Assembly: GCA_020723305.1 (NCBI GenBank)
Contig: DYJC01000009.1
Coordinates: 124,001-188,000, forward strand
From: Desulfosudis oleivorans
GTDB taxonomy: Bacteria; Desulfobacterota; Desulfobacteria; Desulfobacterales; SURF-7
DNA length: 64,000 bases
Direction: 5' to 3'
Position numbers and translations under genes: made by a program. Below, piece by piece: positions 1-64,000 of this stretch; within the stretch, counting starts at the first letter, position 1, and each line of letters opens with the position of its first letter. Under the pieces are notes generated by a model. That model had not been told where the DNA came from and did not search any database. It saw only the letters and a program-made list of their open reading frames with translations.

Positions 1-647
1 TCGAGCGGCCTGAAATGTCCCCCAAATATGTCATATATGGCATAACCATTATCGTTCATATAATTTAATACATCAATAAATTGTGGTCCATTTATAAAAT
101 TTTTAAATAATGATGCCTCTAAAATAATTACTTCAATATCATCAAGTATTGGTTTGGCGCCCTCCATGATATCAAGCTCAGCCCCCTGAACATCAACTTT
201 GAGTAAACAGGGCCCCTGCAATCCTTTTGATAAAACAGCATCTGCAACTGTAATCATTGGAACCTCCCGCTCAACACCATCCACATGATTGCCTTCTACC
301 TCTTTTAAGCAGGATGAACCGGACAAATCAGGATGAACATTTAGTATTATTTTCCCATTAGTTGATCCTGCTGCCGCGAGAATATATTCTGCATCAAATT
401 CATCTGCTATTTTTTGTAATACCGGTAAATATTCTTTCAACGGCTCAATTAATAAATGCTTTGCATAAGGAAAATGAATATACAGATCGTATGTTCCATA
501 TGCTACACCTACATCTATTACCGATTTTGGATGAAAACTCATCGCCAATAGATGTTTAAGTACTTCAGCCATGGTCGCTCGGAGATGAGAACCAGCCTTT
601 TTCTTTTTTGAAAATATCGATGGAAAAAAGTTTCGCAGTATTCCCAT
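1..647 (-). CDS. FkbM family methyltransferase, 3' end cut by window edge
   Basis: An open frame runs on the minus strand from an ATG at 647 to the window edge (215 codons, no stop). It shows a SAM-binding glycine motif VIDVGVAYGTYD (about residues 43-54) and the FkbM signature LLKVDVQGAELDIMEGA (about 148-164). FkbM-type enzymes are SAM-dependent O-methyltransferases, often acting on sugars or secondary metabolites. It lies downstream of the glycosyltransferase at 721-1575 in the same direction, so it is probably part of the surface-polysaccharide cluster. The C-terminal end is outside the window. The substrate is unknown; methylation of a glycan is inferred from neighbours. Confidence 0.85.
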   Translation of the reverse strand, partial: MGILRNFFPSIFSKKKKAGSHLRATMAEVLKHLLAMSFHPKSVIDVGVAYGTYDLYIHFPYAKHLLIEPLKEYLPVLQKIADEFDAEYILAAAGSTNGKIILNVHPDLSGSSCLKEVEGNHVDGVEREVPMITVADAVLSKGLQGPCLLKVDVQGAELDIMEGAKPILDDIEVIILEASLFKNFINGPQFIDVLNYMNDNGYAIYDIFGGHFRPL

Positions 648-720
648 AAATTAAGACCTAAATGTATTGATCGATTATACTCAAATCAAATACTGATTGT
701 TTTTGGCGACACATAATGAA

Positions 721-1575
721 CTACCCGAATTTTGATATCAATCTTTCAACTGCCTTAAATTTATTTTCAGATACCAGACTTTTTAACAGTTTCCATGGAG
801 GATTTCCATAAATCTTGCTGATAATGCTGGTATTAAAATAAAGATCAATGTCATTTTCAGCATAAAATTTATTTAAACTTGGAAATAATAGATTCTTTTT
901 ATATCGCTTGGAGCTGTGTGTTTGATTCCCAAAAACATTATTTTTCCCATGCATTCTATAAACACCTAAACATTCATTTATTGCAGCAACCTCTCCAAAG
1001 CAAAAACACGTTCTAGTCAAATAACCATCCGCACAAGTTTTAAAGATAGCGGGTATAGGCAGCACTTTTTCTATAATATCTTTCCTGAAAGATAAGCCTG
1101 AGGTTGGTACAAACAGTGGTAAAATTTTATTTTTTTTTGTATATTCGAAATAATTACCAACTATCAGTATATCTTTGTATTTATGACCTGTTAGTTCATC
1201 ATTGATTTTAATCTGCAAATTATGTTGCACAAACGCAGTATTTGGATGCTTATTAAAAGCATCATTCACATTGGACAGCTTATTCTCAAACCAGTAATCA
1301 TCACTATCCAAAAAACAGATGACCTCGCCTTTTGCAACGGAAACAGCAGAAGTAAAACTGGCTCCCTGTCCATAATTTTTAGAGTTAAAAATTGGATGTA
1401 TTATATCAGCATGATTACGATGAAACCCATTAATAATTTCTCTTGAAGTATCAGTGGAAGCATCATCTACAATAATATATTCAAAATCTGAAAAATTCTG
1501 TCTGAGAACACTTTCAATCGCTTCTGATAAATATTGTTCTCCATTGAAATTTGATGTGATTACAGATATTCTCAT
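721..1575 (-). CDS. Family 2 glycosyltransferase
   Basis: 284 residues with an ATG start. The N-terminal GT-A fold is clear: SVITSNFNGEQYL (about 4-16), IIVDDASTDTS (34-44) and the metal-binding FLDSDDYW (88-95). GT2 enzymes transfer sugars from nucleotide-sugar donors to growing glycans at the cytoplasmic face of the membrane. No membrane segment is obvious. It sits between two FkbM methyltransferase genes and reads in the same direction as the ABC exporter, so a role in building an exported O-antigen-like or capsule glycan is inferred. Donor and acceptor cannot be told from sequence. Confidence 0.88.
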   Translation of the reverse strand: MRISVITSNFNGEQYLSEAIESVLRQNFSDFEYIIVDDASTDTSREIINGFHRNHADIIHPIFNSKNYGQGASFTSAVSVAKGEVICFLDSDDYWFENKLSNVNDAFNKHPNTAFVQHNLQIKINDELTGHKYKDILIVGNYFEYTKKNKILPLFVPTSGLSFRKDIIEKVLPIPAIFKTCADGYLTRTCFCFGEVAAINECLGVYRMHGKNNVFGNQTHSSKRYKKNLLFPSLNKFYAENDIDLYFNTSIISKIYGNPPWKLLKSLVSENKFKAVERLISKFG

Positions 1576-1598
1576 TGATCTATTAATAGCTTAAACGT

Positions 1599-2618
1599 TT
1601 AATATAAAAAAAATTTTATCGACTTTCCTATCTTACGAAGGCTGGTATCCAGAATTCTATCCAGTATCGATCTGTTTGTTTTATGATAGAAAAAGTCGAT
1701 AGCACCTTTCCAGGTACTAATCATCTCTTTTACTTCTTTGATAGAAGACTCATCAATTAATTTATTTTTACTAAATCTGTGTAAAAAAGATGCCGCGGTA
1801 TCCGTAAGATCATATAGAAGACAGATCCTAAGAAATTGAATTATCCTCTTGTGTGTCCAAAATTCAGGATAACGATCCACATGGCGAAGGCTTCTCAGGT
1901 AAAGAAGATCACAAAAAACATCTTGTCCCGTATACATTGATAGCGGAAATGATGTTTTATAAATCCATCTATTCAAATTTGTGAGCCTGAATATCTCAAA
2001 ATATTGCTTTTCTAGAAATTCATGCACAGCCCCGAATGTTTTCTGACTACTATAGGTTTCAAGAAACTCTACTTCCGTCTGGATTCCCAATACCGATTCT
2101 TCTATTGTTTGCTTTCCAGTTTCAAGAACCTCAAGCGTTAAACCCTGCACATCGACTTTTAAAAAATCCGGTGAAGGTAATTGTAATGTTTTTTTTGTGT
2201 CATCAAGACCTGCAGTCTCAATTTCGATTATTGATAATGTATCAAATACCCTTGGTTCATCAGGAAACATTTTTGTAAAATCATAACGATTAACAACGTC
2301 TTCACATGGTGGTAGTAGTGAAGATGTTGTCTGGCGGCGGTTCATATAAAGTCTTTTCAATGTCTCCGGTCCGATTGCCATACTGCAATTCCTTCCAGCG
2401 CCCTCAAATTCAGCACGACTATCTGGATCAAAATTAATCAATGTTATTCCATTTATAATCCAACTAAATGGAGGCGGTGATCCTCCACTTGCTCCTAAAT
2501 CATACACACAGATAGAATCTCCAAGATTGAGAAATGCATTCCTATTTTTTTCATTAGGAATTCTTGAGCGCCAAGAACCCTCAAAATAATTTGCCAAAAT
2601 TTCTATCCTTTTATTCAA
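1599..2618 (-). CDS. FkbM family methyltransferase (large variant)
   Basis: 339 residues. A glycine-rich DLGASGG motif (about 40-46) is followed by FDPDSRAEFEG, where the SAM ribose-binding acid is expected, and by DFLKVDVQGLTLEVLETG (about 151-168), the FkbM signature. The roughly 110 residues after the methyltransferase core are rich in Arg and aromatics and are not recognised. The start is uncertain: no ATG is available near the conserved region, and a TTG at 2618 is the best visible choice. It is the second of three FkbM genes in this cluster, and is more diverged than the other two. Target inferred to be a glycan. Confidence 0.8.
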   Translation of the reverse strand: MNKRIEILANYFEGSWRSRIPNEKNRNAFLNLGDSICVYDLGASGGSPPPFSWIINGITLINFDPDSRAEFEGAGRNCSMAIGPETLKRLYMNRRQTTSSLLPPCEDVVNRYDFTKMFPDEPRVFDTLSIIEIETAGLDDTKKTLQLPSPDFLKVDVQGLTLEVLETGKQTIEESVLGIQTEVEFLETYSSQKTFGAVHEFLEKQYFEIFRLTNLNRWIYKTSFPLSMYTGQDVFCDLLYLRSLRHVDRYPEFWTHKRIIQFLRICLLYDLTDTAASFLHRFSKNKLIDESSIKEVKEMISTWKGAIDFFYHKTNRSILDRILDTSLRKIGKSIKFFLY

Positions 2619-2669
2619 ATTTAAAAAACGGACTGTATAAATCTTTTCAAGATTTGATTATGCTATCAA

Positions 2670-4166
2670 TCAGATATGTCTTCCTGTAGCAAACCGCCCT
2701 AAAAATTTACCACCTCTCGATTTTAGCTCTTTGAAAAATTCAGTAAAGCGGTAAGACTTTTCCTCATGTACTGGTGGAGAAATATTTCTGAATAAATTTC
2801 GAATCCTTTTACTTCTTGAATAAATGCTTTCCAAGTTAAAATCCGGATCACGGAGATTTGCAAAGTGATATTGCCAAACCTGAACGAAATCGAGGTAGAA
2901 GATTTGATCATCAGGTTTCATCCAAGGTCTCAACCGCAAATCTATCTTGTTATCTGGTGGCACTGGGACCACTTCTACATCTGACAATGCCCCAAGCGAA
3001 AAATCAATTTGCTGATCAGAACGCAATCCCCTGACTATGGCATCTTTAGGTTGAGGGGCATAGATATAACACATGGATATATTTTTTCTCTCTATTTTTC
3101 TGATCTGATCTGCCAGCTCTATACTGAGACGAATATCTTCATCTGTTTCAGTTGGGATACCGAACATGAATGCTGTAACAAAATGGATATGCTGTTCTGC
3201 AATGCGTGAAATTAGATCAAGGGCTTTGCCTATATTCAAACGTTTATTTAATAATTTCTGGATACGTGGAGATGCTGATTCGATACACATTACAAGCCAT
3301 ATTACCGTTGATGCAAGTTGTTCCGGAGTGACGCGGTCAAATTCGTTCAGGTGTCCGAACAATCGCTCAATCTTCCATTTTCGAGATGCCATCTCATTTA
3401 AAATCGTTAAAGCCCTTCGTGCATCCAAAAGAAAATTATCATCAAAAAACTGAAATCGGTTTATATTGAACCGATTAGACCACCTTTCCATTTCATTGAT
3501 TACACTTTCTGGCGAGCGGAGATAGAATTTCCGGCTTCCTGTAAAGGTATTATAACAAAATGCACACCCCCTGTGACATCCTCTGGATGTAATAATCGGG
3601 ACGCTGCCCATTGCAGCAATTCCTCTTTCCCACTTTTCAAAATTTGGAAGAGGCAACTCATCAAGATTACCATCAAAAATATACATCTCGCCGATTGTCA
3701 AGCTACTGTCCTTCTTATAGCTAATATTCGGAAGATCCCAAGGTTCTTTTTTTGCACTTAATGTATTGGCCAACTTAACAATAGTGATCTCTCCCGATCC
3801 CATAACAATAAAATCCACTGGCATTTCATTGAAAAAAACCTCAGGAATTGAAGATGCCAAAGGTCCACCAAGAACAATTGGCATTTCCGGTTGTGTATTT
3901 TTAATCAATCTGGATAACTCTACTGCATGCTTTATATTTTCACCGAGATAAGTTGACATCCCGACAAAAAGAGGCTTTCTGGATAGTTCTTCATCCAACC
4001 TATTCAGATAATCCGTTGTCGTTTGTGGGTCTAATAACTCCACATTATATCCATGTTTTTCTAATGATGAGGCAATATAAAGAAGTCCCATTGGGGGACC
4101 AAAGGAGGAATATTGTGAGGTATTTTTTTTTCTAAAAGATGTATTTATTAAAAGTACTTTATTCAT
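2670..4166 (-). CDS. B12-binding-domain radical SAM protein
   Basis: About 498 residues if started at the ATG at 4166 (MNKVLLINTSF), which begins the first beta strand of the domain; a longer frame to 4211 adds 15 residues without homology. The N-terminal half resembles a cobalamin-binding Rossmann domain (GLLYIASSLEKHGY, IVLGGPLAS, IVMGSGE). The radical SAM CxxxCxxC motif is GCHRGCAFCY (Cys at about 197, 201, 204). Such proteins catalyse radical methylations or rearrangements. The classic DxHxxG cobalamin-ligand motif is not evident, so B12 may be bound base-off without it or not at all. Its position between FkbM genes suggests sugar or lipid modification. Confidence 0.85.
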   Translation of the reverse strand: MNKVLLINTSFRKKNTSQYSSFGPPMGLLYIASSLEKHGYNVELLDPQTTTDYLNRLDEELSRKPLFVGMSTYLGENIKHAVELSRLIKNTQPEMPIVLGGPLASSIPEVFFNEMPVDFIVMGSGEITIVKLANTLSAKKEPWDLPNISYKKDSSLTIGEMYIFDGNLDELPLPNFEKWERGIAAMGSVPIITSRGCHRGCAFCYNTFTGSRKFYLRSPESVINEMERWSNRFNINRFQFFDDNFLLDARRALTILNEMASRKWKIERLFGHLNEFDRVTPEQLASTVIWLVMCIESASPRIQKLLNKRLNIGKALDLISRIAEQHIHFVTAFMFGIPTETDEDIRLSIELADQIRKIERKNISMCYIYAPQPKDAIVRGLRSDQQIDFSLGALSDVEVVPVPPDNKIDLRLRPWMKPDDQIFYLDFVQVWQYHFANLRDPDFNLESIYSRSKRIRNLFRNISPPVHEEKSYRFTEFFKELKSRGGKFLGRFATGRHI

Positions 4167-4214
4167 GGCCCCCCGTAACTGCATAGTTGAACTTAACAGA
4201 ACACATACCATTAT

Positions 4215-5027
4215 TTAATTTTTTGGAAGAATAAGATAGTTAATTTTATTCACAACCTCTTTAACCTTATATGAAATGGATTGAATAAACTCTATATAAT
4301 CCTGGAAGGTTGTATCAAACTCATTCTGGAATTGTTGTTCAAATTCAAATATTATCGGCATCCTATTTTTCATTATTGTTTTTACCGCACCCTTTAATGC
4401 AAACAAATCACTACCCTGAATATCTACCTTCATAAAACTTATAGGCTTATTAATGTTAAGGCTATCAATTGTAATGGTATTTATCGATCTCCCCTTTTTA
4501 GCAGTCGGATCGATTCCATAAGAACCATAGGAACCAAATCTTTTGAAATCCTGTACTGGATAGAACATCCTCCTGCCATCACAGTCATATACAGCACCGA
4601 GAATCGCTTTTACATTTTTACAATTATTTGCACTGATGTTTTTCTGAAGAATATTATATATAAAATCATCTGCTTCGAAAGACAGTACCTGTCCATTTTC
4701 GCCAGTAAATTTTGAAAATAATAAAGACATCTGTCCTAAATTTGCGCCTACATCAAGTACTGTCGTTCCTTTTTTTACATATCTATTCGCGACATCTACA
4801 ATTTCTGATTCAAAAATTTTTCCTTTTTTCATATTAATAACGATATTGTCTTTTATTGCATCAGCAGGAACATAGTAATTTCCTATAGCTGTCTTATAAA
4901 AATACAGCGGCTTATTACTCCATTTTTGGTCTTCTAAAAAATAACATCTTGGCTGTGGTTTTATGAAACTCAAGATAATATTATGTAATCGCTTAATACT
5001 TTTCCGATTAAAATTCATAAAAGTCAT
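4215..5027 (-). CDS. FkbM family methyltransferase
   Basis: About 270 residues from the ATG at 5027 (a TTG four codons upstream is possible). It has the canonical SAM site VLDVGANLGQMSLLFSKF and acidic SFEADD, then FMKVDIQGSDLFALKGA, the FkbM signature. The N-terminal 40 residues are basic and hydrophobic and may associate with the membrane. It lies 24 bp downstream of the exporter ATPase gene and reads with it, so co-transcription is likely. In O-antigen systems exported by ABC transporters, terminal methylation can serve as the chain-length stop and export signal; a similar role is an inference here. Confidence 0.87.
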   Translation of the reverse strand: MTFMNFNRKSIKRLHNIILSFIKPQPRCYFLEDQKWSNKPLYFYKTAIGNYYVPADAIKDNIVINMKKGKIFESEIVDVANRYVKKGTTVLDVGANLGQMSLLFSKFTGENGQVLSFEADDFIYNILQKNISANNCKNVKAILGAVYDCDGRRMFYPVQDFKRFGSYGSYGIDPTAKKGRSINTITIDSLNINKPISFMKVDIQGSDLFALKGAVKTIMKNRMPIIFEFEQQFQNEFDTTFQDYIEFIQSISYKVKEVVNKINYLILPKN

Positions 5028-5063
5028 ATAGAGCGACAAAAGCCGATGTGATTAAATATGAAA

Positions 5064-6278
5064 TCAAAGCCTTAATAAATCTGATTTAAACGCTATTGGC
5101 GGCCCCAAGGTTGTGAATCCGTCCACAATAAATTCATGCTTTTTAAATGACCAAACCAGCATTGCGATGCTAGAATCATCATTTAAAACAAGTCCTACAC
5201 TATATTTACCCATCTTTAGAAGTATAGGTCCAAGATTCACTTGAAATGTATTCACTCCTTTAGTCAAGGAAATTAAACTACCGATACGCCGATTGTTCCA
5301 TTCGGCTAACAACCTATTTTGCTGATCATAAAAAACTATCCTTAAAGTGATATTAGAAACAAGTTGATCAGAATTCACTTCTATCCTTAACCGAATATTC
5401 TCCCCGTGGGATACTTTAATTGGATCAATGATCATTCGAAAACTCGTAACCGGTGGCACCACTGTTTCAAAATTTTTATCTGCATTACTACTATTGTCTT
5501 CTATTAAACTTTCATAACGGCCGATACCTTCTGCTACATCACCATTAAATTCCGCATATCCCTTAGAAAGAACAACGACTTTATCGCAGAACTGGCTTAT
5601 TAGTTCCATGCTATGACTTACGAAAATGGTTACAGCTGTTTTCTTAAGCTCACCGATTTTGTTATAGCATTTATTCCGAAATGCTGCATCCCCAACGGCA
5701 AGAACCTCGTCCAATAGCAAAATATCCGGCTCCATTTGAGCCGCAATAGCAAAACCTAGTCGAACTTTCATGCCGGAACTATAAGATCGTATGGGCATTT
5801 CCATAAAATCAGTTAATTCTGCAAACGCTACTATCTCTTTGTATTTCTGATCTATTTCCTTTTTTGAAAACCCAATTATAGAACCATAAATGTATACATT
5901 CTCGCGCCCAGTTAAGATAGGATTGAAACCAGCATTTAGTTCTATTAAGGCACCGATCCGTCCTCTCATTGTAATTCTGCCGTGATCCGGTTTATTTAAT
6001 CCATTTAACATCTTAAGAAGAGTGCTTTTCCCGGCCCCATTATGACCAATCAATCCCAGGCATTCCCCTCGTTTCAATTCAAAGGAGACATCTTTTACGG
6101 CCCAAAATTCATCTTTCCTGAGTTTAATGTTATGAACAGGTCCAACAATATCTCCTTTCCCTTTCCATGGATTAAATTCGGAGCAGATATCTTGAACCCC
6201 GTACCAAAGCGATCTTTTCAGGCTAAGACAAAACTTCTTTGAAATGTTTTCACATTTTACGAGTACTTCATCAGACAT
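5064..6278 (-). CDS. ABC exporter ATP-binding protein, Wzt-like with C-terminal carbohydrate-recognition domain
   Basis: 404 residues. The nucleotide-binding domain has Walker A GHNGAGKSTLLKML, signature SYSSGMKVRLGFA and Walker B DILLLDEVLAVGD (residues about 75-215). Beyond about residue 260 a beta-rich domain of about 140 residues follows, the layout of Wzt proteins whose C-terminal beta-sandwich recognises the modified non-reducing end of the polymer. It powers export of an undecaprenyl-linked glycan with the permease encoded just upstream (24-bp gap). The C-terminal extension fits the presence of three methyltransferases that could write the terminal mark. Confidence 0.92.
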   Translation of the reverse strand: MSDEVLVKCENISKKFCLSLKRSLWYGVQDICSEFNPWKGKGDIVGPVHNIKLRKDEFWAVKDVSFELKRGECLGLIGHNGAGKSTLLKMLNGLNKPDHGRITMRGRIGALIELNAGFNPILTGRENVYIYGSIIGFSKKEIDQKYKEIVAFAELTDFMEMPIRSYSSGMKVRLGFAIAAQMEPDILLLDEVLAVGDAAFRNKCYNKIGELKKTAVTIFVSHSMELISQFCDKVVVLSKGYAEFNGDVAEGIGRYESLIEDNSSNADKNFETVVPPVTSFRMIIDPIKVSHGENIRLRIEVNSDQLVSNITLRIVFYDQQNRLLAEWNNRRIGSLISLTKGVNTFQVNLGPILLKMGKYSVGLVLNDDSSIAMLVWSFKKHEFIVDGFTTLGPPIAFKSDLLRL

Positions 6279-6301
6279 TTATCATTTAACCATTTACTAA
6301 G

Positions 6302-7156
6302 TCAGGCTGCAATTCGTTCAATCAAGTGCGGCATAGCAATTCGATATATCACCCAACCCAAAAAAAGCATGACTACAGTTACACCACAAACCATAATCGA
6401 TGGGACAAGACAAATAATCTTTCCAGTAGTTAGCAGTTCACGAGTAAACTGTATTAAGGGGCTGATAGGATTATATGTTGCAAGAATGGCCCCAAAGCCG
6501 GATTCAGGCACAGAGTATACAATTGGAGTCAGATAAAACAATGGTTGAAGAATTATTGGGAGACCCTGTTGGATATCTCCATACAGAATACTTATTGGAG
6601 TCAGAAGAATTCCAGCCATCATTCCAACGAGAATAATTCCAACGACTCCTCCAAAACCATATATTAAACTGAAAGATAGAGGTATTTTAAAATAGATAAA
6701 AACGCCTGTCAGTAAAAATAATTGAATAGCGAGATTGAAAACAATTTCGAGAACAGCTGCAAAAATAAGCGCTTCACGAGGAAAATTAATTTTTGCGATC
6801 ATTGCTGCTGAATCCTTGACCACCATCATGGGGGCGTTGATTGAATTAACAAACACCTGCCAAAGAATCGTACCCACAAGCACATACAGTGAATATGGAA
6901 CTGTAACATCTCTTACATTTAATATTTTATTTGTATTTAGAAAAATCCATATTGAAGACGTCAATAACGGAGGAAGAACAGCCCATAAATACCCCATAAT
7001 CGTTTGCCGGTATTTTGCAGAAATATTTCTAATAAAAATTCGCCATGCAAGCTCACGTGAATTAACCAGATCTCGTACCATACTACAAATCAACACTACG
7101 GGTCTACGCAACTCGGATTCCGAAGTATATATTGTTTGATGAAGAGTTTGATTCAT
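6302..7156 (-). CDS. ABC exporter permease, Wzm-like (ABC-2 family)
   Basis: About 284 residues from the ATG at 7156 (MNQTLHQ); ATG at 7171 is an alternative. The longer frame to 7261 adds low-complexity sequence with no family match. An amphipathic start (LAWRIFIRNISAKYRQTIMGYLWAVLPP, quoted in parts) precedes about six membrane segments, typical of polysaccharide ABC-2 permeases. It forms the membrane channel for the ATPase encoded downstream. No ops/JUMPstart-like element was seen in the 150 bp upstream. It appears to be the first gene of the exporter transcription unit. Confidence 0.9.
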   Translation of the reverse strand: MNQTLHQTIYTSESELRRPVVLICSMVRDLVNSRELAWRIFIRNISAKYRQTIMGYLWAVLPPLLTSSIWIFLNTNKILNVRDVTVPYSLYVLVGTILWQVFVNSINAPMMVVKDSAAMIAKINFPREALIFAAVLEIVFNLAIQLFLLTGVFIYFKIPLSFSLIYGFGGVVGIILVGMMAGILLTPISILYGDIQQGLPIILQPLFYLTPIVYSVPESGFGAILATYNPISPLIQFTRELLTTGKIICLVPSIMVCGVTVVMLFLGWVIYRIAMPHLIERIAA

Positions 7157-7305
7157 ATTACACAAATTCATAGGGTTATAAGATGTGCGAGTGCGGTTTC
7201 CAAACCCAGCTCCGCCCCTTCGCTTACAGGGGGAAAGCAAGCATAACCATAAAAAATACAATAATATTATATACTAAACAGCCTTAAAACAGTATAAGGA
7301 TCAGA

Positions 7306-7851
7306 TTATTTTTTTGCTTCCCAAATCAACAATCGTGCCCTTTTCTCCAATTTGGGTAACAACACTTTATATTCTTCCCTGCTAAGTACCAATGGACGAA
7401 TCTTACGTTTTATATATCGTTCAGTTTTCCTGCTCAAATCATTCAAGTGATAGTGGTCAATTCCCCCTATCAATAAAAGATCGATAATTCCGCTGTCCTT
7501 TCCTTCTGCATAATCATCCAGCAAATACGCACATTCAAGGTCCCCAAGGCGGCTCACAATTCCATCAATGACCTGGTCCAAACCAACCACCTTGTTGATC
7601 ATTGATCGCAACTCCGGAAACAGAGGATGCTCCTGATTGGCTGTGTAATAAACCTGCCTTCCGTTTTTCTTGGTTTTTAACAGGCTCGCTTTTGTAAGCT
7701 GGTTCAGCTCTTCCCGAACCGAATTGGTTGATATGTTGAATTCTTTTGAAAGTTCACGCAGGTAGGATGTTGCCAAGGGATTGATAAAAAGACGCACCAG
7801 CAGCTTGATTCTCGTCTTGGATGAAATAATTCCGGAAAGCAGGTCGTTCAA
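7306..7851 (-). CDS. Winged-helix regulator with nucleotidyltransferase-like C-terminal domain
   Basis: 181 residues. The start is TTG at 7851, preceded by a good AAGGAG Shine-Dalgarno. Residues about 8-80 form an ArsR-like winged helix (TRIKLLVRLFINP, SYLRELSKEFNISTNSVREE, GRQVYYTANQ). The second half (LLIGGIDHYHLNDLSRKTERYIKRKI, quoted in parts) resembles a minimal nucleotidyltransferase fold lacking a clear catalytic GSxxxG-DxD motif. Genes of this type are often found at the head of polysaccharide clusters in deltaproteobacteria. A GAGTAG-N5-CTACTC palindrome lies 15-30 bp upstream of the start and could be its own operator. Confidence 0.8.
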   Translation of the reverse strand: MNDLLSGIISSKTRIKLLVRLFINPLATSYLRELSKEFNISTNSVREELNQLTKASLLKTKKNGRQVYYTANQEHPLFPELRSMINKVVGLDQVIDGIVSRLGDLECAYLLDDYAEGKDSGIIDLLLIGGIDHYHLNDLSRKTERYIKRKIRPLVLSREEYKVLLPKLEKRARLLIWEAKK

Positions 7852-7866
7852 ACCGATCTCCTTTAC

Positions 7867-7883
7867 GAGTAGTTTTTCTACTC
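7867..7883. promoter_or_regulatory. Palindrome GAGTAG-N5-CTACTC upstream of the winged-helix gene
   Basis: A perfect 6-bp inverted repeat around a 5-nt AT spacer sits directly before the Shine-Dalgarno of the winged-helix gene (start 7851). The position, centred about 24 bp upstream of the start codon, fits an autoregulatory operator. This assignment is inferred from position and symmetry only. It could also form a small mRNA hairpin. Confidence 0.4.
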
Positions 7884-7961
7884 ATACTTGAAATCGGAGA
7901 CCTTGTCAAGGATTTACAGAATAACAATGGATATTCTGAAAATACAGAGGAATCGAAGAGG

Positions 7962-8870
7962 CTACGTTTGGTCTGAATTGTTTTTCCGAAAATCCTCCAT
8001 GATGCGGTCACTTCCCCTCCTTTCCGATCTCATCTGGCAGATCTGTTCAGACACTAGCCCCATCATAAAAATTACTATGGAAGTTGTAAAAAGCAGGGCG
8101 CTCATATTGGTGAATCGGGTATGAAGGATAAATGTATAAATATAATAAAAAAAACCAGTTAAAAACATAACCAGGCTCACGGGTAAAAATACCCTCATTG
8201 GAGAATAAAGCGTACAGATTTTTGTAATGATCATGAAAAACCGCACACCATCCTTGAAAGTATTGATATTGCTCTTTCCGGTCTGACGGTTCTTCATATG
8301 GATAGGTTCATACTGCACACTCCATCCGCCCCGTAAAACACCCAGGGTCAAGGTTGTGGGATAGGAATAGGTATTGGGAAGCATGTATAAAAAATTTCGG
8401 GCAACATCCGCCTTTACCACCCGGAATCCGGATGTGAGATCCTGGATGTTAAATTTTGCAACATATGACGCCAGCCAGTTGTAAGCCTGGTTTCCAAGGG
8501 CTCGTCCGAAATTGGAGTTATCCTGAAAAGCACGTGCTCCAACCACCATATCAAACGCAGGGATGTACTTTATCAATTTTTCAATATCGTCCGGATCATG
8601 TTGACCATCTCCATCCATGAAAACAAAGATATCACCATCCGCAATCCGGATTCCGCTCTTGATCGCTGCTCCATTGCCGATATTATAGGGATGATTGAAT
8701 ACCTCTGCTCCAGCAGCAAGAGCCTTTTGTTCCGTATCATCCTTTGAGCCGTCATTGATCACGATCACCCGGTATTCAGGATATTTCTTCCGTAATTTCG
8801 AAACAAGTCCGCCGATGACCTCTGCTTCATTGAATGCAGGTATAATAACGGTTACTTTTAAGCTGTTCAT
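7962..8870 (-). CDS. Polyprenyl-phosphate GT2 glycosyltransferase with C-terminal membrane segments
   Basis: 302 residues, ATG start. The GT2 core has VIIPAFNEAEVIGGLV, VINDGSKDDTEQ and the DxD region FVFMDGDGQHDPDD (about 84-97). Two C-terminal hydrophobic stretches (PVSLVMFLTGFFYYIY and LLFTTSIVIFMMGLVSE) would anchor it in the membrane. This is the architecture of dolichol/undecaprenyl-phosphate mannosyl- or glucosyltransferases (DPM1/GtrB/ArnC-like), which load a single sugar onto a lipid carrier. It is divergent from the gene at 9030 and runs toward the winged-helix gene. The sugar is unknown. Confidence 0.9.
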   Translation of the reverse strand: MNSLKVTVIIPAFNEAEVIGGLVSKLRKKYPEYRVIVINDGSKDDTEQKALAAGAEVFNHPYNIGNGAAIKSGIRIADGDIFVFMDGDGQHDPDDIEKLIKYIPAFDMVVGARAFQDNSNFGRALGNQAYNWLASYVAKFNIQDLTSGFRVVKADVARNFLYMLPNTYSYPTTLTLGVLRGGWSVQYEPIHMKNRQTGKSNINTFKDGVRFFMIITKICTLYSPMRVFLPVSLVMFLTGFFYYIYTFILHTRFTNMSALLFTTSIVIFMMGLVSEQICQMRSERRGSDRIMEDFRKNNSDQT

Positions 8871-9029
8871 AGATCCATTTTGAAAAGTAGGTAAATTATG
8901 TGTATGATAGCTGCAAATTCATGACAATCGAATCGCAATAAACAATAGGAAAAAAAAGCCTTTTATGTCAAGGTAATTATGGTGGTATCGCAAACACACC
9001 ATTGAACTTTTTTTATCAAGATACCGACT

Positions 9030-9374
9030 ATGCAAACCATCAGACAACAACTGATATCTGCTCTTGAAGAAAATGAAATGACGGCCAGAGAACTGTCAAA
9101 AAGAATAAAAATCAAAGAAAAGGATGTATTTGAACACCTTTCCCATATCCGGCAGACATTGAAGAATCAAAAGAAAAAGCTGTTGATAAAACCGTTTCAA
9201 TGCATGATCTGTGATTTCAGTTTTAAAGATAGAAAACGACTGACCCGCCCGGGTCGATGCCCCAAATGCAGTCAGGGTCACATCGAGGCCGCCACTTATC
9301 GAATTGTTTCCTTAAAAAGAGCCTTTGAGGACAACACGTCTCATGGACAGAATCTCTCAGAGTATAATGATTAA
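9030..9374 (+). CDS. Small winged-helix/zinc-ribbon transcriptional regulator
   Basis: 114 residues. The N-terminal half (LISALEENEMTARELSKRIKIKEKDV, quoted in part) is a helix-turn-helix of the ArsR-like type. The second half is a zinc ribbon with CMICDF and CPKCSQGH (Cys at about 63, 66, 84, 87). This matches the family described as a predicted transcriptional regulator with HTH fused to Zn-ribbon (COG3357). It starts a plus-strand run with the nitroreductase and DUF362 genes, and may control them; that is inferred. The gene is divergent from the GT2 gene, with 159 bp between them. Confidence 0.8.
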   Translation: MQTIRQQLISALEENEMTARELSKRIKIKEKDVFEHLSHIRQTLKNQKKKLLIKPFQCMICDFSFKDRKRLTRPGRCPKCSQGHIEAATYRIVSLKRAFEDNTSHGQNLSEYND

Positions 9375-9494
9375 ACATTGTCCCCTTTCCGGAAATATGG
9401 CATAAGTGAAGTCTGCATTTACCACATAAAAATAAGAACCACATACGATCCGCTAAAGCTGTCAATCAAAGATCGTATCGAAAAGGAGGATCTC

Positions 9495-10049
9495 GTGTTT
9501 TTTTCTTTAATCGAAAAACGGAGAAGCATCCGAAAATTTCTGGACAAGCCCATTGAAACACAAAAAATTGAAAAAATCATTGAAGCAGCGCTTCGGGCAC
9601 CTTCATCCAGAGGTTTCAACCCTTGGGAATTTATTTTTGTAACCGATAAAACCATTTTAGGACAACTCTCCAAATCAAAACCCCATGGTTCTTCCTTTCT
9701 GAAAAATGCTGTTCTGGGAATCGTTGTTTTTGCAGATGAAAACAAGTGTGATGTCTGGGTTGAAGATTCTTCTATCGCATCCATTTTTATCCAGCTCGCT
9801 GCGCAGGCGCTGGAGCTGGGAAGCTGCTGGATACAGATCCGGAAAAGAATGCATGACGATTCAATCTCCGCAGAGGACTATGTTCGCAACCTGTTACAGA
9901 TTCCGGAAACACTGAGAGTGGAGTCGATTATTGCCATTGGGTATCCTGGCGAAACAAAGCCTGCCCACAAGAAAAACAAGCTGCAATATGAAAAAATATA
10001 TCTTAATCAATACAAGCAACCGATGGTTTTAGATGAGGAGGAAATATGA
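9495..10049 (+). CDS. Nitroreductase family protein
   Basis: 184 residues from GTG at 9495, chosen because AAGGAGG lies 6-12 bp before it; an upstream frame to 9378 has no family sequence. EKRRSIRKFLDKPI (about 6-19) is the usual FMN-binding N-terminus, followed by ALRAPSSRGFNPWEFIFV and a C-terminal SIIAIGYPGETK. These enzymes are FMN flavoproteins that use NAD(P)H or ferredoxin to reduce nitro, quinone or other electrophiles. The stop overlaps the start of the DUF362 ferredoxin gene (ATGA), so translation is coupled and the ferredoxin partner is a plausible electron donor. Confidence 0.9.
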   Translation: MFFSLIEKRRSIRKFLDKPIETQKIEKIIEAALRAPSSRGFNPWEFIFVTDKTILGQLSKSKPHGSSFLKNAVLGIVVFADENKCDVWVEDSSIASIFIQLAAQALELGSCWIQIRKRMHDDSISAEDYVRNLLQIPETLRVESIIAIGYPGETKPAHKKNKLQYEKIYLNQYKQPMVLDEEEI

Positions 10050-11176
10050 AAAGTACTGTTTATTTTACAGACCTGAGCGCAGGCCCGAAAGAAAACCTGA
10101 TCTCCAAACTCGGCAGGCTGATTGAAGTTGCCGGCCTGAACCAGGTTGTTCATAAACGGGATCTGGTCGCGGTAAAACTTCATTTTGGCGAGCTTGGCAA
10201 CACCGCATATATACGCCCTGTATTTTTTCGAAAGATTATTGAAATCATCCGAAAAGCCGGCGGAGATCCTTTCTTGACCGACGCCAATACCGTATATGCG
10301 GGAACAAGAAGCGATTCCGTCAACCATTTGCAGACAGCCATTCATAATGGTTTTTCCTATTCAGTTGTAGATGCCCCGATTATTATTGCTGACGGATTGA
10401 GGGGCAAAAGTGAGATTGCCGTTGAAATTAACCAGAAGCGGTTTCAGCAAGTGTACATTGGTTCTGAAATCGTCAATGCAGACGCCCTGATTTCGGTTGC
10501 GCATTTCAAAGGTCATGAACTCTCCGGTTTTGGCGGGACAATCAAAAATCTTGGAATGGGTTGTGCCTCCAGGAAAGGAAAACTGGCTCAGCATTCAACG
10601 GTGAGTCCAAAAGTAATTCAAAAAAAATGTGTCGGCTGCGAAGATTGTGTCCCTCATTGTTCCCAGACTGCCATCTCGGTTACAGATAAAAAGGCCTCGA
10701 TCAACCCGGAAACCTGTATCGGTTGCGGTGAGTGCATTCTCATCTGCCCCAACAGTGCCATACAGATTCAATGGAATCAATCGGTCCCGGTGTTTCTTGA
10801 AAACATGGCGGAATATACGCTGGGCGTGCTGAAAAACAAAACCAATAAAGCGCTGTTTGTCAACTTTATTACCGATATTTCTCCGGCTTGTGATTGTTAT
10901 GGACACAATGATTCACCTCTTGTTCGGGATATCGGCATCCTGGCCTCCACAGACCCGATTGCAATTGATCAGGCATCGGTTGATCTGGTTAACAACGAAA
11001 CAGCTCTTCCCGGTTCTTGTCTGAAAGATAATCGTGGCGCTGGAGAAGACAAATTCAAGGGTCTGTATCCCTATGTGGATTGGACGATTCAGTTGGACTA
11101 TGCTGAACAACTGGGGCTTGGAACCCGCAAGTACAACCTTGAAAATCTACCCCCGAAAACCAAGGACAAACCGTAA
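10046..11176 (+). CDS. DUF362 protein with two [4Fe-4S] ferredoxin motifs
   Basis: 376 residues, 4-bp overlap with the nitroreductase gene. A DUF362 domain (ALISVAHFKGHELSGFGG, TIKNLGMGCASRKGK; residues about 1-190) is followed by two bacterial ferredoxin motifs, CVGCEDCVPHCSQ (about 195-207) and CIGCGECILICPN (about 224-236), and a further DUF362 part (DISPACDCYGHND, DPIAIDQASVDLV). The DUF362 function is not established; the two clusters imply electron transfer. Common in anaerobes and archaea. It is the last gene of the unit; a 13-bp inverted repeat follows 24 bp after the stop. Confidence 0.9.
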   Translation: MKSTVYFTDLSAGPKENLISKLGRLIEVAGLNQVVHKRDLVAVKLHFGELGNTAYIRPVFFRKIIEIIRKAGGDPFLTDANTVYAGTRSDSVNHLQTAIHNGFSYSVVDAPIIIADGLRGKSEIAVEINQKRFQQVYIGSEIVNADALISVAHFKGHELSGFGGTIKNLGMGCASRKGKLAQHSTVSPKVIQKKCVGCEDCVPHCSQTAISVTDKKASINPETCIGCGECILICPNSAIQIQWNQSVPVFLENMAEYTLGVLKNKTNKALFVNFITDISPACDCYGHNDSPLVRDIGILASTDPIAIDQASVDLVNNETALPGSCLKDNRGAGEDKFKGLYPYVDWTIQLDYAEQLGLGTRKYNLENLPPKTKDKP

Positions 11177-11530
11177 AACCAAGATGAAAAAAATAATGCT
11201 ATCGTCCTGAATAACAAGACACATGTCCAAGTATTCAGGACGATATCCTGGATCATCCGTCTGGAGTCAAACCCGAACCCTCCAAAAACCTTATCTATTC
11301 TACATTCAACAATCCGCAGTGAAGCTCTATCTTTGGCATAAAATTTGTAGTACTAAAAAAGATTGATCTATATTTGATTTTTCTTCTTGGGCAGAGCCTC
11401 CTGTTCTTCGATGCTATTCTGATTTTTCGTCTTTCTGTGATAAAAATCGGTAACGGTTATTGTATACAATTATATCAATGAATTTCTTACATGCTGAAAA
11501 ACAATTTTGCTTTAAGCGAAAGGTGGTCAA
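11177..11530. other. Intergenic region, DUF362 gene to PilZ gene
   Basis: 354 bp without a supportable gene. It holds the 13-bp inverted repeat at 11201-11244 and a perfect 12-bp palindrome ATTGTATACAAT at 11459-11470, about 60 bp before the PilZ start, which could be an operator. No good sigma-70 promoter was recognised. Confidence 0.5.
11201..11244. repeat. Perfect 13-bp inverted repeat after the DUF362 gene
   Basis: Arms 11201-11213 (ATCGTCCTGAATA) and 11232-11244 (TATTCAGGACGAT) are perfectly complementary around an 18-nt loop. It begins 24 bp after the DUF362 stop codon, which fits a transcript-end hairpin, but no T-run follows on either strand, so it is not a standard intrinsic terminator. 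It may be an RNA-stability hairpin or a protein site. Confidence 0.6.
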
Positions 11531-11932
11531 ATGGAACGTCGTGAAGACAGACGGATAAAAATGACTCGGGATTCATTTGTAACAAGCAAGCATTCAAAGA
11601 AAAAATTTGGGCGGATCATTGATATCAGCCGTGGCGGACTGGCGTTTTATTATCTCAATACCGCATCCTTACCCAGTAATTATTCTATTGAATTCGGAAT
11701 CTGGCTCCAGGAACAAAATCTGTTTCTGCCCAATATCATTGCCAATACCGTATCGGATACGGAAGTGGAGTACCATAACCCGTATAAACAGATTCCATTA
11801 CGAAGAAGGAGCGTCCAATTCTGTAATCTATCCTTTGACCAAACCGAACAACTCCATTCTGCTTGCGGCTCTTTTCTTGCCGAAAAAAGATATGAACCAG
11901 AACAAACTCACTTCCATTTTCATCCCCTGTAG
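11531..11932 (+). CDS. PilZ domain protein
   Basis: 133 residues, ATG preceded by AGGTGG. MERREDRRIKM contains the Arg-rich RxxxR c-di-GMP-binding type motif, and GRIIDISRGGLAF (about 33-45) matches the (D/N)xSxxG half, so c-di-GMP binding is likely. The rest is a short beta-barrel. It is a single-domain protein, probably an effector of motility or surface behaviour. It converges with the MBL hydrolase gene, with only 12 bp between the two stop codons. Confidence 0.85.
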   Translation: MERREDRRIKMTRDSFVTSKHSKKKFGRIIDISRGGLAFYYLNTASLPSNYSIEFGIWLQEQNLFLPNIIANTVSDTEVEYHNPYKQIPLRRRSVQFCNLSFDQTEQLHSACGSFLAEKRYEPEQTHFHFHPL

Positions 11933-11944
11933 ACTGTAGATCCT

Positions 11945-12739
11945 TCAAATCCAAATAATTTTGCTTGAACTATCCTGGTGTGCGACAATCAGATTAACCT
12001 CGCATCCATTCAAAGCTTCAACCACAGTCGAAAATGCTTTCTCATGTGTATTATTGGTTTCGCTCAGGTGAGCAAGTATAACATGTTTCAATTTTTCATG
12101 TTTAACATCCGCCAAAAGAGCTTTGGCATCTTCATTTGAAAGATGTCCGGACCTGCTTTTCACTCTCTGCTTAAGCGGCCATGGATAGGGTCCCTGAGCA
12201 AGCATCTGGATGTCGTGGTTTGCTTCCAGAATAATGATATCACAACCTTTCAGATGCTCTCGAACCATAGAGGTTACAATTCCCACGTCGGTTGCGATTC
12301 CTAATTTTGCCCCATTTTTTTTAACAGTAAAACCGGCAGGGTCATTTGCATCATGTGAAATTGAAAAAGGATGGATGAGAAGATCGCCGATCGAAAAGTC
12401 ATTTCCACAAATAAAATGGATAGAGTCCGGGATTGCTCCAAGGGAATTTTTTGCTGCCTGATAGGTTTGATGGTTAATATAAACAGGTATTTTATAACGC
12501 CTTGCAAGGACGCCCACACCTTGAATATGATCACTATGCTCATGGGAAACAACGATCGCATTGATGCAGGCTGGAGATAGCTTTCTTGATGTAAGCCGCC
12601 GTTCCATTTCTTTCCCGGAAAGTCCTGCATCAAAAAGAATGGATGTTATCCCGTCAGATACAAAAATAGCATTCCCCTTGCTCCCACTCGCCAGCATGCA
12701 GACAGATAAATTCAGATCTTGACAGCGACTTTTCTTCAA
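11945..12739 (-). CDS. MBL-fold metallo-hydrolase, WalJ/YycJ-like
   Basis: About 264 residues from TTG at 12739, 4 bp after the dut stop; this start gives a length like B. subtilis YycJ, but an overlapping start at 12802 or ATG at 12697 cannot be ruled out. It has MLASGSKGNAIFV at the N-terminus, the metal motif HEHSDH, a following NHQTY strand, SHDANDPAGF, ATDVGIVT and AHLSETNNT. Metal-dependent hydrolases of this kind are thought to act on nucleic acids. Last gene of the long minus-strand operon, behind dut. Confidence 0.88.
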   Translation of the reverse strand: MKKSRCQDLNLSVCMLASGSKGNAIFVSDGITSILFDAGLSGKEMERRLTSRKLSPACINAIVVSHEHSDHIQGVGVLARRYKIPVYINHQTYQAAKNSLGAIPDSIHFICGNDFSIGDLLIHPFSISHDANDPAGFTVKKNGAKLGIATDVGIVTSMVREHLKGCDIIILEANHDIQMLAQGPYPWPLKQRVKSRSGHLSNEDAKALLADVKHEKLKHVILAHLSETNNTHEKAFSTVVEALNGCEVNLIVAHQDSSSKIIWI

Positions 12740-12743
12740 ACCA

Positions 12744-13199
12744 CTATACCCCGGTATGACCAAATCCACCTGAATTCCGGCCTGTCTCGTCCAACTGTTC
12801 AACTACCATGACATTTGCCTGATAAACCCGCTTAATAATCATCTGAGCAATCCGGTCTCCACGATGAAATATATACGGCTCTTTCCCAAGATTAATGACA
12901 GCTATTTTGATCTCGCCCCTATAATCTGCATCAATTGTACCCGGTGAATTGATCAAGCCAATGCCATGCTTGACAGCCAACCCGCTCCTTGGACGAATCT
13001 GGGCTTCAAAGCCATCCGGGATAGCCATGGCAAATCCTGTTGGGATCATATGAATTGCTCCTGGCTCCAGTGTAAAATCCTGATCAATGGCAGCGCTGAT
13101 ATCCATGCCGGCGGATTGAGCCGTCATATACCGGGGAACGGGGATATCCGCGTCCTTTTCCGGATTCAATCTTATCATTTTTATCGTCGGCATGTTCAT
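12744..13199 (-). CDS. dut: dUTP diphosphatase
   Basis: About 151 residues. ATG at 13199 or 13193 is preferred; a TTG at 13217 would add six residues. All five trimeric dUTPase motifs are visible: SAGMDISAAI (1), RPRSGLAVKHG (2), INSPGTIDADYRGEIKI (3), RGDRIAQMII (4) and ETGRNSGGFGHTG (5, the C-terminal lid). It hydrolyses dUTP to dUMP and pyrophosphate, keeping uracil out of DNA and supplying dTMP synthesis. It is downstream of the M16 peptidase gene in the same direction. Confidence 0.96.
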   Translation of the reverse strand: MNMPTIKMIRLNPEKDADIPVPRYMTAQSAGMDISAAIDQDFTLEPGAIHMIPTGFAMAIPDGFEAQIRPRSGLAVKHGIGLINSPGTIDADYRGEIKIAVINLGKEPYIFHRGDRIAQMIIKRVYQANVMVVEQLDETGRNSGGFGHTGV

Positions 13200-13254
13200 T
13201 TTTGTTTCATTTCCCAAAAAACAAATAAAAATATTTTTCTGGATAAACCTGAAA

Positions 13255-14517
13255 TCAAAATTTCCTTGTTGAAATCTGGCTCACAACGGAATCCGGACCC
13301 AGAACGCTCAGAGCAATTTTATTGTCTTTTATAATCGCCTGCGCCAGATCCTGAATATGATCCTCTGTTACGGCTTCAATTTCATCAATAACAGACTGGA
13401 TTGAAATTTCGCGTTGAAAATTGAATTCATTCTGAGCGATCCTGAACATAAGGTTATCGGTATTTTCTGATGAAAGCAAAATATTTCCGTTTGTATATTG
13501 TTTTGCATTATAAAGCTCTGAAGAATCGATATGATCATGCTCCAGTTTACCCAGTTCTTCCATTAGCAGATCAATAACCGCCTCTGTTTTATCTGGTGCA
13601 ACCCCGGCATAGATACCAAGCATTCCGGCATCGTCATGAGAGGACGCAAATGAATATACTGAATATGCAAGCCCCCTGCGCTCACGAATCTCCTGAAAGA
13701 GCCGTGAGCTCATATTCCCCCCAAGTATTGTATTCAATAAAGAAAATGTATATCTTTCCGGAGCTGTTGCGGTAATACCCGTGGTACCAATGCAGATATG
13801 CACCTGCTCTGTATCCCTCGGGCAGATCTGAATGGTGGGCTTGATATCGGGTGGGAAACGGTCCGGCAGGCTGAGGCCGGTATTGATTTTTTCAAAAGCA
13901 GGCGTGATTAAACCGACGAACTGGTCATGATCCACATTTCCGGCAGCAGAGATCAGAATCCGATCCGGCTGATACTGCTGACGTAAAAATGTCTGAATGG
14001 TAGCTGCATCAAACCGGCTGATATTCTGACGGGTCCCGAGTATGGATCGCCCCAATGGATGGTCACCCCAAAAGCCATTCAATAGGAGCGTATGCACCCA
14101 ATCTTCAGGAGAGTCCTCAATCATACCGATCTCCTGAAGAATGACCGGCCTTTCTTTTTCAACTTCTATGGGGTTGAATTCGGAGTTTAAAAAAATATCC
14201 GAAAGTATATCCACCATGGTGGTAAGGTGGGTGTCCATGACTTTTGCATGATAGCAGGTAAATTCCATTGAAGTAAATGCGTTGGTTTGGCCTCCGATTG
14301 CATCAACCTCTTTTGCAATCAAAAAGGCATCTCTTCTGGGTGTTCCCTTGAAAATCATGTGTTCAATAAAATGGGAAAGCCCGCTCTGCGCAAGGTTCTC
14401 ATCCCTTGCACCCACATTTACCCATACCCCCATAGACACAGATCTGACATGAGGAACTTTCTGGGTTAGAATTCTCACGCCATTTGTCAAGACAGTCTTA
14501 TTTACGCTGCTCTCCAT
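13255..14517 (-). CDS. M16 family zinc peptidase
   Basis: About 420 residues from ATG at 14517; the frame extends to 14535. The inverted zinc motif HFIEH is at about residues 49-53 ([18 protein letters not shown]), with the downstream [16 protein letters not shown] carrying the third ligand. The second half has [22 protein letters not shown], the substrate-binding part typical of single-chain processing-peptidase-like M16B proteins. The 5' end overlaps the 3' end of pnp by about 20 bp. This pnp-M16 order is widespread in bacteria. Substrate unknown. Confidence 0.93.
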
Positions 14518-16606
14518 TTTTCTCTTCCAGCGCATCCTTAAGACTCAATCGAATCTTGCCGTCCCGGGTGACCTCTAAAACCTTTACCTTGACGATATCT
14601 CCTTCATTGACTACATCGGTTACCTTTTTCACATGATGATTGGCCAGCTGGGAAATATGAACAAGACCGTCCGTACCCGGTTTAACCTGAACAAAGGCAC
14701 CAAAATCGGTAATTTTCATTACCTTTCCTTCATAGATTGAACCCACTTCGGGATCCATAGCGATATCCTGAACCATTTTCATGGCAGCCGCCCCTTCTTC
14801 CTGGCTCAATGCAGATATCTTCACCTCACCGGAATCATCCACTTCAATACGCGTATTGGTATCTGACTGAAGAGCGCGAATCACCTTCCCGCCTGGGCCA
14901 ATCAGATCACGAATCTTATCCGGGTTAATTTTTATGGTTATAATTTTTGGGGCATAGGGGGAGATTTCATTTCTGGATTTACTCAGTGATTCCATCATCT
15001 TGCTTAGAATATGTATGCGTCCCTGCTTTGCCTGGTCCAAAGCTTTTTCCATCGTCTCCCTGGATAATTCATTGACTTTTATATCCATCTGCAGGGCGGT
15101 AATCCCTTCTTTTGTACCGGCAACCTTGAAATCCATGTCTCCGGTATGATCTTCATCCCCAAGTATATCTGTAAGAATTACGGTTTGATCCCCTTCCTGG
15201 ACAAGTCCCATCGCAATCCCGGATACAGGTGCTTTGATCTGAACGCCTCCATCCATCAATGCTAAAATTCCCGCACAAACCGTACCCATAGAGGAAGAGC
15301 CGTTGGATTCCAGAACTTCGGATACAAGGCGCACCGTATAGTCAAACTCTTCTTTGGGCGGTAACACTTTTTCAATTGCCCTGGTTGCCAGGTTCCCATG
15401 TCCGATATCACGACGTCCCGGAGCACCGACTCTTTTAACCTCTCCCACAGAATATGGTGGAAAATTATAGTGCAGCATGAACGGTTTAAACTCTTCTCCG
15501 CTCAGTGTCTCCACCCGTTGCTCATCCTGCCCGGAACCAAGGGTCAATATACCTAACACCTGTGTTTCACCGCGAGTGAACAATGCGCTTCCATGAGGTC
15601 GAGGCAGAATACCGACTTCACAGGAAATCGGTCGAACTTCATCAAAACGTCGATTATCAATCCTTCGGCCTTCTTTCAAAATCAGATCCCGGCTCACGGA
15701 CTTCTGGATATTGCTCAGAATCCCGTCCACCTCTCGATCCCGGTCTGCATATTCCTCACCTAGACTTTCAATCGCTTTGGTTTTAATCTCTTGCAACGCC
15801 TTTCCACGCTTTTCTTTTTGCAGAATGACAACGGCATCCCGAATTTTTGGTCTCACTTCTTTTTCAAGTCGGTCAATGAGATTCTGATCTTTTTCAGGCA
15901 CAATTAATATCCGTTTTTCAACTCCTACCTCGGCTCTTATTTTTTTCTGGATATCAATCAAAGGCTGCATGGCTGCATGGCCGAAATAGATGGCTTCCAT
16001 CATATCCGCCTCACTTACAATGTTCCCGCCACCCTCCACCATAACCACACCGGTTTTTGAGCCTGCCACCACAATATTGATATCACAACTATCATCCTTG
16101 CATTGGGAAATGGTTGGATTTGCAATAAAAGCGCCGTTCACTCTGGCAACCCGGACTGCAGCGATGGGACCGTCAAAAGGAATATCGGAAATCTCAAGTG
16201 CAACAGAGGTTCCAACCATGGCAAGTACATCGGGATCGTTTTCTTTATCCATGGATAACACGGTTGCAATCACCTGTGTTTCAGCATGGTAATTTTTTGG
16301 GAAAAGAGGGCGAATCGGCCGATCGATCAGACGACAGGTAAGGATCTCCTTTTCACTGGGACGACCGACTTCACGCCGGAAATAATTCCCGGGAATTCTT
16401 CCTGCAGCATATATTTTTTCCTGGTATTCAACGGAAAGGGGGAGAAAATCAAGTCCGGCCTTTTCTGATTTATCCGCAACCACTGTAACCAGAACCATTG
16501 TTTCTCCAAACTGTACCAGAGCTGAACCCGAAGCCTGCTTGGCAACCTTGCCAACCTGTATTTCAAAGGTTCTTCCTCCAATATCAGCTTTATATGACAT
16601 TTCCAT
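14498..16606 (-). CDS. pnp: Polyribonucleotide nucleotidyltransferase (PNPase)
   Basis: 702 residues, normal for the family. The start at 16606 has AGGAGA 6 bp upstream. Two RNase PH-like domains are seen ([18 protein letters not shown] in the first; [17 protein letters not shown] and [14 protein letters not shown] in the second), with [13 protein letters not shown] and [12 protein letters not shown] of the catalytic core. KH ([16 protein letters not shown]) and S1 ([18 protein letters not shown]) RNA-binding domains close the protein. It degrades RNA 3'-5' by phosphorolysis as a trimer. It follows rpsO, the classical arrangement. Confidence 0.98.
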
Positions 16607-16881
16607 ACATAATCTCCTAATTTGACAGCATTTGAAAACAAAACCAAAACCGATTCAAATGAATCATGCTGCCGGAATACCCCTATCCGGTCAAGACTAT
16701 TCACCAGGCTTTAGCATTTATCTGATTTTTGCAGACAACCAAGCACGGAGACTCTCTACATCTGCATGCGGTTACTCTTGGCTTCGCTCCCCCTTATTTC
16801 TGATGATCAACTTCTGATTCACATGGCATCAGATATTCACCGGAAATAAGCCCCTGCATAAAGCGATAATATCAATCCAGT

Positions 16882-17151
16882 CTATCTTCTTAGATTGAGG
16901 CCTTCAATAATTGTGCGATACCGATTAATGTTCTTATCCTTTACATAATTTAATAATCTGCGGCGCCTTCCAACCAGAATCAACAAACCTCTTCTGGAAT
17001 GATGATCCTTTGTATGAACCTTTACATGCTCTGTAAGGTAGGTAATGCGGCTTGTTAGAAGCGCAATTTGAACCTCTGGAGATCCGGTATCTGTATCATG
17101 CATTTTAAAACGATCAATCATATCCTTCTTGTTACTAGATGTAAGCGTCAC
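16882..17151 (-). CDS. rpsO: 30S ribosomal protein S15
   Basis: 89 residues, the full family length. [16 protein letters not shown] (about 21-36) and [20 protein letters not shown] (51-70) are the S15 signature. It binds 16S rRNA at the central-domain three-way junction early in 30S assembly. It lies between truB and pnp in the same direction, a conserved order. 275 bp separate it from pnp with no recognised terminator or promoter. Confidence 0.98.
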
Positions 17152-17234
17152 TTTCTTTTGCCTCCTCTGAAAAAAAATAAATTTTAAAAAAACTCTTCAT
17201 CAATCTGTCACAGTTTGCCCCAGCATTATGGTGC

Positions 17235-18161
17235 TCAAGGATGGAAAACACAACAGTAATCATAAAGGCCATCTTTTTTTTGGGTATCCATAACTGCAAG
17301 CAGATTATTTTTTATATCAACAATTTTTATAAATCCATTAAATCGATCTTTTGTTTCCGACTCAATCCATTTTCCTGTTAAATCAGAATCCATTATAGGT
17401 TGTCCATATAATATTTTTTTTAAAATCACATCATCGGCAACCATCCCTTTCATGGCACTGATTGCATCGTTCATACAGATCAGGTTATCTTTCAGCCTGC
17501 CCTGAGAAGCCAGCAATTCCATCTCCTCCAGAGTAACAGCTTGATCTATTGAAAACCCGCAACTTTCTATCCTTCTCAACCTCTGAAGATGGCTTCCGCA
17601 CCCAAGCTCTCTGCCTATATCTGCACAAAGTGTCCGGATATAGGTACCTGCTGAACAGGACACCTGAAAATCGATCTTCGGAAGATCGATTTGAAGAATC
17701 TCAAGGCTTGAAATCATAACTCGCCGGGCGGATTTCTGAACAGGCCGCCCCTTACGTGCCAATTTGTATAACCGCACACCATTAATTTTCAATGCCGAGT
17801 ACACAGGCGGAACCTGATTTATCTCTCCAACAAAACGGCGGAAGACAGAATGAAGGTGTTCCTCCGGAAAGTCAAAATAATCACAGGTAGTGGTCACTTT
17901 TCCTGTCATATCAAGTGTATCGGTTTCTGTACCGAGGATCAGCGTTCCCTGATATTTTTTGCTTCCCTTTAAAAAAAAACGGGCCAGCCTTGTTGCTTGA
18001 TTCACACAGCAAATCAAAACGCCGGTTGCAAACGGATCTAATGTTCCCGTATGCCCGACTTTGTGTAAACCTGCTTTCTCTTTTAAAAGAGCAACGACCT
18101 TTGCAGATGATATACCTGCGGGCTTATCAATGATAAGCATTCCACTTGATTCGATTTCCAT
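17235..18161 (-). CDS. truB: tRNA pseudouridine(55) synthase
   Basis: 308 residues. Catalytic-Asp motif GTLDPFATGVLICC (about 40-53), YQGTLILGTETDTLD, PPVYSALKINGVRLYKLAR and SCSAGTYIRTLCADIG are all typical of TruB. The C-terminal PUA-like part (GQPIMDSDL onward) is short. It converts U55 in the T-loop of tRNAs to pseudouridine. It lies between nrnA and rpsO in the nus operon. Confidence 0.97.
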   Translation of the reverse strand: MEIESSGMLIIDKPAGISSAKVVALLKEKAGLHKVGHTGTLDPFATGVLICCVNQATRLARFFLKGSKKYQGTLILGTETDTLDMTGKVTTTCDYFDFPEEHLHSVFRRFVGEINQVPPVYSALKINGVRLYKLARKGRPVQKSARRVMISSLEILQIDLPKIDFQVSCSAGTYIRTLCADIGRELGCGSHLQRLRRIESCGFSIDQAVTLEEMELLASQGRLKDNLICMNDAISAMKGMVADDVILKKILYGQPIMDSDLTGKWIESETKDRFNGFIKIVDIKNNLLAVMDTQKKDGLYDYCCVFHP

Positions 18162-18179
18162 ACAGCTTCTATAAAGGGT

Positions 18180-19154
18180 TTAAAAGTTGTCCGCCAAACG
18201 CAAAATCTCTGCTTTGATCTCCGACAAAGTTGAAACCACATTGAATCCTGCGGCGCTTTTATGGCCACCGCCTCCATATGTGGCAGCAATTCCAGCCACA
18301 TCCACCGAACCGTCTGAACGAAGACTGATATGGAATTGATGTTTGCTGTCCGGCATATCTGCACAACCATGGTTGCTTTCAAAAATCAATGCCGCCACCT
18401 TCACATCTTCAATATGCCTTGCATAATTAATTAACCGTCCCAAATCTTCCGGCTTCGAACCAGTTTTATTCAACATCTCCTGAGTCAATGCCATTATCGA
18501 CAATTTGCCGTTTTTTGACACTTCTATGGACTCAAGCACCATATTCAAAAGCTTTATCCTGCTAAGAGAATAGGCAACAGAAACATGACTTGCCACATAA
18601 TTCGGATCAACACCCAGAGAGACCATTTCCTCACAAATGGCAAATGCTTCTTGATTCGTGTTTGAAAACCGAAACGAACCGGTATCCGTCATAATCCCGG
18701 TATAAATCGAAAAGGCCATTGATCTGTTTATTTTTACATTCAATTGGTTAATCAATCGATATACGATCTCAGCTGTCGCACATGCAGATGGATCAACAAT
18801 TTTATATGTTCCAAAACCTGTATTGGTAATATGATGGTCAAGATTTATGATAACCGGAATCTTTCCAACCAGACCCGCCTTATCACCAACACGTTCCAAA
18901 TCCCCACAGTCCAGAACAATGGCCGTATCAAAAGCAGTGAAGTCATCAATCTGCTGAGTAATGTTTTCCGAATACGGCAAAAACTGAAACAGCTTGGGTA
19001 ACCCATCTTCATTGTACAGACTCACCTTCTTTCCCATTGAAAGCAAGGCAAGCCCCATTGATACCGTTGCCCCGATTGCATCCCCGTCCGGGCGAACATG
19101 TGATAACAATAAAATATTATTACTTTTTTTAAGATGATCTACTATCTGATCCAT
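18180..19154 (-). CDS. DHH-family bifunctional oligoribonuclease/pAp phosphatase, NrnA-like
   Basis: 324 residues. N-terminal DHH domain: LLLSHVRPDGDAIGAT (about 15-30), VLDCGD and NLDHHITNTGFG (DHH motif near residue 105). C-terminal DHHA1 domain ends with GIAATYGGGGHKSAAGF. NrnA-type enzymes degrade nanoRNAs and dephosphorylate pAp to AMP; pAp removal matters where sulfate assimilation makes it. The start overlaps rbfA by 26 bp. This position between rbfA and truB is conserved. Confidence 0.93.
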   Translation of the reverse strand: MDQIVDHLKKSNNILLLSHVRPDGDAIGATVSMGLALLSMGKKVSLYNEDGLPKLFQFLPYSENITQQIDDFTAFDTAIVLDCGDLERVGDKAGLVGKIPVIINLDHHITNTGFGTYKIVDPSACATAEIVYRLINQLNVKINRSMAFSIYTGIMTDTGSFRFSNTNQEAFAICEEMVSLGVDPNYVASHVSVAYSLSRIKLLNMVLESIEVSKNGKLSIMALTQEMLNKTGSKPEDLGRLINYARHIEDVKVAALIFESNHGCADMPDSKHQFHISLRSDGSVDVAGIAATYGGGGHKSAAGFNVVSTLSEIKAEILRLADNF

Positions 19155-19512
19155 TTTTTATTTTAATATTCTTCAACACAAGATCAATCCTCTCTCCATA
19201 ATCAAATGATTGGTCATAATGGAATCGAAGATCCGGCATATGCCGGAGCCCAAGCTGACCGGCAAGGGAAAGTTTGATATAACCGAGTGCACTCTTAAAG
19301 CCCTTTTCTGCTTCTTGAGCCGCCTTTTTCTTATCAGAATCTGCCCCTGATACTGAAAAATAGATATATGCAAATTTTAAATCCCTTGACATTTTAACCC
19401 CGGTGATGGTTACCGGTTCAAGTCGAGGATCGCTTATGCTCTTACGTAAAAGGTCGGATAGATTCTTTTGAATTTGACCAGATACCCTGTCTGCTCTTGC
19501 AAAAGGCTTCAT
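19129..19512 (-). CDS. rbfA: 30S ribosome-binding factor RbfA
   Basis: 127 residues. FARADRVSGQIQKNLSDLLR at the N-terminus, DPRLEPVTITGVKMSRDLKF and a final LGLRHMPDLRFHYDQSFDYG match RbfA. It binds immature 30S subunits and helps 16S rRNA 5'-end maturation. It overlaps ylxP by 4 bp on its upstream side and nrnA on its downstream side, giving tight translational coupling. Confidence 0.95.
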   Translation of the reverse strand: MKPFARADRVSGQIQKNLSDLLRKSISDPRLEPVTITGVKMSRDLKFAYIYFSVSGADSDKKKAAQEAEKGFKSALGYIKLSLAGQLGLRHMPDLRFHYDQSFDYGERIDLVLKNIKIKNGSDSRSS

Positions 19513-19796
19513 ATGCTCAATATCTCCATCTCTGTATCGATGATTTCAGCCAATCCAAGATCTTCCGCCATATTAAACATTTTATCGATTTTTGAATTGA
19601 TCACTTTTCGGTTGTTGCCCACCATTGTAAATCCAATTTCCGCCCGCTGATGAACATCATTTAACCCAACCTCTGCAACAGATGCATTAAAATTGTTGCT
19701 CAACCGACTTGTAATCGCCTTAACAATTTTTCTTTTGGCTTTCAGGCTATGGCACTCATGAAGTCTGAAAACAATTTTTCCTATTCCGACAACCAT
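19509..19796 (-). CDS. DUF503 family protein, YlxP-like
   Basis: About 95 residues from ATG at 19796 (MVVGIGKIVF); a longer frame to 19829 adds 11 hydrophobic residues not seen in the family. FRLHECHSLKAKRKIVKAI and SVAEVGLNDVHQRAEIGF are the DUF503 hallmarks. Function is not firmly established; the family sits between infB and rbfA in many bacteria and is linked by context to ribosome maturation. Confidence 0.92.
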   Translation of the reverse strand: MVVGIGKIVFRLHECHSLKAKRKIVKAITSRLSNNFNASVAEVGLNDVHQRAEIGFTMVGNNRKVINSKIDKMFNMAEDLGLAEIIDTEMEILSI

Positions 19797-19829
19797 AATA
19801 TCCGCAATATTTAATAATAAAAATATCAT

Positions 19830-22619
19830 CTACGCCATGGTTGGTCTTATTTCCTCAAGATAATAACATTCAATCTCATCATTCAATTTAATGTCATTGA
19901 AATTTTCAATTCCAATTCCGCATTCATACCCGGCCTGAACTTCCTTGACATCATCCTTGAACCTTCGTAGAGAAACAACTTTGCCGTCATAGATAACAAC
20001 GCCATCTCTTAACAAGCGTGCACGTTGCCCGCGCTCTATCTTTCCATTGATTACATGGGATCCCGCAATTGTACCTTTTTTGGGTATTACAAAGATTTCA
20101 CGCACCTCGGCTCGTCCAAGAATCTTCTCTTCATAGGTTGAATCCATCATTCCAACCATTGCATCTTTGATATCCTTAATGGCGTTATAAATGATGTCAT
20201 AAAATCTGATATCAACATTCTCGTCAGCAGCATATTCCTGAACCTTTCCGCCTGGACGAACATTGAAGCCGATAATGATGGCATTCGAGACCGCCGCTAG
20301 AGAAACATCCGATTCTGTTATCGTACCTGTTGCCGCATGGACGACATTGATTTTTACCTCATCCCCGGAAAGCTTGGTTAGAGAATCCTTAAGTGCTTCG
20401 ATAGATCCATGGACATCTGCCTTGATAATAAGATTCAGCTCCTTTAGTATACCTTCCTTCAATTTTTCAAAGAGCCCCTCAAGACTAAGCCGGCTTGATT
20501 TGGCAAGCTCTTTGGATCGTTGTTTCTGTGCTCTGTGAGAACTGACCTGTTTTGCATTCTTTTCATCATCAATCGAAATGAGTTCATCTCCTGCCTCAGG
20601 CACACCGTTTAAACCCAGAATTTCCACTGGAATTGAGGGCCCAGCCTGGTCAATAGGCTCTCCGCTGTCATTCAACATCGCGCGAACCTTTCCATAGTGT
20701 ATACCGCAAACCACCGGGTCACCTGCGTGTAATGTCCCTTCCAAAATCAAAACCGTTGCAACAGGCCCTCTGCCGGAGTCGAGTTTGGCTTCAATAACAT
20801 GTCCCTTAGCAAGCTTATCCGGGTTTGCTTTCAACTCTAATACTTCTGCCTGAAGAAGGATCATATCCAATAGATCATCAATTCCTGTTTTCTGCTTTGC
20901 TGAAACATATACAAAAATTGTATCTCCCCCCCATTCTTCCGATACGATTCCATGCTCTGATAACTCCCGCTTCACTCTTTCTATATCCGCTTCAGGTTTA
21001 TCAATCTTATTCACGGCAACAATGATGGGAACTTCCGCAGCCTTCGAATGATTGATCGCTTCAATTGTTTGTGGCATAACGCCATCATCGGCAGCAACCA
21101 CAAGAATAACGAGATCGGTTACCATTGCACCACGGGAACGCATTGCCGTAAACGCTTCATGGCCAGGAGTATCTAAAAAAACAATTCTCCCCTTATCGGT
21201 TTGCACATTATAGGCGCCAATATGCTGTGTAATTCCGCCTGCTTCATTGTCGGTAACACTCGATTTCCGGATCACATCAAGCAAAGATGTTTTTCCATGG
21301 TCAACATGTCCCATGATCGTAACGACCGGTGGCCGATAAGTTTGTTTTCCAGGATCTTCATCCTTATCAATTCTCAGGAAAGTATCCTCTTCAAAAGAAG
21401 CTCTCTCAACCTCATATTCAAATTCCGCTGCAACCAGTTCAGCGGTGTCGAAATCAATTGTCTGGTTTACCGTTGCCATAACCCCCAACATCATAAGCTT
21501 CTGAATCATTTCATTGGCTTTGATCCCCATCCTCTTGGCAAGATCTGAAAGTATAATCGTATCATCTATCTTAATTCTCCTTTTAATGGCTTTAGGTGTT
21601 GTGATTTGTGTTTTTTCACCAATGGTTTGTTTGGCCTTGGCTCCCTTTTTCCCTTTTTTTCCTCGAGCCCTAACACCACCGTATAAAGCATTTCCTTCAA
21701 CGATTTCTTTTCGGCGGAAAGAAATTTTTTTCTTAAAAAACTTGGCGTCCTGTTCCAGATCGGGTTGCCTCTGTTTCTTTTTTGATTTCTTTGTTTCCTT
21801 TGCCGACAAAATTGGTGTGTCTAATATTGAATCAATTGCTTTAACCGGAAATATCTCTTTTTCGACTGTTTTTTCCTTTTCAAACTTGATTTCCGGAATA
21901 ACAATTTTTTCATCCATTTCCGCTGGAAACGGAGTGGGAAGCTTAATGATCTTGGCTGCAGCCTGTTTCTTTGTTTTTTTAATTGGTTTTTTGGATTTTA
22001 GCAGTACTTCTTCAAGGATCTTTTCTTTTTCTGTTTCAACGGCTGTTTCGGGTTCTTCTTTAAATGTTTCAACTTCAGAAACCGGTTCTTCAATTACAAC
22101 AGTTTCTTCTGCTACTGTTTTTTGAGAAAGAACAGATTTTTCTGTTAATTGATTTTCTTCAGATAAAATAATTTCTTCGGAAGGCGCGTGATCTTCAACA
22201 AGTTCATTTTCTGTGGAAGAGAGGGGCGGTACTTCTTCCGTTTCTACAGAAGACTCAACAAATACCGTTTCTTCTATATCATCAATGAGTTTATCTTCCG
22301 ACTCTCTTTTGACCGCATCTACTTCCGTTGCATCTGTATCAGACACCTCATCTGAAATCATCATCGGGTCAATAACTTCTAATGAGTCAGATTCAATTTT
22401 TTTACGCCGCCTAATAACAGTCGGTTTAACGCGGCTCTCCTCAATTTTGTTTAATTCTTTCGTGCCAAGTACATGAGACTTAATCAGCGATACATCTCTG
22501 GCATCAAGAGAACTCATATGACTTTTTATGTCTACATCCAAATCTTTGATCTTACTGAGTAGGATCTTGTTAGTCATGTTTAAATCTCTGGCAAGTTCAT
22601 AAAATCTGATTTTTGCCAT
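19830..22619 (-). CDS. infB: Translation initiation factor IF-2
   Basis: 929 residues. N-terminal IF2_N ([20 protein letters not shown]), then a long low-complexity Glu/Lys/Val/Ser linker (about 60-330), then a second IF2_N-like part. The GTPase has [12 protein letters not shown] (about 437), DTPGHEAFT and NKID. Domains II-IV follow to the end. It brings fMet-tRNA to the 30S P site and drives subunit joining. The linker explains the extra length over the shortest homologues. Downstream of nusA with a 125-bp gap. Confidence 0.98.
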
Positions 22620-22744
22620 TCATCCCCCTTTAACTCAATTGCAAAAGGACTTCAATAATTCTATATTCAGTTATCAAATACAGACATAAACGAGCAATCA
22701 ATTGTCTTAGCTGGAATTAATACTTTTCCATTATCAATCCAGCC

Positions 22745-24187
22745 CTACTCTTTATCCACCCCTTGTTCAGGCTCTTCTGCATCACTATCAGTTGCCGATG
22801 CTTCTCCCTCTTCAAATGACACAGATTGCATAGCTTCACTTTCAGAAACCTCCGTTTCTGTTTGAGCAATCATTTCTTCTTCCACAGAATTACCTTCGGC
22901 CGGTTTTTCCTCTTCAGCTTTCGGCAATAGTTTGGCCTTTGACTTCGCATTTTGAATAGCTAAACGGGCATTATCAATGAGTTCCTGGGCTTTCCCCTCA
23001 TCATCAATGCCCCGAATCTGGATTAAATCTTCGATGGCTGCATTCCCCAGTTCTTCAGCTGAAAAAAAACCTTTTTCATATAGAATATCAGCGAGTCCTA
23101 TGTTTACGCCCGCAACCCCCATAAGTGAATCATAACCTTCTTTCATGGCTTGGCTATATACGGATTCACTCTGTACATCAAGATGCCACCCGGTTAACTT
23201 GGATGCCAGACGAACATTTTGACCGCGCTTTCCAATTGCTACCGAAAGAAACTCGTCTGGAACAATTACCTCCATGGAGTTGTTTTCTTCATCAATAATT
23301 ACCCTGGATATCTCAGCCGGTGCCAACGCATTGCAAACAAATTTAGCAGCATCCACATGCCAAGGAATGATATCTATCTTTTCGCCCCGAAGCTCTTGAA
23401 CCACATTCTGTACTCGGCTCCCTTTCATGCCGACACAGGCGCCTACCGGATCAATATCAAAATCACTGGAACCAACAGCGATTTTCGCCCGATTACCCGC
23501 TTCCCTGGCTGCACCTTGAATCGTAACGATTCCCTCGCTGATTTCAGGAACCTCGGTCTTGAACAGATTAATCAAAAAATCCGGATGTGTTCGGGAAAGA
23601 ACAATCTGCGGTCCACGTGAATCGGAAAGAACCTTCATGATGTTGGCCCGGATTCGATCACCCCGTCGATATGTTTCCTTGGGAATCTGCTCCCGTTGAG
23701 GAAGAACGGCTTCTGTTTGTCCAATATTAACAATAATATCACCACGATCAATTCGCTGCACAATCCCGTTGATGATTTCACCTTTCCGATCAATAAAGCT
23801 TGAGTATACTGCATCTTTTTCAGCATCTTTCATCTTCTGGATAATAACCTGTTTTGCTGATTGTGCGGCAATCCTTCCGAAGCTGCTTGTATCCATTTTG
23901 GTTCCGAGACTATCTCCGATTTCACACTCAGAATCCAGCTTACGTCCCTCTTCAACACTGATTTGAATATCTGGATTTGTTATCGTTTCTACCACTTCTT
24001 TAAACTGAAAAACTTCTATTTCACCGGTATCCGGACTATAGTGAGCCTCAATATCTATCTGATTACCATATTTCTTTCTAGCAGCAGATTTCAGTGCTTC
24101 CTCAAGTGTCTTAGCCAAGATCTCAACCGCGATTCCCTTGTCCCGGCTTACCTGCTCAATAACACGCTTTATATCCGTTATAAGCAT
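22745..24187 (-). CDS. nusA: Transcription termination/antitermination factor NusA
   Basis: 480 residues. NusA N-domain (MLITDIKRVIEQVSRDKG), S1 (INGIVQRIDRGDIIVNIGQ), KH1 and KH2 (VGACVGMKGSRVQNVVQELR; AIGKRGQNVRLASKLTG) are evident, then helix-hairpin-helix-like GLADILYEKGFFSAEELGN. The last 60 residues are very acidic and low-complexity. It modulates pausing, termination and antitermination on RNA polymerase. The start overlaps the rimP stop by 1 bp (TAATG). Confidence 0.97.
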   Translation of the reverse strand: MLITDIKRVIEQVSRDKGIAVEILAKTLEEALKSAARKKYGNQIDIEAHYSPDTGEIEVFQFKEVVETITNPDIQISVEEGRKLDSECEIGDSLGTKMDTSSFGRIAAQSAKQVIIQKMKDAEKDAVYSSFIDRKGEIINGIVQRIDRGDIIVNIGQTEAVLPQREQIPKETYRRGDRIRANIMKVLSDSRGPQIVLSRTHPDFLINLFKTEVPEISEGIVTIQGAAREAGNRAKIAVGSSDFDIDPVGACVGMKGSRVQNVVQELRGEKIDIIPWHVDAAKFVCNALAPAEISRVIIDEENNSMEVIVPDEFLSVAIGKRGQNVRLASKLTGWHLDVQSESVYSQAMKEGYDSLMGVAGVNIGLADILYEKGFFSAEELGNAAIEDLIQIRGIDDEGKAQELIDNARLAIQNAKSKAKLLPKAEEEKPAEGNSVEEEMIAQTETEVSESEAMQSVSFEEGEASATDSDAEEPEQGVDKE

Positions 24188-24720
24188 TATTTATCTCCGT
24201 TGTAATCAACAAGCCTTGCTTTTTTAATCCCATTATAAGGGATTGAAAAGACCCGATTTTCCACCATGATATTAATGTTTTCATCCGATGTTCCCATCAA
24301 CAAACCTTTGAAATTCCTGATTCCATCCAAGGATTCAATGGTTTTTATTCTGGCAACCTCTCCTTTAAACCTTTCATAGTCTTCCAGCTTGGATAAAGGT
24401 CTGTCCAATCCTGGTGAAGAGACTTCAAGTTTATAGGCATTACTTCCATCCAAGTGAATATCCAAAAGATCGTTCATTTGACGGCTTATCAGAACACAAT
24501 CGTCCAGAGTTACACGACCGGGCTTATCAATATATATTCTCAGAATCATTCCGCCAGGCTCATATTGGTATTCGACATGAACCAACTCCATTCCCTCTGC
24601 CCGGCACAAAGGCCTTGCAATTCTTTCCGCTGTTGCAACAACATCTCTGGCTTTCTCAAAAGCAACAGGTTCTGAACCATTTTCTTTCAATGGACGCTTC
24701 TTTTTAATTTTTCCTTTCAA
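24187..24720 (-). CDS. rimP: Ribosome maturation factor RimP
   Basis: 177 residues. ARPLCRAEGMELVHVEYQYE, RIYIDKPGRVTLDDCV, LEVSSPGLDRPL and the final barrel FSIPYNGIKKARLVDY match RimP. It assists 30S assembly. The lysine-rich first 30 residues are an extension relative to short homologues. It is the first gene of the nus operon; a minus-strand terminator for the preceding tRNA unit lies 20-45 bp upstream. Confidence 0.95.
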   Translation of the reverse strand: MKGKIKKKRPLKENGSEPVAFEKARDVVATAERIARPLCRAEGMELVHVEYQYEPGGMILRIYIDKPGRVTLDDCVLISRQMNDLLDIHLDGSNAYKLEVSSPGLDRPLSKLEDYERFKGEVARIKTIESLDGIRNFKGLLMGTSDENINIMVENRVFSIPYNGIKKARLVDYNGDK

Positions 24721-24738
24721 ACTAAAATCCCACCCTAA

Positions 24739-24766
24739 AAATACAAAACGGGCTTCTTGCCCGTTT
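24739..24766 (-). terminator. Intrinsic terminator after tRNA-Gly, before rimP
   Basis: On the minus strand an 8-bp perfect stem (AAACGGGC / GCCCGTTT, 24746-24766) with a 5-nt loop is followed by a T-rich tract (GTTTTGTATTTTTA). It lies between the tRNA-Gly gene and rimP, both on the minus strand, so it would end the pheT-merR-tRNA unit and separate it from the nus operon. Confidence 0.75.
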
Positions 24767-24903
24767 CCTCACACTTTAGGTAGATTGTCCAACCGGAATG
24801 AAATTTATCTGATCATGGAAATATCCACAAATACATACATTCAGTGTAAATACAAAAAAATCTACCTTGATTCACCATCACCCACCCCTGGAAAAGGCAT
24901 AAA

Positions 24904-24979
24904 TGGAGCGGGCAACGAGATTCGAACTCGCGACACCAAGCTTGGGAAGCTTGTACTCTACCAACTGAGCTATGCCCGC
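24904..24979 (-). tRNA. tRNA-Gly, anticodon CCC
   Basis: A 76-nt cloverleaf on the minus strand: acceptor GCGGGCA / TGCCCGC with discriminator T and genomically encoded CCA at 24904-24906. The D arm is GCTC-AGTTGGTA-GAGT, the anticodon stem CAAGC / GCTTG with loop TTCCCAA (anticodon CCC, reading GGG), and the T arm GCGAG-TTCGAAT-CTCGT. All stems pair, with G-T wobbles at the D and T stem ends. Confidence 0.95.
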
Positions 24980-24995
24980 TTATCCAAGCTTAAAT

Positions 24996-25024
24996 TTACT
25001 ATTATAAAAAAAAAATCTTGTCAA
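24996..25024 (-). promoter_or_regulatory. Possible promoter of tRNA-Gly
   Basis: On the minus strand a perfect -35 TTGACA (25019-25024) is followed, after 17 T-rich bases, by a weak -10 TAGTAA (24996-25001); TAATAG at 24999-25004 with a 14-bp spacer is an alternative. The tRNA 5' end is 17 bp downstream of the -10. Identified by consensus match only. Confidence 0.4.
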
Positions 25025-25034
25025 CTGAAAACTC

Positions 25035-25061
25035 TATCTATATACGATAACCATATAGATA
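25035..25061. repeat. 9-bp inverted repeat between merR and tRNA-Gly
   Basis: Arms TATCTATAT (25035-25043) and ATATAGATA (25053-25061) are perfectly complementary around 9 nt. It is AT-only apart from one C/G pair and is not followed by a T-run, so it is a poor terminator. It could be an operator near the MerR-type gene. Confidence 0.45.
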
Positions 25062-25093
25062 AATGTTGTTTGCTGGACATATGCAAAAGGAAG

Positions 25094-25444
25094 CTATGAA
25101 TCCAGAATTTCTTTCATGATATATAACTCAGAAGTGATTTCTTCAAGGGTGATCTCACTTGGCTTTTCCATTTTTTCTTTCCGTTTCGCTCTCAAGTACT
25201 GCTTTGCACCCCGAATCGTATATTTCTTTTCATGAAGAAGATACTTAATCTGATAAATCAGTTCAACATCTTCCTTGCGATACAGGCGCTGTCCTGATTC
25301 TGTTCGTTTGGGATTGATTCCTTTGAATTCAGTCTCCCAGAATCGAAGGACATAGGCCTCCAAGCCTGTTAAATTACTAACTTCCCCAATCCTAAAATAG
25401 AGTTTATCCGGTATACTGATTTTTACATTTTCTGTTTTTTCCAT
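25094..25444 (-). CDS. MerR family transcriptional regulator
   Basis: 116 residues from ATG at 25444. KLYFRIGEVSNLTGLEAYVLRFWETEF is the MerR winged helix (quoted here only to show FRIGEVSNLTG and LRFWE), then QRLYRKEDVELIYQIKYLL and a basic helix. There is no C-terminal effector domain with cysteines, so it is not a metal sensor of the classical type. Such short MerR genes follow pheT (often with ihfA) in many proteobacteria; ihfA is missing here. Target unknown. Confidence 0.88.
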   Translation of the reverse strand: MEKTENVKISIPDKLYFRIGEVSNLTGLEAYVLRFWETEFKGINPKRTESGQRLYRKEDVELIYQIKYLLHEKKYTIRGAKQYLRAKRKEKMEKPSEITLEEITSELYIMKEILDS

Positions 25445-25483
25445 ACAACTGCCGGATTCATTCCCCAACGTATATTAAATCGT

Positions 25484-27898
25484 TTAGGGCAACATTGCGT
25501 TAAATGCTTTAATAAGCATGCTTGAAATCTTGCTGTGAATTATATTTACTGTGTCATCTTCCAGTGTTCTTTCAGTAGATCGATACGTCAACCGTAACGA
25601 TAAGCTTTTTTTCTTTTCAGGGATATTTTCACCCACGTATACATCAAACAATTCAACATTTTCAAGGATCTTTTCATTCATCTTTTCAAGTGTTTTAAGA
25701 ACAGACTGCACTTCAATACCTTGATCTATGATAATGGTAATATCCCTTGAAACTGAAGGATATTTCGGCAAGGATTTATATGTCTTGTTCTCTGGAATTT
25801 TCTTGATCAGCAAATCAAGATCCAATTCCATGATAAAAGCCGTCTGTTTGAGATTATAACTACTCAACACTTCATGGTGAACTTCTCCAATCGTTCCAAC
25901 AAGCTCTCCAGCTATATAAATTGAGGCTGCATGTCCTGATTTATGATAACAGCAATTCTCTGAGGGAAGGGCTGTAAACTGAATCCCTTCCAATCGTAAT
26001 GCCTTCAACAATCCTTCAGCCACACCCTTTAAATCATAAAAGTCACAATCCAGGTTACCCCCATGCCATGAGTTTTCAACTCTTTTGCCCGTCCATAAAC
26101 AGGAAAGATATTCAATTTCATTTGGTTGAATATTCTTTTTCTGCATATTGAAAAAAACTCTTCCAATTTCAAAAAATTTTAAATTTTTTGTCTGCCAGGA
26201 TATATTTCGATGCATGGTATCCAGAAGCCCGGGTATTAGAGAGGTTCTCATCACCGCTTGATCTTCTGACAAAGGATTCAATATCTCTACTGCACATCTT
26301 CTGGAATCCTCAGGTCTCAGCCTCAGTTGATCAACAGCCGAACGTTTGACAAAGCTATAATTGATCGCCTCAGTAAAACCGAAACCAATAAGTACATCCT
26401 TGATTCGATCTTTAATTGTAATCTGTTTGTAAAGAGGCTTGATTGCTGCGGGTATGGGTGGAAATGACGTTGGAATGTTATTGTATCCCGAAAGCCTTGC
26501 AACCTCCTCCACGATATCCTCATGTCTTGAAACATCCACTCGAAAAGAGGGAACAGTAACTTCAAGAATATCTTCATTGGTTTTTTTTACTGAAAAATCA
26601 ATCGATTTTAAATGTGTTGACATTGTTTCCTGATCAAGATTCGTTCCAAGCAGCCGATTGGTATTGTTTATGCTGAGAGCGATAACTTGTTCTGTAAACG
26701 GGATAGGATGCTCATCCACTACCCCATCCACAATTTGGCCTCCAGCGACCTCCTTCATTAAAAGTGCGGCTCTTTTTAGAGCAAATACCGTACCCTTGGG
26801 ATCAACTCCCCGTTCAAAACGATAAGAGGCATCAGTATTCAGACCAAGTGTCTTTGATGTTTTTCGAATGGAGCTCTGTTGAAAACATGCACTTTCAATG
26901 AGAACATTGACTGTTTTTTCACTGATTTCGGAATTACCCCCCCCCATTACACCAGCCAGTGCAATTGGTTTTTCTGCATCACAGATTAATAGCATGCCTG
27001 GTAAAAGATTCCGTTCCTTGCTGTCCAGGGTCGTAAAAACTTCTCCTTTTTCAGCAGCTCTCACAACAATTCGTTTCTCGGAAAGTGTATCAAAATCAAA
27101 TGCATGAAGAGGTTGACCGGTTTCCATCATCACATAATTCGTGACATCCACAAGGTTATTAATCGGTCTTAATCCGATGGAAAGGAGCCTATCCTGAAGC
27201 CAGAAAGGAGATGGCCCTACAGAAATACCGATCAAGAGTCCAGCTGAATATCTAGGGCAAAGATCCGGATTTTTAATCTTCACAGACGTGTATTCAGAAA
27301 TCGAAGATCCGGTGTGAAAGGCATCAATACTAGGATATTTTAGAAAGCTGCCCTGCATCGCCGCAATCTCCCGGGCAATACCAATAATACCAAGGCAATC
27401 CGGCCGGTTGGGCGTGAGATCAACCTCAAAAACCATATCAGAAAGCCTGAGTACACTTGCAAGCTTTTGTCCGACATCAACATCTGCCGGCAACGAAATA
27501 ATCCCTTCAGAATCCAATCCGATTCCCAGCTCTGATTCACTGCACAGCATCCCGGAAGATTCCTGATTGTAAATCAATCCTTTTTCAAGTACTTTCCCAC
27601 CTGGAAAAACAGTCCCCGGCAAAGCACATGCCGTTATCATGCCCACTGTGGCATTTGGGGCACCACATACAATTGTTCGCTTTTCAGTCCCAATATCAAC
27701 AAAACAGATTTTTAATTTTTCTGCATTAGGATGAGGTACAATTTCTACAATCCGACCGGATAGAACGCTGTCCAAATAAGCATATCGATCCGATACAGAA
27801 TCTACTTCCAAACCGATCATGGTCAATCCCTCTGCCAGATCGCTTGGGGTCATCTCAATGGGGATATATTCCTTTAACCAGCTTAAACTGAATTTCAT
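25484..27898 (-). CDS. pheT: Phenylalanine-tRNA ligase beta subunit
   Basis: 804 residues, normal for the long bacterial type. It shows the tRNA-binding OB domain (GRIVEIVPHPNAEKLKICFV), B3/B4 editing domain (NLVDVTNYVMMETGQPLHAFD), B5 (EEVARLSGYNNIPTSFPP) and a C-terminal anticodon-binding FDX-ACB domain (YPSVSRDITIIIDQGIEV). With PheS it forms the alpha2-beta2 enzyme charging tRNA-Phe. It starts 1 bp after the pheS stop codon. Confidence 0.98.
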   Translation of the reverse strand: MKFSLSWLKEYIPIEMTPSDLAEGLTMIGLEVDSVSDRYAYLDSVLSGRIVEIVPHPNAEKLKICFVDIGTEKRTIVCGAPNATVGMITACALPGTVFPGGKVLEKGLIYNQESSGMLCSESELGIGLDSEGIISLPADVDVGQKLASVLRLSDMVFEVDLTPNRPDCLGIIGIAREIAAMQGSFLKYPSIDAFHTGSSISEYTSVKIKNPDLCPRYSAGLLIGISVGPSPFWLQDRLLSIGLRPINNLVDVTNYVMMETGQPLHAFDFDTLSEKRIVVRAAEKGEVFTTLDSKERNLLPGMLLICDAEKPIALAGVMGGGNSEISEKTVNVLIESACFQQSSIRKTSKTLGLNTDASYRFERGVDPKGTVFALKRAALLMKEVAGGQIVDGVVDEHPIPFTEQVIALSINNTNRLLGTNLDQETMSTHLKSIDFSVKKTNEDILEVTVPSFRVDVSRHEDIVEEVARLSGYNNIPTSFPPIPAAIKPLYKQITIKDRIKDVLIGFGFTEAINYSFVKRSAVDQLRLRPEDSRRCAVEILNPLSEDQAVMRTSLIPGLLDTMHRNISWQTKNLKFFEIGRVFFNMQKKNIQPNEIEYLSCLWTGKRVENSWHGGNLDCDFYDLKGVAEGLLKALRLEGIQFTALPSENCCYHKSGHAASIYIAGELVGTIGEVHHEVLSSYNLKQTAFIMELDLDLLIKKIPENKTYKSLPKYPSVSRDITIIIDQGIEVQSVLKTLEKMNEKILENVELFDVYVGENIPEKKKSLSLRLTYRSTERTLEDDTVNIIHSKISSMLIKAFNAMLP

Positions 27899-27899
27899 T

Positions 27900-28907
27900 T
27901 TAAAACTGCCTTAAAAATCGAAAATCATTTTCAAAAAACTTCCGGAGATCATCAATTCCATATTTTAACATGGCTATACGCTCCACTCCCATACCAAAAG
28001 CGAAACCCGAATATTGGGAAGTATCATAGTTGACATTTTCAAACACCGCAGGATGAACCATTCCCGAACCAAGAACCTCAAGCCATCCGGTCTGTGAGCA
28101 AACACGGCACCCTTTGCCCCTGCAAATTACACAGAGAATATCAACCTCTGCGCTGGGTTCTGTGAATGGGAAAAAACTGGGTCGAAATCGGAGCGATATG
28201 TCTTCATCAAAAATCTGATGAACAAGAGTGGTCAAAATTCCTTTTAAATCACTGAATCCAATATTCTTGTCTACGACAAGGCCTTCAACCTGGTGAAACA
28301 TGGGAGTATGGGTAAGATCCGAGTCGCATCGATAAACTTTACCTGGCATGATCACCCGGATTGGAGGTTGCTTTTTTTCCATGATACGGATTTGAAGCGG
28401 AGAGGTGTGAGTGCGAAGCACAATGTCATCGGAAACAAAGAAGGTATCCTGCATATCCCTGGCTGGATGGTTTTTCGGAAAATTGAGGGCCTCAAAATTA
28501 TAATAATCTGTCTCAATTTCCGGCCCTTCAGCAATATCAAATCCCAGCCGTTTAAATATGTTACTAATCTCTTGATTAATCTGTGAAATCGGATGAAGTA
28601 TACCGGGTATGGCAACCCGTCCGGGAAGAGATACATCAATATAATCAATTGAATTTACATCCGAGCCTTCTACCTGCTGAAGTGCTTCTGTAATTCTCTT
28701 CTCAACAATCTGTTTGGTTTCATTCGCCTCTTGTCCAGCAGATGGCCGCAGCTCTTTTGGCAAGCTTGATATATTTCTTAAAAACAGCGTAATACGCCCT
28801 TTTCGGCCAACATACTTTATAGAAAGTGCCTTAATCTCTTCAACACTGGAGGCATTTTCAATTTCAGCCAGTGCATTCTCTCTGATCTGTTCTATTGTAT
28901 TTTCCAC
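27900..28907 (-). CDS. pheS: Phenylalanine-tRNA ligase alpha subunit
   Basis: 335 residues. An N-terminal coiled coil (about 1-85) is followed by the class II core: HPISQINQEISNIFKRLGFD, FPKNHPARDMQDTFF (motif 1 area), RTHTSPLQIRIM (motif 2) and GFAFGMGVERIAMLKYGIDD (motif 3). It holds the phenylalanine-adenylate active site. Preceded by a 100-bp gap after rplT. Confidence 0.98.
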   Translation of the reverse strand: MENTIEQIRENALAEIENASSVEEIKALSIKYVGRKGRITLFLRNISSLPKELRPSAGQEANETKQIVEKRITEALQQVEGSDVNSIDYIDVSLPGRVAIPGILHPISQINQEISNIFKRLGFDIAEGPEIETDYYNFEALNFPKNHPARDMQDTFFVSDDIVLRTHTSPLQIRIMEKKQPPIRVIMPGKVYRCDSDLTHTPMFHQVEGLVVDKNIGFSDLKGILTTLVHQIFDEDISLRFRPSFFPFTEPSAEVDILCVICRGKGCRVCSQTGWLEVLGSGMVHPAVFENVNYDTSQYSGFAFGMGVERIAMLKYGIDDLRKFFENDFRFLRQF

Positions 28908-29007
28908 AAATATACTCAGTCAATTTTTCATTCAATCCCATTTACCGGTGAACAACCCGTACAGCAATATTGAGGAGATTGTTTTGAAAATCGATAAATG
29001 ACAAACA

Positions 29008-29355
29008 TTATTGTCTTGCCGATAGCGCTACGATCTCTGAAAATCCAGATGGATCGGATATGGCAAGATCTGCCAGAACCTTGCGATCGATTGCAATATC
29101 AGCGAGTTTCAGGCCATGAATGAACTTGCTATATGACATATTGTTCATTCGAACTGCAGCATTTATTCTCGCGATCCAGAGTTGTCTGAACTCCCGTTTT
29201 CTTACTCTTCGATCTCGAAATGCATACATCAACGCCTTATCAACAGAATCTGCGGCTGTGCGAAACAGCTTGCTCCGACCGCCTCGAAATCCTTTGGCAA
29301 GCTTCAGGACCTTATTCCTTCTCCTTCTTGCTTTGAAACCTCTTTTTATTCGCAT
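29008..29355 (-). CDS. rplT: 50S ribosomal protein L20
   Basis: 115 residues. [40 protein letters not shown] and [20 protein letters not shown] are the L20 hallmarks; the usual MPRV start is shortened by about two residues. It binds 23S rRNA early in 50S assembly and, in well-studied bacteria, represses its own operon. It follows rpmI. Confidence 0.97.
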
Positions 29356-29414
29356 AATTATTCTCCTAATGCAGACTGTAAATGAAAAACCGGTTATAAA
29401 ATATATTAATCCTA

Positions 29415-29612
29415 CTATCCATTGGGGAGGAGGAGCTTGATTTCTTTTATGTTTGCTTTGTCAATTATATGCCCCTTCCTGAGAGTCCGTTTCCTTTTGG
29501 TGGTCTTTTTTGTCAGAATGTGACTGGCATGTGATTTCCGGTACACAAATTTTCCGGTCCCTGTTTTCTTGAAACGCTTGGCCGCTGACCTGTTTGTTTT
29601 TATTTTTGGCAT
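29415..29612 (-). CDS. rpmI: 50S ribosomal protein L35
   Basis: 65 residues from ATG at 29612 ([18 protein letters not shown]). An ATG two codons earlier is too near the AAGGAG Shine-Dalgarno, while 29612 has good spacing and gives the family start. [17 protein letters not shown] is typical. It lies between infC and rplT as usual. Confidence 0.96.
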
Positions 29613-29804
29613 GTTCATTTTCTCCTTGAATCTATTACCGCACCATCCATGCGGATTTCTTTCTATTAAAAAACCTTCTGTAACTGCACAATCACTATAG
29701 CCACATCATAACGTTTATTCCAGGAAACTTTATAACCTGTAAATATTATTTGTGATAAGGATACTATTTGCAGATAAAGAAAAGCTGCCTTATACAAATA
29801 CAGA

Positions 29805-29837
29805 TGGCGTGAATACCGAAACTATCGCATCACGCCA
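29805..29837. repeat. 8-bp inverted repeat in the infC-rpmI gap
   Basis: TGGCGTGA (29805-29812) and TCACGCCA (29830-29837) are perfectly complementary around 17 nt, 40 bp after the infC stop codon and within an unusually long 258-bp gap before rpmI. In other bacteria L20 represses this operon at structured RNA between or before these genes, so a regulatory RNA element is possible. No T-run follows. Confidence 0.5.
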
Positions 29838-29876
29838 CTCGAGGAATGCATTTAAACAGAAAATTAATCCAAAAAT

Positions 29877-30401
29877 TTATTTCGGAGAAAGGGTCATAAT
29901 CATCGAACGCCCTTCAAATTTCGGATATTGTTCTATAACAGCCAAGTCTTCTGTTTCTTTTGCGATCTGCTCTAGAAGATCACGACCTCGCTGAGATAGT
30001 GTAATTTCACGCCCCCTGAAAACAACCGTTACTTTGACCTTGTCCTTTTTGCCAAGAAATTTTTTTATATGTCCAAGTTTAGTTTGCAGATCATGTGTCT
30101 CTGTATTCGGCCGTAATTTAATTTCCTTCACTTGAAAGGAGCTCTGTTTCTTTTTTGCCTCTTGCTGCTTTTTCGTTATCTCATACTTATATCGACCATA
30201 ATCCATGATCTTGCATACTGGTGGAGTTGCCGTTGGTGAAACCTCTACCAGGTCAAGATTAAAGTCACCTGCAGCTGCAAGTGCCTTATGGATAGCTAGA
30301 ACACCTAACTGGTTGCCGTCAGGATCAATGACCCTTACTTCCCTTGCTCGGATATTTCTATTAACATTTACCTTAATACTGCTCTGCTTTGGTCTTTTTA
30401 T
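29877..30401 (-). CDS. infC: Translation initiation factor IF-3, AUA start codon
   Basis: 174 residues if started at ATA (30401). No ATG, GTG or TTG lies in frame upstream of the ATG at 30206, which would remove the whole N-terminal domain. The ATA is preceded by AGGAGG with 7-bp spacing. The upstream part reads KVNVNRNIRAREVRVIDPDG and AGDFNLDLVEVSPTATPPVC, true IF-3 sequence; the rest has KIMDYGRYKYE and KVTVVFRGREIT. infC is known for rare starts (AUU in E. coli) that let IF-3 repress its own translation. First gene of the infC-rpmI-rplT-pheST unit. Confidence 0.95.
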   Translation of the reverse strand: MKRPKQSSIKVNVNRNIRAREVRVIDPDGNQLGVLAIHKALAAAGDFNLDLVEVSPTATPPVCKIMDYGRYKYEITKKQQEAKKKQSSFQVKEIKLRPNTETHDLQTKLGHIKKFLGKKDKVKVTVVFRGREITLSQRGRDLLEQIAKETEDLAVIEQYPKFEGRSMIMTLSPK

Positions 30402-30608
30402 ACCAGCACCTCCTCATCGTTGTTTATGAAACAAATTGCTGAATTCCGGTCATAATGCCGCAACACCTTGCAATTTATAATAAGCCGACAATCTATATAG
30501 ATAAATGAATAAATGCAAGAAAAAAATGAATATGATCTCGAATAGGAAAAAATCACATTCCATTATAACGATACCTGGTTAGGGTCGAACCCTGAATTTC
30601 AAGCATTA
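30402..30608. other. infC upstream region
   Basis: AT-rich leader between infC and the MITE copy. It contains the infC Shine-Dalgarno (30409-30414 on the minus strand) and the putative promoter at 30490-30518. thrS, often the gene before infC, is absent. No gene is supportable here. Confidence 0.5.
30490..30518 (-). promoter_or_regulatory. Possible promoter of the infC operon
   Basis: On the minus strand TTGCAT (30513-30518), a 17-bp spacer and TAGATT (30490-30495) give a moderate sigma-70 match (4/6 in each hexamer), about 90 bp before the infC start. Consensus match only; other AT-rich options exist nearby. Confidence 0.3.
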
Positions 30609-30730
30609 GAGCCAATTTCAAAAGTCTCTTATTGTAGTTCCGGCGAAAACTAAAATCCAGTATTTTCGGCTCTTTTCTGAGCACTAACTTTCGCCGATGT
30701 GACGCTTTATAATCGTTTTGAAATTGGCTC
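30609..30730 (-). mobile_element. MITE-like element, copy 1
   Basis: 122 bp bounded by perfect 15-bp terminal inverted repeats GAGCCAATTTCAAAA (30609-30623) and TTTTGAAATTGGCTC (30716-30730), flanked by a 4-bp direct repeat ATTA (30605-30608 and 30731-30734) that looks like a target-site duplication. An internal inverted pair (CGGCGAAA / TTTCGCCG) would let the element fold on itself. It is about 95% identical (6 differences) to the inverted copy at 37743-37864. No transposase is encoded. It supplies the last seven codons and stop of the PilZ gene at 30707-31135. It matches no named element that I recognise. Confidence 0.85.
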
Positions 30731-31135
30731 ATTATCCAATTTTTCAAAACAGGTTAACAGCTCCTTCTCCTTTTGAGACAAATTTTGAAATTTGACCCCC
30801 ACACCATTTCGATCCCTCCGTGCAACAACTGCCGATATTTTTAACGGTGATAATTTTTCTCCTGGTATCGTTACCCATATTACAATCTGCTGGCCAATTG
30901 AAAAGGATTCCCCGGCTTCAATATAGGCTCCGTTTGCACTTAGATTTTTTATGGGCTTTTCGCTGGAATAATCGTGTGTATCAAAATCAACAGAGATGGA
31001 ACATGTTTGCCTCGGATATTTCCGCTTCCATTTTGATGGTGTTTTTTTTAGTTGTTTCAAAAGTACGAGGAGTCGATCCCTTGACATCTCATCCAGAATT
31101 TCGTTTATTTGCTCAACAATCTGTTTTTTATTCAT
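30707..31135 (-). CDS. PilZ domain protein with C-terminus completed by the MITE
   Basis: 142 residues. An N-terminal helix (about 1-35) precedes a PilZ domain: KRKYPRQTCSISVDF carries the Arg-rich motif and IKNLSANGAYIEAG the NxSxxG motif, so c-di-GMP binding is likely. IVIWVTIPGEKLSPLKI and GVGVKFQNLSQKEKELL complete the barrel. The last seven residues (EPISKRL) and the stop codon come from the inserted 122-bp element, so the ancestral C-terminus was replaced there; the PilZ fold itself is intact. Confidence 0.85.
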   Translation of the reverse strand: MNKKQIVEQINEILDEMSRDRLLVLLKQLKKTPSKWKRKYPRQTCSISVDFDTHDYSSEKPIKNLSANGAYIEAGESFSIGQQIVIWVTIPGEKLSPLKISAVVARRDRNGVGVKFQNLSQKEKELLTCFEKLDNEPISKRL

Positions 31136-31278
31136 ATTGTTTTTGAAACCCGAGATACCCGTTAAACGAACAAATTTATTTCATATTTGAATAGCAAGAA
31201 GAATACTTTTTCCCCATGCCAATTTTTTCGACCATAAAACAATTTACTTCTCAAGTCAACCAAATGAATTTATAACTA

Positions 31279-31779
31279 TTATTGGTCAAGGGTATATTGG
31301 GCCAAAAGACTGTTTTTCCAATATGCATTGGCTGGGTTGTTAAAAAACCGTTTAAATAACAGAAGACTTTTTTCACGAAGAATATTTGAAACAATTATAA
31401 TCCTTGCATCACGATATAATGGCTTCAGATCTACCAGATTACAGCTAGCGCCACCACCCATTACATCCTCATAAGCATATACTATTTTTTGGATCCCACT
31501 CAAAATGATTGCACCAAAACACATCAGACATGGCTCCATTGTGCTGTATATCGTTAATTCATTTTTCTCCACTATCAATTTTTGCTCGCAGAGGCTTCTT
31601 AACGCGACCATTTCGGCGTGGTCCACTTCATTGAATGCTCCGTCAGCCGTACCCTTTCTCACGCCTGTTGCAATCACTTTTCTCTCATCTGCAATCACGC
31701 ACCCAACTGGAAATTCGCCTACCAAAAGAGCTTTTTCTGCTTGTGCGATCGCAATTTCCATAAAATATTCTTCGCGCAT
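31279..31779 (-). CDS. Cytidine/deoxycytidylate deaminase-family nucleoside deaminase
   Basis: 166 residues. Zinc-site motifs DHAEMVALRSL (HAE, about 53-63) and STMEPCLMCFGAI (PCxxC, about 79-91) define the family. GEFPVGCVIADERKVIATG is the usual N-terminus. The family covers tRNA adenosine deaminase TadA, guanine deaminase and relatives; the missing N of the TadA PRNHAE-type context and the DVMGGGASCN segment leave the substrate open. It is a single gene before the HsdR-N-like gene, in the same direction. Confidence 0.85.
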   Translation of the reverse strand: MREEYFMEIAIAQAEKALLVGEFPVGCVIADERKVIATGVRKGTADGAFNEVDHAEMVALRSLCEQKLIVEKNELTIYSTMEPCLMCFGAIILSGIQKIVYAYEDVMGGGASCNLVDLKPLYRDARIIIVSNILREKSLLLFKRFFNNPANAYWKNSLLAQYTLDQ

Positions 31780-31853
31780 TTGGCTTCCCTGTCGTATGCC
31801 TGAATTTTATGCTGTCACGAATTCAAATTCAATCTTATGTCAAAAACTTTCTG

Positions 31854-32480
31854 CTACTCCGATATCCTGCAAATACTGTCATCACATGGACAACGATCAT
31901 CCACTTCATATGCAAAGGCAATTCTGGATTCCATCTCCGCCCGGTCTCGTGAAATTTTTTTCCATTGATGGGTATTTCGAATCTTCAAAAGCTGATCTCT
32001 GCTCGGTATCATATTCAGACCATTACCGATAACATCCCCGCTTGAACCATTCATAATTTCAGCATCCATCCCATTTGTGACCACAACAATTGGAATCTGA
32101 AATCCGGAAACAATCCTTGAAATTGCTATCGTCGGCCTGCGTCTTGTTACAAGAGACCCAGGAGCATATTTGATCAACATACATTTTCTGTTCAACAACG
32201 TTATCAAAAAATCTAACGAAATGGCTGCCTTTCGACTGCCGGCCTGAAGAACAAGACGATACCGTGAAATGATATCGGATTTGAGATACTCTCTTTCTTC
32301 TACAAGCAGTCTGGATATTTTCTGTCGATACCTTTCATCATGTGTATCCTCCAATAACTCACCTGAAATATAATCAGAAAGTGTCCCCAACACTAAATGA
32401 TGGCCAACCATTTCATTACATCCACTTGATTTTGGGTTGCAAACAATAACATCAAAGCATCCATCAAAATGGATACTCAT
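31854..32480 (-). CDS. Orphan HsdR-N-terminal-like protein
   Basis: 208 residues. ERYRQKISRLLVEEREYLKSD followed by a beta-alpha nuclease-like core (LDFLITLLNRKCMLIKYAPG, VVVTNGMDAEIMNG) resembles the N-terminal nuclease fold of type I restriction R subunits (HSDR_N). The ExK dyad of the active site is not evident: IKYAPGSL stands where ECK is expected, so activity is doubtful. No HsdM, HsdS or helicase part is nearby. Stand-alone proteins of this type recur in deltaproteobacteria. Function unknown. Confidence 0.7.
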   Translation of the reverse strand: MSIHFDGCFDVIVCNPKSSGCNEMVGHHLVLGTLSDYISGELLEDTHDERYRQKISRLLVEEREYLKSDIISRYRLVLQAGSRKAAISLDFLITLLNRKCMLIKYAPGSLVTRRRPTIAISRIVSGFQIPIVVVTNGMDAEIMNGSSGDVIGNGLNMIPSRDQLLKIRNTHQWKKISRDRAEMESRIAFAYEVDDRCPCDDSICRISE

Positions 32481-32612
32481 TGTATTTATGTAGAGAATAC
32501 TATATTAGATGTAAAGCTACAAATAGTTCTTTACAAATATTTGAAGCTATGAATAACAGAAATGTTTGCTGATCTGATTATCTTTTTTTGATTTGTAATA
32601 GTAAATGTAATT

Positions 32613-33665
32613 ATGTCGATTCGAACCGATTTTGAAAAACGAGAAGAAAGTTTTCTTGCACTTGCAGGTTGTAAAAGTTCCGAGTCCCGTGGTCGGATAG
32701 TCCCTGAAGATCCCTGCCCTATAAGAACTGCGTTTCAACGGGACAGAGACCGAATCGTCTATTCAAATGCTTTTCGAAGATTAAAACACAAAACCCAGGT
32801 TTTTCTGTCCCCCCTTGGAGATCACTACCGTACCCGATTAACCCATACCCTGGAAGTTGCCGAAATCGCCAGAACCATTTCACGAGCCATGCGGCTCAAT
32901 GAAGATCTGGCAGAAGCAATTGCACTGGGGCACGATCTCGGACACACTCCCTTCGGGCATGGCGGTGAAATCGCACTGAAAGAAATTTATTCGCCTTCAT
33001 TTTCTCATAATGACCAAAGCTTACGGGTTGTGGATTACTTAGAAAACAAAGGCAAAGGACTCAACCTGACCTATGAGGTGAGAGATGGAATCCTGAAACA
33101 CTCAAAAGGATTTGGTGATATTATCCCTCAAGAGCCAAAAGACATGGCCTCCACTACAGAAGGTTGTATTGTCCGGATTTCAGATATCCTCGCCTATCTG
33201 AATCATGATCTGGACGACGCGGTTCGAAGCGGTGTCATCAAGCCGGAACAGATCCCGCAATCCTGCACCAGCGTGCTGGGACATACACATTCTGAAAGAG
33301 CGACCAACATGATCCGGGATATCGTCTTTTCCAGCAGAGGAAAAGACGGTGAAATTACCTTACAGATGAGTGATAAAATCTTATCCGCCATACTGAAACT
33401 CCGGCAATTCTTATATGATAATGTATACAGATCTCCTCAGGTTCATAAAGAGTTTTTAAAGGCAAAGAAAATACTTTCAGAGCTGTATTCCTATTTTATG
33501 GAAAATGAAGACCAGTTTAAAACCCAGTTGATCATCATGGAAATGGATGAAATTTCAAAAGATCAACCAATGGATAGAGTTGTCTGTGATTTTATTGCCA
33601 GCATGACAGACCGTTATGCAATGAATTTATATGAAAAGCTTTTTCTCCCCTCCCCTTTGGTATAA
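32613..33665 (+). CDS. Deoxyguanosinetriphosphate triphosphohydrolase-like protein
   Basis: 350 residues. HD-domain motifs are complete: YSNAFRRLKHKTQVF, RTRLTHTLEVAEIARTI (first H), GHDLGHTPFGHGGE (HD), HNDQSLRVVDYLE and SDILAYLNHDLDDA. It hydrolyses dNTPs to the nucleoside and triphosphate; the type 2 dGTPase-like subgroup fits the length. It is divergent from the HsdR-N-like gene (132-bp gap) and begins a plus-strand run with two cysteine-cluster genes. Fidelity or phage-defence roles are known for some relatives; not shown here. Confidence 0.93.
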   Translation: MSIRTDFEKREESFLALAGCKSSESRGRIVPEDPCPIRTAFQRDRDRIVYSNAFRRLKHKTQVFLSPLGDHYRTRLTHTLEVAEIARTISRAMRLNEDLAEAIALGHDLGHTPFGHGGEIALKEIYSPSFSHNDQSLRVVDYLENKGKGLNLTYEVRDGILKHSKGFGDIIPQEPKDMASTTEGCIVRISDILAYLNHDLDDAVRSGVIKPEQIPQSCTSVLGHTHSERATNMIRDIVFSSRGKDGEITLQMSDKILSAILKLRQFLYDNVYRSPQVHKEFLKAKKILSELYSYFMENEDQFKTQLIIMEMDEISKDQPMDRVVCDFIASMTDRYAMNLYEKLFLPSPLV

Positions 33666-33676
33666 TTTATATTCTT

Positions 33677-34261
33677 ATGAAATCCAACCCTGAAAAACGA
33701 AAAATTCTATTCCCTTTTTTGAATCGGTTAGCCGTCATCTTTTCGGACATGGATCACGCTTACCTTACATCATCCAGCCATTACGATTTTTGCTGCAAAG
33801 GGTGTGATGAAAATTGTTGTATGACCCATTTTTTCCACCATACTTATATGGAATATTTTTATATTCTTGAAGGAATCGGCAAACTGGATTCTTCCCTTTC
33901 AGCATCAATATATAAAAAAGCACAAGAAGCAAATCAAAAGGCAATCTCAACCATCCAACAAGGGGATAAGGTTCGCCTGATGTGCCCGCTGAACAGTAAT
34001 GGAATATGCCTGATATATAACTATCGCCCCATGATATGCAGAATGCACGGAATTCCGCATGAATTGAATGTCCCAGGGAAACAGACTGTCTTTGGAACAG
34101 GCTGTAAGGCTTTTGAAATTCAATGTGGAACAAAACCATACCTCCCGTTTGACCGGACACCTTTTTATATATCCATGGCGAATCTGGAAAAAGATATGAA
34201 ACAACAACTCGGAATCAGAGATAAATTTAAAAAAACCATTGCGCAAATGCTGATTGATTGA
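33677..34261 (+). CDS. YkgJ-family cysteine-cluster protein (1)
   Basis: 194 residues. Cysteines at FCCKGCDENCCM (about 37-48), then MCPLNSNGICLIYNYRPMICRMHG (quoted in parts), matching the CxxC-n-CC / CP..GC..RP..CR pattern of YkgJ-type zinc- or iron-binding domains. Function of the family is not established. It is 11 bp after the dGTPase gene and 1 bp before a second gene of the same family, so it is co-transcribed. It is less like the other two copies than they are to each other. Confidence 0.85.
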   Translation: MKSNPEKRKILFPFLNRLAVIFSDMDHAYLTSSSHYDFCCKGCDENCCMTHFFHHTYMEYFYILEGIGKLDSSLSASIYKKAQEANQKAISTIQQGDKVRLMCPLNSNGICLIYNYRPMICRMHGIPHELNVPGKQTVFGTGCKAFEIQCGTKPYLPFDRTPFYISMANLEKDMKQQLGIRDKFKKTIAQMLID

Positions 34262-34262
34262 C

Positions 34263-35048
34263 ATGAAATTTATAGATATTAAAAACCTGGATGAACGTTC
34301 CGGTTATCAACTTGCAGAAAATGATAGATTTTCCTTCCGTTGCCATCCGGATCTCACCTGTTTTAATCAATGTTGCAGGAACCTGAATCTGTATCTATAC
34401 CCATACGATATCATTCGTTTGAAAAATCATCTTCATATAACCTCGGATCAGTTTCTCGACCGTTTTGTTGATATTGTTTTACGGCCGGGGAATCATTTTC
34501 CTTCTGTTTTGTTAAAAATGTCTGAAACTGAAGAACGGACTTGTCCTTATTTACAAACCAAAGGGTGTTCCGTATATCCGGATCGACCGGACTCATGCCG
34601 CACCTTTCCTTTGGAGCAGGGGATTCTATCTTCTGTTGGAAATACGAAAATCCAAAAACTCATTCACTTTTTCCGTCCCCCGGATTTCTGCCTTGGCCGG
34701 CATGAACATCAACAGCTAACACCGCATGAGTGGGCTATTGATCAGGATGCAGTCGAATATAATAAAATGACGGCCGAGTGGGCCCAGATAAAAAAACTGT
34801 TCCAGAATAACCCCTGGGGAAAAGAAGGCCCTGACGGGAAGCAGGGTAAAATGGCTTTCATGTCCACTTATAATATGGATGAATTTCGAAATTTCGTTTT
34901 CCAAAGCAGTTTTCTGAGGCGGTATAAGGTAAAAACCCAACTGCTAAACCGGATTCAAGAAGATGAAGTCTGTTTGATGAAATTTGGATTTTCATGGGTA
35001 AAATTTTACTTGTTTGGAATAAAATCAAAGCAGATCCAAATACGATGA
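34263..35048 (+). CDS. YkgJ-family cysteine-cluster protein (2)
   Basis: About 261 residues from ATG at 34263, 1 bp after the previous stop (TTG at 34254 is possible). Motifs FRCHPDLTCFNQCCRNLN, LYPYDIIRLKNHL, RTCPYLQTKGCSVYPDRP and DSCRTFPLEQG align with the gene at 37006-37725 (FSCNKEVPCFNECCRDLN, LTPYDILRLKTAL, DRPGSCRTYPL), so the two are paralogues. Cysteine ligation of a metal is likely; function unknown. Confidence 0.85.
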   Translation: MKFIDIKNLDERSGYQLAENDRFSFRCHPDLTCFNQCCRNLNLYLYPYDIIRLKNHLHITSDQFLDRFVDIVLRPGNHFPSVLLKMSETEERTCPYLQTKGCSVYPDRPDSCRTFPLEQGILSSVGNTKIQKLIHFFRPPDFCLGRHEHQQLTPHEWAIDQDAVEYNKMTAEWAQIKKLFQNNPWGKEGPDGKQGKMAFMSTYNMDEFRNFVFQSSFLRRYKVKTQLLNRIQEDEVCLMKFGFSWVKFYLFGIKSKQIQIR

Positions 35049-35202
35049 CCAATAGAATTGAGAATTCTTTACAAATCGTATCCGTTGTCCATAATCAAAC
35101 GATGAATCAAATGATTGACACCCAGCAACCATTCGCCTATAATTGATTCCAATTAAAGCATCTCCTTACCAATATTTTTCCATAAAACCATTGATAAAAT
35201 CC

Positions 35203-36084
35203 ATGAATGAACCAGAAAATCAAAAAATTGCCGAGCTTTCCGCAAAAATAAAGTCCTTCCCATCCCTTCCTTCTGTTGTGAGTCATGTCCTGAAAATCAA
35301 GGCTGATCCAAAAAGCACAGTTGAAGACCTGATCGATGCAATCCGACCAGATCTGGCGCTCCACACTGCAATTCTGAAAATTTCGAACTCTGCCTTTTTC
35401 GGCCGGATGAGAAAGGTAAGTTCTCTAAAGCAGGCGCTTATGGTTATCGGATTTTCTGAAATTCAAAATATTGTATTATCCAAGGCTGTATTCAACAGTT
35501 TTAAAAAAATTCAATCAAACAGCGCCTTTCGGATTAATGAATTCTGGGAACACTCTTTTTTATGCGGTCTTGCCTCGAAAATTGTTTCAAATGACCTTTC
35601 TGAAGACAGCAATGATTTTTTCGTTGCCGGACTGATTCATGATATTGGAAAGCTTGTCCTTCTAATGGCAATGCCCCATGATTTTGAGATGATCGTTCAT
35701 GAATCCGATCCATTTCCGATGAATACTGCAACAGCTGAGAAAAAAATAATCGGAATCACCCATGATCAAATCGGTATGAGTCTGCTGATGCGATGGATGT
35801 TTCCTGAAAATCTGATCAAGGCGGTTGGTTTTCATCATCAGCCGGAAAAGGCGGATGAAAATCGACTATTCCCTGTCATTGTTCATATAGCCAATTCCCT
35901 CTCACATATGGTTCAGAGCCTTGAATATAAAGACAGAAACAAGGAAGTTGAATTTTCCAAAATCATTCATACCGGTAAATTGAACGGCCTGGATCTGAGC
36001 AAAAAAAAACTAAATCAGTATATAGAAGATATTGCGGTCCAAAAAGAACAGGAAAAAGATATCCTTGAATTGTTTCTCTCCTGA
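35203..36084 (+). CDS. HDOD domain signalling protein
   Basis: About 293 residues from ATG at 35203; a TTG at 35143 would add 20 residues without HDOD sequence. Core motifs: SFPSLPSVVSHVLKIKADP, LHTAILKISNSAFFGRMRKV, QALMVIGFSEIQNIVLS and a degenerate HD site in FVAGLIHDIGKLVL, then AVGFHHQPEKAD. HDOD proteins are catalytically uncertain HD relatives used in signalling and motility. It follows the YkgJ genes; a hairpin at 36105 may end this unit. Confidence 0.9.
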   Translation: MNEPENQKIAELSAKIKSFPSLPSVVSHVLKIKADPKSTVEDLIDAIRPDLALHTAILKISNSAFFGRMRKVSSLKQALMVIGFSEIQNIVLSKAVFNSFKKIQSNSAFRINEFWEHSFLCGLASKIVSNDLSEDSNDFFVAGLIHDIGKLVLLMAMPHDFEMIVHESDPFPMNTATAEKKIIGITHDQIGMSLLMRWMFPENLIKAVGFHHQPEKADENRLFPVIVHIANSLSHMVQSLEYKDRNKEVEFSKIIHTGKLNGLDLSKKKLNQYIEDIAVQKEQEKDILELFLS

Positions 36085-36104
36085 TATTTAATGCATCCGA
36101 CACA

Positions 36105-36130
36105 CGGAGTCATGCCCCCATGACAGTCCG
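36105..36130 (+). terminator. Hairpin after the HDOD gene
   Basis: GTCATG-CCCC-CATGAC with outer CGGA / TCCG pairing across a 2-nt bulge, starting 21 bp after the HDOD stop, followed by the AT-rich TTAATAATTATT. It lies between convergent genes. The tail is weak in T, so termination efficiency is doubtful. Confidence 0.45.
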
Positions 36131-36180
36131 TTAATAATTATTGATCTCGACCAATGAATATTGCGCTCATTTAAAAAGTC

Positions 36181-36993
36181 TCAAACAACCCCTTTCGGCA
36201 TCGGAAAAACCCTTTCTCCGCCAAGTACATAGCCTCCATCAAGACGAAGAACCGCGCCTGTCAGAAAAGGTGCATCGTTGATCATAAATAAAACAGCCTT
36301 AACAACATCCTCAATCTTTCCAATCCGGCCACAAAGGGTATGATCCAGAATCGCTTTTTTCTGATCATCCGTCAAAAGTCCCCATCCCCTGGTGTTCTCC
36401 CCATGCCTTGTTTCCACAAATCCAAGCATAATTTCATTTACCCTGATCTCCGGAGAGCCAAGCCTGGCCCAGGTTTCGGTTAACAGGGAAACACCCCGGT
36501 TGGCAGCAGAATATCCTTCATTAAAAACAAAACTGGCCGGCCCGGACCTTCCAACAATCCCTGCAATAGAGGAAAAATTGATGATCAGCCCGTTACTGGA
36601 ATTTTTTAGATAAGGAAAGGCTGACTCAAATACCCACTGTTTTGCCCGAAGCGTTGTGGAAAGCTCAAGATCCCATTGATCTTGACGATATGGTCCATGA
36701 ACAACCGGCCATCCACCTCTCTCAATGTTGTTTATCAAAATATCCAGTCTGCCAAAATGATCGATAACCTTCTTTAGTAATTCTGGAATACTTTCCAGGT
36801 CCAACAGGTTAACCTTCAAAACAAGGTGCACCTCACCAATAGATTGGAAATCCGCTTCCATCTCTGTAAGACTGTCTTCCCAATCATAATAAGTCAGGGC
36901 AACTCTTATCCCTTGCTTGGCAAGGGCAAGACCGATACCCTTGCCGATTCCCTTGATCGCTCCCAATACCAAGGCAACTCTTTTCTCTTCCAT
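36181..36993 (-). CDS. Short-chain dehydrogenase-like protein, active-site Lys replaced
   Basis: About 270 residues from ATG at 36993, with GAAGGA at the right distance; ATG at 37002 lies too close to it. SDR features: cofactor motif GAIKGIGKGIGLALAKQG (TGxxxGxG variant), INNIERGG in place of NNAG, and catalytic FSSIAG. The usual YxxxK is GYSAANRG, with Asn where the catalytic Lys should be. This may abolish normal reductase activity or alter the mechanism. It is downstream of the third YkgJ gene, and likely in one operon with it. Confidence 0.85.
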   Translation of the reverse strand: MEEKRVALVLGAIKGIGKGIGLALAKQGIRVALTYYDWEDSLTEMEADFQSIGEVHLVLKVNLLDLESIPELLKKVIDHFGRLDILINNIERGGWPVVHGPYRQDQWDLELSTTLRAKQWVFESAFPYLKNSSNGLIINFSSIAGIVGRSGPASFVFNEGYSAANRGVSLLTETWARLGSPEIRVNEIMLGFVETRHGENTRGWGLLTDDQKKAILDHTLCGRIGKIEDVVKAVLFMINDAPFLTGAVLRLDGGYVLGGERVFPMPKGVV

Positions 36994-37005
36994 GTAAAGC
37001 ATCCT

Positions 37006-37725
37006 TCAGCTAAAAAGTCTATCCTTCAGCCAATCTAAACCAAATCTGAGCAAGGTTGTGTCATTCTGTAAAGATTCCTTCTTGCTTGTATCCAGATCCA
37101 ATCCATCAAAAAATCCTTTTTCAAAAACATGTCTCTTAAAATTATCCAAATCATAACATACCATATGAAAAAGATGTCTTGACTTCACATCCAGAGGCCC
37201 TGGTTTCCGTTGGTTTTTTATGCTGATAATCTCCATGAGAAGATCATTCATCTCGTTATAAATAAGCAGCTCTTGGGTGTGGATCCAATCCCGGATAACT
37301 ATTTTTTTGTTTTGCCGGAATCCCTGACAATGAGATTCTTTAATCAATGCCCAGTGCTGTGTAATCAGCCCTGTTTCTCGCGAACGGGATATAAGCCTTG
37401 CAAGAGGATACGTCCGGCAAGATCCGGGCCTGTCTTTGTAGACACGACATCCATCTGATGTAACAAAAGGGCAGATAAGCTCTTTTTGATCTGCCGGTTT
37501 CAGCGTCACGACCGGAAGTCCGGATTCCGGCCCGGTATGATTCAGGGTATATTCTTTTAAAAATTGAGTTGATGTCATTCCAAGGGCGGTTTTCAGGCGC
37601 AATATATCATATGGCGTTAAAAATTGATTCAAATCCCGGCAGCACTCATTGAAGCAGGGCACTTCTTTGTTACAGGAAAACTGGAAGGTATCGTCAAGAC
37701 AGATTGGGGTCATTTCATCGTTCAT
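37006..37725 (-). CDS. YkgJ-family cysteine-cluster protein (3)
   Basis: 239 residues with an AAGGAAA Shine-Dalgarno. Motifs FSCNKEVPCFNECCRDLN, FLTPYDILRLKTALGM, LICPFVTSDGCRVYKDRPGS (quoted to residue G-S) and CRTYPLARL match the paralogue at 34263-35048. It probably binds a metal through these cysteines. The second MITE copy ends 17 bp upstream of the start codon, between the gene and any ancestral promoter. Confidence 0.85.
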   Translation of the reverse strand: MNDEMTPICLDDTFQFSCNKEVPCFNECCRDLNQFLTPYDILRLKTALGMTSTQFLKEYTLNHTGPESGLPVVTLKPADQKELICPFVTSDGCRVYKDRPGSCRTYPLARLISRSRETGLITQHWALIKESHCQGFRQNKKIVIRDWIHTQELLIYNEMNDLLMEIISIKNQRKPGPLDVKSRHLFHMVCYDLDNFKRHVFEKGFFDGLDLDTSKKESLQNDTTLLRFGLDWLKDRLFS

Positions 37726-37742
37726 TTTTTTCCTTCTTTATT

Positions 37743-37864
37743 GAGCCAATTTCAAAACTTTTATAAAGCGTCACACCGGCGAAAGTCAGTGCTCAGAAAA
37801 GAGCCGAAAATACTGGATTTTCGTTTTCGCCGGAACTACAATAAGAGACTTTTTAAATTGGCTC
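37743..37864 (+). mobile_element. MITE-like element, copy 2
   Basis: 122 bp in the opposite orientation to copy 1 and about 95% identical to its reverse complement. Terminal repeats are GAGCCAATTTCAAAA (37743-37757) and TTTTTAAATTGGCTC (37850-37864, one mismatch); the 4-bp direct repeat TATT flanks both ends (37739-37742 and 37865-37868), consistent with a target-site duplication. An internal 9-bp inverted pair CCGGCGAAA / TTTCGCCGG is intact. It inserted 17 bp upstream of the third YkgJ gene and may affect its transcription. One frame is open across it, which is also true of copy 1. Confidence 0.85.
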
Positions 37865-38163
37865 TATTGTATATTCGATTATCTTTTGATACATATCTCT
37901 ACAATTTGAACATCTCCGATAGCTCTGTTCATTATTCGTTACCACCGACATCAAAAAAAATCCATTATTATAAAACTGCACGATGTTAGTTTCGATATGG
38001 ATTTGATGTATGGCATTCAATAGGGGAGTCTAAAAAAAGAAAACCCCTGTTTCCGAGTTCCACTATATATTGTTATTAAAAATTAAATTATACTACATAT
38101 TGGAATAAAATTTGATTCTTTAGAATTGCTTATAACCAGTGGATTTTAGTTGCGCAAAAGTAC
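37865..38163. other. AT-rich intergenic region between the MITE and aprBA
   Basis: About 300 bp, very AT-rich, with no gene, hairpin of note or repeat recognised. It leads into the putative aprBA promoter at 38164. Confidence 0.5.
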
Positions 38164-38192
38164 TTGACAAGCATTTTTTCGGATGGTAGTTT
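38164..38192 (+). promoter_or_regulatory. Possible aprBA promoter
   Basis: A perfect -35 TTGACA (38164-38169), 17-bp spacer and a weak -10 TAGTTT (38187-38192) lie 285 bp before aprB. If real, the mRNA has a leader of about 280 nt, which contains a small hairpin (38352-38373, CCC-bulge-GAAAA / TTTTCGGG) and a TAATCGATTA palindrome near 38423. Consensus match only. Confidence 0.35.
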
Positions 38193-38477
38193 AGCGCTTT
38201 GTTTTAGATTGTTATTGGGTTCATGCATTAAGGAATAGTATAATCAATCAATAGGTTATAATATTCTTTCATACACGCAGATATAAACGGATTCACTACG
38301 TTTTTTATAAATCATATGCATAAATATCTTTAGAAAATAATCATATTCAAACCCTGAAAAGAATTTTTTCGGGTCACTGTTGCGAAGGGGGGTGCAAAAA
38401 AGCGTCAAGTTCCACCAAACTAATCGATTAAAGTTGAAGTTATACTCATTACAACGCAATACTTAGGAGGTATATCA

Positions 38478-38915
38478 ATGCCAAGCTTTGTAATTACTGA
38501 AAAATGTGACGGATGCAAAGGCGGGGATAAAACAGCATGTATGTACATTTGCCCCAATGATCTCATGGTTTTAGATCCCAATGCAATGAAGGCGTATAAT
38601 CAAGAGCCGGATCAGTGCTGGGAATGTTTTTCTTGTGTAAAAATCTGCCCCACTCAGGCAATCGAAGTCAGAGGATACTCAGACTTTGTGCCGATGGGAA
38701 GCAGCATTATGCCGATGATGGGTACCGAGGATGTTATGTGGACCTGTAAATTCAGAAACGGACTCGTGAAACGATTTAAATTCCCCATTCGAACCACTCC
38801 TGAAGGCGCTGCAAATGCGTATCCGAATCTGAAAGGTAAAGATCTTAATTCCGGACTGCTTTCAACAGAAGAAGCGGATGGCTTTAAACTGGTCAAACCG
38901 CTTGCAACCGTTTAA
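38478..38915 (+). CDS. aprB: Adenylylsulfate reductase beta subunit
   Basis: 145 residues, with TAGGAGG 10 bp before the ATG. Two [4Fe-4S] sets are visible: CDGCKGGDKTACMYICPND (about 9-27) with the characteristic long insertion, and CWECFSCVKICP (about 49-60). It relays electrons to the FAD of AprA for reduction of APS to AMP and sulfite in the cytoplasm. The aprB-aprA order is the usual one for Desulfobacterota. Confidence 0.98.
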   Translation: MPSFVITEKCDGCKGGDKTACMYICPNDLMVLDPNAMKAYNQEPDQCWECFSCVKICPTQAIEVRGYSDFVPMGSSIMPMMGTEDVMWTCKFRNGLVKRFKFPIRTTPEGAANAYPNLKGKDLNSGLLSTEEADGFKLVKPLATV

Positions 38916-38993
38916 GCTGGAAGATGTCTTTACTACTGGATTCGAAAACCGATTGAATGATGAAATTACATCTATATAGAAGGAGGATATAAC

Positions 38994-40967
38994 ATGGCAT
39001 TACCAAATAGACCTTTGGGTGAAACTAAAGCCGTAAGAGATCCGCAAGTTGAAGAACGTGAAGTTGATATTCTTATCGTGGGTGGCGGTATGGCTGCTTG
39101 CGGTACTGCATTTGAAGTCAAAAAATGGGCTTCCGACGATACCAAAATTTTGCTTTGTGACAAAGCTGCCATGGAAAGAAGCGGTGCTGTTGCTCAAGGC
39201 TTGTCCGCTATCAATACCTATGTAGGCGAGAATACACCTGATGATTACGTACGCATGGTACGTAACGACCTTATGGGTATTGTTCGTGAAGACCTGATTT
39301 TCGACCTCGGCCGTCACGTGGATGACTCTGTTCATCTGTTCGAAGAATGGGGACTCCCGATATGGAAAAGAGGCGAAGATGGGCATAACCTGGATGGCAA
39401 GAAAGGCCAGAAAGTGGGAACCCTGAAATCCGGTGCCAAACCGGTTCGTACTGGTAAATGGCAGATCATGATCAATGGTGAGTCTTACAAAAGAATCGTA
39501 GCCGAAGCTGCAAAACTGGCTCTTGGTGAACAAAACATTATTGAGCGTTGCTTCATCGTTGAACTGCTGACCGACGCCAACAATCCAAAACAGATTGCCG
39601 GCGCTGTTGGTTTTTCCGTACGTGAAAACAAAGTATACATCATCAAATGCAAAACCATGATGGTTGCATGTGGTGGTGCGGTAAACATTTATCAACCCCG
39701 TTCCGTTGGTGAAGGAAAGGGCCGTGCATGGTATCCGGTATGGAATGCCGGTTCTACATATACCATGGCTCTCCGCGCCGGTGCAGAACTCTCCATGATG
39801 GAAAACCGTTTCACCCCGGCTCGTTTTAAAGATGGATACGGCCCTGTTGGTGCATGGTTCCTGCTGTTCAAAGCCAAAACCTTGAATGGTCTGGGCGAAA
39901 ACTATGCAAGCAGTGATGCTGCCAAAGCAGAACTTCAAAAATATGCTCCATACGGAACTGCTGCAATCACACCAACCTGTCTCCGTAACCACCTGATGCT
40001 GTTTGAAATGAAAGAAGGCCGTGGTCCGATCATCATGGACACCGTAACCGCTCTGGCAGCACTTGGCAAAACCATGGACAAAAAAGAGTTGAAACACCTT
40101 GAGTCCGAAGCATGGGAAGATTTCCTTGACATGACCTGTGGGCAAGCCAATTTGTGGTGCGCACAGAACTGTGAGCCGGAAAAGAAAAACTCAGAAGTTA
40201 TGCCGACCGAACCGTACCTGCTCGGATCTCACTCCGGCTGCTGCGGTATCTGGACATCCGGTCCGGACGAAGACTGGGTTCCTGCCAGCTACAAATGGGG
40301 CGATGCCGGCAAAGTTTACAACCGTATGACCACCGTTATCGGGCTGTTCACTTCTGGTGATGGTGTTGCCTGCTCCGGCCATAAATTCTCTTCCGGTTCT
40401 CACGCAGAAGGTCGTATTGCTGCAAAAGAAATGGTTAAATTTGTTCGCGACCATGCCAATTTTAAACCGACCATCAAAGAGACCAAAGAGCAACTGGTAG
40501 ACCTGGTTTACAAACCGGTTCGCACATATCTTGACAATTGTAACTACACAACTGCTCATGACATTAACCCGGCTTACATCAAACCTTCCGGAATGGCGCT
40601 GCGTCTGATGAAAGCCACCCATGAGTATGGTGCTGGTACCGCTACCTACTATCAGACTTCAAGCAAATCCCTTGAGATCGTTATTGATCTTCTGGAAACC
40701 ATGCGCGAAGACGCTGAAAAACTGGCTGCCGGTGACCTGCATGAACTGATGAGAGCATGGGAAATCTACCATCGTCTTTACACCGTAGAGGCTCATCTCC
40801 GTCACATTCAGTTCAGGAAAGAAACCCGTTATCCGGGATTCTACTATCAAGCAGATTATCCTGGACAGGATGATACTAACTGGTTCTGCTTCACGAACTC
40901 CTCATACGACAAAGCTACCAACAAATGGAGTTTGAAGAAGGTTGATTACCATAAAATTATTCCCTGA
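38994..40967 (+). CDS. aprA: Adenylylsulfate reductase alpha subunit
   Basis: 657 residues, AAGGAGGATATAAC before the ATG. FAD-binding DILIVGGGMAACGTAFEVK (about 23-41) starts the fumarate-reductase-like fold; SGAVAQGLSAINTY and LLGSHSGCCGIWTSGPDED follow. It reduces APS to sulfite and AMP, the second step of dissimilatory sulfate reduction. Codon choice is markedly more GC-rich and regular than in the flanking intergenic DNA, as expected for a highly expressed gene. A strong terminator follows at 41009. Confidence 0.99.
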   Translation: MALPNRPLGETKAVRDPQVEEREVDILIVGGGMAACGTAFEVKKWASDDTKILLCDKAAMERSGAVAQGLSAINTYVGENTPDDYVRMVRNDLMGIVREDLIFDLGRHVDDSVHLFEEWGLPIWKRGEDGHNLDGKKGQKVGTLKSGAKPVRTGKWQIMINGESYKRIVAEAAKLALGEQNIIERCFIVELLTDANNPKQIAGAVGFSVRENKVYIIKCKTMMVACGGAVNIYQPRSVGEGKGRAWYPVWNAGSTYTMALRAGAELSMMENRFTPARFKDGYGPVGAWFLLFKAKTLNGLGENYASSDAAKAELQKYAPYGTAAITPTCLRNHLMLFEMKEGRGPIIMDTVTALAALGKTMDKKELKHLESEAWEDFLDMTCGQANLWCAQNCEPEKKNSEVMPTEPYLLGSHSGCCGIWTSGPDEDWVPASYKWGDAGKVYNRMTTVIGLFTSGDGVACSGHKFSSGSHAEGRIAAKEMVKFVRDHANFKPTIKETKEQLVDLVYKPVRTYLDNCNYTTAHDINPAYIKPSGMALRLMKATHEYGAGTATYYQTSSKSLEIVIDLLETMREDAEKLAAGDLHELMRAWEIYHRLYTVEAHLRHIQFRKETRYPGFYYQADYPGQDDTNWFCFTNSSYDKATNKWSLKKVDYHKIIP

Positions 40968-41008
40968 TAAACAGAACCTGTTGGGAACATGAATCGTAAA
41001 TAGCATCT

Positions 41009-41042
41009 ACCTCCAGGCACCTTCGGGTTCCTGGAGGTTTTT
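41009..41042 (+). terminator. Intrinsic terminator after aprBA
   Basis: ACCTCCAGG / CCTGGAGGT stem with one mismatch, then ACC / GGT closing a TTCG tetraloop, followed by TTTTTATT. It starts 42 bp after the aprA stop. It should end most aprBA transcripts before qmoA. Confidence 0.92.
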
Positions 41043-41271
41043 ATTAACTACCGAAGATTTCTGGATTGACTCCAATGTTCGGCGATATCCAAGGCAAAGT
41101 CAATCGTGGCAGAATGCCTAAGGGTTTTATCTGTTTTCTAGATTTATAAAATTCTTACGGATTTTGACACATCTGCCCGAGGGATATCGCCCCAACGGAA
41201 GACATCCTGAAATAACCATACACTTATATAATTTTTTGACTAATTGATAATTTTATGCACGGAGGGATAGC
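41043..41271. other. Intergenic region after the aprBA terminator
   Basis: Together with the terminator this is the 304-bp gap between aprA and qmoA. It contains a perfect TTGACA at 41164-41169 without a matching -10, the TATAAT at 41227, and the qmoA Shine-Dalgarno GGAGGG. No gene is supportable. Confidence 0.5.
41227..41232 (+). promoter_or_regulatory. Possible qmoA -10 box
   Basis: A perfect TATAAT lies 40 bp before the qmoA ATG, giving a leader of about 33 nt. No -35 match was found at the proper distance. The short region between it and the ATG holds AATTGATAATT (41242-41252), identical to an 11-mer upstream of sat. Confidence 0.35.
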
Positions 41272-42549
41272 ATGACAACAGACAACGCAGCCCCTGCTAG
41301 CGGAAGCATATTGGTAGTCGGAGGAGGGATCAGTGGACTGACAGCGACCCTCGAAGCTGCCGAAGTCGGATACGAAGTGTTCCTGGTCGAAAAAAATCCA
41401 TACCTTGGAGGAAGGGTTTCACAACTTAATCAATATTTTCCAAAGCTGTGTCCACCTTCTTGCGGTCTTGAAATCAATTTCAAACGGATCAAAGACAATC
41501 CAAGAGTAAAGATTTTTACACTCGCCGACGTGGAAAAAGTATCCGGGGTTCCTGGTAATTATGATGTTACCATTAAATTGAATCCGCGCTACGTAAATGA
41601 AAATTGTACCGCTTGCGGTGCATGTGCCGAAGCTTGCCGGACCGAAATTGCAAATGAATTCAATTTTGGAATGGACAAAACCAAAGCAGCCTACCTGCCG
41701 CATAACATGGCTTTTCCGACACGGTATACCATTTCTCCCCAAATCAAGGGAACAGAAGATGCTAAAAAATGCCAGGAAGCCTGCAAGTACGACGCCATAG
41801 ATTTGGATATGGAACCAAAAGCATTGACTTTGAAGGTCGGCTCTATAATCTGGGCTACCGGCTGGGAACCCTATGATGCAACCCGTATAGACAATCTGGG
41901 ATTCGGCCAATACCAAAACATTATTACCAACATGATGATGGAGCGCCTTGCAGCCCCAAACGGACCGACAAAAGGCAAAATTGTGCGTCCTTCTGATAAC
42001 AAGGAACCGGAAACCATCGCCTTTGTACAATGTGCTGGATCAAGAGATGAAAACCACTTGCCGTATTGCTCCTATATTTGCTGCATGGCCTCCCTCAAAC
42101 AGGCTACCTATGTACGGGAACGATATCCAGAGGCAAAAATTTATATCTTCTATATTGATCTGAGAACTCAAGGTAACCGATATGAAAAATTTTATAAAAA
42201 AATAAAAGAAGATAAAAATATTTTTTTGATCAAAGGAAAGGTTGCCGAAGTTAATGAAGAAGCAGGAACTGGAAACATTACCGTTATTGCTGAAAATGCA
42301 GTTACCGGGGAAAAAGTCAAACAAACCGTCAATATGGCGGTTCTGGCAACCGGCATGCAACCCACTGCAGCAAATACCAAACTTCCTGCTGATCTGAAAT
42401 GCACGGAAGATGGTTTTATTCTGAATGACTTTTCAAAAGGCGGCATGTTTGCAGCAGGTTGTGCCAATAAGCCGGCAGATGTAGTCTCATCCAACCAGAA
42501 TGCAACCGGTATGGCTCTTAAAGCGATTCAAACCCTGGTGAAGAGGTAG
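41272..42549 (+). CDS. qmoA: Quinone-interacting membrane-bound oxidoreductase, subunit QmoA
   Basis: 425 residues, GGAGGG before the ATG. HdrA-like flavoprotein: FAD motif ILVVGGGISGLTATLEAAE (about 13-31), FPKLCPPSCGLEINF, a ferredoxin-like CTACGACAEACR (about 111-122) and a final GMFAAGCANKPADVVSSNQ. QmoABC carries electrons from menaquinol to AprBA, coupling APS reduction to the membrane. It is soluble and paired with QmoB; the two genes are 10 bp apart. Confidence 0.97.
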   Translation: MTTDNAAPASGSILVVGGGISGLTATLEAAEVGYEVFLVEKNPYLGGRVSQLNQYFPKLCPPSCGLEINFKRIKDNPRVKIFTLADVEKVSGVPGNYDVTIKLNPRYVNENCTACGACAEACRTEIANEFNFGMDKTKAAYLPHNMAFPTRYTISPQIKGTEDAKKCQEACKYDAIDLDMEPKALTLKVGSIIWATGWEPYDATRIDNLGFGQYQNIITNMMMERLAAPNGPTKGKIVRPSDNKEPETIAFVQCAGSRDENHLPYCSYICCMASLKQATYVRERYPEAKIYIFYIDLRTQGNRYEKFYKKIKEDKNIFLIKGKVAEVNEEAGTGNITVIAENAVTGEKVKQTVNMAVLATGMQPTAANTKLPADLKCTEDGFILNDFSKGGMFAAGCANKPADVVSSNQNATGMALKAIQTLVKR

Positions 42550-42559
42550 GAGGTTAACC

Positions 42560-44896
42560 ATGGATAAAAAATATGGTGTGTATATCTGCACAGGCTGTGG
42601 AATCGGTGATGCACTCGATATAAAGGACTTGTGCGGTGTACCGGCAGAAGAAGGTCTACCGGTCCAGACTCATCCATTCCTGTGCGGTAAAGAAGGAATT
42701 GGCCTGATCAAGAAAGATATTGCAGAAAAAGGTACCAATACGATGGTTATTGGAGCTTGTTCCCGCCGGGTCAACTTTGACATTTTTAAATTTGACGGCT
42801 GCATTGTAGAACGGGTTAATTTGAGAGAGCAGGTTGTCTGGTCTCATCCGCGTTCCGTCTATCCAGCCCTTACGGAAGAACAAAAAGGCAGTTCAGCGCA
42901 TTGTGATCGCGTTCAGATGCTGGCGGCAGATTACCTGAAAATGGGTATGGCGAGAGTGGAAAAGGTCAAGCTTCCGGAAGCATATAAATTGGAAGCGTTT
43001 ACCCGGAAAATTCTGGTTATCGGTGGTGGCATCACCGGAATGTCTTCAGCCCTGGATGCAGCGGCAGCAGGTTATGATGTTACCATCGTTGAAAAAGAAG
43101 CGGTTTTAGGCGGATATGCAACCAAAGTTCGCAAGCAGCTTCCGGTTGAATGGCCATTTCAAAACCTGATCTCTCCAATTGTCGGAGATAAAATAAGAGC
43201 GGTTCAAGCCAATCCCAAAATAACGGTAAAAACCGGTACAGTCGTTGCCCGTATTGCGGGTGAGCCTGGTAACTTTACCGTCACTTTGAAAAAACCAGAT
43301 GAAAAGATTGAATTCGACGTACCTTTCCCATTGCCCAAAGAGATGAAAGTGGATGCAAATGGAAAGGAATATGATGTTGAGAAGCTTGCTGAACTTTATA
43401 AGGAATACAATCAGGGGAAAAAAGACATCCTCCAGTTTGATCCAAATGGTGAAAAATTCGGCGCTGTAATCCTGGCGGCCGGCTGGCGGCCGGATAAAGT
43501 TGAAGGTGACGCTTATGCACATCTGGGTATCGGCCTCACACCGGATGTTGTGACCAATGCCCAGTTTGAAGAGATCGCGGCAAAAGGAAAAATCAAACGC
43601 CCGTCTGATGGGAAAGAAGCGAAAAATGTTGTATTCATCCAGAGTCCTGGCAAAGAAGATGATTCTGATTTTAATTACTGCGGCGCAGTAACCAGTATGG
43701 TATCATTGAAACAAGCCAAGTATGTCCGGGAGGACTATAGCGATGGAAAGGCATATGTAATTTATCAGCATATGCGAACCCCCGGGCTCCAGGAAAATTT
43801 TTACAAAACCATTCAACAGGATGAAGGGATTTTTCTGACCAAGGGAACCATCGCAAGTGTTTCCAACAATGGCGGCAGACTTGTCGTTGAAGCAGACAAC
43901 ACCCTTCTAGGAGAAAAAATCCAGATCAAGGCAGATATGGTGGTTTTGGCTGCAGGTATGGTACCGGTAGTAAAAGATGATCCGGTTATCAATCTTGCCT
44001 ACCGTCAGGGTCCTGGCTTCCGTGATAATGCCTTATTTGATCAATATGCAGATTCCAATTTTATCTGTTTTCCGTATGAAACACAGCGTACAGGCATTTA
44101 TGCCGCAGGCTGTATTCGTCGCAGCATGACCATGGATGAATCCATGGAAGATGCCGCTGGCGCAGCCCTGAAAGCAATTCAGTGTATTGAATCTTCAAAC
44201 CGCGGTGTTGCCGTACATCCAAGATCCGGTGATTTGACCTTCCCGGATTTCTTCTTCCAGAGATGTACTCAATGCAAACGCTGTACAGAAGAATGCCCGT
44301 TTGGTGCTCTGGATGATGATGAAAAAGGAACTCCCAAGCCAAACGCGAGTCGTTGCCGCCGTTGCGGTACCTGTATGGGTGCCTGTCCGGAAAGAATTAT
44401 CGGTTTTGCGGATTACAACATCGACAGCATCGGTTCCCAGGTAAAAGCCATTGGTGTACCCTCTGAAGATGACTTTGATGAACCGCCTTTCCGGATTCTC
44501 GGCCTGGTATGCGAAAATGATGCTTATCCCGCCATTGATATTGCCGGCATGAACAAACTACATTTTTCTGCTGATGTCCGGCTGATTCCGGTTCGATGTC
44601 TTGGCTCCGTAAATGTGATCTGGATCAAGGACGCTCTGGCACAGGGTATGGACGGAGTATTTCTCCTTGGGTGCAAACACGGGGATGATTACCAATGTCA
44701 CTTTGTCAAGGGCAGCGAACTGGCGGATATCCGAATGAAAAAAATCGGTGACGCTCTCTCCAGTCTCGCACTGGAAGTGGAAAGGGTTGCTCAGTTCCAG
44801 GTAGCTATTGATGAATATGACAAAATTCCACAGATCATCAACAAGTTTGTGGAAGAGGTTGAAGCCCTTGGTCCGAATCCGTTTAAGGGATTCTAG
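42560..44896 (+). CDS. qmoB: Quinone-interacting membrane-bound oxidoreductase, subunit QmoB
   Basis: 778 residues. It begins with the HdrA-like Cys motif YICTGCGIGDALD, has a FAD site ILVIGGGITGMSSALDAA (about 150-167), two ferredoxin motifs CTQCKRCTEECPFG and CRRCGTCMGACPE (about 569-610) and a C-terminal MvhD-like part (GLVCENDAYPA, VRCLGSVNVIWIKDAL, GVFLLGCKHGDDYQCHF). The MvhD domain is thought to pass electrons between QmoA/B and partners. It is 10 bp after qmoA and 71 bp before qmoC. Confidence 0.97.
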   Translation: MDKKYGVYICTGCGIGDALDIKDLCGVPAEEGLPVQTHPFLCGKEGIGLIKKDIAEKGTNTMVIGACSRRVNFDIFKFDGCIVERVNLREQVVWSHPRSVYPALTEEQKGSSAHCDRVQMLAADYLKMGMARVEKVKLPEAYKLEAFTRKILVIGGGITGMSSALDAAAAGYDVTIVEKEAVLGGYATKVRKQLPVEWPFQNLISPIVGDKIRAVQANPKITVKTGTVVARIAGEPGNFTVTLKKPDEKIEFDVPFPLPKEMKVDANGKEYDVEKLAELYKEYNQGKKDILQFDPNGEKFGAVILAAGWRPDKVEGDAYAHLGIGLTPDVVTNAQFEEIAAKGKIKRPSDGKEAKNVVFIQSPGKEDDSDFNYCGAVTSMVSLKQAKYVREDYSDGKAYVIYQHMRTPGLQENFYKTIQQDEGIFLTKGTIASVSNNGGRLVVEADNTLLGEKIQIKADMVVLAAGMVPVVKDDPVINLAYRQGPGFRDNALFDQYADSNFICFPYETQRTGIYAAGCIRRSMTMDESMEDAAGAALKAIQCIESSNRGVAVHPRSGDLTFPDFFFQRCTQCKRCTEECPFGALDDDEKGTPKPNASRCRRCGTCMGACPERIIGFADYNIDSIGSQVKAIGVPSEDDFDEPPFRILGLVCENDAYPAIDIAGMNKLHFSADVRLIPVRCLGSVNVIWIKDALAQGMDGVFLLGCKHGDDYQCHFVKGSELADIRMKKIGDALSSLALEVERVAQFQVAIDEYDKIPQIINKFVEEVEALGPNPFKGF

Positions 44897-44967
44897 TCCT
44901 GCCGAGTCTGTTTTATTGACCCGGTTTGCTTTTACGCTTTTTAATGCCATGAATAGGAGGTATTATT

Positions 44968-46119
44968 ATGGCTGATAAATATTTAATTGAACCTGATTCA
45001 AATTTTATTAAAGAAGTGATGAATCAGGGAGGTGAGAGCCTCAAAAAATGTTACCAATGTGCAACCTGCTCGGTGGCCTGTCCCATCTCCCCGGATAACA
45101 AACCGTTTCCGAGAAAAGAGATGATTGCCGCCTCCTGGGGGCTGAAAGACAGGCTGGTGGCAAATCATGATATTTGGCTATGCCATCAATGCGGTGATTG
45201 TTCCACGCTTTGCCCGCGCGATGCAAAACCCGGTGATGTGATTGCAGCGATCCGTTCGTATGCCATAAAGGAGTATGCATCACCAAAATTCATGGGAAAT
45301 CTGGTAAATGATCCGAAAAAACTGCCGATCCTGTTTGCTATCCCCACGTTGATTTTTATTGCTCTTGGCCTTGTAACCGGTCTGCTTGATTTTACTCCGG
45401 ACAGTGATCAAATTGTCCACAGTCATTTCTTTTCCACATGGCTGGTGGATTTGATTTTTGTCCCTCTGGCAGGTTTTGTTGTTGCTGTTTTTGCTCTTGG
45501 ATTAAAACGATTTATCGCAGACATCCATGAAAATGCGCTTGTTTCCGGCAAAACCAAAAAAGAAACCATTGATCCTAAGGAATTTATTCAGGCACTGATT
45601 GCCATTATTCCAAACATTCTGAAACATAAAAAATTTTCAGAATGCACGGAAAACAGAGAACGCTCCACATCCCATATGATGGTGCTGTTTTCATTTATTG
45701 CTCTTTTTATCGTTACCAACATTTTCTTTGTTGTGCTCTATGTTTTCCAGATCCATGGACCGTACTCTCAATTGAATCCGGTAAAATGGCTCGCGAACAT
45801 TGGTGGAGTTGCACTTGTGATCGGTTCACTTTTAATGATCAAGGAAAGAATGGCCAAAACCAATCAGGTCAGCAGTTACAAGGACTGGTACCTGTTAGGT
45901 CTGGTTCTTGGACTGGGTGTAACCGGAATGCTGACCGAAATGACCCGCCTTGCGGATGCAGCATTTCTATCTTACGCACTGTACTTCATTCACCTGATTT
46001 TTGTATTCAACCTGTTCGCATTCCTGCCGTTCTCCAAACTGGCTCATCTGGTTTACAGAACGGTTGCTCTTGCCTATGACGAATGGGCGGAAAGAGATAA
46101 AAAGACAGCGACCGCATAG
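44968..46119 (+). CDS. qmoC: Quinone-interacting membrane-bound oxidoreductase, subunit QmoC
   Basis: 383 residues, TAGGAGG before the ATG. The cytoplasmic N-terminus is an HdrC-like two-cluster ferredoxin, CYQCATCSVACP (about 27-38) and CHQCGDCSTLCP (about 73-84). From about residue 115 there are about six membrane segments with His residues suited to heme b, as in the HdrE/NarI-like domain. It takes electrons from menaquinol. It is the last gene before a bidirectional terminator. Confidence 0.97.
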   Translation: MADKYLIEPDSNFIKEVMNQGGESLKKCYQCATCSVACPISPDNKPFPRKEMIAASWGLKDRLVANHDIWLCHQCGDCSTLCPRDAKPGDVIAAIRSYAIKEYASPKFMGNLVNDPKKLPILFAIPTLIFIALGLVTGLLDFTPDSDQIVHSHFFSTWLVDLIFVPLAGFVVAVFALGLKRFIADIHENALVSGKTKKETIDPKEFIQALIAIIPNILKHKKFSECTENRERSTSHMMVLFSFIALFIVTNIFFVVLYVFQIHGPYSQLNPVKWLANIGGVALVIGSLLMIKERMAKTNQVSSYKDWYLLGLVLGLGVTGMLTEMTRLADAAFLSYALYFIHLIFVFNLFAFLPFSKLAHLVYRTVALAYDEWAERDKKTATA

Positions 46120-46147
46120 AAAAGCACTGTATTGTAATTATTATAAA

Positions 46148-46181
46148 AAACGGGAAGGCTGAATAGCCTTCCCGTTTTTAT
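46148..46181. terminator. Bidirectional intrinsic terminator after qmoC
   Basis: A perfect 13-bp stem AAACGGGAAGGCT / AGCCTTCCCGTTT with loop GAAT, T-rich downstream on the plus strand and A-rich before it, which gives a T tract on the minus strand too. It sits between convergent qmoC and the MscS-type gene and should end both transcripts. Confidence 0.93.
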
Positions 46182-46197
46182 TTTATTCAGCATTCAA

Positions 46198-47667
46198 CTA
46201 AACACCAAAGAACAGTTTGATCTTTTGGATCAATTTCTGAGAATCTGTTCCCATCTCAACTGACTCTTCAAAATTCATCGCATCCTTCTTCTGTCGCTCT
46301 ATAACCGCTTTCCCGATCTGTTCAGAAATCACCGTATTGGAATTGATCACGGTGGAAAATGCGTTTTTATCTACAACAATCAAGGATGTATCTTCGGTAG
46401 CCTGAATGGTCGCGCTGCGTTTTTCACCGGTCAAAAGGCTGATTTCACCAAAAAATTCTCCTTTGTTAAACCTGGATAATATCATTGCCTGCTGCCGGTG
46501 ACCGCTTCGAGTGGCCTCACACGAACCGGAAAGAACGATATACATGGAATCACCCTCTTCTCCTTCCTGAACAACAAACTCGCCCTCTCCATAGGTTTCA
46601 ATATACACTTTTTTAGTCAGATCTGCCCGGTCCGCATCGGAAAGAGGTGATAAAATCGGAATGCTTTCAAACATTTTTTGTATTTCCTCTTTCATTGCAT
46701 TTTGATTCTCTTTATTAAATTCCCGTTCAATGTGAGCATGTTGAATATCACGAACCGGATATGGGATGCGGATATGATTCCTTCTCAAGGCATACCAGAG
46801 CTGGTTGTTAATTTCCGATTTAAGCTGAGGTTCAAAGGAATAGTTATTATGCCAGAAACGAATTTCATATTGAATGGAAAAATCGGAGAATTGAATCAAC
46901 CGGATATTGGCTTTCGGTTGGTTCAATACTTTAGAATTCTGCTCCAAGACTTGAGTAATGACCTTTCTCACCTTGTTTGGAGGGACGCTGTAGTCAAGGC
47001 CAATCATCAGGCTGGCGATCTTCTTCCGGTTGGGTCTGGAATAATTACTGAACGTGCTGGATGCAAGGACAGAGTTGGGAATATAAACCAGTATTCTTTC
47101 CCGGGTCAGGATCTGGGTGGATTTCCAGGAAATTCCGATTACCGTACCTTCATACTCTTCAAACCGAATCCAGTCACCGATGGAAAACGGTCTCTCCGCC
47201 TGGATAATCAGGCCGGAAAACAGGTTGCTGAGCGTTGCCTGTGCAGCAAGACCGATAACCACCGTAAGAAGCGCTGATGTTGTCAGCAAACTGGCCAGAT
47301 TGATATCGCTTCGGACACGAAGAACCACGAAAAATAAAATTGCAAATGTTAAAAACAAAAGAAAATCACGGGTAATTTTCGGAATTATATCCTGCTTTGT
47401 TCGAAATCTGGCAAGAACCTCAATCAAAAACCAAAAAACAAAACGTGCCACAGCCCATGATAAAATAATATCGGCTGTAATACCTGCATACCGGATCCAT
47501 CCATTACTCCATTCATAGCCTTCCAGAATTTGAATGGAAAACCGCAATAAAAAAAAGGTGATAAAAAGTGTAAAGGGAATTTTCGGAAGATTCTCTGCCT
47601 TTTTTGCAGCGATACTATAAAGGATCATTACAACAGCACAGAAGAGCGTAACCCAAGAAAAGTCCAT
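46198..47667 (-). CDS. MscS-family channel with C-terminal cyclic-nucleotide-binding domain
   Basis: 489 residues. About four membrane segments in the first 140 residues; MscS pore-helix and beta domain follow (LLTVVIGLAAQATLSNLFSG, GDWIRFEEYEGTVIGISWKS). From about residue 345 a CAP_ED domain appears: GEGEFVVQEGEEGDSMYIVL, GEFFGEISLLTGEKRSATIQ, with the GExS-n-RS type cNMP pocket. It is thus a candidate cyclic-nucleotide-gated small-conductance channel in the inner membrane. Next upstream are a USP, kinase and GAF gene, all in the same direction. Confidence 0.93.
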   Translation of the reverse strand: MDFSWVTLFCAVVMILYSIAAKKAENLPKIPFTLFITFFLLRFSIQILEGYEWSNGWIRYAGITADIILSWAVARFVFWFLIEVLARFRTKQDIIPKITRDFLLFLTFAILFFVVLRVRSDINLASLLTTSALLTVVIGLAAQATLSNLFSGLIIQAERPFSIGDWIRFEEYEGTVIGISWKSTQILTRERILVYIPNSVLASSTFSNYSRPNRKKIASLMIGLDYSVPPNKVRKVITQVLEQNSKVLNQPKANIRLIQFSDFSIQYEIRFWHNNYSFEPQLKSEINNQLWYALRRNHIRIPYPVRDIQHAHIEREFNKENQNAMKEEIQKMFESIPILSPLSDADRADLTKKVYIETYGEGEFVVQEGEEGDSMYIVLSGSCEATRSGHRQQAMILSRFNKGEFFGEISLLTGEKRSATIQATEDTSLIVVDKNAFSTVINSNTVISEQIGKAVIERQKKDAMNFEESVEMGTDSQKLIQKIKLFFGV

Positions 47668-47728
47668 CGTTCAAAATCCTCACCTGAATATATTGATCAT
47701 CTGGGGAAGAATGAGCTCTGTTTCAAGC

Positions 47729-48193
47729 TCAAGATGTTACAACCAGAACAGCCGTCCCTTTCAGTAGCCGGATCAGTTTAATACTGATGTCGCCCAAAAC
47801 AAATTCCTCAGCCTTGGACATACTTTTCCGACCTATCACCACCATGTCATACTTCTGTTTTTGGTGTTGATCGAGAATGCCATCTGTAATCGTTGGATAT
47901 TCATGCTCTGCAATCTGAATATCAATCTTGTCTTCGCGAAAACCATTTTGAATCAGGGTTGCTTTTGCCTTTTTCAGCATTTCATGCATCCTGTCCGGTT
48001 GTTCTGCAGCAAATTTTCGACCCATCAACTCTTCACTGGCAGATGATTTTCGCAGAATATGCAATAAATAAATACGCCATGTTTCAGGGTTTAACGGCAT
48101 CCGAATGATAAATTCGATCACAGCCTTTGAACTCATCGAATCATTAAGTGCCACAAGTACTTTTTTTTCTTTCGTTTCCAAAATGGCCCCCAT
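47729..48193 (-). CDS. Universal stress protein (UspA family)
   Basis: 154 residues. Typical start KEKKVLVALNDSMSSKAVIE and end MVVIGRKSMSKAEEFVLGDI plus LLKGTAVLVVTS. The ATP-binding G-2x-G-9x-G(S/T) motif is only partly kept (VIGRKSMSKAEEFVLGDISI), so nucleotide binding is uncertain. It is 1 bp after the kinase-fold gene and likely in one operon with it. Confidence 0.92.
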   Translation of the reverse strand: MGAILETKEKKVLVALNDSMSSKAVIEFIIRMPLNPETWRIYLLHILRKSSASEELMGRKFAAEQPDRMHEMLKKAKATLIQNGFREDKIDIQIAEHEYPTITDGILDQHQKQKYDMVVIGRKSMSKAEEFVLGDISIKLIRLLKGTAVLVVTS

Positions 48194-48194
48194 G

Positions 48195-49106
48195 TTAGAA
48201 TGTTTTTAAGTTCATGCATTCATTCAAATCTTCAATTATTTCATTGACAGACTCATAAAAAATTTCCGCACCAGAGGTAAAGTGCGATAGAATATTATTT
48301 AAATCATTTGGTATATAAGGATATAATTTCTTCAGATTCATAAATCGCCATTTGTGAAGAATCGAAAAATCCTCTGGCTTTGCAATTCCTTGCAGCTCCT
48401 TATATATCAGCTCACCCTTATCTTTCTGATTCATGTTATAGAAACCTTTTCCGATCGTATACAGCAGGAGATTCCCCACACCCATGATATCCAGACTGAA
48501 CGGATTTTCCACCAGCTTATGGTCATAGTCAAAATCGATCCAAACATAGTTGCCTGTTCCCTGTTCTATGATGATATGATCGTTTCTTACATCTCCGTGC
48601 GTAAATCCGTTTATATGTAGATAGTGTAAGGCATGAAGTGCAGGAATCAGGTTTTTCAGTATTCCCGGCAGCAGTTCGAAAAAGTAGTGCTCATGCTCCA
48701 TTTCAAGAGACTCGATATATAGAAACAAATTTTTCCCCTTAACAATGTCCAGTACCCTTACATTATTTCCTTTTTCATCATGATATGAAGCTCCATGCAT
48801 AAAATGAGGATGATCTTTTACAAGATCTAATACTGCGGCCTCTTTTTCAGGATGCCGAAAACACTGTATTCTGATCTCTCCGATATTTGTTTCAAAGGTT
48901 TCAAAGAAGGATAATTTGATAATCTTCCGCTCTTCCGTATCCAGGTCAACCACCTTCTTAACCCAGAATTTGGGTTCATCAAGCCCGAACCGCTCCTCCC
49001 GCTCGTGACCCTTTACTAGAAAATTTTTACCGTCGACCTGGATAATATCCCCATAATCAATGACAAAAATATCTGTGGTATCTGTAAAAACCCGATTCGC
49101 CATCAT
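48195..49106 (-). CDS. Kinase-fold protein with altered catalytic loop
   Basis: 303 residues. It reads like a eukaryotic-type or aminoglycoside-phosphotransferase-like kinase: a small-lobe Lys in ERKIIKLSFF, catalytic loop FTHGDVRNDHIII (Asp kept, usual Asn replaced by His), and YVWIDFDYDHKLVENP where DFG stands. No glycine-rich loop is apparent. The start overlaps the stop of the GAF gene (ATGA), so the two are translationally coupled. It is probably cytosolic. Substrate unknown; a link to stress or c-NMP sensing is only by neighbours. Confidence 0.8.
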   Translation of the reverse strand: MMANRVFTDTTDIFVIDYGDIIQVDGKNFLVKGHEREERFGLDEPKFWVKKVVDLDTEERKIIKLSFFETFETNIGEIRIQCFRHPEKEAAVLDLVKDHPHFMHGASYHDEKGNNVRVLDIVKGKNLFLYIESLEMEHEHYFFELLPGILKNLIPALHALHYLHINGFTHGDVRNDHIIIEQGTGNYVWIDFDYDHKLVENPFSLDIMGVGNLLLYTIGKGFYNMNQKDKGELIYKELQGIAKPEDFSILHKWRFMNLKKLYPYIPNDLNNILSHFTSGAEIFYESVNEIIEDLNECMNLKTF

Positions 49107-49666
49107 TGCTCCTGAATCACCCGCAGAGGAAGGGAATCCATTGCTAACTTTACCCTTTCAAGAAAATTTTTAAGGCCATTAATCTCAATAACAAGCCCCA
49201 GATTCACACCGATAACACGCAGAGAATCAATATCTTCCTCATGGATCGCTCTTGATTCTCCCATATAAATCCGAATGACACCCAATACTACTTTTCGATA
49301 TTTTATGGGTACGGACAACATGGAAACGATCCCTTCTGCCTTGGCCGCTTCCGGATACTGAATGATCTTATCTTTCTGCATATCCTTGATAAAAACCGGT
49401 TTTCCGGTAACGATTGCAGAATATTTTTCATCCACAAATACAGGGCCCTTTTGAAGATATTCATCACTGATACCAAAACTGCTTACCGTGAAAAGCTGTT
49501 TCTCCTTTTCATCCAAGAGCATAATACAGCACCCTTTGGCATCAAACGTTTTTGTTGTTCCTTCTGTAAGATGTTTAATCAACAGATTCAAATCCTCATA
49601 AGTTGAAATTGCATGGCTGATGGCTTTAAATTCCTTTAAATAAAACTTTCTTTCCGGCTGTTCCAT
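49103..49666 (-). CDS. GAF domain protein
   Basis: 187 residues, AAGGAG before the ATG. A single GAF domain spans about residues 15-160: FKAISHAISTYEDLNLLIKH, GCCIMLLDEKEKQLFTVSSFG, GIVSMLSVPIKYRKVVLGVIR. GAF domains bind small molecules such as cyclic nucleotides, or gases via heme, and feed signals to partners. It has no output domain of its own; its coupled kinase-fold partner is the likely output. First gene of the block facing sat, with a 312-bp divergent region between. Confidence 0.88.
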   Translation of the reverse strand: MEQPERKFYLKEFKAISHAISTYEDLNLLIKHLTEGTTKTFDAKGCCIMLLDEKEKQLFTVSSFGISDEYLQKGPVFVDEKYSAIVTGKPVFIKDMQKDKIIQYPEAAKAEGIVSMLSVPIKYRKVVLGVIRIYMGESRAIHEEDIDSLRVIGVNLGLVIEINGLKNFLERVKLAMDSLPLRVIQEQ

Positions 49667-49978
49667 GAAATTGATCTCCTTGTTGAATTCCTGTTTTCTT
49701 TTTTTTCATAGTGCATATAATAAAGCATTCAGGCAGCATCCTCAATAATCAATATTATCATCTTGACATAGAAAAAAACAATTGATAATTATCACTTTTT
49801 TATAATAAGGCGTATCATGTTCTGATTGCGTTGAGACATCAAAACGTCCTTAACGGAAATCATTGCGCTGAAGTTACACTGGTAAGCCTTTTTACATGTT
49901 GATGAATATTGGAAAGGGAGTTCCCTTTAAAGACTAAAGAGAGAAAGCTATAAAAGAAATGCACAAAAGGAGAAAATT
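49667..49978. other. Divergent control region between the GAF gene and sat
   Basis: 312 bp without a gene. It contains the sat promoter candidate and palindrome (49763-49806), and the sat Shine-Dalgarno AAAGGAG. The remaining bases show no repeat or hairpin that I can support. Promoters for the GAF-kinase-USP-MscS unit must also lie here. Confidence 0.5.
49763..49806 (+). promoter_or_regulatory. Candidate sat promoter with FNR/CRP-like palindrome
   Basis: Perfect TTGACA at 49763-49768, with TAATTA after 17 bp (or GATAAT after 15), and a perfect TATAAT at 49801-49806. Over the first -10 lies TTGATAATTATCAC (49782-49795), whose inner 12 bases TGATAATTATCA form a perfect palindrome, matching TTGAT-N4-ATCAA of FNR/DNR-type sites at all but one base. 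A site over the promoter would fit repression. The regulator is unknown; HcpR or another CRP/FNR-family protein is possible. Confidence 0.5.
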
Positions 49979-51166
49979 ATGATTAAACCGCATGGTTCCG
50001 ACAAACTAAATCCGCTGTATGTTGCCGATGCCGCCAAACGTGAAAAGCTGATCCAAGAGGCAAAGAGCCTTCCATCAATCCTTATCAGTTCAGCAGCAGC
50101 AGGAAACGCTGTAATGCTGGCAGGTGGTTACTTTAATCCCCTTACCGGTTACATGAATGTTGCCGATGCTATGAGCGTTGCAAAAGAGATGAGGACCACC
50201 AGCGGCCTGTTCTGGCCTACACCGGTACTGAACATGGTCGAAGACGCCTCCGCCATAAAAGGCGCCAAGAGAATCGCACTTAAGGACCCCAATGTTGCTG
50301 GTAACCCAGTGATCGCGATTCAGGATGTTCAAGCCATCGAGACCTTTACTGACGAACAGATGAAAACCATCACCAAAGCGGTATATGCTACAGATGATAT
50401 GGAGCATGTGGGTGTAAAAACCTTCAATACCGTTGGTAAAACCGTCATCTCCGGCCCGATTCAGGTTCTGAACTTTTCCTATTTTGACAAAGAATTTGCC
50501 GATACCTTCAGAACCGCAGTTCAGCTTCGTGAAGAAATGGGCAAACTGGGCTGGGAAAAAGTGGTTGCCTTCCAGACCCGTAACCCGATGCATCTGGCCC
50601 ATGAAGAACTTTGCCGCATGGCATACAATGAATTAAAAGCGGATGGTATCCTGATCCACATGCTGCTTGGAAAACTGAAAAAAGGCGATATTCCTGCTGA
50701 TGTTCGGGATGCCTGTATCCGCAAGATGGTTGAACTTTATTTTGAACCCAACACCGTGCTTGTTACCGGGTACGGTTTTGACATGCTGTATGCAGGACCC
50801 CGTGAAGCGGTTCTTCACGCCATTTTCCGCCAGAACACCGGTTGTACACATCTGATCGTTGGCCGCGACCATGCCGGCGTTGGCGATTACTATGGTCCAT
50901 TTGATGCTCAAACCATTTTTGACAATATTTCCAAAAAAGACCTTCTGATCGATATTTACAGAGCAGATCACACCGCCTATTCCAAAAAACTAAATAAGGT
51001 GGTCATGATGAACCGGGTTACAGACCATTCAAAAGATGACTTTGTTCTTCTTTCCGGAACCAAGGTTCGTGAAATGCTGGGCAAGGGTATCAAACCGCCA
51101 AAAGAGTTTTCTCGACCGGAAGTTGCAGAGATTCTGATCAAATACTATGAGTCAACAGTAGAATAA
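49979..51166 (+). CDS. sat: Sulfate adenylyltransferase
   Basis: 395 residues, AAAGGAG before the ATG. PUA-like N-domain, then the catalytic core with FQTRNPMHLAHEELCRMA (QTRNPxHxxHE, about 199-216) and GRDHAGVGDYYGPFDAQTIF. It converts sulfate and ATP to APS and pyrophosphate, the first step of sulfate respiration. No APS-kinase domain is fused. Codon use is regular, like aprA. It is separated from aprBA-qmoABC by the four-gene minus-strand block. Confidence 0.99.
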   Translation: MIKPHGSDKLNPLYVADAAKREKLIQEAKSLPSILISSAAAGNAVMLAGGYFNPLTGYMNVADAMSVAKEMRTTSGLFWPTPVLNMVEDASAIKGAKRIALKDPNVAGNPVIAIQDVQAIETFTDEQMKTITKAVYATDDMEHVGVKTFNTVGKTVISGPIQVLNFSYFDKEFADTFRTAVQLREEMGKLGWEKVVAFQTRNPMHLAHEELCRMAYNELKADGILIHMLLGKLKKGDIPADVRDACIRKMVELYFEPNTVLVTGYGFDMLYAGPREAVLHAIFRQNTGCTHLIVGRDHAGVGDYYGPFDAQTIFDNISKKDLLIDIYRADHTAYSKKLNKVVMMNRVTDHSKDDFVLLSGTKVREMLGKGIKPPKEFSRPEVAEILIKYYESTVE

Positions 51167-51210
51167 TCAATAATGGTTTTCGGCTCTAAGCCAATCTGAT
51201 AGTATCGAAC

Positions 51211-51248
51211 AAAGGCCTGCTCTTGTAAAGGAGCGGGCCTTTTTTTTC
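51211..51248 (+). terminator. Intrinsic terminator after sat
   Basis: AAAGGCCTGCTC / GGAGCGGGCCTTT form a near-perfect 12-13-bp stem (one G-T), followed by TTTTTTTT. It starts 44 bp after the sat stop and ends 31 bp before acnB, so acnB probably has its own promoter or depends on read-through. Confidence 0.93.
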
Positions 51249-51279
51249 CTCATTCCATAATCCAAAGGGAGCAAACAGA

Positions 51280-53748
51280 ATGATTGCTGAATACCGTAAC
51301 CATGAAAAGGAACGGGCAAAACAGGATATCCCTCCAAAACCACTGAATTCAAACCAGGTAAAGTATATTACCAAAGCGCTGACAGATTCGGATACTCCAG
51401 AAAACGTTTTTTACCTGGATCTCCTAACTCACCGGGTGCCACCGGGCGTCGATCCGGCAGCTTCCGTAAAAACCGACTTTTTACGTGCCATTGCGTACGG
51501 AGAAAAGCAGGTGTGCGGCCTGGATAAAAAAAAAGCCGTGACCCTTCTCGGTACCATGCTGGGTGGTTATAACGTCCGGCCTTTGATTGATCTGCTCGAT
51601 ACAGAAGATCTCGCACACCCTGCCGCGCAAGCCCTTTCCCATACCCTGCTTATTTTTGATACATTTTCAGAGATTTTCGAAAAATCAAAAACCAATCCTT
51701 CTGCGAAACAGGTAATTGACTCCTGGGCTGCTGCAGAATGGTTTACAAATAAACCTGAATTGCCCCAAAAAATCACACTCACAGTTTTTAAGATCGATGG
51801 AGAAATCAATACAGATGACCTCTCTCCGGCAGGTGAAGCTTGGAGTCGGCCGGATATTCCGCTGCATGCAACAACAATTCTGAAAAACCGGATAAAAACC
51901 CCTCTTGAAATTATTAGCAAACTAAAAGCCAAAGGAAATTCACTTGTTTTTGTAGGAGATGTGGTGGGAACGGGTTCCTCCCGCAAATCCGCTACCAATT
52001 CTGTTATTTGGCATATTGGCGAAGATATCCCCTTTATTCCCAATAAGCGTAGAGGAGGAATTGTTCTGGGAGGCAAAATTGCCCCGATTTTTTTTAACAC
52101 TCTGGAAGATGCAGGCGCCCTTCCAATCGAGTGTGATGTCAGCAAGATACAGAATGGAAATACCATCGAGATTTATCCTTATGATGGTAAGATTCTCAAC
52201 ACCGAAACCGGCAAGACTGTCTCACAATTCAGCCTGAAAACAGAGGTTCTTCTGGATGAAATCCGGGCAGGGGGCAGAATACCGCTCATCATTGGTCGTT
52301 CCCTTACTGAAAAAGCCAGATCTGCTTTAGGTCTTTCAACTTCAAAAGCTTTTCGAAAACCGTTTACTCCGGAAAATACGGGAAAAGGATTTACCCTTGC
52401 CCAAAAAATTGTGGGAAGAGCCTGTGGAACAGACGGCATACGGCCTGGAACCTATTGTGAACCAAAGATCGCAACTGTCGGGTCCCAGGATACAACCGGC
52501 CCAATGACTCGGGATGAACTCACTGAACTGGCCTGCCTCTCTTTTTCAGCAGATCTTGTCATGCAATCCTTCTGTCATACAGCCGCCTATCCAAAAACAG
52601 TTGATATTGAAATGCATCGCACCATGCCTGCCTTTTTCTCCGATCGTGGGGGCATAGTGCTAAAACCCGGTGACGGTGTAATTCACTCCTGGCTTAATCG
52701 AATGATCTTGCCGGATACGGTTGGAACCGGCGGAGATTCCCACACCCGGTTCCCGATAGGCATCAGTTTTCCAGCAGGCTCGGGCCTTGTCGCCTTTGCT
52801 GCGGCAATGGGCATAATGCCCCTGGATATGCCAAAATCTGTTCTTGTTCAATTTTCAGGAAAAATACAACCCGGTATCACCTTACGAGACCTGGTCAATT
52901 TTATCCCGTTCACTGCAATTCAAAACAAAGGTCTGACCGTTGAAAAAGAAGGGAAAAAAAACCTTTTCTCCGGACATATCCTTGAAATCGAGGGATTGGA
53001 AAATCTTTCTGTAGAGCAAGCCTTTGAGCTGACCAATGCATCGGCAGAACGCTCAGCAGCAGCATGCTCAATCCGGTTACAACCAGAACCGGTTATCCGT
53101 TATCTGAAAACCAATGTGGCCCTTCTGGAGCAGATGATAGAGGATGGGTATGATCACAAAACAAGTATTTTAAGACGCATCACCGCCATGAAAAAATGGC
53201 TTGAAAACCCAGTGCTTTTATCCAGAGATCCATATGCTGATTTTTCTGAAACCCTTCACATCAATCTGGATTCCCTGAAAGAGCCTATTCTCGCATGTCC
53301 TAATGACCCCGATGATGTTCGACTTCTTTCTACCGTTGCCGGCAAAAAAATCGATGATGTTTTTATCGGGTCCTGCATGACCAATATTGGACATTTTCGT
53401 ACTGTCGGTCAACTCTTGAAAGGGAAAACAGATCTTCCGACTCGCCTGTGGATCACTCCGCCCACACAGATGGACAGAAATCAATTACAAAAAGAAGGAA
53501 TTTGGGAAATATTTCAAAAAGCCGGTGCCAGATTAGAAATCCCCGGATGCTCCCTGTGTATGGGTAACCAAGCTCGTATTCCTGACTATTCCACAGCCTT
53601 TTCCACCTCCACCCGAAATTTTCCCAACCGGATGGGAGATAACACCAACGTATTCCTCGGGTCTGCAGAGCTGGGTGCTGTATGTGCAATCTCCGGCAAA
53701 ATACCGACTCATGAAAACTATATGGAACATATGAAAAAAATATCATAA
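51280..53748 (+). CDS. acnB: Aconitate hydratase, AcnB type
   Basis: 822 residues, somewhat shorter than the about 865 of E. coli AcnB. N-terminal HEAT-like helical part (about 1-160), swivel domain ([40 protein letters not shown]), then the catalytic domains: [19 protein letters not shown] and the Fe-S ligands in [12 protein letters not shown] and [13 protein letters not shown]. It interconverts citrate and isocitrate through a [4Fe-4S] cluster, and may also handle 2-methylisocitrate. Suggests an oxidative or reductive TCA route. Confidence 0.96.
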
Positions 53749-53904
53749 ATCAGTAGCGATGTAATTTAGTTGAAAGGGGAATCGATTTTTTCATTTACAA
53801 AACCATGCATATCCGCTACTTTTTCTGTTACAATCAATTGTATGCAAATCATTTTATACTGTCGAAACATGCTGCCAAAAAAAAATTTTCCATAAGGGGG
53901 AACT

Positions 53905-54129
53905 ATGAACGATAGCGTTTATAAAATCATCGAACTTGTCGGAACAAGCAAAAACTCATGGGAAGAAGCTGCTGCCAATGCAGTTGAAACAGCCAGCAAT
54001 ACATTGATTAATTTGAGGGTTGCCGAGGTAACCAAACTTGATATGAAAATTGAAAACGGGAAAGTTGTCGCTTATCGTGCCAGAATTACCCTTTCAATTA
54101 AATACGACACTGGTGTGATGAGATGGTAA
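53905..54129 (+). CDS. Dodecin family flavin-binding protein
   Basis: 74 residues, AAGGGGG before the ATG. IIELVGTSKNSWEEAAANAV and KIENGKVVAYRARITLSIKY match dodecin, a dodecameric shell that binds flavins for storage or quenching. Full family length. Its last 36 bp overlap the 3' end of glgA on the opposite strand, so both transcripts cross. Confidence 0.93.
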   Translation: MNDSVYKIIELVGTSKNSWEEAAANAVETASNTLINLRVAEVTKLDMKIENGKVVAYRARITLSIKYDTGVMRW

Positions 54130-55653
54130 TGGATTGTTTTCCTGGCAAACAAGGGGCCGGTTCAACATCTTTTCATATAAGGACATATATTGGCCGGCTG
54201 TCTTTTCATAGCAAAACCGCTCTTTGCTTTCCCTCATGATTCGGCTGATCTGGCGGTTTTTTACGGCAATAGGCAATTGAAAAAAATTCATGCCCTGATC
54301 AATCGCCCATGATAGACTATCCGGATCATATGGTTTAAACAAAAAACCATTTCCCCTGCTGTTCGCAACATCCAGTTGAGAAATTGTGTCACGTATCCCA
54401 CCTGTTTCCCGGGCAACCGGCAAAGAGCCATATATTGATCCGATCATCTGCGATAAACCGCAGGGCTCATACCGGGAAGGCATCAATATGAAATCAGACC
54501 CTGCATAAGCAATACGAGACAATTGTTCATTAAAATCGCAGACCGCCACCCTGCTCGAAAGGTCATGAAACCGGACAATCTCCTTAAAATATTTCTGATA
54601 TGGGCCATCGGCTACAAAAACGATTTCCAGATTCTCATCCCAATAACGGGAGACAAGATTGTAAAGAATTCCTGATAAAAGCTCACACCCCTTCTGGATT
54701 GGATCCAGCCTTGACGGCCAGAAGAATAATGGGGCACCTGGATCGATTATCAGTCCCAATTCTTTCTGAAGATATAATTTGTTGCTTTTCTTGCCATCCA
54801 AATGGCTTTCCGGAGAATATCCACGAATAAGAGATCTATCCTTTTCCGTGCCATATGAAGGATCCGGTGCATTCAAAATCCCTTCTGCACAACCCTCTGC
54901 CTTTTTATTGGATAGTTCCCGCATCAACGCTTCGCTGACAACATCATGCTGCCGTGTTATGATTTCCTCTAAAAATGTGGGACTAACCGTATTCACAAAA
55001 TGGGCTGCAAAGATTCCGCTTACGAGATAATCAAGAGGTATTTTGTCTCTGGTTTCCTTATAATCCCCCGGATAACTGCTGTAATACAGATTGCGCCAAA
55101 AAACCTTACTATCCAAACCGCTATCTTCAAGGCGAGAAAGAAGGGTGTGTACGGTATGAATATTATGGATTGAAAACAAGCATGGAATTTTCAGTTCACG
55201 GGCCATCGCCGGTATAAGACTCGTCATCCAGTCATTGCAATGAATCAAATCCGGCTTTATTTCAGGAACAATATGCTTAATAACCTCTCTTTGAAAAGCA
55301 AGGGACATGCTGATAATTTCATGGTCAGATCCTGAATATACACGATCAACATGAAAAAAGGCACTATCCTTTGCTAGGTGTATTCTCTCAAGGGAGTCTT
55401 TTTGACGAATAAAATTCAATTTTTTTTTTGTATTCTGTGACTCCTGAATGTTAAATATTGTGCGATAATCCGGAAGGGCCAAATGGATATCTACACCCTT
55501 GTAATAGAGTGTATGAATCAAAGCTGCGGACATATCACCCAACCCACCGGCCCTTGCCCTTCGGCAATTTGAACGAGTACCCATTTCGTCCGGAATATAA
55601 CTCACCTCAGGAGTAACAATAAGCACACGTGGATTTTTTGAATTATGATTCAT
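54094..55653 (-). CDS. glgA: Glycogen/starch synthase, GT5 family
   Basis: 519 residues. N-domain VLIVTPEVSYI with the ADP-glucose loop as RARAGGLGDMSAAL, where Arg stands in place of the usual Lys of KTGGLGDV. HCNDWMTSLIPA, FSIHNIHTVH and the C-domain ROSSMANN part PSRYEPCGLSQMIGSIYGS and ARETGGIRDTIS are typical. It extends alpha-1,4-glucan from ADP- or UDP-glucose. Longer than the about 480 residues of E. coli GlgA. Near a CBM48 protein, which supports glycogen metabolism. Confidence 0.93.
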   Translation of the reverse strand: MNHNSKNPRVLIVTPEVSYIPDEMGTRSNCRRARAGGLGDMSAALIHTLYYKGVDIHLALPDYRTIFNIQESQNTKKKLNFIRQKDSLERIHLAKDSAFFHVDRVYSGSDHEIISMSLAFQREVIKHIVPEIKPDLIHCNDWMTSLIPAMARELKIPCLFSIHNIHTVHTLLSRLEDSGLDSKVFWRNLYYSSYPGDYKETRDKIPLDYLVSGIFAAHFVNTVSPTFLEEIITRQHDVVSEALMRELSNKKAEGCAEGILNAPDPSYGTEKDRSLIRGYSPESHLDGKKSNKLYLQKELGLIIDPGAPLFFWPSRLDPIQKGCELLSGILYNLVSRYWDENLEIVFVADGPYQKYFKEIVRFHDLSSRVAVCDFNEQLSRIAYAGSDFILMPSRYEPCGLSQMIGSIYGSLPVARETGGIRDTISQLDVANSRGNGFLFKPYDPDSLSWAIDQGMNFFQLPIAVKNRQISRIMRESKERFCYEKTAGQYMSLYEKMLNRPLVCQENNPLPSHHTSVVFN

Positions 55654-55907
55654 AACAAAGCTCTGGAACCTATTCGATTCGTAAAAAAATGACGAATTTC
55701 AGTTTTCAAGAATCAATATGTAGCATTATGAAATATATAGACTTTTTATCAAATCCATTCCAACTCCGGCTTTTCCTGTAAATAAAAGATGCGGATTAAA
55801 TTTTTTGACAATACTCTCCCTTCAAAAATAGTTTTTCAAATTTTTCTAACCACTATTTATAGAAATTCACTTCCGGATAGAAAAAAAAATGAATGAACAA
55901 AACCCGA

Positions 55908-56198
55908 TCACTTCACATCAATGATGTTGTTCAGGGTTCCAAAATCATTGGGAGCCAGTTTTTCATTATTCGGATCTTCAACCCATTTGTCATCTGCCAG
56001 AAATTTGTACTGGTGGACTCCATAACCAAGGGTTACTGTTTTTGACCAGACACCGTTACCCTCATTTTTCATTGGATGTTTGGATTTGTCCCAATCATTA
56101 AAATTTCCGACTACGGATACATTTTCAGCATCCGGCGCTACAAATTTGAAAGTTACTTTTTTCTGTTTCATGGTTTGTTTACCGCTGCTCTTGGACAT
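55908..56198 (-). CDS. Single-domain CBM48 glycogen-binding protein
   Basis: 96 residues, AGGAGGG before the ATG. VTFKFVAPDAENVSVVGNFN (about 15-34), DWDKSKHPMKNEGNGVWSKT and HQYKFLADDKWVEDP are the AMPK-beta/isoamylase N-terminal carbohydrate-binding fold. No catalytic domain is attached. In this group such genes sit near glycogen genes; here glgA is 254 bp upstream in the same direction. A glycogen-tethering role is inferred. Confidence 0.9.
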   Translation of the reverse strand: MSKSSGKQTMKQKKVTFKFVAPDAENVSVVGNFNDWDKSKHPMKNEGNGVWSKTVTLGYGVHQYKFLADDKWVEDPNNEKLAPNDFGTLNNIIDVK

Positions 56199-56516
56199 AC
56201 TACCCTCCTGTTAAATGATTTGTTTTCCATTCCAATTTCCCGATGGCATCTATATTTTTACGATAAAAATACGAATTCAGAAACAGCAATACCGATGCCA
56301 ATCAGGGAATGACTTAAATCAACCTTTATATCAATATGATAATAATATTATGGCCAGACTACAGCAAAAAAACTGTTAAAATTGTTTACATCCTGTAAAG
56401 ATTCTAAAAACAGTAACAACCCTTTTTATTGATAACATACGAGCCTTGAAAGAAGGCAGAGGCAGATATGTCTAAACTTACCCTGTTACTTTCAAATTAT
56501 CAATTTAAAAAACATC
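56199..56516. other. Intergenic region upstream of the CBM48 gene
   Basis: 318 bp between the lipoprotein stop and the CBM48 start. It contains a perfect palindrome TTTACA-TCC-TGTAAA (56385-56399), about 190 bp upstream of the start, as a possible operator. No gene or good promoter recognised. Confidence 0.4.
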
Positions 56517-56975
56517 TCAAGGGGATTCCTGCTTTCCGTCAGAACGATCCGACAGCCCGGCCTGAAACAGAGAAGATTCATAGCCAAAAATCTCTTCATA
56601 CTCTTCTTTTGTACCTGATCCCAATCCCATTGCACCGATATTGGCAAGAGTTAAAGGATAAGTCGGAATCAGCAGGTTTGCCATATTGTTGGTTTCTTCA
56701 TCCGGACTGACCTTCACGATCACTCCGGGAATGATCCATGCTGCGACTGGAGTGATTGCTGTATCTGCAACAATCAATACAGCGTCTGTTGCAAGACCTG
56801 TTATCAACGCAAGGGGAATAACAGGCAAAGAGGATCGTTTTGTAAACTCAGCCCCGGCATATTTGTAATACCCAAGAGTGTGGTGTCTTGCCGGGCCATG
56901 AGCACACCCTGTACACAAAGAAATGAATCCCAGTATAAGGCAAAAAAAAATGATATTTCCCTTTGGTTTCACCAT
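56517..56975 (-). CDS. YceK/YidQ-like lipoprotein
   Basis: 152 residues. A signal peptide with lipobox LCTGC (cleavage before about residue 23) predicts an outer- or inner-membrane lipoprotein. The body has PLALITGLATDAVLIVADTA and a YYKYAGAEF tract resembling the YceK/YidQ lipoprotein family, of unknown function. The C-terminal third is acidic and ends KQESP. It is the last gene of the unit with the J-like/HTH protein (9 bp gap). Confidence 0.75.
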   Translation of the reverse strand: MVKPKGNIIFFCLILGFISLCTGCAHGPARHHTLGYYKYAGAEFTKRSSLPVIPLALITGLATDAVLIVADTAITPVAAWIIPGVIVKVSPDEETNNMANLLIPTYPLTLANIGAMGLGSGTKEEYEEIFGYESSLFQAGLSDRSDGKQESP

Positions 56976-56984
56976 GGCCCATTT

Positions 56985-57635
56985 CTATTTTTGCAGAAGA
57001 GAAATGTTTATGATATAGCTGTCAGCCACTTTTTCCGGATCAAGATGAAGAATTTCAGCATATGACTTTAAAAAATTTCGAAGATAAATCAGGGATGGCA
57101 GATTTTGAAAGTCATCATTCTCGATCGCTTTCAAAATCGATATGCTGATTCGAGCAACCTCAAAGATATCCTCCAGTTTAATTCCGATTGCTTGTCTCAG
57201 GTTTTTCAAATCCTGGCCCGAGATCAGTTCTGTTTCCAAAATTTCCCTGGAAAGCTTCTGGATACTGCTCTCCCCGACTTTTTTTTTCACTTTCTTGAAA
57301 AAAGAGTTTTTATCTACTGCATTGTGGGCTAAAAAAATCGGGATAGAGTTTTTACTGTAATCCCGAAACAGATCATCAGGATCAACCTCACCATCCCGAA
57401 CAAGCTGATTATTGTACTCCGATCGTTTTTTCTCATCCATTAACGTTTGAAATGCTTCCTCAATCTTTTTGAGCAGCGTTTCTCTCTCTGCTTCGGAAAA
57501 CAAGGAATATGTACTCAAGGAATCTTCCCCGTATATGGAAAGCGCCTCCTTGTATGCATGCCTGATCTCGAAAAAAGAGGCATTGACCGGAACCTCAAGA
57601 ACTTCGTAATAATTCATTTTCTTATAGTCGTTCAT
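56985..57635 (-). CDS. J-like domain fused to a RodZ-type helix-turn-helix
   Basis: 216 residues. Residues about 8-70 look like a J domain (NYYEVLEVPVNASFFEIRHA, ERETLLKKIEEAFQTLMDEK), but the HPD needed to activate Hsp70 is absent (YGED is at that position). Residues about 140-205 are an HTH_25 RodZ-like domain (LRQAIGIKLEDIFEVARISI and YLRNFLKSYAEILHLDPEKV). No membrane segment. The end of the upstream MinD-like gene overlaps its start by 14 bp. Role unknown; cell-pole or cytoskeletal scaffolding is a guess. Confidence 0.82.
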   Translation of the reverse strand: MNDYKKMNYYEVLEVPVNASFFEIRHAYKEALSIYGEDSLSTYSLFSEAERETLLKKIEEAFQTLMDEKKRSEYNNQLVRDGEVDPDDLFRDYSKNSIPIFLAHNAVDKNSFFKKVKKKVGESSIQKLSREILETELISGQDLKNLRQAIGIKLEDIFEVARISISILKAIENDDFQNLPSLIYLRNFLKSYAEILHLDPEKVADSYIINISLLQK

Positions 57636-58551
57636 AACTGCCTAAGGTCTGCAGCGAAGAGGCTTCTCTATTTCCCTGTAACTTGATGACGATATGACTC
57701 AGGTCAACCGCACTAACGGAATATGAGTATTTGTTAACAAAAATATTTTTTGAAAAAATGGAATCATGAACTCGTTCATCATAGCACACATTTCCCAAAA
57801 ACTGAAATTCAGAATAAAAATGTTTATTGCACACCTTCTCAATTTTTTCACCCAGCTTGATTCCAGCTGTCTTTCGAAATTGATTGATGATAAATTTAAA
57901 CTTGAATTTCTGTAGTTCCTCAAGAAGGATTTTTCCCTTCTCCGGATCTTTTTCCATTACGGAATCGATCACCTGCGATGTAACCTCAAGAGCATTTGAA
58001 TTCATTTCAACATGCTGAGAATATAATTTGAAATCATTCTGGCCGAGAACCTGCTTCACCTTTCTGAAATAAAGCGCCTTAATGAATTTGAATGCATTTT
58101 CAACAGAGGTAGGCTCCGGAGTCAAGGTGATGATCCCTTCATAAGAAGACAGAAAAAAATCAAGCGTGTTATAATTCGTCCCTGCTCCCAGATCCAACAA
58201 TACATATTCATAGGGAAGTTTCACCAGAGCATTGATAACCTTATTCTTTTGAGCGGCAGATAAATTTGCAATCTCCATGGAGCAGTTCACTGAACTGATA
58301 ATGGAAAGATTATGAATGTTTGTCGGAACAACCACTTCGTTTAATTTTTTAACGGATTTATTTAAAAAAGCTTCCATCCCGATTTTAACATTGGTCATCC
58401 CCGTAAAGGTATGAAGATTTGCTCCTCCAAGATCTAAATCAACCAGTACGACCTGATTCCCCTGCCTGGCAAGTAAAACGCCTAAATTAGCTGCAATAAA
58501 GCTTTTACCAATGCCCCCCTTGCCCCCGCCTATGGGATATATGCAAGACAT
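57622..58551 (-). CDS. MinD/ParA-like ATPase
   Basis: About 309 residues from ATG at 58551 (MSCIYPIGGGKGGIG); the longer frame to 58620 is unlikely. Deviant Walker A KGGIGKSFIAANLG (about 10-23), VVLVDLDLGGANLHTF and VLLDLGAGTNYNTLDFFLSS are clear. The C-terminus lacks an obvious membrane-targeting amphipathic helix. Relatives include FlhG and other spatial regulators. It is encoded upstream of and overlapping the J-like/HTH gene, with a small zinc-type protein before it. No flagellar gene is nearby. Confidence 0.9.
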   Translation of the reverse strand: MSCIYPIGGGKGGIGKSFIAANLGVLLARQGNQVVLVDLDLGGANLHTFTGMTNVKIGMEAFLNKSVKKLNEVVVPTNIHNLSIISSVNCSMEIANLSAAQKNKVINALVKLPYEYVLLDLGAGTNYNTLDFFLSSYEGIITLTPEPTSVENAFKFIKALYFRKVKQVLGQNDFKLYSQHVEMNSNALEVTSQVIDSVMEKDPEKGKILLEELQKFKFKFIINQFRKTAGIKLGEKIEKVCNKHFYSEFQFLGNVCYDERVHDSIFSKNIFVNKYSYSVSAVDLSHIVIKLQGNREASSLQTLGSYERL

Positions 58552-58623
58552 GACAAAATACTCCGGTAACGAATAAAAGGTTAATGCCGATAAAATGATG
58601 TCGGACGCCAAAAACAACAATGA

Positions 58624-58806
58624 CTATTTTTCATGCGCATATTTTCCATACACTTTTCGGTAGGACCTGCACGCAGGACACAGATCTTCTTCCAGTCTCA
58701 CCATCTGATATAAAATACCCTTCCCTTTTTCTCTACCCCTGGTGCAGACCGGACACGATTTTTTACAAAATTCAGCCATACCAATAGTCATTTTATTGTG
58801 TTTCAT
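58624..58806 (-). CDS. Small four-cysteine (zinc-ribbon-like) protein
   Basis: 60 residues, GAGGAGA before the ATG. Cysteines in FCKKSCPVCTRGREKG (about 14-21) and DLCPACRSYRKVYGKY (about 43-46) give two CPxC pairs, as in a zinc ribbon. Rich in basic residues. Not recognised. It is 72 bp upstream of the MinD-like start codon, same direction, and heads a small unit with the J-like protein. Confidence 0.75.
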   Translation of the reverse strand: MKHNKMTIGMAEFCKKSCPVCTRGREKGKGILYQMVRLEEDLCPACRSYRKVYGKYAHEK

Positions 58807-58988
58807 TTATATTCTCCTCGCATTCTTTTCTATTATGCAATTTTAATAAAGTCAACGAATGAGTTTGTAAATATTTTGTCAAAACGCTTGTGTATTAATC
58901 AAAGATGATGTAAGGTTCTTGATCAACAATATCAAGAAGATAAGCGTGTAGTCAGATCCACGGAATCCAATTGCCCAAGGAGGATGAA

Positions 58989-59993
58989 ATGAGCAAGACC
59001 ATTTACGAAAAAATGACGGATAAAATCATGCTGACCGGATCAAAAATCATCCCCAAACTTTTTGAAATGATCACCAATGCGGAAGAGGCTGAGCTTCTTA
59101 TGGCCATGCCCGGCACGCCGGAGCAATTGGCAGAAAAAACCAATCATCCGCTTGACAAGGTTGAGTCTCTTTGTAAAACCCTTTATCATAAAGGCCTTGC
59201 CTTTAAATCATTCAAAGGGGGTGTCGTCGGATACAAAATGTGCCGAGACATGATCCAGTTTCATGACGCCACCATCCTTTGGGCGGAAGCATCCCGAGAA
59301 TACCATGACTTATGGCAGCGGTTTATGGAAGAAGAATGGCCTGGCTTTGCCCGGCTTGCCGAGCAATTTTTCCCCAAACCATTTACAAGGGTTATACCTG
59401 TGCAGGAGTCCATTGATTCCGGAAAACAGCAGGTGCTGGACACCGACAGCGTAAACAAAATCATTGAATCTGCAGATACCGTGGCTGTAACCAAATGCAC
59501 CTGTCGCGTTATTGCCCACAAATGCGATATGCCTCTTGAAGTATGCCTCCAGGTAAACAATGCTGCAAAATACTCCATTGACCGGGGGTCCGGCCGTGAA
59601 GTCACCAAGGAAGAGGCCTTGAAAATTCTTCGGGAATGTGAAGAAAAAGGCCTTGTTCACGTGACCATGAACAAGGCACATGTGGGCCACTTTATTTGCA
59701 ACTGCTGCAGCGACTGTTGCCAGGCACTCCCTTTGATCATCACAGAAGGGCTGAAAATTTGTGACCCGAGCCGATTTCAGGCAAGCATTGATCCGGATCA
59801 GTGTTCAGCCTGTGGAACCTGCCAGGATCGATGTTATTTCAGTGCTATTGAAACAAAAGACACTCCGGCCAATGGTTCGGTCATGCAGGTCATCGCGGAT
59901 AAATGCCTTGGCTGCGGGCTTTGCAAAATAACCTGTCCGGAAGAAGCCATTACTATGGTAGAAGCTAGAGCGGTTGACTTTATTCCTCAATGA
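58989..59993 (+). CDS. Fe-S protein with N-terminal winged-helix-like region and two ferredoxin motifs
   Basis: 334 residues from ATG at 58989; an in-frame TTG at 58971 would put the AAGGAGG inside the gene. Residues about 30-85 resemble a winged helix (LMAMPGTPEQLAEKTNHPLD). Cysteine clusters follow: CTCRVIAHKCDMPLEVC (about 163-179), ICNCCSDCCQAL, then ferredoxins CSACGTCQDRCYF and CLGCGLCKITCPE. The family occurs widely in deltaproteobacteria; electron donor or sensor role is inferred. 4-bp overlap with the next gene. Confidence 0.85.
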   Translation: MSKTIYEKMTDKIMLTGSKIIPKLFEMITNAEEAELLMAMPGTPEQLAEKTNHPLDKVESLCKTLYHKGLAFKSFKGGVVGYKMCRDMIQFHDATILWAEASREYHDLWQRFMEEEWPGFARLAEQFFPKPFTRVIPVQESIDSGKQQVLDTDSVNKIIESADTVAVTKCTCRVIAHKCDMPLEVCLQVNNAAKYSIDRGSGREVTKEEALKILRECEEKGLVHVTMNKAHVGHFICNCCSDCCQALPLIITEGLKICDPSRFQASIDPDQCSACGTCQDRCYFSAIETKDTPANGSVMQVIADKCLGCGLCKITCPEEAITMVEARAVDFIPQ

Positions 59994-60772
59994 TCGACTA
60001 TTCGCAACTATTTTTATGGAACGGGATCGCGTTATTCATCGGAAACCTAAGGGACAACAGCACTCACCGGCATCATGCCATCCAACTGTGCATCGCCCTT
60101 GATAAACCGTTTCTATTGATCCATGAATCCAAGTCCGGCTTATATCACACGTACATCATCGCTTCGGACACATTTCACCAGTTCCAAAGCGATGAAGGCC
60201 GGAACATTCTGCTGCTAATCGAACCTGAATCAACCGAAGGCCGCCATCTGAGCAGCATATATAATGTGAAATCACCATTAGCCTGCCTTGAATCACTTAT
60301 GGATCCTCTCCAGATGGATCAATTGACACGCTTGGCTGGTGACGGACAGTTGACCTGCGATATGGCAAAAAAAATCAGTACTCATATCCTGTCAACCCTG
60401 GGGTTTGTAAAAATTGAGCCCGTTGTTAATGATTCCCGGATTCAGAAGGCCCTGATTTTGATGCAGGAAATGGAAACCAAAAAAATTTCCACCAAGGCGC
60501 TGGCAGCGGAACTCGCCATTTCTGAAACACGCCTGATTCATCTTTTTAAAAACAATATCGGCATCCCCATACGGCCATATTTACGCTGGTTGAGACTGAT
60601 CGAAGCTGTAAAACATATAATATCCGGAATTTCTTTGACCGAGGCAGCCCATGCTTCCGGATTTGCCGATTCCGCCCATCTCAGCCGAACCTTCCGCCTG
60701 ATGTTTGGTTTTTCACCCTCCGATATCTTAAAAAATGACCGGTTTATTCAAGCCATTTCCTGTCCGTCCTGA
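59990..60772 (+). CDS. AraC family transcriptional regulator
   Basis: 260 residues, overlapping the Fe-S gene by 4 bp. C-terminal HTH: ISTKALAAELAISETRLIHL, FKNNIGIPIRPYLRWLRL and SLTEAAHASGFADSAHLSRT, FRLMFGFSPSD. The N-terminal 150 residues are the presumed ligand or partner domain with no recognised motif. It may control the unit it is part of. The next gene starts inside its last 40 bp if the TTG/ATG at 60735 is used, but the better start is 60810. Confidence 0.88.
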   Translation: MIDYSQLFLWNGIALFIGNLRDNSTHRHHAIQLCIALDKPFLLIHESKSGLYHTYIIASDTFHQFQSDEGRNILLLIEPESTEGRHLSSIYNVKSPLACLESLMDPLQMDQLTRLAGDGQLTCDMAKKISTHILSTLGFVKIEPVVNDSRIQKALILMQEMETKKISTKALAAELAISETRLIHLFKNNIGIPIRPYLRWLRLIEAVKHIISGISLTEAAHASGFADSAHLSRTFRLMFGFSPSDILKNDRFIQAISCPS

Positions 60773-60809
60773 TAAGAATAAGCAAAAACAATCAGGAGGG
60801 CATATAAAA

Positions 60810-61535
60810 ATGATGACATATCTACAGGAAACGGAAATTCTGGATTTCAATCAACCCGTATTCAACCGGCTTTTGGACAGCCGTGGCTGGAAGGGACTGG
60901 ACCCTTTCAATAAAATTCAGGCAGTATATGATTTCATTCAAAACGAAATTGCTTTTGGATATAACGAATCAGACGATATTCATGCATCCCGGATACTAGG
61001 GGACGGATATGGGCAATGTAATACCAAGACTTCGCTTTCCATGGCGCTTTTCCGAAAGCTTGAAATCCCCTGTCGGTTTCATGGCTTCATGGTGGACAAA
61101 TCCGTTCAACAAGGGGTGATCAACGGACTTTTGTATATGATGGCCCCAAGGCATATTATCCACAGTTGGACGGAAATTTATTTTCAAAACCGCTGGATAA
61201 ATCTGGAGGGGTTCATCCTGGATAAATCTTATCTTCAAAGCCTCCAGCACCGATTTCAAAGTATTAAAGGGCCGTTCTGCGGATTTGGCGTGGCAGCCAA
61301 AAACCTGCAAAATCCGCCCATAAACTGGCAAGGCGATCATACGTATATTCAAAATCAAAGCATTGTATTGGATCTTGGCCTGTATGATTCACCGGATGTT
61401 TTTTACCGGCAACATGGCGCCAATCTGAGGGGAGTACGCAGACCCATGTTCAAACATGTGGTTCGACACATCATGAATCGAAATGTCAAACGGATCCGCG
61501 AATCCGGAAAGGAAGCAGCATGCACCAAAATCTGA
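60810..61535 (+). CDS. Transglutaminase-like domain protein
   Basis: About 241 residues from ATG at 60810 with AGGAGGG at 9-bp spacing (a second ATG follows). Core FNKIQAVYDFIQNEIAFGYN, GDGYGQCNTKTSLSMALFRK (Cys nucleophile), and HIIHSWTEIYFQNRWINLEG (His, with Glu near where Asp is usual). Papain-like thiol fold used for amide-bond hydrolysis or transfer. No signal peptide, so cytoplasmic. Followed by a 16-bp overlap with the QueG-like gene. Confidence 0.85.
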   Translation: MMTYLQETEILDFNQPVFNRLLDSRGWKGLDPFNKIQAVYDFIQNEIAFGYNESDDIHASRILGDGYGQCNTKTSLSMALFRKLEIPCRFHGFMVDKSVQQGVINGLLYMMAPRHIIHSWTEIYFQNRWINLEGFILDKSYLQSLQHRFQSIKGPFCGFGVAAKNLQNPPINWQGDHTYIQNQSIVLDLGLYDSPDVFYRQHGANLRGVRRPMFKHVVRHIMNRNVKRIRESGKEAACTKI

Positions 61536-62326
61536 TGGATCAAATAAAAACACTTTTGAATCAAAAACATATTCCTTTGATGGGCGCAGCCTCGGCAGAG
61601 AGCTTGAATCACAAAGCCCCGATGGGATTCAGGCCGGCTGATTATCTTGGGGATGCAAAGAGTGTATTGATATTTGCAAAACCCCTGCCTGTTTCCGTCT
61701 TTTCAGCCCCGCCGGAGGCACACAACATGTTTTATGTAAATGCATTCAGCACCTACTACCATGCCATGGATGAGGCGGCTATTCAAATCTGCCTTCTTCT
61801 GGAAACAGCGGGATATCCTTCCCTTCCGATTCCTTCCTACAGTCCCATACGGTTTCATGAAGGAGAACCCAAAGGCCTTATCAGTTTAAAACACGCAGCA
61901 GCGGAGGCCGGGCTGGGAAAACTCGGCAAGAACACATTGCTGATTCACCCCCTTTACGGCAATGTATTGAGACTAGGAGGGATTATCACCACACTGGAAT
62001 TGCCTGTAACCGATAAACCGGATTTTTCAAAAATTTGTCCGGACGGTTGCGACAAGTGCGCAAAAAACTGCCCAGTTAAGGCCTTGGACGCCGGCAGCAT
62101 CCATAAGCTGCGGTGCATGGCTCATTGTCTGGAACATGTGCTCATGCCGCCTAAAAAACTTCTTCGTCCAATGAAATGGCTGATCGCCAGGAGTGCCCGG
62201 ATGACTCATTTTATGGAAGTAGTAACACTGAATTTCTTTGCCCATTACGGGATCGAATGTATGGCTTGTCTCAAAACCTGTCCTCATTTTCCCGGAATGA
62301 AACAAGGCCGAATTCCCTTACAATGA
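61520..62326 (+). CDS. QueG-like Fe-S protein
   Basis: 268 residues. A shortened epoxyqueuosine reductase-like fold: AKSVLIFAKPLPV, LISLKHAAAEAGLGKLGKNT and GGIITTLELPVTDKPD, then Fe-S motifs CPDGCDKCAKNCPVKALD (about 173-190) and ECMACLKTCPHFPG. True QueG is about 380 residues with HEAT repeats, missing here, so this is likely a related reductase of other role, such as corrinoid-linked electron transfer. Last gene of the overlapping unit. Confidence 0.85.
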   Translation: MHQNLMDQIKTLLNQKHIPLMGAASAESLNHKAPMGFRPADYLGDAKSVLIFAKPLPVSVFSAPPEAHNMFYVNAFSTYYHAMDEAAIQICLLLETAGYPSLPIPSYSPIRFHEGEPKGLISLKHAAAEAGLGKLGKNTLLIHPLYGNVLRLGGIITTLELPVTDKPDFSKICPDGCDKCAKNCPVKALDAGSIHKLRCMAHCLEHVLMPPKKLLRPMKWLIARSARMTHFMEVVTLNFFAHYGIECMACLKTCPHFPGMKQGRIPLQ

Positions 62327-62449
62327 AAACGCTTGTAATCTTCCGGCATGATTCCGACTTGATTTCATGTTGACAACGTATATGGTCTGCAAAGGGCGGA
62401 CACAGAAGTCTGGGTTTAGGAATCATGCCATCTTGATCGCAAAATTGAA

Positions 62450-63079
62450 TCAGATATCCAAAATTTCTCGAAGATCATTGTCCCAATACTTTTCCCCATA
62501 ACTGATTAACAGCTGCTCATCTTTCTGAATTGTCCTTGCAGCCTTGAAAAAAATAACCCAGTGCCCGAGAAAGAGCGTATGTTCGACATCCACATTGAAA
62601 TTTTCACTGTGATTGACAAACCGCATCTCATTGCCTTCCAGCCGCCCGTTGATCTCAAGTTCAGGTGCGCCCTCAATCTGGTCTAGATAATACCATGAAA
62701 AATCGGATTCATATCCCCCGTTCCCCATCTTTCTTCCCGCATTGGAGGCCGGCACCTGAACAACACCGGCATATTCCCCGATAAATGCGTCTTTTGGAAT
62801 TTCTTCTGCAGCAAAAACGCCTACGCCAAGTTTTTGATTTACCTGCTTGATATAAATGGGTGCCATGTTGTTTTTTTCGAGATCCTCTTGATAACGACGA
62901 GAAAGCTCCTGAAACAATATTTTATTTTCAATATAATACGGCGTGTTCTCCAGGTTCATTCCCAGAAGAGGCACCCACCCGATTCTTGTCCGCTCCAGAT
63001 ATTTGACATTCTGATTCTGAAAAAAACGTAAAATTTCTTCTTTTTCTCTGTAAATACACATCTCAAATTGGCTCACCAT
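62450..63079 (-). CDS. SET-domain protein
   Basis: 209 residues. An N-terminal 90-residue extension precedes the SET core: GVGVFAAEEIPKDAFIGEYA (about 97-116), EMRFVNHSENFNVDVEHTLF (RFxNHS) and a final QLLISYGEKYWD where ExxxDYG stands. The post-SET cysteines are absent. In eukaryotes SET domains methylate lysines; bacterial copies act on a few proteins, often of unknown identity. The neighbour is a PP2C phosphatase in the same direction. Confidence 0.88.
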   Translation of the reverse strand: MVSQFEMCIYREKEEILRFFQNQNVKYLERTRIGWVPLLGMNLENTPYYIENKILFQELSRRYQEDLEKNNMAPIYIKQVNQKLGVGVFAAEEIPKDAFIGEYAGVVQVPASNAGRKMGNGGYESDFSWYYLDQIEGAPELEINGRLEGNEMRFVNHSENFNVDVEHTLFLGHWVIFFKAARTIQKDEQLLISYGEKYWDNDLREILDI

Positions 63080-63137
63080 ATCAAGCTCATCAACAAAAGA
63101 AGGTTTTCAGACCTTCTGATGGAATCAGAAAAATCGA

Positions 63138-63965
63138 TTAAGTACGAACAGGTTGAAGCAGACCGCTTAATTTTAAACGGCGGTTCCATATCTCCCGGCT
63201 TTTTTGCACAGCATTTTCGATAAAACGATTTTCCAAGGATCGTCCAACCACCGCAATAGTAAAGTTATCACTACCACGGATTTGAAGACTGGCATAGGCC
63301 AGCTCATCGACAATCTGATCCGGATTGACCGTGTTGATGATTATGTTCGACAGGATTTCCGGTTCATCACGATAGGCCATTCCATCCGTACCAAGAAGAA
63401 AAACCTGATCCGAATTCCATACTCCGGTCTGGATACCGATCTCAGGATGTTCTTTTCCAATTCCAATCGCTCTGGTAACTTTATGCCGGTCCGGATGGTT
63501 TTTCGCTTCCTCTTCCGTGATAACACCCCAGTCCAATAACTTCCGGACAACGGTATGATCTCTGGTAATCTGCTGTAACTTCTTTTTCTCAAACAACCAA
63601 ACCCGTGTATCACCCACCCATGCCACTGTCCACTTTCTTTTTGAAATCAATAATACGGCAACCGTGCTGCAAGGTTGCCCGGAGCTATCAGACTCTTCCC
63701 TTCCCAGATTATGAACCGCTTCATGGGAAAGCTGAATCGCCTGCTCCAGATCTTTTCCCTGAATAATAGAATACGCGATGGTTTCAGCACAAACCCGGCT
63801 TGCCATAGCGCCTTCTGCATGGCCGCCCATGCCGTCACACAGAATCCACAGCCCAAAAGCAGGACGGGCAATATAATAATCCTCGTTGTGGGATCGGAGG
63901 AGCCCGGAATTTGTCTCCACAGCCCAAAGAATTTTATTTTGATTGTAGCAGATTTTTTTCAACAA
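63138..63965 (-). CDS. PP2C-type serine/threonine phosphatase
   Basis: 275 residues with TTG start at 63965. Motifs RSHNEDYYIARP (Asp of motif 1), ILCDGMGGHAEGAMAS (about 36-51), WVGDTRVWLFEKKKLQQITR, LGTDGMAYRDEPE and SDNFTIAVVGR are complete, so active metal-dependent phosphatase is likely. No membrane segment. The partner kinase is not in this part of the window. It lies 58 bp upstream of the SET gene and reads toward it. Confidence 0.92.
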   Translation of the reverse strand: MLKKICYNQNKILWAVETNSGLLRSHNEDYYIARPAFGLWILCDGMGGHAEGAMASRVCAETIAYSIIQGKDLEQAIQLSHEAVHNLGREESDSSGQPCSTVAVLLISKRKWTVAWVGDTRVWLFEKKKLQQITRDHTVVRKLLDWGVITEEEAKNHPDRHKVTRAIGIGKEHPEIGIQTGVWNSDQVFLLGTDGMAYRDEPEILSNIIINTVNPDQIVDELAYASLQIRGSDNFTIAVVGRSLENRFIENAVQKSREIWNRRLKLSGLLQPVRT

Positions 63966-64000
63966 CTCATTTTCATTGGGAATGCCTCAATATATCCAAC

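Follow-up and report, generated by a model that had tools for sequence, protein, structure and literature searches.

The stretch analysed here (the window, 64,000 nucleotides of a Desulfosudis oleivorans contig) carries two copies of a 122-bp element, inverted relative to each other, and the reading frame of a PilZ-domain gene ends inside the first of them. Their parts are listed in Table 1. The copies differ from each other at 6 of 122 positions, and each is bounded by 15-bp terminal inverted repeats (TIRs, GAGCCAATTTCAAAA), which are perfect at three of the four ends and carry a single mismatch at the fourth. The first-pass annotation was exact in the coordinates, the inversion and the number of differences, and its 15-bp TIRs and 4-bp ATTA and TATT duplications were borne out. 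With a length of 122 bp, 15-bp TIRs and no transposase gene, the element has the features of a MITE. An Rfam scan of positions 30500-38000 gave nothing at E-values up to 0.1. A TIR search confined to the window and allowing 3 mismatches carries little information: 10 matches were obtained where shuffled sequence gives 6.95 on average, and 15 of 100 shuffles reach 10.

Table 1. Positions of the two MITE copies in the window, with their repeats, flanking duplications and the adjoining gene.
Feature	Position	Strand	Remark
MITE copy 1, 122 bp	30609..30730	+	3 differences from the consensus of 64 same-length copies
MITE copy 2, 122 bp, in opposite orientation to copy 1	37743..37864	-	5 differences from the consensus
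Target duplication ATTA, 4 bp, left of copy 1	30605..30608	.	sequence
Target duplication ATTA, 4 bp, right of copy 1	30731..30734	.	sequence
Target duplication TATT, 4 bp, left of copy 2	37739..37742	.	sequence
Target duplication TATT, 4 bp, right of copy 2	37865..37868	.	sequence
Left TIR of copy 1, GAGCCAATTTCAAAA	30609..30623	+	0 mismatches
Right TIR of copy 1	30716..30730	-	0 mismatches
TIR of copy 2	37743..37757	+	0 mismatches
Other TIR of copy 2	37850..37864	-	1 mismatch
Eroded CGTC-type REP, tag TGTA, first half of inverted dimer, copy 1	30633..30660	+	position counted on sequence
Eroded CGTC-type REP, tag CGTC, second half of dimer, copy 1	30677..30704	-	position counted on sequence
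Eroded CGTC-type REP, tag CGTC, copy 2	37769..37796	+	position counted on sequence
Eroded CGTC-type REP, other dimer half, copy 2	37813..37840	-	position counted on sequence
PilZ-domain gene, reading frame now ending inside copy 1	30707..31135	-	tail EPISKRL

The two copies belong to a large family, with roughly 210-230 copies dispersed over the genome. When up to 2 mismatches are allowed, the TIR is found 475 times and the reversed pattern 15 times, a difference beyond chance. Among 97 distinct copies gathered, direct repeats of 4 bp flank 69 and repeats of 5 bp flank 6, while 22 have none; 4- or 5-bp duplications are thus present in 75 of 97 copies, for a null of about 2. When the set is restricted to the 93 copies whose TIRs carry no more than 2 mismatches each, and re-paired flanks are taken as the null, the counts are 67 (4 bp) and 6 (5 bp) against 1.7 and 0.3, respectively. 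The 5-bp duplications had been missed in the first-pass annotation, whose expectation of consistent boundaries and 4-bp duplications throughout the genome otherwise held, though for 22 of the 97 copies no duplication is seen. The insertions are strongly biased towards intergenic positions (73 of 82 classifiable copies, compared with 21.5% of 1640 random positions). Both window sites lack the insert in the congeners G002 and G003 and show a single 4-bp target there, as had been anticipated for relatives: ATTA in G002 and ATCA in G003 for copy 1, and TATT in both genomes for copy 2. In G001 the insert is absent too, but the alignment there is gapped. Outside the host, the TIR was found in 81 of 389 genomes of the Desulfobacterales, and the same TIRs elsewhere enclose different interiors with 4-bp duplications (L087, L089, L107 and L111).

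The helper enzyme predicted elsewhere in the genome was not found by the searches described here; a matching IS1182-type element is present in other genomes of the order. In the 97.87%-complete host assembly (G000), searches with an IS1182-type transposase protein, the NF033551 profile and PF01609 did not find a cognate transposase. PF01609 matches the host in two places, neither with MITE ends: the ends of L061 (569 aa) differ from those of the MITE, and L062 is below the cut-off and its 3 kb contain no TIR when 2 mismatches are allowed (one match at 3 mismatches). The matches to the IS1182 profile in the congeners were rejected as well, as L270 (G001) and L271 (G003) have other ends and L272 (G002) gave none. 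In the portions listed of nine host loci with a solitary TIR, no long element between such ends was recognised; most of these loci were copies with one degraded end, and one lay at a contig edge. A complete insertion sequence of 1455 bp is present in G240, another genome of the order. It ends in GAGCCAATTGCAAAACCTCC and GAGGTAATTGCAAAACCTCC, is flanked by an ATGT duplication, and codes for a 363-aa transposase with DDE_Tnp_1 and DUF772 domains (52.2 bits for PF01609, cut-off 23). Its TIR matches that of the MITE at 14 of 15 bases, with a 4-bp duplication in both, although one of its own ends differs from the MITE TIR at more than one base; beyond the TIR the two have no common sequence. The nearest annotated plasmid relatives of this transposase carry the name IS1182. 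Two of the three examined, both of the IS1182 family, share this type of end and are flanked by 4-bp duplications, while such an end was not seen in the third (L215). One of the two is ISUnCu17, with ends GAGCC..TTGCAAAA and a 4-bp duplication; its DDE transposase is a relative of the candidate, at 43% identity across 99% of the query. Across the loci examined, the same-type end pair was present in only 18 of 41, and a duplication in 7 of these 18. In its ends and in the size of its duplication the MITE therefore agrees with an IS1182-type element, from which it differs in that such insertion sequences are autonomous, are about 1.5 kb long and have no copy found in the host genome.

It could be argued that the true helper is a transposase of another family, for instance of the IS5 type, with convergently similar ends. 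The candidate scores nearly alike for the two models and below the cut-off of each (73.7 bits for the NCBIfam IS1182 model, cut-off 270; 69.9 bits for IS5_4, cut-off 140), the host yielded no IS1182-type transposase to either the protein or the profile search, and the search for host transposases covered only some families. However, PF01609 spans many DDE families and matches the candidate, yet its only two places in the host have other ends, and agreement at 14 of 15 TIR bases together with a 4-bp duplication speaks for the candidate element. A helper from another family is accordingly considered unlikely.

A close described parallel to an IS1182-type MITE is found in Paracoccus yeei, where MITEPye1 has TIRs like those of the IS1182-family ISPye18, is flanked by direct repeats, is mostly intergenic and can fold into a long stem-loop (PMC11578231), all of which it has in common with the present element. 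The two differ in copy number, with 1-3 copies of MITEPye1 per chromosome against roughly 210-230 here, and in the cognate insertion sequence, which is present in some P. yeei strains and was not found in our host. The MITE described here also contains a REP dimer, which is not mentioned for MITEPye1 in the portions of PMC11578231 considered.

The internal inverted pairs said in the first-pass annotation to allow a long hairpin are present, but they are not a mere property of the MITE. The inner hairpin represents a CGTC-tagged REP dimer in eroded form, nested in the MITE and of separate origin. Published CGTC REPs have a CGTC or TGTC tag, an 8-bp stem, a 4-base loop and a CCA tail, and occur as inverted dimers; the superfamily spans five phyla and includes dRS3 of Neisseria and RPE-4/6 of Rickettsia (PMC3733652). 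The consensus of the 142-bp sister copies of the MITE holds an intact dimer that fits this description in each of these respects, while neither the 122-bp consensus nor either window copy retains unbroken stems; the REPs of the two copies are best read as derived from a CGTC REP and no longer intact. Within the host genome, the intact core is housed by two MITE shells that are unrelated to each other, and it occurs once with no shell around it (L326). In H. neapolitanus, CGTC-1 dimers have been described inside 41-bp palindromes (PMC3733652); compared with the CGTC REPs presented in that source, the palindrome around the dimer is here identified as a mobile element, with target duplications at its borders and empty sites in relatives.

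The occurrence of REP dimers without this shell and in other shells could suggest that the machinery of the REP itself, be it a GIY-YIG nuclease (see below) or another enzyme, spreads the 122-bp unit, the TIRs being passive. This is largely refuted and very improbable, as the duplications adjoin the TIRs and not the REPs, other genera have the same TIRs around interiors without this REP, and a search of the host detected no member of the GIY-YIG subfamily. The 122-bp consensus, moreover, has eroded REP stems but almost perfect TIRs; the TIRs are also its least variable part, which is partly explained by the copies having been picked by their TIRs. Because of this difference between stems and TIRs, the burst of copies of the 122-bp subfamily was most likely driven by the TIRs and not by the REP. 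That the two window copies reflect chance similarity or pieces of a larger duplicated segment is refuted by flanks and duplications that differ at each site, by the empty sites in congeners and by the genome-wide counts, all in support of the independent transposition proposed in the first-pass annotation.

Each window copy is thus very probably a non-autonomous IS1182-type MITE, moved in trans and carrying a CGTC REP dimer of separate origin. An IS1182-type DDE transposase would have acted in trans on the TIR-bounded 122-bp unit, inserting it into mostly intergenic, AT-rich targets of which 4 (sometimes 5) bp were duplicated, and the inverted REP dimer would have been inserted into, or captured by, an ancestral MITE. 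We infer that this transposase was the mover, and that it has since been lost from the host genome or is missing from the assembly. As a MITE the element is unexceptional, and the interest lies in the nested REP and its link to a GIY-YIG gene.

Genes coding for a GIY-YIG nuclease of about 95 aa, with outward-facing CGTC REPs on both sides, were found in Desulfobacterales, Rhizobiales, Sphingobium, Azospirillum and Aeromonas. Tagged REPs are present on both sides of the gene at 22 of 46 loci, on one side at 13 and on neither at 11, whereas the shifted controls (n = 174) gave 2, 29 and 143, respectively. These counts come from a tblastn-based script applied to all loci; they replace a first test on the 30 best PF01541 loci, which belonged mostly to other GIY-YIG subfamilies and for which the regular expression missed many, and a second expression that left 5 of 30 GIY-YIG loci unparsed. 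Pfam assigns the REP-flanked protein to GIY-YIG (PF01541) only, with no match as a RAYT tyrosine transposase, and a comparison with phage records gave no match at E 1e-8. G003 lacks the GIY-YIG unit at the orthologous place, where the flanks are too divergent to fix its ends or a duplication. The arrangement resembles that of REPtrons, REPINs and RAYTs, in which inverted REP pairs occur together with a single gene that has these REPs on either side (PMC3733652; see also PMC2817692 and PMC3116915). The REPtron gene, as described there, codes for a tyrosine transposase and its REPs carry the tag GTAG, in contrast to the GIY-YIG nuclease and CGTC tag seen here. In 2013 the CGTC REPs were described as apparently without a dedicated transposase (PMC3733652), and the GIY-YIG nuclease encoded between CGTC REPs is a candidate for the missing enzyme.

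Tentatively, with chances a little below even, the CGTC REPs may be the ends of a compact mobile unit coding for the GIY-YIG nuclease. The nuclease would cut the REP hairpins and spread inverted dimers as a GIY-YIG counterpart of the RAYT/REP system, and the dimers would then enter several MITE families, including the present one, whose transposons would amplify them once more. Homing is an established role of GIY-YIG nucleases, and the class is also active in repair. Given the homing role, it is conceivable, and not far from an even chance, that nuclease and REP are not enzyme and substrate: the gene would be carried as a passenger, or would encode a homing nuclease landing at REPs, and something else would move the REPs. 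The 11 loci without a tagged REP on either side are in line with this, as is the host, rich in REPs and without a detected gene of this subfamily. Co-occurrence across genomes is also modest: of 146 genomes, 32 have the exact REP core, 22 the GIY-YIG gene and 9 both (one-sided Fisher test, 0.024), as counted with one REP variant and assuming that the 146 were among the 291 of the gene search. On the other hand, one REP of the best units directly adjoins the stop codon of the gene and the other lies ten bases from its start codon. The REP arms around the gene point outward, like those of REP dimers, and the REP variant found locally, which differs between taxa, is nevertheless the same on both sides of the gene in many loci.

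Taken alone, the MITE is one more high-copy family whose transposon pedigree has been traced. Its nested structure indicates that REP dimers can spread again as cargo of MITEs to which they are unrelated; this may account for the palindromes noted around REP dimers in 2013 (PMC3733652). If GIY-YIG nucleases do move CGTC REPs, this class of enzymes would gain a role in the spreading of bacterial palindromes, and the question of the missing enzyme could be put to the test using only a small protein and a hairpin of 28 bp.

The positions and flanking duplications given for the two MITE copies by the first-pass annotation were exact, as was its figure of 6 differing positions out of 122; three of their four 15-bp terminal inverted repeats (TIRs) are perfect and the remaining one has one mismatch. 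In the host assembly (G000; 5.40 Mb, 47 contigs, 97.87% complete, with the window at G000:C33:124001-188000), the TIR pattern with at most 2 mismatches has 475 matches against 15 for the reversed pattern, which at two ends per copy corresponds to about 230 copies. An independent sample, made up of sixteen 20-kb stretches chosen irrespective of TIR matches together with the window, contains 15 copies in 384,000 bases, and thus indicates about 210 copies per genome. The 97 distinct copies collected, mostly via TIR or BLAST matches, include 64 of 122 bp (mean identity to their own consensus 95.2%), while the rest measure 96-166 bp. The 4-bp duplications that the annotation had expected genome-wide flank 69 of the 97, with 6 more carrying 5 bp and 22 none; for the 93 copies whose TIRs each have no more than 2 mismatches, the numbers are 67 (4 bp) and 6 (5 bp), compared to 1.7 and 0.3 for re-paired flanks. 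Among the 82 copies with sufficient flank for placement (15 of the 97 being left out), 73 are intergenic and 9 lie within ORFs according to a simple ORF caller, while 21.5% of random positions are intergenic (n = 1640).

A 10.5-kb query spanning both copies retrieved syntenic DNA from all three congeners (G001, G002 and G003). In G002 and G003 the insert is absent at both sites and the target is single at each (site 1, ATTA in G002 and ATCA in G003; site 2, TATT in both), which is the empty-site arrangement anticipated for independent transposition. The insert is also absent at both sites in G001, where the alignment is gapped. Since G002 and G003 have many MITE copies at other places, the insertions at these two sites are specific to the host lineage. 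The reading frame of the PilZ-domain gene now stops within copy 1, at a new in-frame stop preceded by the seven-residue tail EPISKRL; as read from the flanks, the frame lacking the insert stops one codon beyond the insertion point. Copy 2 is placed directly upstream of the likely ribosome-binding site of its neighboring gene. The window gene at 38478 matches the APS reductase beta subunit.

Coordinates of the MITE copies, their neighboring genes and further repeats of the host genome
Feature	Position	Strand or orientation	Remarks
MITE copy 1	30609-30730		flanks ATTA; from sequence
MITE copy 2	37743-37864	inverted	flanks TATT; from sequence
PilZ-domain gene	30707-31135	minus	3' end occupied by copy 1
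Gene next to copy 2	37006-37725	minus	gene start 18 bp from copy 2
Second host MITE-like family	L392, L393, L396, L397, L403, L288:3535-3682		ends CTCGATGTTCAAGTTTTTT; 145-167 bp; CGTC REP core
~98-bp REP-starting repeat (G000)	C34:58626, C13:36139, C21:20370, C44:109101		86-87% identity

The end pattern GAGCCAATT[TG]CAAAA is present in 81 of the 389 genomes of the order Desulfobacterales (43 of 150 genera). By row count, TIR pairs of the MITE type are present at 18 of the 41 loci examined (out of 54 fetched from named genomes), and a 4- or 5-bp duplication accompanies 7 of these pairs. In other genera, such TIRs surround different interiors; in five elements of 142-155 bp (L087, L089, L095, L107 and L111) the interior bears no relation to the REP core, and reading of the flanks gives 4-bp duplications for all but L095. 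A further genome, G240 (record DAIEFO010000114.1), has a complete element of 1455 bp, bounded by the ends GAGCCAATTGCAAAACCTCC / GAGGTAATTGCAAAACCTCC and the duplication ATGT, which encodes a 363-aa transposase matching the Pfam families DDE_Tnp_1, DUF772 and DDE_Tnp_1_6. IS1182 is its best NCBIfam model but far under the cut-off, with IS5_4 a close second, and its nearest family-named plasmid relatives (39-48% identity) are annotated as IS1182. Two of the three plasmid relatives examined have MITE-type ends and a 4-bp duplication, TGGT in the one from Comamonas and ATGA in ISUnCu17 of Aeromonas; in the third, from Acinetobacter, an end of this type was not seen.

The helper predicted to lie elsewhere in the genome was not found in the host with the G240 transposase protein as query (E 1e-5), the IS1182 profile (E 10) or PF01609, but the matching IS1182-type element does exist in G240. 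PF01609 retrieved a 569-aa transposase, excluded as helper by its different ends, and one further, weak match. Loss of the helper or an assembly gap would explain this result, of which the gap seems less likely because broken copies in D. alkenivorans still leave pieces at contig ends. We infer that the MITE is mobilised in trans by an IS1182-type transposase. Among the openly licensed papers listed on MITEs in connection with Desulfobacter or IS1182, the closest case is MITEPye1 (PMC11578231).

The interior of the MITE is an inverted pair of palindromes. The four copies of 142 bp, one of them very divergent, have a consensus in which this pair is intact (CGTCACACCGGCGAAGGCCGGTGTCCAG ... CTGGATTCCGGCCTTCGCCGGAATGACA). 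CGTC-tagged REPs, as described by Di Nocera et al. 2013, have a CGTC/TGTC tag, an 8-bp stem, a 4-base loop and a CCA tail and form inverted dimers, and in H. neapolitanus the CGTC-1 dimers are placed within 41-bp palindromes; the 142-bp core fits this description in tag, stem, loop, tail and dimer (PMC3733652). The 122-bp subfamily has eroded REP stems, and its TIRs are least variable (~2%, for copies selected by TIR, vs 5-9% inside). The exact 25-base core was found in 32 of 146 Desulfobacterales genomes. Its 19 places in the host comprise 11 in the IS1182-type shell, 7 in an unrelated shell bounded by CTCGATGTTCAAGTTTTTT (one with the left end only) and 1 in neither. As read from the flanks, 4 of the 6 copies of this second shell that are complete have 5-bp duplications; a similar copy occurs in another genome (L322). 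Other genera have a further shell, with ends ..CTCGTAAAAAGTC or similar (e.g. L305, L313, L329; also L312, L328, L330), and yet another kind (L301, L302, L306, L324). A single kind of palindrome dimer is thus housed in several unrelated MITE-like shells.

At three loci (L303, L316 and L319), a small GIY-YIG gene has inverted REPs on its flanks. This subfamily occurs in 57 of 291 Desulfobacterales genomes, including G001, and the same search did not find it in G000, G002 or G003. In the G001 unit, the start codon is ten bases off one REP and the stop codon adjoins the other, inverted one. A repeat of ~98 bp beginning with one REP lies to the right of the GIY-YIG unit (L404) and recurs in G000. 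The flanks were tested at 46 loci (30 from Desulfobacterales and 16 of the 31 matching plasmid-collection records): inverted repeats of at least 17/20 lie within 150 bp of the gene at 20/30 and 13/16 of them, respectively, against 5/252 shifted positions. An earlier set of 30 PF01541 loci had 6 without a match, 17 outside the subfamily (0/17 positive) and 7 inside (4/7 positive), as divided by an E-value line. Outward-facing tagged REPs are on both sides at 22 of the 46 loci, on one at 13 and on none at 11, compared to 2, 29 and 143 for the shifted controls (n = 174). The both-sided loci are 14 from Desulfobacterales and 8 others (Aeromonas, three Shinella, Neorhizobium, Rhizobium, Azospirillum and Sphingobium), and clustering of the 46 proteins at 90% identity yields 38 groups, of which 20 include at least one both-sided locus. 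Tagged REPs are on neither side in Photobacterium, Planktothrix, two further Rhizobium loci and Novosphingobium, the last having a 20/20 inverted repeat beginning CGTC. The Neisseria locus has an inverted repeat, with shifted controls nearly as high (18, 16, 16), and no tagged REP pair.

The usual catalytic residues of GIY-YIG nucleases, taken here as Tyr7, Tyr18, Arg28, His32, Glu65 and Asn84, are each retained in 45 or more of the 46-47 sequences, and stops are absent. At L341, L343 and L349, related genes lie between inverted repeats that belong to other widespread types (GTCATTGCGAGCGGAGCGA, GTCATTTCGACCGTAGGGA), so the link may extend past CGTC REPs. Titles and abstracts among the matches listed from openly licensed literature mention no bacterial link between GIY-YIG and palindromic repeats, MITEs or REPs, which is weak evidence that such a link is unreported. 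The gene could be a homing nuclease with REPs as its landing sites, or a passenger. CGTC REPs are nevertheless associated with it, which points to the GIY-YIG nuclease as a candidate for moving them, and their dimer would have been captured by MITEs.
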